The notes beneath the pieces were generated by a model, which was not told the DNA's origin, did not search any database, and worked only from the letters and a program-made list of their open reading frames with translations. From Salinivenus lutea (GTDB lineage: Bacteria; Bacteroidota; Rhodothermia; Rhodothermales; Salinibacteraceae), in NCBI GenBank assembly GCA_002894685.1, contig NCRC01000031.1:1-37275 (forward strand): a DNA stretch of 37,275 bases, in the 5' to 3' direction. Numbering within the stretch: the first letter of the stretch is position 1; the number at the start of each line of letters is the position of its first letter. The translations under genes and the position numbers were made by a program. Of the stretch, positions 1-37,275 are shown in pieces.

Positions 1-16
1 AGCCCCCGCCCCTCAC

Positions 17-1105
17 ATGACGACCAACAAGAACGCCCCGCTCGCCTCGAATCCGACCCACACCGATATGGATATGTCTCCGGACTCCGCTTCGGGGTCC
101 TCGTTCAGCTCGTCCCACCGCCTGGTCGTGTTGGGTGGGGGGGAAGCTGGACTGGCCGTTCTGCACGCCCTGAACGACCAGTCGTTTGCCTCGGACATCG
201 CCCTCATCGAGCCCTCTTCGTACCACTACAACCAGCGGGCCTGGATGGAGGTCGGCACGCAAGGGACGCAAAAAGAGCGCACACGCTCCGACTTGCGCCC
301 CCGGATCCCCCCCAATGTCCACTGGATTCAGGACCGCGTAGCACGCATTGCCCCGGACGACCGCCGGTTGACAGTAGAAAGCGGCCAAGACATCAGCTAC
401 GAGTACCTCGTCATCGCCCTGGGGACGACTGTGCTGTGGGATCGCATCCGGGGGCTTGAGGACAACCTGGGGGCCTCCGGAATTTGTAGCGTCTACGGCT
501 ACGAGCAGTCGGAGCGGACGTGGGAAATGATCCGCGACTTTCCCGGCGGGCGGGCGTTCTTTACCGCCCCTTCGAGCCCCCACAAGGGCGGAACCGCGCC
601 GCTCCAAATCCTCCGCGAGGCCGAGTCCCTCTGGCGCAAAACGGGTGTGCGGGAACACACGGACCTCTTCTTCACCATCGGCCCGACGGAACCGGACGGC
701 GAGCCGGAGTACGCAAAACTCCTCAACGAGTCTCCCTCCGAGGACCTCCACGTCTTCGACGGATATGAGCTGACCGAGGTGCGTCCCGACGCCCAGGAGG
801 CGGTCTTTTCCGTTCGGAAGGGCCAGTCGAGCAGCCAGGACGTGCTTCGGTACGACCTCATTCATGTGGTCCCGCCCATGCGTCCCCCCGCCCTCCTCGA
901 AGAGAGTGGGCTTGCCCATCCAAGTGGGCCGATGAAGGGCTATTTGGAGGTTGATCCGGCCTCCCTGCGCCACAAGCGGTTCCCGACCGTGTTCGGCGTC
1001 GGGGATGCCGTCGGGGTGGAGGAGGTGAAGACCGCCCAGCGGGCCCGCAAACAGGCCAAGAAGGTCGCCCACGTCCTGCGGCGCGCAATGCAGGAAGGGG
1101 CGTGA
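17..1105 (+). CDS. Sulfide:quinone oxidoreductase-like FAD flavoprotein lacking redox cysteines
   Basis: A 362-aa pyridine nucleotide-disulfide oxidoreductase fold. The N-terminal FAD-binding motif is VVLGGGEAGLA (about residues 37-47), after a Ser/Asp-rich leader. The C-terminal FAD motif is FGVGDAVG (about 327-334), followed by KTAQRARKQ. By recall it follows mitochondrial/type II SQR closely: a RTWEMIRDF-like segment, a HVVPPMRPP segment and a final GVGD motif. In that family sulfide oxidation uses two cysteines, in K-C-A-G-A-P and G-I-G-D-C. Here these positions are Gly191 and Ala331. The only cysteine is Cys157. There is no C-terminal hydrophobic tail, so membrane binding is uncertain. 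It is a flavoprotein, but classical SQR activity is doubtful. The ATG at 17 is the first start in the window; the frame is open upstream, so a longer N-terminus cannot be excluded. It converges on the ATPase gene. Confidence 0.8.
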   Translation: MTTNKNAPLASNPTHTDMDMSPDSASGSSFSSSHRLVVLGGGEAGLAVLHALNDQSFASDIALIEPSSYHYNQRAWMEVGTQGTQKERTRSDLRPRIPPNVHWIQDRVARIAPDDRRLTVESGQDISYEYLVIALGTTVLWDRIRGLEDNLGASGICSVYGYEQSERTWEMIRDFPGGRAFFTAPSSPHKGGTAPLQILREAESLWRKTGVREHTDLFFTIGPTEPDGEPEYAKLLNESPSEDLHVFDGYELTEVRPDAQEAVFSVRKGQSSSQDVLRYDLIHVVPPMRPPALLEESGLAHPSGPMKGYLEVDPASLRHKRFPTVFGVGDAVGVEEVKTAQRARKQAKKVAHVLRRAMQEGA

Positions 1106-1192
1106 CCCGTGCGGCCGGCGCCGAAAAGTTGCTGCGGGGCAGAGTCGGCGGCCTCGGCTCTTCCTGAGTGCCTGGTGCCCACCGGGGGCTCC

Positions 1193-3961
1193 CTACTCCC
1201 CGAGTCCCCGCCGGGCCAAGAGCACGAGTTGCCCCACCCCCAGCGGCACGAGGCTCATGATCGCTACAACCCCCCAGGCCTCCAGGGTCGGGGGCTGGAT
1301 CTCGAGCACTCCCGCCACGCCGGGAATATACACGGCCCCGAAGAGGAGCAGCACGCAGAAGCCGACCGCGGCCCACACGTAGCGATTGCGCGTCACCTCA
1401 TTCGAGAGCACGCCGGACGTCGGCTGGCGCATATTAAAGACGTGCCAGAGCTGCCCGAAGGCCAGGGTGAGGAACGAAACGGTAACGGCCGCCTCGGCAT
1501 CCACCCCGAGGCCGTGGGTTGCCCAGAAGAGCGCCCCGAGCACGGCCCCCGCAAACACGACTCCGTACCCGCCGATGCCCATCCAGTGGCGTCGGCTCAA
1601 CACAGGCTCCGACGGATCGCGGGGCGGCTGGCGCATCGTCCCCTCCTCGCCCTCGCCCACGCCGAGGGCCAGGGCGGGAAACACATCGGTCACCAGGTTG
1701 AGGAAGAGGATCTGGAGCGGCAGGATGGGCAGCTGGGTGCCCACGGCGGTGGCCAGCCCCACCACAACCACCTCCCCCACGTTGCACGACATGAGGTAGT
1801 AGACGAACTGGCGGATATTGCGGAAGATGACGCGGCCCTGCCGCACGGCCGCCACGATCGTGGAGAGCGCATCGTCCTGCAGCACCATGTCCGCTGCCTC
1901 GCGCGCCACCTGGGTGCCGCGCTGTCCCATCGCGATGCCAATGTCGGCCTTCTTGAGGGCCGGGGCATCGTTCACGCCGTCGCCCGTCATGGCCACAATG
2001 TGTCCCGCCCGCTGGTGGAGCTCGATCAGGTCCAGCTTCTGCCGGGGCGTGGCGCGGGCAAAGAGGCGCGTGGTGAGGCGCCGATGTCGTTCCTCGTCGC
2101 TCAGCTCCTCGGGGGGCTTCATGTCGCTGCCGTGCACCACCGGCGCGTCGTCGCGGTCCACAAGCCCCACGGCGCGCCCGATGCTCCGCGCCGTCACGGG
2201 CTGATCGCCGGTAATCATGACGACCTCGATGCCGGCCTGCTGGCACTCCTCGATGGCCGCCCGCACGTCGCCACGCGGCGGGTCGTAGAGACCCACAAGT
2301 GCAATCAGGGTCAGCCCTTCGTACGGCGGCGCCTCGGGGTCCTCCGCTGTTTTCTGGGCCAGGGCGAGGATGCGCAGGCCGTCCGCCGCCAGTTCTTCAT
2401 TGCGGGCGTGCCACCGCGCCCGGGACTCCTCGGTTAGCTCCTGGGGGCCGTCGGCGGTGGCCTCGTGCGTGGCGGCGTCCAGGACGGCCTCCGGGGCCCC
2501 CTTTACGGCCACCCGGTAGGGGCCGTCGTCCTGCTCGTGGACCGTCGCCATCATCTTGACGTCCGTGTCGAACGCCTCCTCGTTCACCCGCGGCGAAGTG
2601 CGCTCAATCGCGTCTCGGTCGAGCCCCACCGCGGCCCCGGCCCGCAGCAGCGCCACCTCCATCGGATCGCCCGTCGCTTCGTCGGCCTCCGGGTCGTACG
2701 TCGCACTCGTGCAGAGCATTCCCACTTCCAGGGCGTCGCGGAGACGCGGGTCAGCTTCCAGATCGACCGGCGCCCCGTCCGTCGTCAGGTCGCCGTCGTC
2801 GAGGTCGACCGTCGTGTCGGCCAAGCCCCACCGGTCGACCGTCATCCGGTTTTCGGTGAGGGTGCCCGTCTTGTCCGTACAGATGACCCCCGTAGCGCCG
2901 AGGGTTTCGACGGAGGCGAGCTGGCGCACCAGCGCGTTGCGACTGGCCATGCGGCGCATGCCGCGGGCCAGGGCGATGGTTGCCACGATGGGCAGGCCCT
3001 CCGGGATGGCCGCCACGGCCAGGGCCAGGCCGGTCTCGATCATGAGAACCCACTCCTTCCCTCCGAGCACACCGGTCCCCACGACGGCGACGATGACGAC
3101 CATCGTCACGTAAATGAGCTTGCGCCCGAGGTCGGCCAGGCGGTCCTCCAGGGGCGTGGCCTCGGACTCCGCCGATTCCACGAGCGATGAGATTTCACCA
3201 ATCTCCGTCCGCATCCCCGTCGTAACCACCACCCCGAGCCCGCTGCCCCGCGTCACGGCCGTGCCCTTGTAGAGCATGGAGGTTCGCTCGGCCAGCGGAT
3301 CCTCCGGGGCCACGGGATCCTCGTGCTTGTCGACCGGCACGCTTTCGCCCGTGAGGGCCGACTCGTCGGCCTGCAGCTTTGAGCTTTCCAGAACGCGCAC
3401 ATCGGCCGTGACCACGTCGCCGCCCTCCACCACCACAATGTCGCCGGGCACGAGGTCCTCCGCGGGAACGACCTGCGTCTGTCCGTCGCGCCGCACGCGC
3501 GCCTCCATGTGCCCGAGCTCCCGGAGCGCTTCCATCGACCGCACGGCACGCCACTCCGTGAAAAACCCGATGGCGGTGGTGATGAGGATCACGACCACGA
3601 CCGCCCACCCCTCCAGCACGTCCCCCACCAGAAAGGCCACCAGCGCCGCCGCCACCAGCAAGCCGATGATGAGGCTCTTGAACTGGTCGACGAGAATGCT
3701 CCACACGCTGCGCTGCTCGTGCTTGCGCAGTTCGTTCGGGCCTTCTTCCTCGAGGCGCCGTGCCGCCTCGTCCGCCGAGAGCCCCTGATCGGGCGTGACA
3801 TCGAATGCCTCCGCCGCCTCGGCCCCCGCCCGGGCCCACCACGAAACGTCCGACGAGGACGCATGGGCGGGAGACGCCGGGGCGGCCTCCGTGACATCGT
3901 CCGTCGCGTCTTGCATCGTCGTTGGGTCGAATCCGATAGAAGAGAGCACCGGAGAGGGCAC
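1193..3961 (-). CDS. Cation-transporting P-type ATPase, Ca2+ type (IIA)
   Basis: A 922-aa P-type ATPase of full family length, pumping cations across the cytoplasmic membrane at the cost of ATP. Seen in order: an N-terminal cation-ATPase domain, two membrane segments, the actuator motif LTGESVPVDKHE, the M4 motif IPEGLP, the phosphorylation site CTDKTGTLT (Asp363), the hinge motif TGDGVNDAPALKKADIGIA, and a C-terminal bundle of membrane segments. M5 keeps NVGE and M6 keeps NLVTD, residues that bind Ca2+ in SERCA and PMR1-type pumps, so Ca2+ (or Mn2+) is the likely substrate. This is inferred from motifs; Na+ cannot be excluded in a halophile. The first 45 residues are acidic and poorly conserved. 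The start is the first ATG of the frame that leaves room for a promoter in the 443-bp divergent region shared with purN. Confidence 0.93.
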   Translation of the reverse strand: MPSPVLSSIGFDPTTMQDATDDVTEAAPASPAHASSSDVSWWARAGAEAAEAFDVTPDQGLSADEAARRLEEEGPNELRKHEQRSVWSILVDQFKSLIIGLLVAAALVAFLVGDVLEGWAVVVVILITTAIGFFTEWRAVRSMEALRELGHMEARVRRDGQTQVVPAEDLVPGDIVVVEGGDVVTADVRVLESSKLQADESALTGESVPVDKHEDPVAPEDPLAERTSMLYKGTAVTRGSGLGVVVTTGMRTEIGEISSLVESAESEATPLEDRLADLGRKLIYVTMVVIVAVVGTGVLGGKEWVLMIETGLALAVAAIPEGLPIVATIALARGMRRMASRNALVRQLASVETLGATGVICTDKTGTLTENRMTVDRWGLADTTVDLDDGDLTTDGAPVDLEADPRLRDALEVGMLCTSATYDPEADEATGDPMEVALLRAGAAVGLDRDAIERTSPRVNEEAFDTDVKMMATVHEQDDGPYRVAVKGAPEAVLDAATHEATADGPQELTEESRARWHARNEELAADGLRILALAQKTAEDPEAPPYEGLTLIALVGLYDPPRGDVRAAIEECQQAGIEVVMITGDQPVTARSIGRAVGLVDRDDAPVVHGSDMKPPEELSDEERHRRLTTRLFARATPRQKLDLIELHQRAGHIVAMTGDGVNDAPALKKADIGIAMGQRGTQVAREAADMVLQDDALSTIVAAVRQGRVIFRNIRQFVYYLMSCNVGEVVVVGLATAVGTQLPILPLQILFLNLVTDVFPALALGVGEGEEGTMRQPPRDPSEPVLSRRHWMGIGGYGVVFAGAVLGALFWATHGLGVDAEAAVTVSFLTLAFGQLWHVFNMRQPTSGVLSNEVTRNRYVWAAVGFCVLLLFGAVYIPGVAGVLEIQPPTLEAWGVVAIMSLVPLGVGQLVLLARRGLGE

Positions 3962-4404
3962 TCAGCGAACACCCCACGCACAAAGCACGCCCGATGGATG
4001 GGCCGCCCTCGGAGAACGTGCGTGGAGTTGGGGGCAGCCGGGCGGCCTCCCGATCGCGTAGAATTTTTGCTGTTCCTGGTTCTCTGAGTCCCCTCTTGGG
4101 ACATCAGTCTGGGGGCCGGGCGTTCTTTCCCTCCTGGCACAACCGCCGGAGCCCCTCTCTGCGAATGGCCGCGTTCGCTCCGTTTTCCCGCCCCCGAATG
4201 CCCCGAGCCCGGATGTGAAGAAAGCCCATACCACGAAAAAATTCCACCGGCGACGCCCTGCCCCCGATTCGGAGCCCCTCGACCGGAGGGACTCATAGCC
4301 ATTTTCGGGAGATGATTTCGTCGAACCTCCGTTCGCAATTCCCTCCCGGCTCCTGCACGTTGAACACACCTCGTGGTTGCTTCTTCCCCGCCAGTCCATC
4401 CCGC
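3962..4404. other. 443-bp divergent intergenic region (ATPase / purN)
   Basis: No gene is supported here. It must hold the promoters of both flanking genes, but no clear -33/-7 or -35/-10 pair was found. It contains a hairpin at 4272-4294: a 3-bp outer stem GAG/CTC, one mismatch, a 5-bp inner stem CCCTC/GAGGG and a 5-nt loop, with no T-run. The purN frame stays open back to an ATG at 4312, but the extra 31 residues do not resemble the family and precede the conserved MRLAVFASGGGTN start. No riboswitch consensus was recognised. Confidence 0.5.
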
Positions 4405-5046
4405 ATGCGCCTTGCCGTCTTTGCCTCCGGGGGCGGAACGAACCTGCAGGCCATCCTCGACGCCTGTCGGACGGGCGACCTTCCCGCGGATGTCGTTGCG
4501 TGCATCAGCAACACGTCGGCGGCCGGGGCGCTCGATCGTGCGCAGGCCCACGGGGTGCCCTCAGCGGTCCTTCCGCCCGCTGACTTCGACACCCCCGGCG
4601 CATTCGGCGACGCCCTCCTGGACACGCTCGACCAGCATCGTGTCGACTTCGTTGCCCTGGCCGGCTACATGCTGAAGGTCCCCAAATCCGTGGTCGCCGC
4701 GTACCGCCACCGAATGCTCAACATTCACCCGTCGCTCCTCCCCGCCTTCGGCGGCAAGGGCATGTACGGCCGCCACGTCCACGAGGCCGTGCTGGCGCAC
4801 GGAGCACACTGGAGCGGGGCGACCGTGCACCTGGTCACCGACGAATACGACCAGGGCCCCATCGTCCTCCAGGAACCCGTTCCCGTGTACGCCGACGACA
4901 CCCCCTCGTCCCTCGCGGAGCGCATCCAACCCGTCGAGCACACGCTGTACCCCGAGGCGCTCCGTCTCTTTGCCGAGGACCGGGTCCGGATCGACGGCCG
5001 CACCGTCCGCATCGACGACTACGCCCCCCATCGTTCCTCTCACTGA
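4405..5046 (+). CDS. purN: Phosphoribosylglycinamide formyltransferase (GAR transformylase)
   Basis: A 213-aa enzyme of normal PurN length that transfers a formyl group from 10-formyltetrahydrofolate to GAR in de novo purine synthesis. The N-terminus has the phosphate-binding loop FASGGGTNLQAI. The catalytic block NIHPSLLPAFGGKGMYG contains the Asn and His, and the later segment HLVTDEYDQGPIV carries the Asp. The start at 4405 was chosen because the conserved family N-terminus begins there; the frame is open upstream to 4312. The start has no Shine-Dalgarno sequence, only a C-rich leader. purH follows after 17 bp, so the two are very probably one operon. Confidence 0.95.
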   Translation: MRLAVFASGGGTNLQAILDACRTGDLPADVVACISNTSAAGALDRAQAHGVPSAVLPPADFDTPGAFGDALLDTLDQHRVDFVALAGYMLKVPKSVVAAYRHRMLNIHPSLLPAFGGKGMYGRHVHEAVLAHGAHWSGATVHLVTDEYDQGPIVLQEPVPVYADDTPSSLAERIQPVEHTLYPEALRLFAEDRVRIDGRTVRIDDYAPHRSSH

Positions 5047-5063
5047 TCGCCCGCCCCCGCCCC

Positions 5064-6656
5064 ATGTCCGCCCCCATGCCCGTCCGCCGCGCGCTGGTCT
5101 CCGTCTACGACAAGACGGGGATCGCCGACTTTGCTCGGCGCCTCGTTGCCCTCGACATCGAACTCCTGTCGACGGGCGGCACGGCCGCGGCGCTGCGCGA
5201 CGAGGGCCTTCCGGTCACCGATGTGTCGGACGTGACCGGCGTGCCGGAGGTCCTGTCCGGTCGCGTAAAAACCCTGCACCCCGCCATCCACGCCGGGCTG
5301 CTGGCCCGCCGGTCGGAGCCGGCGGACCGGGCCGCCCTAGAGGAGCACGACTACGCCCCGATCGACCTGGTGGTGTGCAACCTATACCCCTTCGCGTCCG
5401 TCGTGGCCGACCCGGACACCTCGCGCGACGAGGCGATGGACACCGTCGACATTGGCGGCCCCACCATGATCCGCGCCGCGGCCAAAAACCACGCCGCAGT
5501 TGGCGTGGTCACGACCCCGGAGCGGTACGACGCCGTCGCCGATGAGCTAGAAGCCCACGAGGGCATGTTGTCCGCCGCCACCCGGCGCGAGATGGCGACC
5601 GAGGCGTTTGCCCACACGGCGCACTACGACACCGCCATCCACGAGTACCTTTCCTCGGCCGACGCGTCTCCCGATGCGGACGAGGAGACGACGGACGGGT
5701 CGCTCCCCGACCGATTCACCGTCTCCCTCTCCCAATCCGCCTCCCTCCGCTACGGCGAAAACCCGCACCAGGACGGCGCCCTCTACGGCGATTCCAGTCC
5801 GTTTTACGAGCAGCTGCACGGCGCCCCCCTCTCGTACAACAACCTGAACGACCTGAACGCCGCCCTCGCCCTCATCGACGAGTTCCGGGAGGCGCCCCCC
5901 ACCTGCGCCATCCTCAAGCACACGAACCCCTGCGGCGTCGCCACGACCGAGACCCTTGCGAGTGCCTGGACGGAGGCCTTCAAGACCGACCGCCAGTCGC
6001 CCTACGGCGGCATCGTGGTCGTGAACCGTGCGCTGGACCGCCCCACCGCCGAGGCCATCGACGAGATCTTTACCGAGATCGTCATCGCCCCCTCGTTCGA
6101 GTCGGGCGCCCTGGACCTGCTGGAGCAAAATGACCGCCGGCGCCTCATCCGGCAGACGGCCGCGGCCCGCACCGACACCCGCCCCGATGTCCGGAGCGTC
6201 CTCGGGGGCCTCCTTGTCCAGACCCGCGACCCCGTGCTTCCCTCGCTCCCGGAGCTCCGCAGCGAGTGGGAGATCCCAACCGAGCGATCCCCCACCGAGG
6301 CCGAAGCGCGCGACCTCGACTTTGCCTGGCGCGTCGCGAAGCACGTCAAGAGCAATGCCATCGTCTATGCCCGCGACCAGGCCACCCTCGGAATCGGCGC
6401 GGGACAGATGAGCCGCATTGACGCCTCCGAGCTCGCAGTCCGAAAAGCAACGAAATCGGAACTTGATCTGGCGGGCTCCGTGGTAGCGTCGGATGCGTTC
6501 TTCCCGTTCGCCGACGGGCTCGAAGCCGCCGCCACGGAGGGTGCCCGAGCCGCCATCCAGCCCGGCGGGTCGATTCGGGACGACGAAGTGATCGACGCCG
6601 CCGATGCCCACGACATGGCGATGATCCTTACGGGCCGCCGCCATTTTCGTCACTAA
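5064..6656 (+). CDS. purH: Bifunctional AICAR formyltransferase / IMP cyclohydrolase
   Basis: A 530-aa protein catalysing the last two steps of IMP synthesis. Residues 1 to about 150 form the MGS-like IMP cyclohydrolase domain ([50 protein letters not shown]). The rest is the AICAR transformylase domain, with [21 protein letters not shown], the catalytic KHTNPCGVA block, and the C-terminal [11 protein letters not shown] and [12 protein letters not shown] segments. Residues 195-212 form an acidic linker, in keeping with a halophilic proteome. The ATG at 5064 is 17 bp after purN; another ATG lies 12 bp later and either is possible. Length and motif order are complete. Confidence 0.96.
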
Positions 6657-6733
6657 CCCCTGGGAACGCCCGCCCCACCGGCCCCGCCTCCCAGTCCGCG
6701 CGTCCCCTCACTTTCCCCAAGTAGCCAGGATAG

Positions 6734-7741
6734 ATGTTTTTCAACTTCTCCCAAGACGTCGCCATCGACCTGGGGACGGCGAACACTCTGGTGTACATTC
6801 GTGGAGAAGGGATTGTCCTCAACGAGCCGAGCATCGTGGCCATCGACAACACCACTCGCGAGGTGCGCGAGCTCGGCTACGAGGCCCTTCAGATGCACGA
6901 GCGCACCCACAAGGACATCGAAACGATCTGGCCGCTCAAGGACGGCGTCATTGCCGACTTCAAGGTGGCGGAGCAGATGATTCAGGGCCTCCTGAAGAAG
7001 GTCAAGAAAAACTGGCTGACCTCCATTCGCAGCATGGTGGTGTGCGTACCGAGCGGCATCACCGAGGTCGAAAAACGCGCCGTGCGGGATTCCGCCGAGC
7101 ACGCCGGGGCCAAGAAAGTCAACCTGGTCGCCGAGCCCATGGCGGCGGCCATCGGCATCGGGCTCGACATCAGCGAGGCGGTTGGCAACATGGTGGTGGA
7201 CATCGGCGGGGGCACCACCGAGATCGCCGTCATCGCCCTCTCGGGCATCGTCATCGACGAGTCGCTTCGCGTCGGGGGCTCCGAGCTCGACAACGCCATC
7301 CGGCAGTACTTCAAGCGCAACCACAACTTGCTGATCGGCTCCCGCACCGCCGAGCGCATCAAGTGCGAGATCGGGAGTGCGCAGGAGCTGGAGACCGAGC
7401 TGGAGCTCTCCGTAAAGGGGCGAGACCTGGTGAGCGGCATCCCGAAGCTCCGCACCGTCTCGTCCGTCAACGTGCGCGAGGCGCTTCACGACAACCTGGA
7501 GCAAATCAGCACCGCGGTGTTGCGGGCCCTGGAACGCACCCCGCCGGAACTGGGGGCCGACGTACTGGAGCGCGGCATCATGATGACGGGCGGCGGGGCC
7601 ATGCTCGAGGGCATCGACCAGATGCTCCGCGAGCGCGTCGAGCTGCCGGTGTATGTAGCCGAGGAGCCCCTGACCGCCGTGGTTCGGGGCACCGGAGAGG
7701 TGCTCGAGAATCTGGAGGACTACGAACGGGTTCTTACCTAG
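6734..7741 (+). CDS. mreB: Rod-shape-determining actin homologue MreB
   Basis: A 335-aa actin-family ATPase that forms membrane-associated filaments directing lateral peptidoglycan synthesis. Seen: phosphate-1 loop DLGTANTLVYIRG (about residues 11-23), the SMVVCVPSGITEVEKRAV region, the phosphate-2 loop VDIGGGTTEIAVI, and the adenosine loop MTGGGAMLEGID. The length matches other MreBs. The start is preceded by AGGA about five bases upstream, one of the few Shine-Dalgarno-like sites in the window. mreC follows after 43 bp in the same direction, so they are probably co-transcribed. purH ends 77 bp upstream with no obvious terminator between. Confidence 0.97.
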   Translation: MFFNFSQDVAIDLGTANTLVYIRGEGIVLNEPSIVAIDNTTREVRELGYEALQMHERTHKDIETIWPLKDGVIADFKVAEQMIQGLLKKVKKNWLTSIRSMVVCVPSGITEVEKRAVRDSAEHAGAKKVNLVAEPMAAAIGIGLDISEAVGNMVVDIGGGTTEIAVIALSGIVIDESLRVGGSELDNAIRQYFKRNHNLLIGSRTAERIKCEIGSAQELETELELSVKGRDLVSGIPKLRTVSSVNVREALHDNLEQISTAVLRALERTPPELGADVLERGIMMTGGGAMLEGIDQMLRERVELPVYVAEEPLTAVVRGTGEVLENLEDYERVLT

Positions 7742-7784
7742 CCCCGGCGGTCGCGTCTATCGCTCGCCATCTTCCCTTCCCGTC

Positions 7785-8609
7785 ATGGACCTGAAGTCGC
7801 CGCTCGTCGATTGGGTCCTGCTGGCCCTGCTCCTGGTGGCGTCCGTCTCCACCATGGCCGCCCAGAACCGGTCGCTCGTGCGGGCCGTGCGGGCCGAAGC
7901 GCTTGAACTCACCGCCCAAGTGGAAAGCGGCTTTGCCTGGATGGGCCGGTACGTGCGGGTTCTGGAGGAGAACGATGAGCTCCGCCGCGAAAACATTGCC
8001 CTCTCCAGCCAGGTCGCCCGCACCCGCTCCATCCGACAACAAAACCGCGAACTGGAGCGGCTTCTCAACCTGCGCGACAGCAGCGCCTCCCCCCTCCGGG
8101 CCGCCCGCATTGTCACCAAGGACATCTTCCGCCGCGAAAACTCCCTCACCCTGGACGTCGGCCGCCGCGACAGCGTCGCCGAGGGCATGCCCGTCATCCA
8201 CGAGAGCGGCATCGTGGGCACGGTGATGCTGGTGAGCGAGGAGTATGCGCGCGTCATGCCGTACCTCAACACCGAATTTCGCGTCTCCGCCACCATTCTG
8301 CCGCTCCAGGCGGAGGGCATTGTGCGATGGGACGGGGAGCGAATGGACCGACTCATCCTGGACCACGTCGTGAAAACCGAGCCGGTCGAGAAGGGACAGG
8401 AGGTCGTGACGAGTGGACACAGCGACGCCTTTCCCCCCGGCCGCACCATCGGCACGATCGACTCGGTACACACCCCGCCCGGCCGGAGCGAGCTCCAGAT
8501 TTTTATTCGCCCCGCCGTGCCCCTCCACGAAATCCGCCACGCCTTCGTGGTCCTCTCCACGCCCAACCCCCGGCGCCAAGCCCTTGAACAGCAGCCCGTG
8601 GGCTCATGA
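7785..8609 (+). CDS. mreC: Rod-shape-determining protein MreC
   Basis: A 274-aa bitopic inner-membrane protein that links MreB filaments to periplasmic wall synthases. One membrane segment (about residues 9-28, VDWVLLALLLVASVSTMAA) is followed by a coiled coil (about 45-90, rich in ELRREN and NRELERLL heptads) and the beta-barrel MreC core, with VGRRDSVAEGMPVIHESGIVG-type segments and the late Val-Thr-Ser-Gly-His turn. The stop codon overlaps the start of dacB in an ATGA arrangement, implying translational coupling. mreD, usually the next gene, is absent here. The start has no Shine-Dalgarno sequence. Confidence 0.93.
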   Translation: MDLKSPLVDWVLLALLLVASVSTMAAQNRSLVRAVRAEALELTAQVESGFAWMGRYVRVLEENDELRRENIALSSQVARTRSIRQQNRELERLLNLRDSSASPLRAARIVTKDIFRRENSLTLDVGRRDSVAEGMPVIHESGIVGTVMLVSEEYARVMPYLNTEFRVSATILPLQAEGIVRWDGERMDRLILDHVVKTEPVEKGQEVVTSGHSDAFPPGRTIGTIDSVHTPPGRSELQIFIRPAVPLHEIRHAFVVLSTPNPRRQALEQQPVGS

Positions 8610-10156
8610 CCCTGTCCTTTCCCCCGCGCCCGTCCCGTCCCTTCTCCTGTCCGCCCTGGATCGTCGGCGTGGCGGTTCTCCTCCTGACCGCCGCGCCCCC
8701 TGCCCAGGCCCAGCCGGCCACGCCCACCCCCCGCGAACAGCTCGCCCAGGCGGTCACTGAGGCCGTAGAGTCGGACGCCTTCGGCGGCGGGTTCTGGGGG
8801 GTTCAGGTCGTGAACCTCCGGTCGGGGGAGGTCCTGCACGCCCGGAATGCGGCCCGCCCGTTCGTCCCCGCCTCCAACGTGAAGCTGCTGACCACCGCCG
8901 CGGCCCTCGAGCAGCTGGGCCCCGACTATCGCTTCACCACGACGGCGTATGCCACCGGCCCCGTCGACGACGGCGCCCTTCAGGGCCACCTCCTCGTTCG
9001 GGGCGCCGGCGACCCCACCCTCGGCGGCTACCACCAGCGACGCGACCCGGCCCAGGTCTTCCGACAGTGGGCCGACTCGCTCCGGCAAGCCGGCATCACC
9101 CGCATCGACGGCAACGTCATTGGCGACGCCGGGCCCGTCCCGGACCCTCCGTATGGACACGGGTGGAGCTGGGAGGACCTTTCGTACGGGTACGGCGCCC
9201 CCATTGGCGGCCTGATTTTCAACGAGAACACGGTCGACCTCACGGTTCGCGGCCGCACCGTCGGGGAGCCCGGACGGGTGCAGCTCACCCCCTTCCCGAC
9301 CGAGTACGTATCGGTCATCAACCGATCGCGGACGGTCCCCCCCACCGCCGAAGACGACGAAGACTACCTCCGCGTGCCCGGCACAAACACCATCCGGGTC
9401 CGCACCCGCGTCCACCCCGGCGTGGTCGAGGACGCGACGATCGCCATTTCGGAGCCGACCCGCTACTTTACACACAGCCTGCGCGCAGTCCTCCAACGAA
9501 ACGGCATCTCCGTGGACGGGCAGGCCACGAGCCTCGACGCCGTCGGGCTTACGCCCCACTACCGGGATTCCTCGTACCAGCGGGTGGCCTCGTACACCTC
9601 TCCCCCGCTCGCCCGGATCGCCCGCACACTCAACTACGAGAGCCGGAACCTGTACGCGGAGCAGCTGCTCCGCACGCTCGCCCTCGAGGTCGTGCCCGAC
9701 ACCACCGACGATCCCCCACCCGGCACGCCCGCCCGGGGCATCGAGGCGGTCCACGAGACCCTCCTTCGGGCCGGCGTGGACACGAGCCGCGTCGAGCTGG
9801 CCGACGGCTCCGGACTGTCGCGGCAAAACCTCCTTGCCCCCCGCGCCGTGGTGAAGGTGCTGCGGCACATGTGGAGTCACCCGGATTCCACGACGAGCAG
9901 CGCCTTCTACGAGTCCCTGCCGCAGGGAGGGGACGACGGAACGCTCTCGTACCGCTTCCGCGCCCCCGACGCCGCGACCGTCCGCGCCAAAACGGGCACC
10001 CTCTCCCACGTCAGCGCCCTGAGCGGATACACCACCACGGCCCAGGGCACCCCGGTTGCCTTCTCAATCCTCTCCAATCACCATCTCGCGGAGAGCAGCC
10101 GGGCCCGCGCCGCCCAGGACACCATCGTGAACGCCATCGGCCGCCTTCCCCTCTGA
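8606..10156 (+). CDS. dacB: D-alanyl-D-alanine carboxypeptidase/endopeptidase, PBP4 family (peptidase S13)
   Basis: A 516-aa periplasmic serine peptidase that trims peptide stems or cross-links of peptidoglycan. The N-terminus is a signal peptide (hydrophobic core about residues 17-30, probable cleavage after AQA near 35). The three penicillin-binding motifs are present: SNVK with nucleophile Ser90 and Lys93, SRN at 346-348, and KTG at 462-464. The long insertion between the first two motifs is typical of the PBP4/DacB class. The first four bases overlap the end of mreC, so synthesis is likely coupled to the Mre proteins. It is followed by tandem hairpins at 10192-10272. Confidence 0.93.
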   Translation: MTLSFPPRPSRPFSCPPWIVGVAVLLLTAAPPAQAQPATPTPREQLAQAVTEAVESDAFGGGFWGVQVVNLRSGEVLHARNAARPFVPASNVKLLTTAAALEQLGPDYRFTTTAYATGPVDDGALQGHLLVRGAGDPTLGGYHQRRDPAQVFRQWADSLRQAGITRIDGNVIGDAGPVPDPPYGHGWSWEDLSYGYGAPIGGLIFNENTVDLTVRGRTVGEPGRVQLTPFPTEYVSVINRSRTVPPTAEDDEDYLRVPGTNTIRVRTRVHPGVVEDATIAISEPTRYFTHSLRAVLQRNGISVDGQATSLDAVGLTPHYRDSSYQRVASYTSPPLARIARTLNYESRNLYAEQLLRTLALEVVPDTTDDPPPGTPARGIEAVHETLLRAGVDTSRVELADGSGLSRQNLLAPRAVVKVLRHMWSHPDSTTSSAFYESLPQGGDDGTLSYRFRAPDAATVRAKTGTLSHVSALSGYTTTAQGTPVAFSILSNHHLAESSRARAAQDTIVNAIGRLPL

Positions 10157-10191
10157 GGCCCCCCGGCCGATTGCAAGGATCGAGGGCATTC

Positions 10192-10272
10192 CTCCGTCCC
10201 GTCTTCCCGGCGCGCAACCGGAGTCGGGAGGGACGGAGCAACACAGGGGCCTGCTTTTCTTGCCCCCCGTGT
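10192..10272. terminator. Two tandem hairpins after dacB, possible terminator
   Basis: The first hairpin pairs CTCCGTCCC (10192-10200) with GGGACGGAG (10230-10238), and an inner CCCG/CGGG pairing can extend it. The second pairs ACAC plus GGGGC (10241-10250) with GCCCC plus GTGT (10262-10272); its loop contains a TTTTCTT tract. There is no clean T-run after either stem, so intrinsic termination is plausible but not certain. They separate the mre/dac genes from the hslV promoter. Confidence 0.45.
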
Positions 10273-10363
10273 CGCCGCCATAGGGGAAAGTTTTACAAAG
10301 AAGAGCCGCTTTATGCCCCACGGACACGAACCCCCGGTTCGGCTGACCGTTGAGAGGGAAGCA

Positions 10364-10371
10364 TATATTTG
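10364..10371 (+). promoter_or_regulatory. TAnnTTTG-type -7 element upstream of hslV
   Basis: TATATTTG is an exact match to the TAnnTTTG -7 consensus described for the primary sigma factor of Bacteroidota. It lies 76 bp before the hslV start in an otherwise GC-rich region. No convincing TTTG -33 element was found at the expected distance upstream, so this is a candidate only. Confidence 0.4.
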
Positions 10372-10446
10372 ACGTTTTTGCCGGTCCGCCCACTCACTCT
10401 CGTGCGGGTCGCTTCTTCCTAATTCTTGGACGCTTCCCCACTGCGC

Positions 10447-11013
10447 ATGACTCCTACGACCGACGATCCTCACGCCACGACAGTTCTCGGCATCCGCCAC
10501 AACGGCCGCATCGTGATCGGGTCCGACGGACAGGCCACCATGGGAGACACGGTGATGAAGCACAAAGCCGAGAAGGTGCGCTCCCTGTACGACGGGGAGG
10601 TCCTGGCCGGCTTTGCGGGGTCCACGGCCGATGCCTTCACCCTCTTCGAACGCTTTGAAGAAAAGCTGCGAGAGTACGGCGGCAATCTTACCCGCGCCGC
10701 CGTGGAACTCGCAAAGGAGTGGCGGACAGACAAGTATCTCCGGCGCCTGGAAGCCCTTCTTGTGGTCGCGTCGCCCCGCCGCCTGCTTCTAATTAGCGGG
10801 AGTGGCGACGTCATTGAACCGGACGACGACATTGTGTCCATCGGCTCCGGCGGGCCCTTTGCCCTGGCGGCCACCCGGGCCCTTCTCCAGCAGGCCGACG
10901 ACCTGTCGGCCCGCGAGATTGTCGAGAGCGGGCTTTCGATTGCCGCCGACATTTGTATTTACACGAATCATAACCGCACCATCCTGGAGATCGACGCCGA
11001 ATCCGACGAGTAG
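10447..11013 (+). CDS. hslV: ATP-dependent protease HslV, proteolytic subunit
   Basis: A 188-aa threonine peptidase that forms the double-hexameric proteolytic core of HslUV in the cytoplasm. The sequence [20 protein letters not shown] is the family N-terminus; autoprocessing is expected to expose Thr11 as nucleophile, leaving a 10-residue leader similar in kind to Bacillus ClpQ. Also seen are [24 protein letters not shown], a [16 protein letters not shown] segment and [13 protein letters not shown]-like text. The ATG at 10447 was chosen over 10426 because it gives the shorter leader. HslU is not the next gene: a NYN-domain gene begins 58 bp downstream. Confidence 0.95.
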
Positions 11014-11071
11014 GTCGGGGCGCCTCTCCGGGTCCGTGCACACCGATTTTTCGACAGATCCGATTCCATTT

Positions 11072-12229
11072 ATGCTAACGGCCCCTACCCAACCGACGGA
11101 CCAGCCCCAACGGGCGGCCATGTTCGTCGACTACGACAACCTGCACTCGGTCCTCACCACCCAAAGCTCGACGGATCAGCGCACCAGCACCTACACCTTC
11201 GAAATTCTCAACGAGGTGCGCCGCTACCTCGAGGAAGGAGACGACACGCCGACCATTCTGGGCCGCGCCTACGGGGCCTTCGACACGCGCCTGAAGGCCG
11301 AGGAGGGAGACGTGCCCTCCCGGCTGTACCGCTCCGGATTCGAACCGAAGTACGTCTCGAATGAGACGCAGCGAAACGCCTCCGAAATCCAGCTGACCCT
11401 CGACGCCTCCCAGTTCCTGCTGGAGCGGTCGGACGTCCAGATGGTGGTCATCGTCACCGGGAACCGCCCCTACCTCCCCCTGGCCCGCCGCATTCGGGAG
11501 CAGGGGCGCCGGGTGCTCATCGCGGCCGTCAACCCGCCCCAGTCGGAGAACGCCCCCGCCATCGCGGAGGACGACCTGTACCTCGACGCGCGCAACCTCT
11601 TGAGCCGGGAGTCTCGTGAAGACCTGCTCGCCAACGCCCCACAGAACGGGCACTCCCGAAGCCGTCGGGGCGCCGTGGGCCACCCGCCGCCCCGCCGCTA
11701 TCAGGAGCTGACCAATCCGACGGCCCGTCGTACGATCGACATTACGGACGAGCACTTTGGGCAGTACGAGGAAGTGTACCTCACCCCGCTTCTTCGGAAG
11801 CTCTCGGACGTGCTGGGTCCGTCGCACGACCCCAAGGCCCTCGTGGGCGAATTGGAGGCGGCCGGGGCCGTCCGCCTCGAGAAACGGGAAGGCCACCCGT
11901 ACGACTACACCGTCCTCATCCTCAACGACGACCACCCGGACGTCCAAGAGATCCGCTCGGGCGACGGTGCCCCCGAATCGTCCTCCGACGCGGCCCCCGC
12001 CCCGTCTCCGTCGGACGACGACGCGGCCGCGGACCCGTCGGAGTCGACTGACCCGGACGCCGAGGCCCCCGAGGAGCCGTCGGAGGCCCGTGACGATCCG
12101 GGCGCAGAGGACGAGCCGGTCGATTACGACGAATACCTCATGGACAACGCCCTGTCGTCGGATGAGCCGGACGCCGATCCGGAGGACGAGTCGGCCGCCT
12201 CAGACGCCCCAGAGACGCCCACCCGGTAG
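11072..12229 (+). CDS. NYN/LabA-like (DUF88) domain protein with degenerate active site and acidic tail
   Basis: A 385-aa protein. Residues 14 to about 165 resemble the NYN (PIN-like) ribonuclease fold of the LabA/DUF88 family: [14 protein letters not shown] supplies the first Asp (Asp20), a central helix contains SEIQLTLD (Glu105, Asp111), and [21 protein letters not shown] matches the usual strand-loop-helix. There the family motif S-G-D-x-D-F is replaced by T-G-N-R-P-Y (129-134), so two metal-binding acids are missing. A second small domain (about 225-290, [13 protein letters not shown] then a strand YDYTVLIL) looks like a winged helix. The last 90 residues are Asp/Glu/Ser/Pro-rich. It lies between hslV (58 bp) and hslU (44 bp) in the same direction, so co-expression is likely. 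Its function is unknown; a nucleic-acid-binding pseudo-nuclease is an inference. Confidence 0.8.
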
Positions 12230-12273
12230 TCTTTCCCCTTCTTTTCGAGTCGATCGTTGATCGTAATTCCCCC

Positions 12274-13716
<1,443 letters not shown>

Positions 13717-13760
13717 TCCGCCGCGCTGGGGGCCGCAGCCCCCGCAGACCCAAAACAAAA

Positions 13761-13792
13761 AAAAGGGCAGGTCCGGCCGGACCTGCCCTTTT
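13761..13792. terminator. Bidirectional intrinsic terminator between hslU and bacilliredoxin gene
   Basis: A near-perfect inverted repeat: AAAAGGGCAGGTCC pairs with GGACCTGCCCTTTT around a 4-nt centre GGCC. Purine A-runs on the left and T on the right allow termination on both strands. It lies between two convergent genes, 45 bp after the hslU stop and 31 bp from the stop of the opposite gene. Confidence 0.9.
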
Positions 13793-13822
13793 CGATGTGT
13801 ATACGGTCCCCGCGGCGTGCGG

Positions 13823-14338
13823 CTAGTTGATCGACTGAAACGTGGACGGCACGTCATTGCCTCCGCCAGACGGCTCCTCCGGGCGCGACGGGGCGTCGGC
13901 GGCCGGGGCCTCGTCCCCGCAGTACGCCTCAAAGGCCGTCACCAGGTCCGAGGCGATGGCGTTTGGGCTGCGGCCCTCAATGTGCTTGCGTTCCACTACG
14001 TAGACGGGCTGTCCATCCCGGAACAGCGCCATGAAGGGCGAGGACGGGGGAATGCCGGGCAGGTACTCCTCCCGAACGTGCTCGGTCGCTTCCAGGTCTT
14101 GTCCGGCAAAGACCGTGACCTGGTGGTCCGGCTGGGGCTCGGCCTCGCTCGCCAGGCCTACGGCGGGACGCGCGCTCCCCGCGGCACACCCGCACACGGA
14201 GTTCAGGACGAGAAACATCGTGTCGCCGTCGGCCTGCTCAAAGGCAGTGTCCACCTCATCGGGCGTTCTCAATTCGTCGAACCCAAGTCGCGTGAGCTCC
14301 TCGCGCATGGGCTCGACCATTGCTTTGGGGTACGGCAT
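13823..14338 (-). CDS. Bacilliredoxin BrxA/BrxB family protein
   Basis: A 171-aa protein very similar by recall to Bacillus YphP/YqiW, thiol-disulfide oxidoreductases that remove bacillithiol from proteins. The characteristic C-G-C active site is present in LVLNSVCGCAAGSARP (Cys49, Cys51). Downstream family blocks are VTVFAGQDLEAT, PPSSPFMALFRDGQPVYVVERKHIEG and LVTAFEAYC. About 25 residues at the C-terminus are an added Pro/Glu/Asp-rich tail. The start is the ATG giving MPYPKAM; the frame is open further upstream but that text is not family-like and would invade the promoter of the divergent lipoprotein gene. The organism may use bacillithiol; this is inferred from the family. Confidence 0.92.
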   Translation of the reverse strand: MPYPKAMVEPMREELTRLGFDELRTPDEVDTAFEQADGDTMFLVLNSVCGCAAGSARPAVGLASEAEPQPDHQVTVFAGQDLEATEHVREEYLPGIPPSSPFMALFRDGQPVYVVERKHIEGRSPNAIASDLVTAFEAYCGDEAPAADAPSRPEEPSGGGNDVPSTFQSIN

Positions 14339-14534
14339 GGGGGCGTGCGGATCTTTCAGAAGGAAGGCAAGAGAGTTAGCGTCTTTAGGCCGTGCAATCA
14401 ACCCATTACGGGGTCCGCTTGATCCATCTCCGCCCCTTCCCACGCCGTGCGCGGATCGCTCCCCGAATGGAGATTGCCCCGCGTGAATTGTACGTTTCTG
14501 CACGGCTCTTTTGCGTTGTCCCGCCCCTACTGCA

Positions 14535-15095
14535 ATGAGGACCCACCGCCTTCTTTTGCTCGGCGGCGCCTTGCTCGGCGCTCTCCTCGTTGGGGGGTGT
14601 GGCAGCACGGGGCCGACGCGGACCGGGCCGCCCGCCGGCGAGTCGACCTCGGCAACTGCGGAAGAACGAGCGAAGGCGCTCCGGGCCGCGGCCCAGCAGT
14701 GGCGAGGCACGCCGCACGAATGGGGCGGCACGACCACGGAGGGCATCGACTGCTCCGGGCTCGTACAGAGGGTCTACCGCCAAACCCTCGACCGGCCCCT
14801 CCCGCGCACCACCCGCGCCCAGGCCCGGGCCGGCACCGCCGTCTCGTGGTCCGCCCTACAGCCGGGAGATCTGGTGTTTTTCCGCGTGGACACTCGAAAG
14901 GGCCGCCACGTCGGGATCTATCTGTCGGACGGGGACTTCCTGCACGCCTCGTCCAGCGAGGGCGTACGGGTGTCCTCTCTCACGAATCCGTACTGGAAGG
15001 AGCGGTGGTGGCAGGCCCGACGCCTCCCGGCCGACTCCACCTCCTCCGCCCCGGCGCACACGCCGTCCCCGTCGTCCCGCCCTGTTGGCTGGTAG
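14535..15095 (+). CDS. NlpC/P60 family lipoprotein (cell-wall endopeptidase)
   Basis: A 186-aa predicted lipoprotein: a basic start, a hydrophobic core and a lipobox LVGGC, giving lipidated Cys22. After a flexible linker comes an NlpC/P60 cysteine peptidase domain (about residues 55-165) with the conserved GIDCSGLVQRVY (catalytic Cys73), GRHVGIYL (His125) and FLHASS (His137). Such enzymes cut D-Glu/meso-DAP bonds in peptidoglycan stems, probably on the periplasmic face of the outer membrane. The ATG at 14535 was chosen because it starts the signal peptide exactly. It is transcribed divergently from the bacilliredoxin gene across 196 bp. Confidence 0.93.
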   Translation: MRTHRLLLLGGALLGALLVGGCGSTGPTRTGPPAGESTSATAEERAKALRAAAQQWRGTPHEWGGTTTEGIDCSGLVQRVYRQTLDRPLPRTTRAQARAGTAVSWSALQPGDLVFFRVDTRKGRHVGIYLSDGDFLHASSSEGVRVSSLTNPYWKERWWQARRLPADSTSSAPAHTPSPSSRPVGW

Positions 15096-15111
15096 GGCCC
15101 GCTGCGCCCCC

Positions 15112-15144
15112 TTGGAACTTTTCTCGGCGCGGATGAAGTATAAC
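15112..15144 (+). promoter_or_regulatory. Candidate promoter for greA
   Basis: TTGGAA (15112-15117) and TATAAC (15139-15144) are separated by 21 bp, in the 170-bp gap before greA. The spacing is long for a sigma-70 site but within the range reported for Bacteroidota promoters. Low certainty. Confidence 0.35.
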
Positions 15145-15265
15145 GGGTCGGACTCACCGGATTCCACACTTCCAACGCCGCTGCCTTCTGGGCCGTGGCG
15201 TTCCTTTTTTGGCCCAAGGAGACGCGGCCGCTCTGCACTGACCAGTTTCAACGGACCACATCAGC

Positions 15266-15745
15266 ATGGCTGACGACAAAACGGTTTACATGACCGAAGA
15301 GGGACTCGAAGAGCTGAAAGAAGAGCTCCACCGCCTCCGCACAGAAGAACGCTCCCGCATTGCCGACGAGATTGCGGAGGCGCGCGCCAAGGGCGACCTT
15401 TCCGAAAACGCAGAGTACGACGCAGCGAAAGAAGAACAGGGCAAACTGGAGGCAAAGATTGCCGACATTGAAGACACGATCGCCCGTGCCCGCATCGTCG
15501 ACGAGTCGACGGTCGACGACAGCAAGGCGTACATTCTCTCGGACGTGACGGTCGAAAACCTCGACTCGGGCGACGAGCGCACCTTCACCCTCGTGTCGGA
15601 ACAGGAGGCGGATGTCTCCGAGGGCAAAATCTCAATCGAAAGCCCCATCGGCGAGGGGCTTCTCGGAAAGGAAGAGGGGGACGAAGTCGAAATTGAGGTG
15701 CCGGCCGGCACGGTCCACTTCAAGATCGTCGACATTTCGCGGTAA
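15266..15745 (+). CDS. greA: Transcription elongation factor GreA
   Basis: A 159-aa protein of normal GreA length that rescues backtracked RNA polymerase by stimulating transcript cleavage. The N-terminal antiparallel coiled coil (about residues 8-78) contains the tip sequence ARAKGDLSENAEYDAAKEEQ, with the acidic residues used at the polymerase active site. The C-terminal FKBP-like domain includes ISIESPIGEGLLGKEEGDEVEIEVP and ends FKIVDISR. mtgA begins only 12 bp (or 57 bp) downstream, so the two probably share a transcript. Confidence 0.97.
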   Translation: MADDKTVYMTEEGLEELKEELHRLRTEERSRIADEIAEARAKGDLSENAEYDAAKEEQGKLEAKIADIEDTIARARIVDESTVDDSKAYILSDVTVENLDSGDERTFTLVSEQEADVSEGKISIESPIGEGLLGKEEGDEVEIEVPAGTVHFKIVDISR

Positions 15746-15757
15746 CAGCGCCCGGCT

Positions 15758-16576
15758 GTGGCTGCCGATCGGGGCCCTTCTTCTTCCCCCTCCCACGGAT
15801 CCGTGACTCGAGCGGCGCTCCGGTTCGTGTTGGCCGCCGTTCTTGCGGGCACGACCACCTTTTTGGGGGTGTGCGGCCTCGCCCTGGGGGCGTACGGTGT
15901 CGTCTTCCCTCCCACGACCGGCGTTCAACTTCAACGGCACGTCGAGGGGGTGTGGACGGGCGCCGACGCCCCGCACCGCTACCGGCCGGTGCCCCTCCAC
16001 GACATGGCCGCCTCCCTGCCCCGGGCCGTCGTGGCGGCGGAGGACAGCCGCTTCTTTGAGCACCACGGCATCGACTGGTCGATGGTCCAAGAGGCGCTTG
16101 CGGAGTACCAGAAGGGGGCTCCTCTCCGCGGGGCCTCCACGATTACCCAGCAGCTCGTCAAGAACCTGTTCCTGACGACGCACAGCACCCTCCTCCGCAA
16201 GGCGCTGGAGGTGCCCCTCACGTACGCCGCCGAGTTCCTCTTGTCCAAACGGCGCATACTGGAGCTATACCTGAACGTGGTGGAGTGGGGCCCCGGCGTG
16301 TACGGGGCCGCCGAGGCCGCCGCCTACCACTACGGACAATCGGCTGCCTCGCTCACGCCGGCCCAGTCTGCCGGGCTGGCCGCGTGCCTTCCGAACCCGC
16401 GGGTCCGACGCCCCCAGACGATGGGGTGGTACCAGCGCATCATCCTTCGCCGCATGTCCATCCTCGGGCCCCTGCCCCTGTCCGCCACCGGTGCGCTCGA
16501 CACGCCGACGGCCCGTGCCCCCGTGAACGTCCACGCTCTCCGCCGACCGTTTCCCCACCCCGCCCGAGCCCGATGA
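15758..16576 (+). CDS. mtgA: Monofunctional biosynthetic peptidoglycan transglycosylase
   Basis: A 272-aa glycosyltransferase family 51 protein that polymerises lipid II into glycan strands. There is an N-terminal membrane anchor (about residues 20-45 of the long form). The GT51 motifs follow: [18 protein letters not shown] with the catalytic Glu, [41 protein letters not shown], and [16 protein letters not shown]. There is no transpeptidase domain, so it is the monofunctional form. The start is a GTG at 15758; a second in-frame GTG at 15803 would give 257 aa and remains possible, since neither has a Shine-Dalgarno sequence. The stop overlaps the next gene by 4 bp (ATGA). Confidence 0.92.
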
Positions 16577-17592
16577 TCGACCTTCGAAGCGACACCCTCA
16601 CCACCCCCTCCGACGGCATGCGCCAGGCCATTGCCGAGGCCGAAGTTGGCGACGACGTGTACGGGGAGGACCCAACCGTGAACGAGCTTCAGGAACGCGC
16701 CGCCGCCCTTCTGGGAACGGAGGCGGCCCTCTTCACCCCGTCCGGCACAATGGCGAATCAGATTTGCCTCCACGTCCTCACCGATCCGGGGGATGAGGTG
16801 ATTCTGGAGCAGGGGGCGCACGTGTTCAACTACGAAACCGGTGCCGCGGGCGTCCTCTCCGGCATCCAGCTGCATCCGGTCGCGGGCACCGAGGGCCGCC
16901 TCACCCCCGACGCGGTCGACGCCGCCGTGCGTCCGACGGCCGACGTGATGCCCCAGACCGGCGCGGTCTCGGTGGAGAACACGGCCAACCGGGCCGGAGG
17001 CGTGGTGTACTCGGTCGAGGAGATGCAGGCCCTCGCGGACGTCGCCCGTTCCCACGACCTGAAGGTGCATCTCGATGGGGCGCGCCTCTGGAACGCAGCC
17101 GCGGCCCTCGACGTCCCGGAGCACGAACTGACGGCGCCATTCGACCTCTCCTGGGCGGCGCTCTCCAAAGGGCTCGGGGCCCCGGTCGGCTCCCTCGTCG
17201 CCGGGCCCGACCCGCTGATCACAGAAGCGCGCCGGGCCCGCAAGCGATTCGGCGGCGGAATGCGACAGGCCGGCGTCCTGGCCGCGGCGGGGCTGTACGC
17301 GCTGGAGCACCACCGCCCCCACCTCTCGGACGACCACGACAAGGCCCGCCGGCTGGCGGAGGGCTTCGACGCCCTTCCCTCCTTCTCGGTCGACCTGGAT
17401 CGGGTGCAGACCAACATCGTCATGGTCGAGACGCCCGATCGCCCCGCGGAGGAGGTCGCAGAGACGCTGGCCGACGCGGAGGTGCTCGTCACTCCGTTCG
17501 GCCCCCACACCCTGCGCGCTGTCACCCACCGCGACGTGTCGAGGGACGACATTGACGCGGCCCTCGCGGCCGCACGGTCGATCTATGGGTAG
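16573..17592 (+). CDS. ltaE: Low-specificity L-threonine aldolase
   Basis: A 339-aa PLP-dependent fold-type I enzyme that cleaves L-threonine or allo-threonine to glycine and acetaldehyde. Family landmarks: [19 protein letters not shown] at the N-terminus, [27 protein letters not shown] for phosphate binding, [14 protein letters not shown] with the PLP Asp, and [15 protein letters not shown] with the Schiff-base Lys199. The length matches the family. The start codon overlaps the mtgA stop (ATGA), so translation is probably coupled although the functions are unrelated. It converges on the next gene with only 9 bp between stops. Confidence 0.94.
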
Positions 17593-17601
17593 CGAGATGG
17601 T

Positions 17602-18204
17602 TTACGGCACCACCCACGTCCCCTCCACGTCCTCATCCGGGGCGCATTCGAAGCGGGCGCGGTAGTGTCCCTGGGGGTGCAAGTGCAACCAGTCCATGCG
17701 GTCGACCACCGTGCGTACAACGGCGAAGTGCTCACGCCCCGGGGCCACGTCCTCCCGCGTCACCGGCTCGGACTGCACCGAACCGCCAAGGGCGTCGCGG
17801 GGCGCATCGAGGGGCGTGCCGGACGCGGCCGTCCGCACGTGAACCGCCAGCGACGCCGGGTCCTGATCCGCCCACATCGCGTCGGCCACCGCGTCGTCGG
17901 TATGCACGGTGGCCCGGCCCCGGAGGCGCACCTGCTCTCGCGCCTCGGGGTCCCACCAGTGCCAGGCCATGCGCGGGCGATCGCGAAGGTCCTTCACTTT
18001 CTGCGACTGCCGGTCGGTGTGGAAGGCCAGCCGCCGGGGCGCCCGCTCCGCGGACCGCAGGACAACGGTTCGCAGGGCGGGGCCATCGGCCGAGGCGGTT
18101 CCCACCGTCGGCGTCCGAAACGGGTGGCGGGGATCGGACGCAGCGTCCGTCACGCGATCCCAGACGTGTTCGAAGACGGCGTCGAGGCTGTGGAGTCGGT
18201 CCAT
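17602..18204 (-). CDS. Pyridoxamine 5'-phosphate oxidase-like FMN-binding protein
   Basis: A 200-aa split-barrel flavoprotein. Recognised text: PFRTPTVGTASADGPALRTVVLR, then RRLAFHTDRQSQKVKDLRDRPRMAWHWWDPEAREQVRLRGRA, the FMN-binding strands of the PNPOx family, and a C-terminal WLHLHPQGHYRARFE. It differs from true PdxH in lacking its C-terminal RLSDR-type block, so it is more likely a general pyridoxamine-phosphate-oxidase-like protein of unknown substrate. It is 15 bp downstream of an FAH-family gene on the same strand, probably one operon. Confidence 0.85.
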   Translation of the reverse strand: MDRLHSLDAVFEHVWDRVTDAASDPRHPFRTPTVGTASADGPALRTVVLRSAERAPRRLAFHTDRQSQKVKDLRDRPRMAWHWWDPEAREQVRLRGRATVHTDDAVADAMWADQDPASLAVHVRTAASGTPLDAPRDALGGSVQSEPVTREDVAPGREHFAVVRTVVDRMDWLHLHPQGHYRARFECAPDEDVEGTWVVP

Positions 18205-18219
18205 CGGGGAGTCGTGATT

Positions 18220-18906
18220 TTACGAGCGGCGCGTTGCCTGAACGCGGAGGGGTGCACAGCGCGTGGCCGTGGCCTCCAGCCGATCTCCTTCGGCTACAGC
18301 CCCCACGCCCGACGGGGTTCCCGTGTAGAGGAGATCCCCCGGCTGAAGCGTAAAGATCTGAGAACAGTGGTGGATGAGCGTGGCCACCGGGAAAATCATC
18401 CGGTCCGTCCGCGCCTTCTGCCGGGTGTCGCCGTTGACCGTGAGTTCGAGCACGAGCTGCTGGGGATCGCCCACGTCGGCGGCGGGCGTAAGCGGGCCGA
18501 GGGGAGCAAAGGTGTCAAAGCCTTTCGCGACCGACCAGGGATGGCGACGCTCCTTCGCCGCCGCCTGCAGGTCGCGGGCCGTCATGTCGAGCCCCACGGC
18601 GTAGGCCGCCACATGATCGAGCGCCTCCGCCTCCGGAATGTCGCGTCCCCCCCGCCCGATCACGGCAACCAGTTCCACTTCGTGATGCACGTCCTCGGAT
18701 TGGGGCGGAAGCACGACGCTCTCCCCATCCCGCACCACCGCCGAGGCGGGCTTCAGAAAAACCATCGGCTCGTCGGGCACATCGCTCTTCATTTCCGAGG
18801 CATGCTCCGCGTAGTTGCGGCCGATGCACAGCAGCTTGCCGATGGGGAGGGTGCGGCCGTCGGGCAGCGTGACTTTCGTGCGAAACGGAATCGAGTCGGT
18901 GGGCAT
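18220..18906 (-). CDS. Fumarylacetoacetate hydrolase (FAH) family protein
   Basis: A 228-aa protein with the FAH/HpcE fold. Such enzymes hydrolyse or decarboxylate beta-keto acids such as acylpyruvates or oxaloacetate with a divalent metal. Seen: KLLCIGRNYAEHASEM, EPMVFLKPASAVV, and the metal-binding VHHEVELVAVIGRGG with its paired Glu residues; then GLDMTARDLQ, WSVAKGFDTFAPLGP and the late GDLLYTGTPSGVG. The short length fits acylpyruvase (FAHD1/YcgM) rather than eukaryotic FAH. The exact substrate cannot be told. It is the first gene of a minus-strand pair and divergent from rplU. Confidence 0.9.
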   Translation of the reverse strand: MPTDSIPFRTKVTLPDGRTLPIGKLLCIGRNYAEHASEMKSDVPDEPMVFLKPASAVVRDGESVVLPPQSEDVHHEVELVAVIGRGGRDIPEAEALDHVAAYAVGLDMTARDLQAAAKERRHPWSVAKGFDTFAPLGPLTPAADVGDPQQLVLELTVNGDTRQKARTDRMIFPVATLIHHCSQIFTLQPGDLLYTGTPSGVGAVAEGDRLEATATRCAPLRVQATRRS

Positions 18907-19013
18907 CAGAGGAACGGATCCGTGAACGGTACGTGCTGAATGTTCGCAATCAACTAAAATCGGTCACTCTCGCGTCGGTATCCAACCCGGCGCCCCAAAG
19001 CAGAGTTACGCCT

Positions 19014-19406
19014 ATGTACGCGATCGTTGACGTAAAAGACAAGCAATTCAAGGTCCGTGAGGACGACACCCTCTACGTCCCCTACCATTCGTCGGCGGAC
19101 GTCGACGACGAGCTGACGCTCGACCGCGTCCTGCTCGTCTCGGATGGGGACGGCGAGGTCACCCTCGGCACCCCCTCGGTGGACGGCGCGTCGGTGCACG
19201 CCCGGGTCGTCGATCAGGTAAAGGGCGACAAGGTGATCGTGTTCAAGAAGAAACGGCGCAAGCGGTACCGCGTTAAGCGTGGACACCGGCAGCAGTACAC
19301 GCAGATCAAGATTGAATCGCTCGACGTGAACGGCGCGGCGTCGGAGACGTCGTCGTCCGAGGACACGGACGAGGAGACGTCGGACGAGGACTCCGCGGAC
19401 GCGTAG
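19014..19406 (+). CDS. rplU: 50S ribosomal protein L21 with acidic C-terminal extension
   Basis: A 130-aa L21. The core (residues 1 to about 105) begins MYAIVDVKDKQFKVRE, contains VDQVKGDKVIVFKKKRRKRYRVKRGHRQQYT, and ends near IKIESL, matching the usual protein of about 103 residues. A tail of roughly 25 residues made almost only of Ser, Glu, Asp and Thr follows, not present in typical L21. The start at 19014 was chosen because the conserved N-terminus begins there. rpmA follows after 50 bp, the classical L21-L27 pair. A weak TAAAAT box lies about 60 bp upstream. Confidence 0.95.
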   Translation: MYAIVDVKDKQFKVREDDTLYVPYHSSADVDDELTLDRVLLVSDGDGEVTLGTPSVDGASVHARVVDQVKGDKVIVFKKKRRKRYRVKRGHRQQYTQIKIESLDVNGAASETSSSEDTDEETSDEDSADA

Positions 19407-19456
19407 TCTCTGCTGCTCCCACTCGCACTCCTGCGAATTGACCCCGCGAGGTAGTT

Positions 19457-19714
19457 ATGGCCCACAAAAAAGCCATGGGCTCGACCCAGAACGGTCGAGA
19501 CTCCAATCCGAAATATCTTGGCGTGAAAGCCTACGGCGGCGAGTTCGTCGAAGCCGGCAACATCATCGTGCGACAGCGCGGCACCAAGTTCCACCCCGGC
19601 CACAACGTCGGCCGCGGCGGCGACGACACGCTGTTCGCGAAGGGAACCGGCACGGTCCAGTTCTCCCGTAGCGGCGACCGGAAGTACGTGCACGTGGTTC
19701 CGGACGAGGCGTAG
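19457..19714 (+). CDS. rpmA: 50S ribosomal protein L27
   Basis: An 85-aa L27 of normal length, near the peptidyl-transferase centre of the large subunit. It starts [19 protein letters not shown], so the conserved N-terminal tail reaching the P site is present without the cleavable extension of Firmicutes. Further blocks are [23 protein letters not shown] and [22 protein letters not shown] lies about eight bases before the ATG, a plausible ribosome binding site. A terminator follows at 19738. Confidence 0.97.
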
Positions 19715-19737
19715 GCCCCGCCTTCCCCTTATCAAAT

Positions 19738-19782
19738 ACGCAAGGCTCCTCTCGCCTCGCCGGCGGCAGGAGCTTTTTGCGT
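19738..19782 (+). terminator. Intrinsic terminator after rpmA
   Basis: An inverted repeat with outer stem ACGCAA/TTGCGT and inner stem GCTCCT/AGGAGC around a GC-rich loop; a five-T run directly follows the inner stem at 19774-19778. It ends the rplU-rpmA transcript 24 bp after the stop codon. Confidence 0.75.
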
Positions 19783-19807
19783 TTCTCTCCCCTGTGTCGC
19801 GTCTGGT

Positions 19808-21049
19808 ATGCCCTCTCCCCCCCTCCGCTCCCACTACCGGTTCCCCGACCCGTCGGACGCGGTCGAGCTTCGCGCCTTCACCCACGGCCTCCAGCCCGCG
19901 TCCGTCCCCGCGATGATGGAGCGGTTCACCGAGGATTGGCGGCAGCGCGGCGTCGACGCCTGGAACGAGGTGCCCAACCACTGGCGGCCTGAGAGCGACG
20001 ACACCGTCGGCTGGTGGACCCTCCCCACCTACCTCGGGGACGAGTTCATTGCGCCCCTCCTCGGCGCCCCCGCAGGCACCTGCATCTGGCAGCCCAGCGT
20101 GCACTGGACCGTGCAGTGCCTCCTCTCCACCCCAGAGGTGCAGGCCCGCGGATCGACCGTCGTCCTCCCCGACACCGCCTTCCCCTCCGTGCTCCACAGC
20201 GCGCAGAACTGGGGGGAACTGCAGGACCTGACCCCGGACATCGTTTCGGGCCCCGATGCCCGCCGCGTCGACCGGGCGGCGCTCCTGGACCGCATCGGCC
20301 CGGACACGGCCCTCGTCGCCGTCAGCCACGTCGGGTTTACCACCGGCGCCCGCCTCCCCTCCGCCTTCCTCCGCCGGCTGGCCGACCGCGCCCACCAGCA
20401 CGACGCCCTCCTTCTGGTCGACGGGTACCACGCCGCCGGGTCGATGCCCGTGGACGTCCACGACCTCGACTGCGACGTGTACGTGGGCGGGCTGCTCAAA
20501 GAAGGCTCGGGCTCGGCCGGCAACGCCTTCCTCTACGTTCGGGACGGGCTGGAGCTGACGCCCCGCCTGACCGGCTGGTTTGGGGACGCCGCCCCGTTCG
20601 AATTTCGTCGCGCACCCGAACCACACCCCGACGTGCGTCGGCGGTTTCTCGGGGGCACCACCCCCGTCGCGGCCATGTACCACGCAGTCGAAGGGGTGCG
20701 CCTGCTGCTCGACTGTGGCCTGGACGCCGTCCGCGAGCATTCCCTGGCCCTGACCCAGCGGGCCCTTGAGCGGGCCGACGACGCCGGCCTCTCCCTCCGC
20801 TCCCCGCGCCCCCCGGCGGCCCGCAGCGCCATGGTCCTGCTGGAGATTCCGGACGCGGAGCGCATGACGAGATACCTGAAGACCCGGCACGTCTATACCG
20901 ACAGTCGCCGAAACGAGGTTGTGCGCATGGCGCCCTTCCTCTGGAACACCCGGGACGAGGTCGACCGCGCCTTCGACGCGATCGAGAACGGTCTGCACGA
21001 GAAGACCTATCGGTCCCACACGCCCCCCGACACGGGCCCTGTCACGTAG
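19808..21049 (+). CDS. Kynureninase-like class V aminotransferase-fold PLP enzyme
   Basis: A 413-aa PLP-dependent protein of aminotransferase class V. The N-terminal third resembles kynureninase: WWTLPTYLGDEFIAPLLGAPAG, then a phosphate-binding region WQPSVHWTVQCLLS. The PLP Asp lies in LLVDGYHAAGSMPVDVHDL (Asp205), and the Schiff-base lysine is probably Lys231 in VGGLLKEGSGSAG. The latter differs from the usual kynureninase S-x-K-Y motif, so substrate specificity may differ; cysteine desulfurase-like or other C-S/C-C lyase chemistry is possible. No tryptophan catabolism genes are nearby. Its 3' end overlaps the convergent peptidase gene by 8 bp. Confidence 0.8.
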   Translation: MPSPPLRSHYRFPDPSDAVELRAFTHGLQPASVPAMMERFTEDWRQRGVDAWNEVPNHWRPESDDTVGWWTLPTYLGDEFIAPLLGAPAGTCIWQPSVHWTVQCLLSTPEVQARGSTVVLPDTAFPSVLHSAQNWGELQDLTPDIVSGPDARRVDRAALLDRIGPDTALVAVSHVGFTTGARLPSAFLRRLADRAHQHDALLLVDGYHAAGSMPVDVHDLDCDVYVGGLLKEGSGSAGNAFLYVRDGLELTPRLTGWFGDAAPFEFRRAPEPHPDVRRRFLGGTTPVAAMYHAVEGVRLLLDCGLDAVREHSLALTQRALERADDAGLSLRSPRPPAARSAMVLLEIPDAERMTRYLKTRHVYTDSRRNEVVRMAPFLWNTRDEVDRAFDAIENGLHEKTYRSHTPPDTGPVT

Positions 21050-21968
21050 CCGGCCCGGCCTGGTGCTCGTCCGGTTGGGCCGCCGGCTCCTGCGTCTGCC
21101 GCCCCGTTCGGGGGTCCAGCTGAAAGAACGCCACCAGCGCCTCAAACAGCTCCTCGTGCCGGTCCGCCATGCGGTGCGGTTGCTCGAAGAAGACCTCAAC
21201 CGCCACGGCAAAAAACTCCGACGGCGCCTCGGCCGCGTACGGGCGGAGAATCGACTGCCCCCGGCGCACGCGCTTCATTTCCGTCCGGACGAGCGCCTGC
21301 CACTTGCCCGCCGACTCGGGGGCCACGAGCGACGGCACGCCGTCCGCCCCCTCATTGTCGAAGTCGAAGAGGTGGGCGAGCTCATGGAGCACCACGTTGT
21401 CGCCGTCGTCCGGGCGGGCCCAGCTGTGTTCGGCCGACGCGGCCGTGAGAATGATGGGGCCCTGCTGGTGCGCCATGCCATCGTAGGCCGCCCCCGGCCC
21501 TCCGCCGTAGTACTCGTCGTCGAACCGGTCCGGGTAGAAGAGCACCGAGCGGCTGCCGGGCAGCTCCCAGTCCGGGCGCCCGTGAAGCAGCGTCGCAATG
21601 CCGGCCGCCACGCTGAGGCGCAACGCATCCGTGGCTTCTACGCCCTGCACGCCCTCAAACGAGTATTCGTCCATCGCAAACTGCAGATCCCGCTCAAACC
21701 GACGCGCCGCATCATCGTCGAGTCGGCCATACAGCGGAACGTGAGACTGCAGCCACGAGCGCCAGTGTGAGGGAATTGGGCGCCGGGCCACCCGCCAGCG
21801 ACGCAGCGCCCCTCGCAGTCCCCACAGCAGAATGCCCCCGGCCGGCACCAGGCCGCCCCACGCGCCGGTCGTCGGCCACACCTGCGCCCCCATCACGCTG
21901 ACCCCGCCCCCAATCACGACGGCCAGGACCGTCGTCGTAAAAACTGTGGATCGGCGAACGATGCGCAT
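21042..21968 (-). CDS. Membrane-anchored MtfA-like zinc peptidase
   Basis: A 308-aa protein. Two predicted membrane segments (about residues 8-28 and 35-51) precede a soluble domain related to MtfA, the gluzincin-type peptidase that in E. coli binds the repressor Mlc. The soluble part holds VVLHELAHLFDFDNEGADG with the zinc motif HELAH (195-199), and the downstream acidic ligand region EAPSEFFAVAVEVFFEQP. The family segment VLFYPDRFDDEYYGGG is also visible. The ATG at 21968 was chosen because it starts the basic residues before the first membrane helix; the frame opens further upstream without family resemblance. E. coli MtfA is cytosolic, so the anchor is notable. Confidence 0.85.
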   Translation of the reverse strand: MRIVRRSTVFTTTVLAVVIGGGVSVMGAQVWPTTGAWGGLVPAGGILLWGLRGALRRWRVARRPIPSHWRSWLQSHVPLYGRLDDDAARRFERDLQFAMDEYSFEGVQGVEATDALRLSVAAGIATLLHGRPDWELPGSRSVLFYPDRFDDEYYGGGPGAAYDGMAHQQGPIILTAASAEHSWARPDDGDNVVLHELAHLFDFDNEGADGVPSLVAPESAGKWQALVRTEMKRVRRGQSILRPYAAEAPSEFFAVAVEVFFEQPHRMADRHEELFEALVAFFQLDPRTGRQTQEPAAQPDEHQAGPAT

Positions 21969-22166
21969 GGGGGACCGTCTGGCCTTTGGGTCAAGAACCC
22001 TGAGAACACCCGGAAGGGGAGGAACGAACACCGGGCGGGCATGTGCCACACCTGCCGCTCGAACCAATCGTTGGCGGACCGATGTAATACCGGAGGTTCA
22101 ACCCGCCACCGCAGGTACGAGCGGTGCATACACATTTATTCTTGACAACGAATCTGACGCGGACTT

Positions 22167-24242
22167 ATGGGTGCGATGAACACACTCCGGGAAAATACCG
22201 GAGTCATCCTCTGGATTCTGGTGCTTTCGTTTGGCGTGATCTGGACGCTGCAGGACTCGGAGGTCTTCGATGCGGTGAACCAGCCCAGCCAGAACGTGGC
22301 CACCGTTAACGGGCAGGCCATCTCAAACCAGGAGTTCCAGAATGCGGTCCAGCAGCAGCGGCGCCGCGTACAGCAACAGATGGACGGGCAGATTACCGCC
22401 CAGATGGAGGAGAAAATCCGTCAGCAGGCCTACAACCAGCTGATCAATAGCCAGCTGCTTGAGATGGAGATGCAGCGGTTGGGCATCTCCGTGACGGACG
22501 CCGAGGTGGAACAGATGGTCTTCGGCGAGAACCCGCACCCGGTGATCCGGCAGCAGTTTGCCGACTCCACCGGGCAAATCAACTACCAGATGCTCCAAAG
22601 CATGGCCCAGAATCCGCAGGCCGAAGCCCAGTGGATTCAGCTTGAACAGTTCCTCCGGGAGCAACGGCGGCAGCAGAAAATGACCTCGCTCGTGCAGTCG
22701 ACGGTCTTTGTCTCCGACAAGGACATCGAGCGCTACCACTGGCGCCAGAACGTGCAGGCCAACGTGGAATACACCGCCCTGCGGTACGCCTCCGTTTCGT
22801 CCGATTCCATCAGCGTCTCCGAGTCCGACCTCCGCGACTACTACGACAACAACCGGGACGACTTTCAGCGGGAGAAAACCGTTTCGCTCGATTACGTCTC
22901 CCTCCCGAAAACCCCGACGGCGGAGGACAGCGCGGCGGTTGTGAACGACCTTGAGGGGCTCCGCGAGAGCTTTGCGAACGCCGAGGACGACTCGCTCTTC
23001 CTCGCGGAAAACGCCTCGGCCCGTTCCTACAGCGCGGACTACCAGACGCCCGACCAGATGCCCTCCGCGGTCGCACAGGCCGTGTACGAGTCGCCCGAGC
23101 CGGGGCGGATGGCCGGGCCGGTGTTCGGCGACGGCCAGGCCCACCTCGTGAAGATCCGCGACGTCGAGCCCGCCGGCGAGACCTTCGTGCGGGCCCGTCA
23201 CATTCTGCTGGAGAGTGAGCAGGAGGCCCCGGAACTCGCGGATCGACTCGAGGGCCTCCGCGACAGCATCGCCAGCGGAACCGTGCCGTTTGCCCGGGCC
23301 GCTCGCCACCACTCCGACGGCCCCTCGGCGTCGGACGGGGGGGCGCTGGGATGGTTTGGCCGCGGACAGATGGCCGACGCCTTTGAGGAGGCCGCGTTCA
23401 ACGCCGCCCCCGGCGACCTCGTGGGCCCGGTGCGCTCAGAGTTTGGCTATCATCTCATCCAGGTCCAGGACCGGACCGACCAGGCAGCCCAGATTGCGGA
23501 CCTCGCCTTTCAGGTCACGCCCAGCCGCGCGACGCTCACCGACAAGGAAAATACGCTCGACGATTTGGCGTTTTACGCCTCCGAGGACGGCAATTTTCAG
23601 GAGGAGGCCCAGCGCCGGGACCTCTCGGTGGAGCAGGTGCAGGCCGAGGCCACGCAGTCGACCATCCCCGGCCTCGGGCAGGGGCCCGCCCTCACCAACT
23701 TCCTGGAGTCCGCCGAAGAGGGGGACATAAGTGAGGTCATTGAGCTTGACGACCGCTTCGTCGTGGCGAAGGCGACAAGCGTGCAGCCGGAGGGCTACCG
23801 TTCCTTTGAGGAGGTGAAGGCCGAGATCCGTCCGCAGGTGGAGCTGCAGAAAAAGAAAGAGATTCAGCTGCGCCGCATGCGGCAGGCACTCAACCAAACA
23901 GACTTCCAGGACCTGCCGCAGGCCCTCGGCACGGAGCTCCGCACCCAGTCGGGCGTGACCTTCTCGACCGAATCGGCCCCCGGCATCGGCCGCGACCCGA
24001 CCTTTGCCGGCACGGTCTTCGGGCTGGACGAAGGCGAGCAGTCGGGCGTCGTGGACGGTGAAAATGCGGCCTTCGTGGTGCGCGTGACGGACCTTCAGGA
24101 GCCGTCCGCCCTCACGGATGCTGAGCGCCAGAAAATCCGTCAGACGCTCCTCCAGCAGCGGCGCCGCCAGGTCTCCTCGCAGTGGATCGCCGCCCTGAAG
24201 GAGGATGCCCGGATTGAGGACAATCGAGGGCAGTTTCAGTAG
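22167..24242 (+). CDS. PpiD/SurA-type peptidyl-prolyl isomerase, membrane-anchored periplasmic foldase
   Basis: A 691-aa protein with an N-terminal membrane anchor (about residues 12-28, GVILWILVLSFGVIWTL) and a large periplasmic part. A SurA-N-like helical chaperone domain follows (about 40-190, VNGQAISNQEFQNAVQQQRR onward, very rich in Gln). Then comes a parvulin/PpiC rotamase domain (about 338-433) with VRARHILLE, GGALGWFGRGQM, and a FGYHLIQVQDR end. A second, divergent parvulin-like repeat may occupy 440-560. This order matches PpiD, which helps outer-membrane and periplasmic proteins fold after Sec export. ATG codons at 22167 and 22176 are both possible starts. It converges on dapF with a 20-bp gap. 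Confidence 0.9.
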   Translation: MGAMNTLRENTGVILWILVLSFGVIWTLQDSEVFDAVNQPSQNVATVNGQAISNQEFQNAVQQQRRRVQQQMDGQITAQMEEKIRQQAYNQLINSQLLEMEMQRLGISVTDAEVEQMVFGENPHPVIRQQFADSTGQINYQMLQSMAQNPQAEAQWIQLEQFLREQRRQQKMTSLVQSTVFVSDKDIERYHWRQNVQANVEYTALRYASVSSDSISVSESDLRDYYDNNRDDFQREKTVSLDYVSLPKTPTAEDSAAVVNDLEGLRESFANAEDDSLFLAENASARSYSADYQTPDQMPSAVAQAVYESPEPGRMAGPVFGDGQAHLVKIRDVEPAGETFVRARHILLESEQEAPELADRLEGLRDSIASGTVPFARAARHHSDGPSASDGGALGWFGRGQMADAFEEAAFNAAPGDLVGPVRSEFGYHLIQVQDRTDQAAQIADLAFQVTPSRATLTDKENTLDDLAFYASEDGNFQEEAQRRDLSVEQVQAEATQSTIPGLGQGPALTNFLESAEEGDISEVIELDDRFVVAKATSVQPEGYRSFEEVKAEIRPQVELQKKKEIQLRRMRQALNQTDFQDLPQALGTELRTQSGVTFSTESAPGIGRDPTFAGTVFGLDEGEQSGVVDGENAAFVVRVTDLQEPSALTDAERQKIRQTLLQQRRRQVSSQWIAALKEDARIEDNRGQFQ

Positions 24243-24262
24243 TCGGTCCTAGGCCGCGGTGC

Positions 24263-25102
24263 TCACGTCACCTCAATGGTGCCCCGGAAGGGGGTCGCGA
24301 CCGGGCCTTCGAGGTACGGCTCCTCGCCATTTGGTCCCGCCCCCGTCCCAACGTGGAGTTGACCGCCGGGTGTGTGCACCGCCACACGTCCCGGCGGCAC
24401 CCGTTCGGTCGCGACGGCCACGATGGCGGCGGCCAGCACCCCGGTCCCGCAGGAGGGCGTCTCGGCCTCGACCCCCTTCTCGTACGTCCGCACCCGAAGC
24501 TCGCCGTCGGCCACCGACACGAAGTTGACGTTCGCCCCCGCGGGTTGCAGACTCGGGTCCTGGCGGAGCGTGCGTCCCCACTCCTCGACCGGCAGCCCCT
24601 CGAGGTCCGATACAAACGCCACGAGGTGTTCGGTGCCCGTGTGTACAAAATGAAGCCCCTCCAACGCCTGCGGCACAGCGGCGGACAGCCCCGGATCCGC
24701 GGTCAGGCGTGTCGGCGACGGGACGTAGAGCCGCACCGGCGCGTCGTCCTCCGGGGGCACCTCAGCCCGGTAGCGGCCCGCGTCGGATTCGAACCGAAGG
24801 GTCGGCCCTTCCATCCCGGCCCGCACAGCAAAGCGGGCCAGGCAGCGAGCGCCGTTTCCGCACATCCCCGCCCAGGAGCCGTCCGCGTTCACGTACCGCA
24901 TGCGATAGGCCACGTCCTCGTCGTCGGCCGCCGAAAGGGCGAGCAGGCCATCGGCCCCAATGCCATACCGCCGGGGGCACCACGCCGCGCCCAGCTCCGA
25001 GAGCTCGCTGTCGGAAAACCGGTACCAGCGGTTGTCCAGCACCACAAAGTCGTTCCCGGTGCCGTGCATCTTCGTGAATTCGACCGTCAGGTTCTGACTC
25101 AT
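24263..25102 (-). CDS. dapF: Diaminopimelate epimerase
   Basis: A 279-aa enzyme converting LL- to meso-diaminopimelate for lysine and peptidoglycan synthesis. Seen: FTKMHGTGNDFVVLDN, RRYGIGADGLL, and the two catalytic cysteines in GMCGNGARCLARF (Cys81) and ETPSCGTGVLAAA (Cys218), one in each pseudo-symmetric half. The length is normal. The product fits the DAP-type wall implied by the nearby NlpC/P60 and PBP4 enzymes. It is divergent from phoH, with 137 bp between starts if phoH begins at TTG 25240. Confidence 0.96.
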   Translation of the reverse strand: MSQNLTVEFTKMHGTGNDFVVLDNRWYRFSDSELSELGAAWCPRRYGIGADGLLALSAADDEDVAYRMRYVNADGSWAGMCGNGARCLARFAVRAGMEGPTLRFESDAGRYRAEVPPEDDAPVRLYVPSPTRLTADPGLSAAVPQALEGLHFVHTGTEHLVAFVSDLEGLPVEEWGRTLRQDPSLQPAGANVNFVSVADGELRVRTYEKGVEAETPSCGTGVLAAAIVAVATERVPPGRVAVHTPGGQLHVGTGAGPNGEEPYLEGPVATPFRGTIEVT

Positions 25103-25239
25103 ACCATGTGGAGAGTCTCGTCAATAGATCAACGTTCGGCCGGCACGAAGGGCGCCCCGGTCCGTATGCAAGAAGGACTCCGACCCCCGCCACGCTTCTA
25201 GGCGGCCTTCCACTCCCTTTTGCACAACCTCACATACCG

Positions 25240-26193
25240 TTGCCCGAGAAACAACTGAGCATTGAAGGAGCCGATCCTCTTCTTCTGTTCGGCTTCAACG
25301 ACGTCCACCTGCGGAAGATCGAAGAGGCCTTTCCCGACACGCACATCACGGCGCGCGGAACCGACATTCATCTGCAGGGAGACGCCGAGACCCTGGAAAA
25401 GGTCGAGCGCGTCTTCAACGAGATGGTCGTGCTGCTCGACCGGAACGACACCCTCACGGAAGACGACGTCGATACGGTCCTGGCCCTCTTCGATTCCAGC
25501 TCCACCGACACGTCCTCCCCCGCTCGGGACACGGACACCATTCTGACGACGCCGGACGGGGAGGTGATCAAGCCCCGCTCGCCCAATCAGGAGCGCCTGG
25601 TCTCCACCGCCGAATCCAACGACGTGGTGTTCGCCATCGGGCCCGCCGGCACGGGCAAAACGTACGTGGCCGTCGCCATGGCCGTGGCTGCCCTCAACAA
25701 CCACCGGGTCAAGAGGATTGTGCTGTCACGCCCCGCGGTGGAAGCGGGAGAGCAATTGGGCTTCCTCCCCGGCGATTTCTACGAGAAGGTGGACCCGTAC
25801 CTGCAACCGCTGTACGACGCGATCGGCGACATGATGCCGCGCGAGCAGATGGCGGAGTACCTGGAGCAGGACCGCGTGGAGGTCGTGCCCCTCGCCTACA
25901 TGCGGGGACGCACCCTGAAGGACTCGTTCGTCATCCTCGACGAGGCCCAGAACGTGACGACGAGTCAGATGAAGATGTTCTTGACGCGCCTCGGCCCCAA
26001 AAGTCAGGCCATCATCACGGGAGATGTCACCCAGACGGACCTAAAACATCGCAGCGAGAGCGGCCTCGTCCAGGTGCAGCACATCCTCAAAGACATTGAA
26101 GGGATCAACTTCATCTATCTGGAACGGGAAGATGTCGTGCGCCACCGGCTCGTCCGCGAGATCATTGCCGCGTACGAGGAGCACGACGCGTAA
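25240..26193 (+). CDS. phoH: PhoH-like ATPase
   Basis: A 317-aa PhoH-family P-loop NTPase with an N-terminal KH-like region (LLFGFNDVHLRKIEEAFPDTHITARG). Walker A is GPAGTGKT (134-141) and Walker B is FVILDEAQNV. The text RIVLSRPAVEAGEQLGFLPGD is typical. PhoH proteins are implicated in RNA metabolism and in some lineages sit with ybeY; ybeY is not in this window. The start is placed at TTG 25240, where family similarity begins. The only other in-frame start is GTG 25108, 6 bp from the dapF start, which would add 44 unrelated residues. A 12-bp palindrome directly follows the stop. Confidence 0.9.
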   Translation: MPEKQLSIEGADPLLLFGFNDVHLRKIEEAFPDTHITARGTDIHLQGDAETLEKVERVFNEMVVLLDRNDTLTEDDVDTVLALFDSSSTDTSSPARDTDTILTTPDGEVIKPRSPNQERLVSTAESNDVVFAIGPAGTGKTYVAVAMAVAALNNHRVKRIVLSRPAVEAGEQLGFLPGDFYEKVDPYLQPLYDAIGDMMPREQMAEYLEQDRVEVVPLAYMRGRTLKDSFVILDEAQNVTTSQMKMFLTRLGPKSQAIITGDVTQTDLKHRSESGLVQVQHILKDIEGINFIYLEREDVVRHRLVREIIAAYEEHDA

Positions 26194-26205
26194 TCGTGCG
26201 CACGA
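26194..26205. other. 12-bp perfect palindrome after phoH
   Basis: TCGTGCGCACGA begins at the base after the phoH stop, between convergent phoH and the dehydrogenase gene. It has no loop or T-run, so it is not a standard terminator; a protein-binding site or weak hairpin is possible. Confidence 0.4.
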
Positions 26206-26253
26206 ACGCCCGCCCTCCCGGGGGCTGATCGATCGCCGCCTCGCAACAGAGAC

Positions 26254-27108
26254 TCAGTCGTAGGAAAAGAATCCCTCCCCGGCCTTCCGCCCCAGCTCCC
26301 CGGCCGTAACCTTGCGCCGCAGGAGCGGGCACGGGCGATACTTGTCGTCCCCCAGCTCGTCGTGGAGCACCTCCAAAATGTGGAGACACACGTCGAGCCC
26401 GATAAAGTCCGCCAGTGTGAGCGGCCCCATCGGATGGTTCATGCCGAGCGTCATCACCGTGTCGATGTCGTCCGGCTCGGCCACGCCCTCCATGACGCAG
26501 AAAATGGCCTCATTGATCATCGGCATCAGCACCCGATTCGACACGAACCCGGGATAGTCTTCCACCTCTACCGGGTTCTTGTCCAGGTCCTCCGCCAGCC
26601 CCGACACGGCGTCGAGGGTTGCGTCTGTCGTCCGCTGTCCCCGCACCACCTCGACCAGCGTCATTACGGGCACCGGGTTGAAGAAATGCATGCCGATGAC
26701 CTGCCCGGGACGCTCGGTCTGGGCGCCGATCCACGTAATGGAGATGGACGACGTGTTGGAGGCCAGCACCGCCTCCTCCGGCGCGTGCGCATCGAGCGCC
26801 CCAAAAATCTCCGCCTTCATCTTCTTTTCCTCCGGCACGGCCTCCACCACGAGGTCTACGTCGTCGACGCCCGCTGCCACATCCGTAGCCGTCGAGATCC
26901 GGTCGAGCGCATCCGACTTTTCTTCAGCCTCGATGTGCCCCTTCCCCACCTGTCGGTCGAGGTTGCCGGCAATGGTGTCGGTGGCGGACGCCAGTGCGTC
27001 CGGATCAACGTCGATGAGGGTAACAGACCGGCCGTGCAACGCAAGAACATGGGCGATGCCGTTGCCCATGGTTCCGGCGCCGACGACGGCGGTGCGCTGA
27101 ATCGTCAT
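26254..27108 (-). CDS. 3-hydroxybutyryl-CoA (3-hydroxyacyl-CoA) dehydrogenase
   Basis: A 284-aa NAD(P)-dependent dehydrogenase, of the length of single-domain short-chain 3-hydroxyacyl-CoA dehydrogenases such as Hbd. The Rossmann motif is VVGAGTMGNGIAHVLALHG. VDLVVEAVPEEKKMKAEIF, LASNTSSISIT, and the catalytic GMHFFNPVPVM (His141) are all present, then PGFVSNRVLMPMINEAI and a C-terminal dimerisation domain with DTVMTLGMNHPMGPLTLADFIGLD. It oxidises 3-hydroxyacyl-CoA or reduces acetoacetyl-CoA; the direction in vivo cannot be told. It is 157 bp downstream of panD on the same strand, with no clear functional link. Confidence 0.94.
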   Translation of the reverse strand: MTIQRTAVVGAGTMGNGIAHVLALHGRSVTLIDVDPDALASATDTIAGNLDRQVGKGHIEAEEKSDALDRISTATDVAAGVDDVDLVVEAVPEEKKMKAEIFGALDAHAPEEAVLASNTSSISITWIGAQTERPGQVIGMHFFNPVPVMTLVEVVRGQRTTDATLDAVSGLAEDLDKNPVEVEDYPGFVSNRVLMPMINEAIFCVMEGVAEPDDIDTVMTLGMNHPMGPLTLADFIGLDVCLHILEVLHDELGDDKYRPCPLLRRKVTAGELGRKAGEGFFSYD

Positions 27109-27265
27109 AGCGGGGGCTCAGAGAGAAGCGAAAGACTGCGCAGGCTTAGAATAGAAAGCGCTTCCGGAAGAATCGATGGCCCGGAAGGATTTTCGGCGGG
27201 GATTTACCCGTCGACGCCAGGCCCCCCTCCACGTCCCGACCGCCGCCCCTCCACGCAATCGTCCC

Positions 27266-27691
27266 TCACGCAATCAACACATCGTCGTCCCACCCATCCT
27301 CCCGGATGTCCGTCTCCTGCGGACTCACGTCGAGCGTCTGGGTCTCTTTTACGTCGTTGTTCTCATCAACCAAAACGACGCGGGGATGGTGCTGCTGCGC
27401 CTCCTGCGGGGTGAGCTCGGCGTACGCAATGACGATGACCTGGTCTCCGGGCGCGGCCAGCCGGGCGGCCGGCCCATTCAAGCACACGGTGCGCTCGCCC
27501 GCCTCTCCAGGGATCGTGTAGGTTTCGAGGCGACTTCCATTGTTGACGTTGACGACCTGCACCTTTTCGTAGGGCAGTAGGCCGGCGGTGTCGAGCAACT
27601 CCTGATCAATGGTAATGGACCCTTCGTAGTAGAGATCGGCCTGCGTCACGCGCAGGCGGTGAAGCTTCGACTTGAACATCGTGACCGTCAT
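27266..27691 (-). CDS. panD: Aspartate 1-decarboxylase
   Basis: A 141-aa pyruvoyl enzyme making beta-alanine from aspartate for pantothenate synthesis. The text SKLHRLRVTQADLYYEGSITID contains the self-cleavage site Gly24-Ser25, at the same numbering as in E. coli when the ATG at 27691 is used, which is why that start was preferred over the ATG four codons later. NGPAARLAAPGDQVIVIAYAEL is the second family block. The last 15 residues are acidic. It lies 52 bp after panC on the same strand, forming a panCD operon. Confidence 0.96.
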   Translation of the reverse strand: MTVTMFKSKLHRLRVTQADLYYEGSITIDQELLDTAGLLPYEKVQVVNVNNGSRLETYTIPGEAGERTVCLNGPAARLAAPGDQVIVIAYAELTPQEAQQHHPRVVLVDENNDVKETQTLDVSPQETDIREDGWDDDVLIA

Positions 27692-27743
27692 CGGCAGGTC
27701 GACACGTCAGGTTTGCAAGAACTGAACGGGGAACGTCCGGGCG

Positions 27744-28628
27744 CTACGTCTCCGTCGGAACGTCGACGAAGACGTTGTCGATGAGGCGCGTATCGCCAAA
27801 AAACACAGCCAGGGCGGCGATCACGCGTTGTCCCGGCCGAAGGCGATCGGCGGGCTGCAGGGTGCGGGCGTCAACCACCTCAGCGTACTGTACGTCCGCA
27901 TCGGGGGCCGCCGCAAGGACCTCATCCATCGTCTCAACAACCGCTTGGGGGGCCTGTTCCCCCCGTTCGATTTCGGTTTTTGCGGCCTGGAGCGCCTCGT
28001 GCAACACCGTCGCCTGGGCCCGTTCGTCGTCCGACAGGTAGGCGTTGCGGGACGAAACGGCGAGGCCATCGTCCGCCCGGACGGTGGGCACGCCCACAAT
28101 CTCGATGTCGAAGAGCAGATCCTCCACGAGGCGCTGGAGAATGACGTACTGTTGGGCGTCTTTCTTTCCAAACACCGCCACGTCGGGCTTGCAGGCGTGA
28201 AAGAGTTTCGTCACGACCGTCGCAACTCCCCGAAAGTGCCCCTCGCGGTACGCCCCACAGAGATGTTCGTCGAGGCGATCAACGTCGACCCAGGCCAGGG
28301 GCTGGCCGAAGGGGGCCTCATTCAGGAACGGGTACATCTCGTCCACCGACGGCGCAAACATGGCGTCCACCCCTAGCGACTCCAGCTTCTCCCGATCCCC
28401 CTCCAGATCGCGTGGGTAGGCGTCGTAGTCCTCCTCCGGCCCGAACTGCGTGGGATTAACAAAAACCGACGCCGTCACGTGGTCTGCCTCCTGTAGGGCC
28501 CGACGGAGCAGCGCAAAGTGGCCTTCATGCAGGGCGCCGAGTGTCGGGACGAGCCCCAGGGTCTGTCCGCTGGCCCTCACGGCGTCGGCGTGATTCTGCA
28601 TGCCGTCGACGGTGCGGAAAACGTCCAT
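27744..28628 (-). CDS. panC: Pantothenate synthetase (pantoate-beta-alanine ligase)
   Basis: A 294-aa ATP-dependent ligase joining pantoate to beta-alanine. It carries the HIGH-like adenylation segment PTLGALHEGHFALLRRAL, VFVNPTQFGPEEDYDAYPRDLEGD, LCGAYREGHFRGVATVVTKLF, FGKKDAQQYVILQRLVEDL and the KMSKS-region equivalent VSSRNAYLSDDERAQA. The length is typical. It is the first gene of panC-panD, so the operon supplies both the beta-alanine and its ligation. The start at 28628 matches the usual MDVFRTV-like N-terminus. A C-rich leader precedes it and no Shine-Dalgarno sequence is seen. Confidence 0.96.
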   Translation of the reverse strand: MDVFRTVDGMQNHADAVRASGQTLGLVPTLGALHEGHFALLRRALQEADHVTASVFVNPTQFGPEEDYDAYPRDLEGDREKLESLGVDAMFAPSVDEMYPFLNEAPFGQPLAWVDVDRLDEHLCGAYREGHFRGVATVVTKLFHACKPDVAVFGKKDAQQYVILQRLVEDLLFDIEIVGVPTVRADDGLAVSSRNAYLSDDERAQATVLHEALQAAKTEIERGEQAPQAVVETMDEVLAAAPDADVQYAEVVDARTLQPADRLRPGQRVIAALAVFFGDTRLIDNVFVDVPTET

Positions 28629-28996
28629 GGGCGGGGGGGCTTTGCTAGAGGAATGAAACGACCAGCCGTCTCTACGAATCCACGGACCGCGAAGTTCGTG
28701 GCGCGTGCTCCCCTGCTCGTTACGCCGGCCCCCTTTTAAAAGAGGCCCCCCGACGTCTCCACCGACGGTTACGCCGCCGCGCTTTCCCGTGCGCCGGGAC
28801 TGGCCCCGTGTTTGGCCCGACGCCCAGCCCCCTTTCTGCCTTGCCCTGCCCTACTCATCCAAAAATTTAGGCAAAAGGGCGGGCGCACGGGGCCGATTCG
28901 ACGACGGGGCGGGGTCCGTCATTGCACTTTGCACTCCTGTGGAAGATCTTTTTGGTCCTTCGTTTCGCGCTTCTTTCCAACCGGCCTCTCTCCCTT
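28629..28996. other. 368-bp divergent intergenic region (panC / fumC)
   Basis: No gene is supported. It contains an AT-rich 10-bp palindrome CTTTTAAAAG at 28733-28742 in otherwise GC-rich DNA, and an AT-rich patch AAAAATTTAGGCAAAAG near 28861. Both are plausible promoter or binding-site locations for the two diverging genes. The fumC frame is open upstream to 28922, but those 25 residues are not family-like. Confidence 0.5.
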
Positions 28997-30403
<1,407 letters not shown>

Positions 30404-30742
30404 GTCCCCTCGACAAAACGGACGGTCCTCGGTGGCCGCCCCCGGGACCGTCGCTCTGGACGTGACCCAGAGCTCCTCCCTTGCGGGGGGCTACTCCGTC
30501 TCGGGGAGCGGCACCTCCAGTGGGGGGCAACGGCCGGGCCCCGTGCCTTTGGACGCTGCGGGATCCACAGGTCGACCGCGGGCACTTCTGCGTCCCAAAT
30601 TCGTAAATCTAAAGGTGTGACATAGGGCGGTACGAATTCGTCCAGCCGGTGCGTTACAACATCGTCGGCAGGGCCGACAAAACGGCCGTGCCCACCCCAC
30701 GTTGGAGCTTGCTCCCTTTCTCAACCATTCCTCCACGACTTC
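30404..30742. other. 339-bp intergenic region (fumC / htrA)
   Basis: No gene is supported. An 8-bp inverted repeat, GACGGTCC (30421-30428) with GGACCGTC (30445-30452), lies just after fumC. It lacks a T-run and is a weak terminator candidate. An AT-richer stretch around 30597-30625 is the most likely place for the htrA promoter, but no clear element pair was found. Confidence 0.45.
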
Positions 30743-32305
30743 ATGAGTACCAAAGGCAAAGCTTCCCTCGCTGCCATCGTTGGGACCGCCTTCCTGGCCG
30801 GAATTTTCTTTGCGACGGCCGGCGCCAACCTGTTCAACCTTGGCGGTGCCGTCGGTACGTCCAGCACCGCCGCGGCCCTTGACGGCTCCACGACGGTCCA
30901 GCAGGAGGTCGACACTGGGCCTCGCGACCTTGAAAACGCCTTTACCAAGGTAGCTGAAACTGTCAATCCCGCGGTCGTCCAGATCCAGGCGACAAAGGTC
31001 GTCGAACGGCGCACGCCGAACCCGTTCCAGGGAACCCCTTTCGAGGAATTCTTTGGCGGACCGCGCGGCTCGGAACGACAACCGCAGCAGGGGCTCGGGT
31101 CTGGAGTGGTGATTCGCTCCGACGGCTACATCGTTACCAATAACCACGTGGTGGAAGGAGCCGACCAGCTCCGCATCGTCATGTACGACGGGACGTCGTA
31201 CAGCGCGGAGATCGTGGGGACGGATTCGTTCAGCGACCTTGCCGTTATCAAAGTGGAGGAGCCCGACTCGGCCTTAACGGCCATCAGCTTCGGAAATTCA
31301 GACGAGCTGCGGACGGGCCAGTGGGTATTGGCCTTCGGCTCGCCCCTGTCGCGCGACCTCAACAATAGCGTGACGGCCGGCATTGTCAGTGCAGTTGGCC
31401 GGCTGCAAGACACGCCCCAGCGCCGCCGAATGCAGAGCAACGAACAGCAGTTGAGTGCGGTGCAGAACTTTGTGCAAACCGACGCGGCCATCAATCCGGG
31501 AAACTCTGGGGGGCCCCTCGTCGACCTCAACGGCCGCCTCGCGGGCATTAACACCGCCATCGCCTCCAACACCGGCGGCTACCAGGGCATTGGCTTCGCC
31601 ATTCCGGCCAACACCGTGGAGCGGGTGGTGACCCAAATCATTGAGAACGGAGAAGTCCGTCGCGCCTTCCTGGGCATCAACTACCAGGGCGCCTCCCAAA
31701 ACCTCATTGAGAGCGAGGGCTACCCGTCCGGGGCCGCCATTGTGTCGCGGGTACAAGACGGGACGCCCGCCGCCGAGGCCGGGATTCAGGGCGGAGATGT
31801 GATTTTGTCGATCGACGGACAACCGCTGGAGAAGTACCTGCAGGTGTCGAACATCATCGCCAGCAAACAGCCCGGCGACGAGGTCGAGCTGACCATCGAC
31901 CGCGACGGCGAGGAGATGACGCTAACGGTCACCCTTGGCTCTCGCGACCAGGCCTCCGGGTCGGCGCAGGGCAGCGGCGGGGCGCCGTCGCAGGACCAGC
32001 TGATGGAGGAACTGGGCCTCGCCATTCAGGACATCACGCCCGACATTGCCCGTGAACTGGGCCTCGACGACACCGAGGGCGTCGTCGTCACCGATGTCGA
32101 TCAGTCCAACCCGATGATCCGGAATTCGGGCATCGGGCCGCGGCAAGTGATCGTCGAAATGGCCGGAGAGCCCGTCCCGGACGTAGACACCTTCCGGCAA
32201 GTCTACGGGGAGATTGAGCCGGGCAGCGCCTTCCGCGTCGTCGTCCGTCTTCCCCAGGGCTTTGTCAACGTCACGAGCCTGCGCAAGCCGCAGAGCAACG
32301 GATAA
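30743..32305 (+). CDS. HtrA/DegP-type periplasmic serine protease with two PDZ domains
   Basis: A 520-aa envelope protease/chaperone. The N-terminus has a hydrophobic segment (about residues 8-28), either a signal peptide or a membrane anchor. The trypsin-like domain has the triad His135 (TNNHVVEGAD), Asp165 (SDLAVIK) and Ser255 (NPGNSGGPLV). Two PDZ domains follow: about 300-395, with VQDGTPAAEAGIQGGDVILSIDG, and about 425-515, with GVVVTDVDQSNPMIRNSGIGPRQVIVEMAGEPV. Two PDZ domains resemble DegP/DegQ rather than DegS. It would degrade misfolded periplasmic proteins, complementing the PpiD-like foldase. The flanks suggest a single-gene unit with its own terminator. Confidence 0.94.
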   Translation: MSTKGKASLAAIVGTAFLAGIFFATAGANLFNLGGAVGTSSTAAALDGSTTVQQEVDTGPRDLENAFTKVAETVNPAVVQIQATKVVERRTPNPFQGTPFEEFFGGPRGSERQPQQGLGSGVVIRSDGYIVTNNHVVEGADQLRIVMYDGTSYSAEIVGTDSFSDLAVIKVEEPDSALTAISFGNSDELRTGQWVLAFGSPLSRDLNNSVTAGIVSAVGRLQDTPQRRRMQSNEQQLSAVQNFVQTDAAINPGNSGGPLVDLNGRLAGINTAIASNTGGYQGIGFAIPANTVERVVTQIIENGEVRRAFLGINYQGASQNLIESEGYPSGAAIVSRVQDGTPAAEAGIQGGDVILSIDGQPLEKYLQVSNIIASKQPGDEVELTIDRDGEEMTLTVTLGSRDQASGSAQGSGGAPSQDQLMEELGLAIQDITPDIARELGLDDTEGVVVTDVDQSNPMIRNSGIGPRQVIVEMAGEPVPDVDTFRQVYGEIEPGSAFRVVVRLPQGFVNVTSLRKPQSNG

Positions 32306-32327
32306 GCCCGTCTGTCTTTCTCCTCTG

Positions 32328-32360
32328 CGCCCCATCCGTCCCGCGGATGGGGCGTTTTTT
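32328..32360 (+). terminator. Intrinsic terminator after htrA
   Basis: A perfect 11-bp stem CGCCCCATCCG/CGGATGGGGCG with a 5-nt loop, followed by six T (32355-32360). It lies 22 bp after the stop codon. A textbook Rho-independent terminator. Confidence 0.95.
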
Positions 32361-32504
32361 ATTTGCCCCGCTCCGCGGACCAGATTCAATGTGTCCGTGA
32401 GGTCTACGTCCAATTCCCCACAAGTGGACGGCCCGCCCCGAACGACGACGGGCGTCACGCATTCATGGCAGGCGTCCTCTGTTGACAGTCCTCCCCCCTC
32501 CGCT

Positions 32505-32747
32505 ATGCCCGACACCGTGCAGCGCACCTCTCTCGACGCCTCGCCCACCCCTCAGCAGATTACGGCCGGACGGGAGAAGGCGGCGGACCAGGATGTCTCC
32601 GTCGAACTTCACTTTCCCGCCGACGCCGGCGCAAAACGACTCGTCATTTCGCCCCGGGGGACCGCCGTGTTGCTAAGCGACGTGTCCGAGGAGACCTTTC
32701 ACCAGTCAGAATCGGCCGAAGACATTGCCGAGACCCTCTCCTCGTAG
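32505..32747 (+). CDS. Hypothetical 80-aa protein
   Basis: Not recognised. It is a short, acidic, soluble-looking protein with no membrane segment or cysteine. Residues 30-60 (DVSVELHFPADAGAKRLVISPRGTAVLLSD) could form a beta-hairpin or small sheet, flanked by Gln/Glu/Asp- and Ser-rich ends. The ATG was chosen because the frame upstream runs into the htrA terminator region. Support as a gene is moderate: codon use is like its neighbours, it fills a 450-bp gap, and its stop is separated from the convergent CBM48 gene only by a palindrome. A lineage-restricted gene is likely; a spurious frame is possible. Confidence 0.55.
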   Translation: MPDTVQRTSLDASPTPQQITAGREKAADQDVSVELHFPADAGAKRLVISPRGTAVLLSDVSEETFHQSESAEDIAETLSS

Positions 32748-32752
32748 CCCCC

Positions 32753-32764
32753 GGCCCGCGGGCC
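32753..32764. other. 12-bp GC palindrome between convergent stops
   Basis: GGCCCGCGGGCC fills most of the 17-bp gap between the 80-aa ORF and the CBM48-like gene. With no loop and no T-run it is not a standard terminator, though it may impede polymerase in both directions. Confidence 0.4.
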
Positions 32765-33064
32765 TTACGTGTGCAGAATGCAGTTCGTCGACCCGAACTC
32801 ATTCTCCTCGTAGGCGTCCGCGTCGTCTTCGTCGATCCACCCCGCCTCCTCGCTGTAGTAGCGAAAGGCGTACGCACGGCCTTCCTGAAGCATCACGTTG
32901 GTACTGTACGTCTGGTTGCTGCGACGCACAAAGGTGTGTTCGCCGGCGGTCCAATCGTTGAAATCCCCGACCACCGAGACCTCGTCTCCGTAGGGGTGGT
33001 CGTCCGGGAGCACAAACGTGACCTTGACCTGATCGCTGTCTTGCTTATTGACTTTCTTAATCAT
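32765..33064 (-). CDS. Orphan CBM48/AMPK-beta-like glycogen-binding domain protein
   Basis: A 99-aa protein that consists of little more than one early-set immunoglobulin-like domain of the isoamylase-N/CBM48 type. The diagnostic text is VTFVLPDDHPYGDEVSVVGDFNDWTAGEH, then a strand with ALYSTNV-like alternation and EGRAYAFRYYSEEAGWIDEDDADAYEENEFGSTNCIL. Members with G-D-F-N-D-W bind alpha-glucans or act as regulatory subunits. There is no catalytic domain here and no glycogen gene in the window, so the role is unknown. The start is the ATG giving MIKKVNKQ; the longer open frame upstream is not family-like and overlaps tyrA on the other strand. Confidence 0.82.
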   Translation of the reverse strand: MIKKVNKQDSDQVKVTFVLPDDHPYGDEVSVVGDFNDWTAGEHTFVRRSNQTYSTNVMLQEGRAYAFRYYSEEAGWIDEDDADAYEENEFGSTNCILHT

Positions 33065-33192
33065 GGGATCTATGGAGTCATATGGAAGAGCTGAATCGGC
33101 ATCGCCGATAGGAAAGAGGGGATGCCTCAGCCCTACGATATGCGCCACAACACTGAGAGTGCGGACCGACTCGTCGAAAAACCGCTTCCTTC

Positions 33193-33198
33193 TATAAT
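33193..33198 (+). promoter_or_regulatory. TATAAT box, candidate tyrA promoter
   Basis: TATAAT followed by TTTT stands out in the 267-bp gap between the CBM48-like gene and tyrA, 133 bp before the tyrA start. No good -35 or -33 partner was seen at the normal distance, so this is tentative. Confidence 0.35.
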
Positions 33199-33331
33199 TT
33201 TTCGCCGTTCCCTTCCGCGCCCTCCACGCCGTCGAACCGTACGGATTCCGTGACGCGGGCCCACGACGCATTGACGTCCGCTCCGTCCCCCGCCGTTCTC
33301 GCTTGCCCGACTGCTGTTCTCTCCTTCCTGT

Positions 33332-34441
33332 ATGATTGACCGCATCGCAATCCTTGGCACTGGACTCATCGGCGGGTCGCTCGCCCTTGCCTGGCAAGAG
33401 CACAACGCCGACTGCACCATTGTCGGGCACGACCGCCCGGACGTCCTCGAAAACGCAGAAGCCCGAGGCGCCATCGACCAGAAGGCGGCCGACCCGGTCA
33501 CCGCGGTTGAGGCGGCCGACCTGGTGGTCCTCGCCACCCCGATCGGGGCGTCGCTGCATCTGCTTGATTCGATTGCGGACGCCCTGCCGTCCGGCGCCCT
33601 CGTGACGGATGTGGGGTCGGTAAAACAACCCATCCTGGATCAGGCCGCCGAGGTGCTCCCGGACACTGTGCACTTCCTCGGCGGCCACCCGATGACGGGG
33701 TCCGAACAGACCGGCATCGATCACGCCGACCCCCTGCTGTTCGAAAATGCGACGTACGCCGTGTGCCTGCCCGACGCCGCGGACGAGGACGCGTTGGACG
33801 GCCCCCTGGCCCCGGCGGTCGAGTGGATTGAGGCCACCGGCGCCCGCCCGCTTCGCCTCGAGGCCGCCCAGCACGATCATCTCGTCGCGCGCGTGAGCCA
33901 CCTACCACAGGTCCTTGCCGTTGCCCTCGTCAATACGGTCGCGGGCGCGCAGTCGGACGACGAGGACAACGACCTGGCCCTGCAACTGGCCGGCGGCGGC
34001 TTCCGCGACATGACCCGCATCGCGTCCTCCTCCTTCGACGTGTGGCGCGACATCCTGGTTGGCAACGAACGGGCCATCCACGACGCGCTGGGAGAGTTTC
34101 GGCGCACCCTGCGGGCCCTCCGAAACCGGCTCCTGGAAGACGACCTCGATGCCCTGGAAGACGCCTTCGATCAGGCCCGAGACGCCCGCAACACGATTCC
34201 CGAGGACGCGAAGGGGTTCCTTACTTCCCTCGCCGACGTCTACGTGCGGGCCCCCGACGAGCCGGGCATCCTGCACGACCTGACCGGGCACCTGGCCGAG
34301 GCGGGGCTCAACGTCAAGGACATCGAGCTGCAGACCGTGCGGGACGGCACGGGCGGCACCTTCCGGCTCGCCTTTGCCGACCGCCCGGACGCCGAAGCGG
34401 CCATCGACACCCTCCAGTCCGCCGGCTACGACGCCTGGTAG
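33332..34441 (+). CDS. tyrA: Prephenate dehydrogenase with C-terminal ACT domain
   Basis: A 369-aa enzyme that oxidatively decarboxylates prephenate to 4-hydroxyphenylpyruvate in tyrosine synthesis. The N-terminal NAD-binding motif is ILGTGLIGGSLAL (residues 7-19). Further blocks are ADLVVLATPIG, VTDVGSVKQPIL, and FLGGHPMTGSEQTGIDHA with the catalytic-region His. A helical dimerisation domain contains HLVARVSHLPQVLAVAL and GGGFRDMTRIASS. From about residue 297 there is an ACT domain (VYVRAPDEPGILHDLTGHLAEAGLNVKDIEL), suggesting feedback control by an amino acid, probably tyrosine. There is no fused chorismate mutase. Confidence 0.94.
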   Translation: MIDRIAILGTGLIGGSLALAWQEHNADCTIVGHDRPDVLENAEARGAIDQKAADPVTAVEAADLVVLATPIGASLHLLDSIADALPSGALVTDVGSVKQPILDQAAEVLPDTVHFLGGHPMTGSEQTGIDHADPLLFENATYAVCLPDAADEDALDGPLAPAVEWIEATGARPLRLEAAQHDHLVARVSHLPQVLAVALVNTVAGAQSDDEDNDLALQLAGGGFRDMTRIASSSFDVWRDILVGNERAIHDALGEFRRTLRALRNRLLEDDLDALEDAFDQARDARNTIPEDAKGFLTSLADVYVRAPDEPGILHDLTGHLAEAGLNVKDIELQTVRDGTGGTFRLAFADRPDAEAAIDTLQSAGYDAW

Positions 34442-34468
34442 CCTCCTCCCGAAATCACGGGGCCTTGG

Positions 34469-34498
34469 TTGAATTGAATGGCCCCCGCGGCCTATCAT
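34469..34498 (+). promoter_or_regulatory. Sigma-70-like promoter upstream of gcvT
   Basis: TTGAAT (34469-34474) and TATCAT (34493-34498) are separated by 18 bp, in the 116-bp gap between tyrA and gcvT. The match is four or five of six at each box, in GC-rich surroundings. It suggests gcvT has its own transcript start. Confidence 0.4.
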
Positions 34499-34557
34499 AG
34501 TGAGGCCGTGGGATCGCCGGTTCCGCTGCTCATCGTTCCCCTTCCCTCCTCTCTCTC

Positions 34558-35682
34558 ATGGCTGACTCGGACACTTCTCTTCGCCACACGCCGCTCCACG
34601 CGGCCCATCAGACCCTCGGCGCGCGCATGATGGCGTTCGGCGGATTCGACATGCCCGTCCAGTACACGAGCATCATCGAAGAGCACATGGCCGTCCGGGA
34701 GCAGGCCGGCCTGTTCGACGTGAGCCACATGGGCGAGCTCGTTGTCGAAGGGCCCCACGCCACGGACCTCGTGCAGTACCTGGTCACGAACGACGTGACG
34801 AAGCTCTACGACGGCCGGGCGATGTACACCGTCATGTGCACCCCGGATGGGGGCATCATCGACGACCTGATCGTGTACCGCCTCGCCGACGACCGCTACA
34901 TGATGGTGCTGAACGCGGCGAACCGGCCGCGCGACCTCGAGTGGATTCGTGATCACAACGACGTGGGCGCCACCCTCTCGGATCGCTCCGACGACACGGC
35001 GCTCATTGCGCTGCAGGGCCCCGCCGCGCTCAACATCGCCCAGCCCTTCCTGGAGCCCTCCCTCGACGACCTGAAGTTCTACCACTTCTGGGAGCGCACC
35101 GACGGCGATGGGCTCGCGTGCGACTACGCGATTGTGTCCCGCACGGGGTACACGGGCGAGGTGGGCCTTGAACTGTACGTTCCGGCCGAGGACGCCGAAG
35201 GGGTGTGGACCCAACTGCTGGACGCCGGCGAAGCGGAGGGGCTCCGTCCCGCCGGCCTCGGGGCCCGCGACACGCTTCGGATGGAGGCCGGGCTACACCT
35301 CCACGGCAACGACATTACCGAGGAGACCAACCCCTACGAGGCGGGCCTGGGCTGGCTCGTGAAGCTGGACAAGGGCGAGTTTGTGGGGCGCGAGACCCTC
35401 GCCACGATCCAGGAGCGGGGGCCGAAGCGGGCCTTTGTCGGCTTCAAGGCCACGGAGCGCGGCATTCCGCGGGCCGATCACACCCTCGAGTCCGACGACG
35501 GGGAGCCCATCGGGATTGTCACCAGCGGCACGCAGTCGCCCCTCCTCGATGTCGGCATCGGCCTCGGCTACGTCCCACACGATTCGACCTACACCACGCC
35601 CGGGCAGTCCCTTCGCGTGAACAGCGGGCGCCGCACGTTTGCCGTCGAGGTCGTTGACCTCCCCTTTCACAAGGACCGGTAG
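34558..35682 (+). CDS. gcvT: Aminomethyltransferase (glycine cleavage system T protein)
   Basis: A 374-aa folate-dependent enzyme that releases ammonia from the aminomethyl group on H protein and makes methylene-tetrahydrofolate. Seen: TPLHAAHQTLGARMMAFGGFDMPVQY, AGLFDVSHMGELVVEG, MYTVMCTPDGGIIDDLIVYRL with the folate-contacting Asp, VSRTGYTGEVGLELYVP, GLGARDTLRMEAGLHLHGNDI, and the C-terminal barrel TSGTQSPLLDVGIGLGYV. The length is normal. gcvH and gcvP are not in the window. A comB gene follows after 51 bp on the same strand. Confidence 0.96.
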   Translation: MADSDTSLRHTPLHAAHQTLGARMMAFGGFDMPVQYTSIIEEHMAVREQAGLFDVSHMGELVVEGPHATDLVQYLVTNDVTKLYDGRAMYTVMCTPDGGIIDDLIVYRLADDRYMMVLNAANRPRDLEWIRDHNDVGATLSDRSDDTALIALQGPAALNIAQPFLEPSLDDLKFYHFWERTDGDGLACDYAIVSRTGYTGEVGLELYVPAEDAEGVWTQLLDAGEAEGLRPAGLGARDTLRMEAGLHLHGNDITEETNPYEAGLGWLVKLDKGEFVGRETLATIQERGPKRAFVGFKATERGIPRADHTLESDDGEPIGIVTSGTQSPLLDVGIGLGYVPHDSTYTTPGQSLRVNSGRRTFAVEVVDLPFHKDR

Positions 35683-35733
35683 CCCCGAGCGCCTCCCAAT
35701 TCTGCCCTGGCCTTCCACCGTTACTGCCTGCCA

Positions 35734-36483
35734 ATGGACGCCGAAGTGTTCCTCACATACTCCAACGTGTCCGACGCCGACCTGCGGGGCCGCACCGTGG
35801 TGGTGATCGACGTGCTCCGGGCCTGCTCCACCATCGTGACGGCCCTCTCCCGGGGCGCACGCGCCGTGCTGCCGGTGCCGGACATGGCCGAGGCCGGAAA
35901 AATTGCCGGCAACCTCGACCCCGATGTCTACCGGCTGGGCGGCGAGCGCAACGGCGAAAAAATTGAAGGGTACCACCTCGGCAACTCCCCTCTGGACTAC
36001 ACGCAGGACGAGGTGGAAAACCGTGACGTGATCCTCAACACCACCAATGGGACCCGCGCGCTCTCCCACGCCACCGAGGCCAAACACTTGGTGGCAGGCT
36101 GCTTCCTCAATGCCGACCGGGTGGTCGACTTCGTCCAGGAGGTAGACGACGCCGTCACCATCGTGTGTGCCGGCCGCCAGAACCGCCTGGCCCTGGAGGA
36201 CACCCTGTGCGCCGGCCTCCTCCTGGATCGGCTCTGGTCCAGCGAGCCCCCCGAGGTCGTCACCGATTCCGCCCACACGGCCTTCACCCTCTACGATACG
36301 GATCGCAACCACCTGTCCTCGGCCCTCCGGGGCGCCAACCACGCAGAAGAGCTCGTGCGCCAGGGACGCGAAGAGGACGTGAGCTACTGCCTGCAGCTCG
36401 ACGCGTGCCCCGTTCTTCCCTACTACACCGATAACCGCCTTCTGGCCGTCGACGGTCTGCCAGCCGACGAATCGTCCGACTGA
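35734..36483 (+). CDS. comB: 2-phosphosulfolactate phosphatase family protein
   Basis: A 249-aa protein of the ComB family, Mg2+-dependent phosphatases that convert 2-phosphosulfolactate to sulfolactate, known from coenzyme M synthesis in methanogens and from bacteria that make sulfolactate. Recognised text: the N-terminal VVVIDVLRACSTIVTALSRGA, GGERNGEKIEGYHLGNSPLDY, VILNTTNGTRALSHA, AGRQNRLALEDTLCAGLLLDRL and DVSYCLQLDACPVLPYY. The length fits. Neither comA nor comC/comDE is nearby, so its pathway is inferred. It may feed sulfonate metabolites or the sulfonolipids known in Salinibacter relatives. Confidence 0.9.
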   Translation: MDAEVFLTYSNVSDADLRGRTVVVIDVLRACSTIVTALSRGARAVLPVPDMAEAGKIAGNLDPDVYRLGGERNGEKIEGYHLGNSPLDYTQDEVENRDVILNTTNGTRALSHATEAKHLVAGCFLNADRVVDFVQEVDDAVTIVCAGRQNRLALEDTLCAGLLLDRLWSSEPPEVVTDSAHTAFTLYDTDRNHLSSALRGANHAEELVRQGREEDVSYCLQLDACPVLPYYTDNRLLAVDGLPADESSD

Positions 36484-36531
36484 TCGGGGCCCCGTTGCAT
36501 CTTTCCCCCCTTCCGGCGACTTTTGAACAAC

Positions 36532-36556
36532 GGGCGCCTGGAAACAGGAGGCGCCC
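36532..36556. other. Inverted repeat between comB and ftsK
   Basis: GGGCGCCT (36532-36539) pairs with AGGCGCCC (36549-36556) around a 9-nt loop; an inner CCTG/CAGG pairing around GAAA is an alternative fold. There is no T-run, so a terminator role is only possible. The rest of the 143-bp gap shows nothing clear. Confidence 0.4.
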
Positions 36557-36626
36557 CTGTCGGCGATGGGCCCAACGGCCCTCCTCCACGATGCATCCGC
36601 TCTCCCCGTAGGTTTTCGTTTCCTGC

Positions 36627-37275
36627 ATGGCTGCTTCCGGGTCTACAGACACTGCGACGGACGCGGCCATTCCGCCCCGTCGCAAGTGGGAAGTGCTTGG
36701 GCTGGTCCTCATGGTGATGGGCCTTCTGCTTTCGCTGGCCTTCGTCACGTACCACCCGTCGGACGACGCCGTCGTGCAGTCGACGCCGCTGGTCGACGTC
36801 CTGCTCAACACGTGGGAACTGCAGGCCCAGCTGCCGATCCAGAACGCCCTCGGCGTCATCGGCGCCAAGCTCGCCCGTGCGTTCATTCCAGGGGCCCTCG
36901 GATATAGCGTCCTCTTCCTGAGCGGGGCCCTCATGGTGTGGGGCTACGCCATTTTTCGCCACTGGGCGCTCCGCCCCCTCCTCTACCCCACCGGGCTCAC
37001 CGTCCTCGTGGCCTTCGTGGCCGCCAGCCTCACCGGGTGGTTCGGCCATGCACTGCAGGTCGACCTCGGGCGCTGGGCCGGGGCGCTGGGCATGGGGGTC
37101 GCCGGCTGGATGCAGGAACTCTTTGGCCCGCCCGGCTCCCTCATCCTTCTTCTTCTAAGTGTGGCCGTCATGGCCCTGCTGGTCGTCGACCACGACATCC
37201 AGCGGTCCGTCGACCGCCTCGTCAACGCGCTCGCCTCTCTCCGCGACACGGTGCGGACGTGGACCCCGTCGTGGG
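36627..37275 (+). CDS. ftsK: DNA translocase FtsK, N-terminal membrane part (truncated by window end)
   Basis: An open frame of 216 codons with no stop before the window ends. After about 20 polar residues (PPRRKWEVLGLV), it has a first membrane helix (about 23-42), a periplasmic-looking loop beginning TYHPSDDAVV, then further hydrophobic segments (about 87-108, 119-140 and 166-190), the four-helix arrangement of the FtsK/SpoIIIE N-terminus. The loop text LSLAFVTYHPSDDA is typical of FtsK in this phylum. The ATPase and gamma domains lie beyond the window, so the name rests on the N-terminal part only. In the cell it works at the septum in chromosome segregation. Confidence 0.8.
   Translation, partial: MAASGSTDTATDAAIPPRRKWEVLGLVLMVMGLLLSLAFVTYHPSDDAVVQSTPLVDVLLNTWELQAQLPIQNALGVIGAKLARAFIPGALGYSVLFLSGALMVWGYAIFRHWALRPLLYPTGLTVLVAFVAASLTGWFGHALQVDLGRWAGALGMGVAGWMQELFGPPGSLILLLLSVAVMALLVVDHDIQRSVDRLVNALASLRDTVRTWTPSW

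Follow-up and report, generated by a model that had tools for sequence, protein, structure and literature searches.

Why should hslV and hslU, which encode the HslUV protease, be separated by a gene for a NYN nuclease-like domain joined to a winged helix, and is the product of that gene tied to the protease? The question arises from a 37,275-nucleotide stretch of Salinivenus lutea DNA, here called the window. A first-pass annotation, made from the sequence by a model, had placed a 385-aa gene between hslV and hslU, in the same direction and with gaps of 58 and 44 bp, and the coordinates of the open reading frames bear this out: the hslV stop codon ends at 11013, 58 bp ahead of the ATG of the NYN gene at 11072, whose own stop codon ends at 12229, 44 bp ahead of the hslU ATG at 12274, all on the same strand (Table 1).

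Table 1. Genes, domains and residues of the hslV-hslU locus, in window coordinates
Feature	Position	Strand	Basis
hslV, peptidase subunit of HslUV	10426-11013	+	NCBIfam TIGR03692, 270.1 bits; PRK05456, 275.8 bits
NYN-winged-helix gene, 385 aa, inserted between hslV and hslU	11072-12229	+	ORF list
NYN (PIN-like) domain, about residues 14-166	11111-11569	+	PF01936; structural match to 5yaa_A
Asp20, sole catalytic-site acid kept in every member	11129-11131	+	105/105; 0 changes on tree
Ser104-Glu105; Asp at 105 in intact-site relatives	11381-11386	+	alignment
T-G-N-R-P-Y (129-134), replacing S/T-G-D-x-D-F/Y	11456-11473	+	alignment
Winged helix, about residues 213-296	11708-11959	+	predicted fold, structural matches, column conservation
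F-G-Q-Y block, residues 229-232	11756-11767	+	kept in order, absent in 12 unlinked homologues
Acidic tail, residues 297-385 (89 residues)	11960-12226	+	sequence composition, strongly acidic
hslU, ATPase subunit of HslUV	12274-13716	+	NCBIfam TIGR00390, 641.7 bits

The hslUV locus and its conservation

Upstream of hslV lies the gene for an S13 (D-Ala-D-Ala) carboxypeptidase (8606-10156), itself preceded by mreC (7785-8609). The listed start of hslV is a TTG, with an in-frame ATG at 10447; read from that ATG, HslV seems to have a short extra stretch at its N-terminus ahead of the expected mature Thr-Thr-Val-Leu-Gly (10426-10476), at the place where the HslV of another genome of the order (G075) has M-T-P-I-H-A. 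A promoter scan of positions 8500-14200 returned none against 0.4 expected. In the same interval seven terminator-like sites are called on the minus strand against 3.4 expected, and none on the plus strand. One of the minus-strand sites, directly after hslU, is an inverted repeat of 15 pairs that ends in a T run (13760-13793); read on the plus strand, where it is not called as a terminator, it ends in TTTTC, and it may close either the hslUV unit or a convergent open reading frame. The same direction and short gaps were taken in the first-pass annotation to imply shared expression, and the NYN-winged-helix protein is probably made together with the protease.

The gene is found in 108 of 114 sampled genomes of the order Rhodothermales and in none of 130 sampled genomes of the class outside this order (of the 244 class genomes searched, the same 108 match). 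With HslV and HslU located by BLAST at these loci, 106 of the 108 genomes have hslV on the same strand no more than 700 nt upstream, and hslU follows within 900 nt in 102 of the 103 testable genomes, the contig ending first in the five others. Because it recurs through the order, the arrangement is more than chance, and the place between hslV and hslU is conserved as expected of an operon component. The nearest named relative of the window protein comes from Salinivenus iranica CB7 (98% over residues 1-191); other relatives are from Salinibacter altiplanensis, a Rhodothermaceae, a Rhodothermales bacterium and less specific records. At the 15 loci sampled from the class outside the order, hslV and hslU stand side by side on one strand in every case, with fewer than 40 bases between them in 14 and 317 in the remaining one.

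The linkage to hslV is broken in G075, where hslV is 1.6 kb off, and in G077, where there is no hslV within 18 kb upstream (locus L164). These two genomes, in which hslV has parted from the NYN gene, belong to one genus of family f12; in G075 other open reading frames lie between the two genes (L120, 882-2484), one of them resembling a TetR-type regulator by eye. The linkage to hslU is broken in G073, which has no hslU in the 2.5 kb downstream. The genomes of the order without the gene are G002, G084, G049 and the three of family f14 (G105, G106, G107). Neither hslV nor hslU is matched in G002 and G084; in G049 and the f14 trio hslV and hslU are adjacent, 43-77 bases apart. The gene is thus not required wherever HslUV occurs, four genomes of the order having hslUV without it. 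A tree of HslV plus HslU, computed from the 116 loci at which enough of each protein was present, has f14 as the earliest branch of the order at a weak node (0.22), which would fit an insertion of the NYN gene after f14 had split off; G049 branches, with weak support, among the gene-bearing families.

Two further genes served as controls for synteny. The S13 carboxypeptidase gene lies upstream of hslV in 88 of the 103 loci of the order tested and also at each of the four that lack the NYN gene, and the open reading frame taken as the window's next gene past hslU recurs in none of 66 loci. Since the S13 gene is linked to hslV as well, the strict linkage is only partly special to the NYN gene.

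Domain architecture and predicted structure

The proposed relationship of the first half of the protein to NYN domains stands. Pfam NYN (PF01936) matches residues 14-165 at 48.7 bits, well past its cut-off of 24.2, in what is the only PF01936 match of the window genome, and at E up to 1 it matches all 83 family members aligned. Structures were predicted from alignments of 83 and 46 rows. The AlphaFold model from the 83-row alignment (mean pLDDT 88.6, pTM 0.69) shows a NYN fold and then a winged helix. Its NYN part aligns to solved NYN domains at Z 16.0, 15.3 and 14.4, which identifies the predicted fold as PIN-like; against the NYN domain of MARF1 (5yaa_A), VIA-align gives Z 16.0 and an rmsd of 2.5 over 145 residues. 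The best profile match in the PDB is VPA0982 of Vibrio parahaemolyticus (2qip; E 9.6e-05), onto which the NYN model fits with Z 14.4 and an rmsd of 2.8 over 151 residues. VPA0982 differs from the window protein in consisting of a NYN domain alone and in having an intact G-D-G-D-F motif.

The winged-helix-like domain that had been read in the second half is found in the predicted model from about residue 213, and the C-terminal part of 89 residues, folded alone, again gives a winged-helix pattern (pLDDT 91.2). Its best VIA-align row is a MukBEF chain (9gm7_C; Z 10.0, rmsd 2.5, 86 residues), followed by SarX (5hs5_A; Z 9.8, rmsd 3.1, 86 residues) and then by many other winged helices; Foldseek with the winged helix returned no match at E 0.001 or better. 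Pfam matches no domain in the C-terminus of the window protein, and OST-HTH (PF12872) does not match the protein at E up to 1. Among 25 of the 29 families listed for the 83 members there is neither a C-terminal Pfam domain nor a match to OST-HTH, and a profile-profile comparison of the winged helix with OST-HTH gave no match. A search of PDB sequences with the winged-helix profile returned two hits, a 'tendon repeat' chain of designed appearance at 0.0085 and another at 1.2, neither of which was used; with the whole protein as query, phmmer found a single chance-level hit in the PDB.

Conservation was measured in a 105-row alignment drawn from 112 extracted sequences, leaving out four fragments (L137, L138, L141, L142) and three paralogues (L139, L140, L143). 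On average the commonest residue of a column has a share of 0.44 in the NYN domain, 0.69 in the winged helix and 0.91 in residues 228-245; the corresponding values for HslU and HslV are 0.75 and 0.83, computed from 98 genomes in which the border between the two proteins was set approximately. Nineteen columns are kept in at least 104 of the 105 members: Asp20 is the only one of them in the NYN domain, and the winged helix has the other 18, Arg242, Lys255 and Arg272 among them. The F-G-Q-Y block is likewise nearly uniform (F in 105, G in 104, Q in 97 and Y in 105 of the 105). The acidic tail also proved real, with 89 strongly acidic residues after residue 296 of the window protein; across the family it varies from 9 to 136 residues, and its median net charge is negative in each of the 14 gene-bearing families.

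This architecture, an N-terminal NYN domain followed by a winged helix, resembles that of the bacterial proteins that join a LabA-like (DUF88) NYN domain, also called an LK-nuclease, to an OST-HTH (LOTUS) winged helix, and which the available text of one study predicts to be RNases with an RNA-binding arm (PMC2848206). The NYN domains of the two align in a profile comparison, with an hhalign probability of 98.5 over 149 columns. However, the window family differs from the LK-nuclease proteins in that its catalytic acids are eroded in most members, in that sequence comparison does not connect its winged helix with OST-HTH, and in its strict gene neighborhood, whereas for the LK-nuclease proteins the same text reports no conserved neighborhoods with known RNA-processing systems (PMC2848206). 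Further NYN proteins whose sites are intact are encoded in some genomes of the order (L139, L140, L143, L186, L185); the first four match Pfam OST-HTH to varying degrees, two of them above the cut-off, and form a separate LabA-like lineage.

Erosion of the catalytic site

The degraded site described at first is present in the window protein, with T-G-N-R-P-Y at 129-134 and S-E at 104-105. The catalytic positions are thus occupied by Asp20, Glu105, Asn131 and Pro133, which do not amount to an acidic metal site. Asn131 and Pro133, whose conservation the first-pass annotation had proposed to tabulate, are not conserved. Position 131 is Asp in 48 members, Asn in 43 and another residue in 14 of the 105, and position 133 is Pro in 23, Trp in 22, Leu in 18 and Asp in 12; 12 genomes keep every acid. 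Position 105 is Glu in 58, Ala in 18 and Asp in 13 members. The 12 sequences with all catalytic acids, whose motif reads G-D-R-D-Y, are exactly those of families f9 (3) and f12 (9), and the second Asp of G-D-x-D is gone from the remaining 93. In these 93 the NYN region has just two acidic columns conserved at 80% or more, Asp20 and the Asp or Glu at position 111 (present in 100 of the 105 members), and column conservation in that region reveals no new conserved acid that could stand in for those lost.

Human MARF1 (Limkain b1; 6fdl and 5yaa), a structural relative that shares the NYN fold and, like the window protein, lacks the second Asp of the motif, cuts RNA with active-site residues Asp358, 426, 427 and 452, according to the available text of its description (PMC6294520). 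Its motif aligns as S-T-D-V-N-F, in which the Asp of S-T-D is, by counting, Asp452. Because this active RNase has Asn where the second Asp would be, the loss at position 133 alone proves little. MARF1 keeps Asp452 (PMC6294520, same text), whereas the window protein has Asn at the equivalent position 131, and it is this change that argues against cleavage. Judged by Glu105, Asn131 and Pro133 together, metal-dependent cleavage would be lost or strongly weakened in the window protein. A set like that of MARF1, with Asp20, an acid at 105 and Asp131 but no Asp133, is kept by 28 members, which could still cut, so that an erosion of chemistry is not proved for them; 65 members lack the acid at 105, Asp131 or both. 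As a control, 15 other NYN proteins of the order were read by eye: all 15 keep the first Asp of the motif and 14 keep the second. A separate departure from the motif occurs in a NYN protein of the window genome's own genus (L177, in G016, about 2152-2610), where T-G-D-G-A-G-Y replaces G-D-x-D.

Unlinked homologues and the history of the family

Across the phylum, the winged-helix profile matches 42 of 394 sampled genomes (41 of the order and G298) and the full-length profile 41 (40 of the order and G298). In the family to which G298 belongs, 12 of 80 genomes match, all of them in one genus (g124). The g124 homologues are full NYN-winged-helix proteins with the two domains in identical order and score 190-210 bits against the family profile, but they differ from the window family in having all acids intact in 12 of 12, in lacking the F-G-Q-Y block in 12 of 12, and in having hslV elsewhere, on a different contig in seven genomes and, in five, on the same contig at a distance of over 100 kb. 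The proposed check, whether homologues lie between hslV and hslU, is positive within the order (106 of 108 for hslV, 102 of 103 testable for hslU) and negative for these 12 outside it. The PADLOC models do not match the window protein; one f9 homologue and one g124 homologue match the LabA-like NYN model weakly (E 2.1e-07 and 1.2e-04), which is due to the NYN domain, and a role in defence was rejected.

A tree of the family, computed with the site columns removed and rooted on g124, places f9 plus f12 as sister to all other members, with SH-aLRT values of 82 and 72 on the branches concerned and 90 for f9 plus f12. On this tree Asp133 and Asp105 each require as few as one change, the presence of any acid at 105 requires five and Asp131 requires 16. 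Positions 131 and 133 take 24 Fitch steps each and Asp20 none; 41% of the NYN columns are slower, and, the median being 27, the two positions vary like ordinary NYN columns. The rooting is an assumption, and the order of events could differ if g124 had acquired the gene from a donor like f9 or f12. Loss of the acids is the likely direction, since the NYN relatives in the order keep them too.

The genomes in which the linkage is broken (G073, G075, G077) all belong to f12 and have intact sites. All 93 eroded members are still linked to hslV, and the 92 that can be tested for hslU are all linked to it as well, against three of the 12 intact members with a broken linkage. The chance of such a distribution is about 0.001 (by hand) if genomes are independent, an assumption that fails; the stricter linkage of the eroded members is only suggestive, because the genomes are not independent and two or three events are involved.

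A possible coupling to HslUV

The first-pass annotation had suggested that the protein might be an adaptor, substrate or partner of HslUV, an idea that finds no direct support here. A comparison of 97 genomes with the gene and 19 without it reveals no HslU or HslV columns that track the gene beyond phylogeny: six columns differ between the two sets, all explained by phylogeny, and in G049, which lacks the gene, HslUV is unremarkable and none of the six is altered. Also counting against the idea, none of the 12 homologues that share both domains is encoded near hslV. We found no literature tying a NYN protein to HslUV or describing this protein, in a search whose coverage stopped short of most subscription journals and bioRxiv preprints; where NYN and HslUV do occur in one paper (PMC4229858), the two have nothing to do with each other. 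The link to HslUV rests on the position of the gene and on the stricter linkage of eroded members; it is weakened by the lack of a matching change in HslU or HslV, by the presence of the winged helix of the same family in unlinked genomes, and by the dispensability of the gene in G049 and f14. Coupling of the protein to HslUV is, judged from sequence and gene order, plausible but unproven. A partner surface would best be sought in the F-G-Q-Y block, although phylogeny alone could explain its pattern.

Possible functions

The explanation we favor, to which we give an even chance, is that an ancestral NYN nuclease with a winged helix became lodged in the hslUV unit, is by now mostly a pseudonuclease that would bind nucleic acid and, less surely, may be functionally tied to HslUV. 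In the ancestral state a metal-dependent nuclease would have been joined to a nucleic-acid-binding winged helix, and its gene would have entered the unit between hslV and hslU. Most members would then have turned into pseudonucleases while keeping the fold and Asp20, the erosion itself being seen in 93 of 105 members. The winged helix, as modeled, would bind RNA or DNA, and the NYN domain would stay as a binding or structural platform. A near-frozen winged helix, combined with a frozen Asp20 and fold and with catalytic acids that change freely, fits a protein that holds nucleic acid and does not cut it. More tentatively, the co-expression might be functional, the protein binding nucleic acid as a partner or regulator associated with HslUV and not being a required subunit.

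The chief competitor, which strikes us as somewhat unlikely, is that the gene is a passenger that uses the hslUV transcription unit for nucleic-acid work unrelated to HslUV, its adjacency being inherited. Synteny around hslV is generally high, as the S13 gene shows by its presence in 88 of 103 loci and in the four without the NYN gene; HslU and HslV show no coevolution with the NYN gene, outside the order not one of the 12 homologues is linked to hslV, and G049 and f14 manage with hslUV intact and no such gene. Yet the linkage of the NYN gene to hslV (106 of 108) is tighter than that of the S13 gene, and no eroded member has left the locus while three of the 12 intact ones have, which, with two or three events, weighs little. 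That the protein is still an active nuclease of unusual design, for which Asp20, Glu105 and Asp111 with Asn131 suffice or which needs another metal, appears distinctly unlikely. The invariance of Asp20, the acid at 111 in 100 of 105 members and the ability of MARF1 to cut RNA without the second motif Asp, in a set that 28 members share, are set against the absence from the window protein of Asp131, kept by every one of the 15 further NYN proteins inspected from the order, against the loss of the acid at 105, of Asp131 or of both in 65 of 105 members, and against the behavior of the site on the tree, where Asp131 changes at least 16 times and positions 131 and 133 behave as ordinary columns do.

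We regard as more doubtful still an autoregulator whose winged helix binds the operon's own or other promoters and thereby acts as the transcription factor of the hslUV unit. DNA-binding regulators (SarX, PadR types and MecI) are among the structures that the winged helix matches most closely, and in Bacillus the regulator gene codY adjoins clpYQ. But winged helices are common, matches at Z 8-10 do not show function, the unlinked homologues have the winged helix too, and the NYN partner points to RNA, on the available text of PMC2848206. A decaying gene or an annotation artefact without function can for practical purposes be considered refuted, its probability being negligible: the eroded active site is all that speaks for it, and against it stand the presence of the gene in 108 of 114 genomes, the 19 near-invariant columns, the confidently predicted fold and, between the window gene and its closest relative, 10 synonymous against five amino-acid-changing codon differences in the first 330 codons.

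Within the reading of the protein as a nucleic-acid-binding pseudonuclease tied to HslUV, a more specific and rather unlikely version would make it a dedicated nucleic-acid-sensing partner of the protease in this one order, derived from a captured gene for an active nuclease by stepwise loss of acids; with its NYN fold and winged helix such a protein would grip RNA or an RNP and pass the proteins bound there on to HslU, or would gate HslUV by RNA. More generally, the family offers a concrete candidate for a link between RNA and ATP-dependent proteolysis; a precedent is found in PMC4229858, which cites SmpB as promoting the proteolysis of RNase R by stimulating the binding of Lon and HslUV. With one protein fixed inside an operon across an order and intact relatives still living, the family is also a natural experiment in the passage from nuclease to binding protein, in which the order of catalytic residue loss can be inferred, Asp133 and Asp105 having gone once and Asp131 many times.
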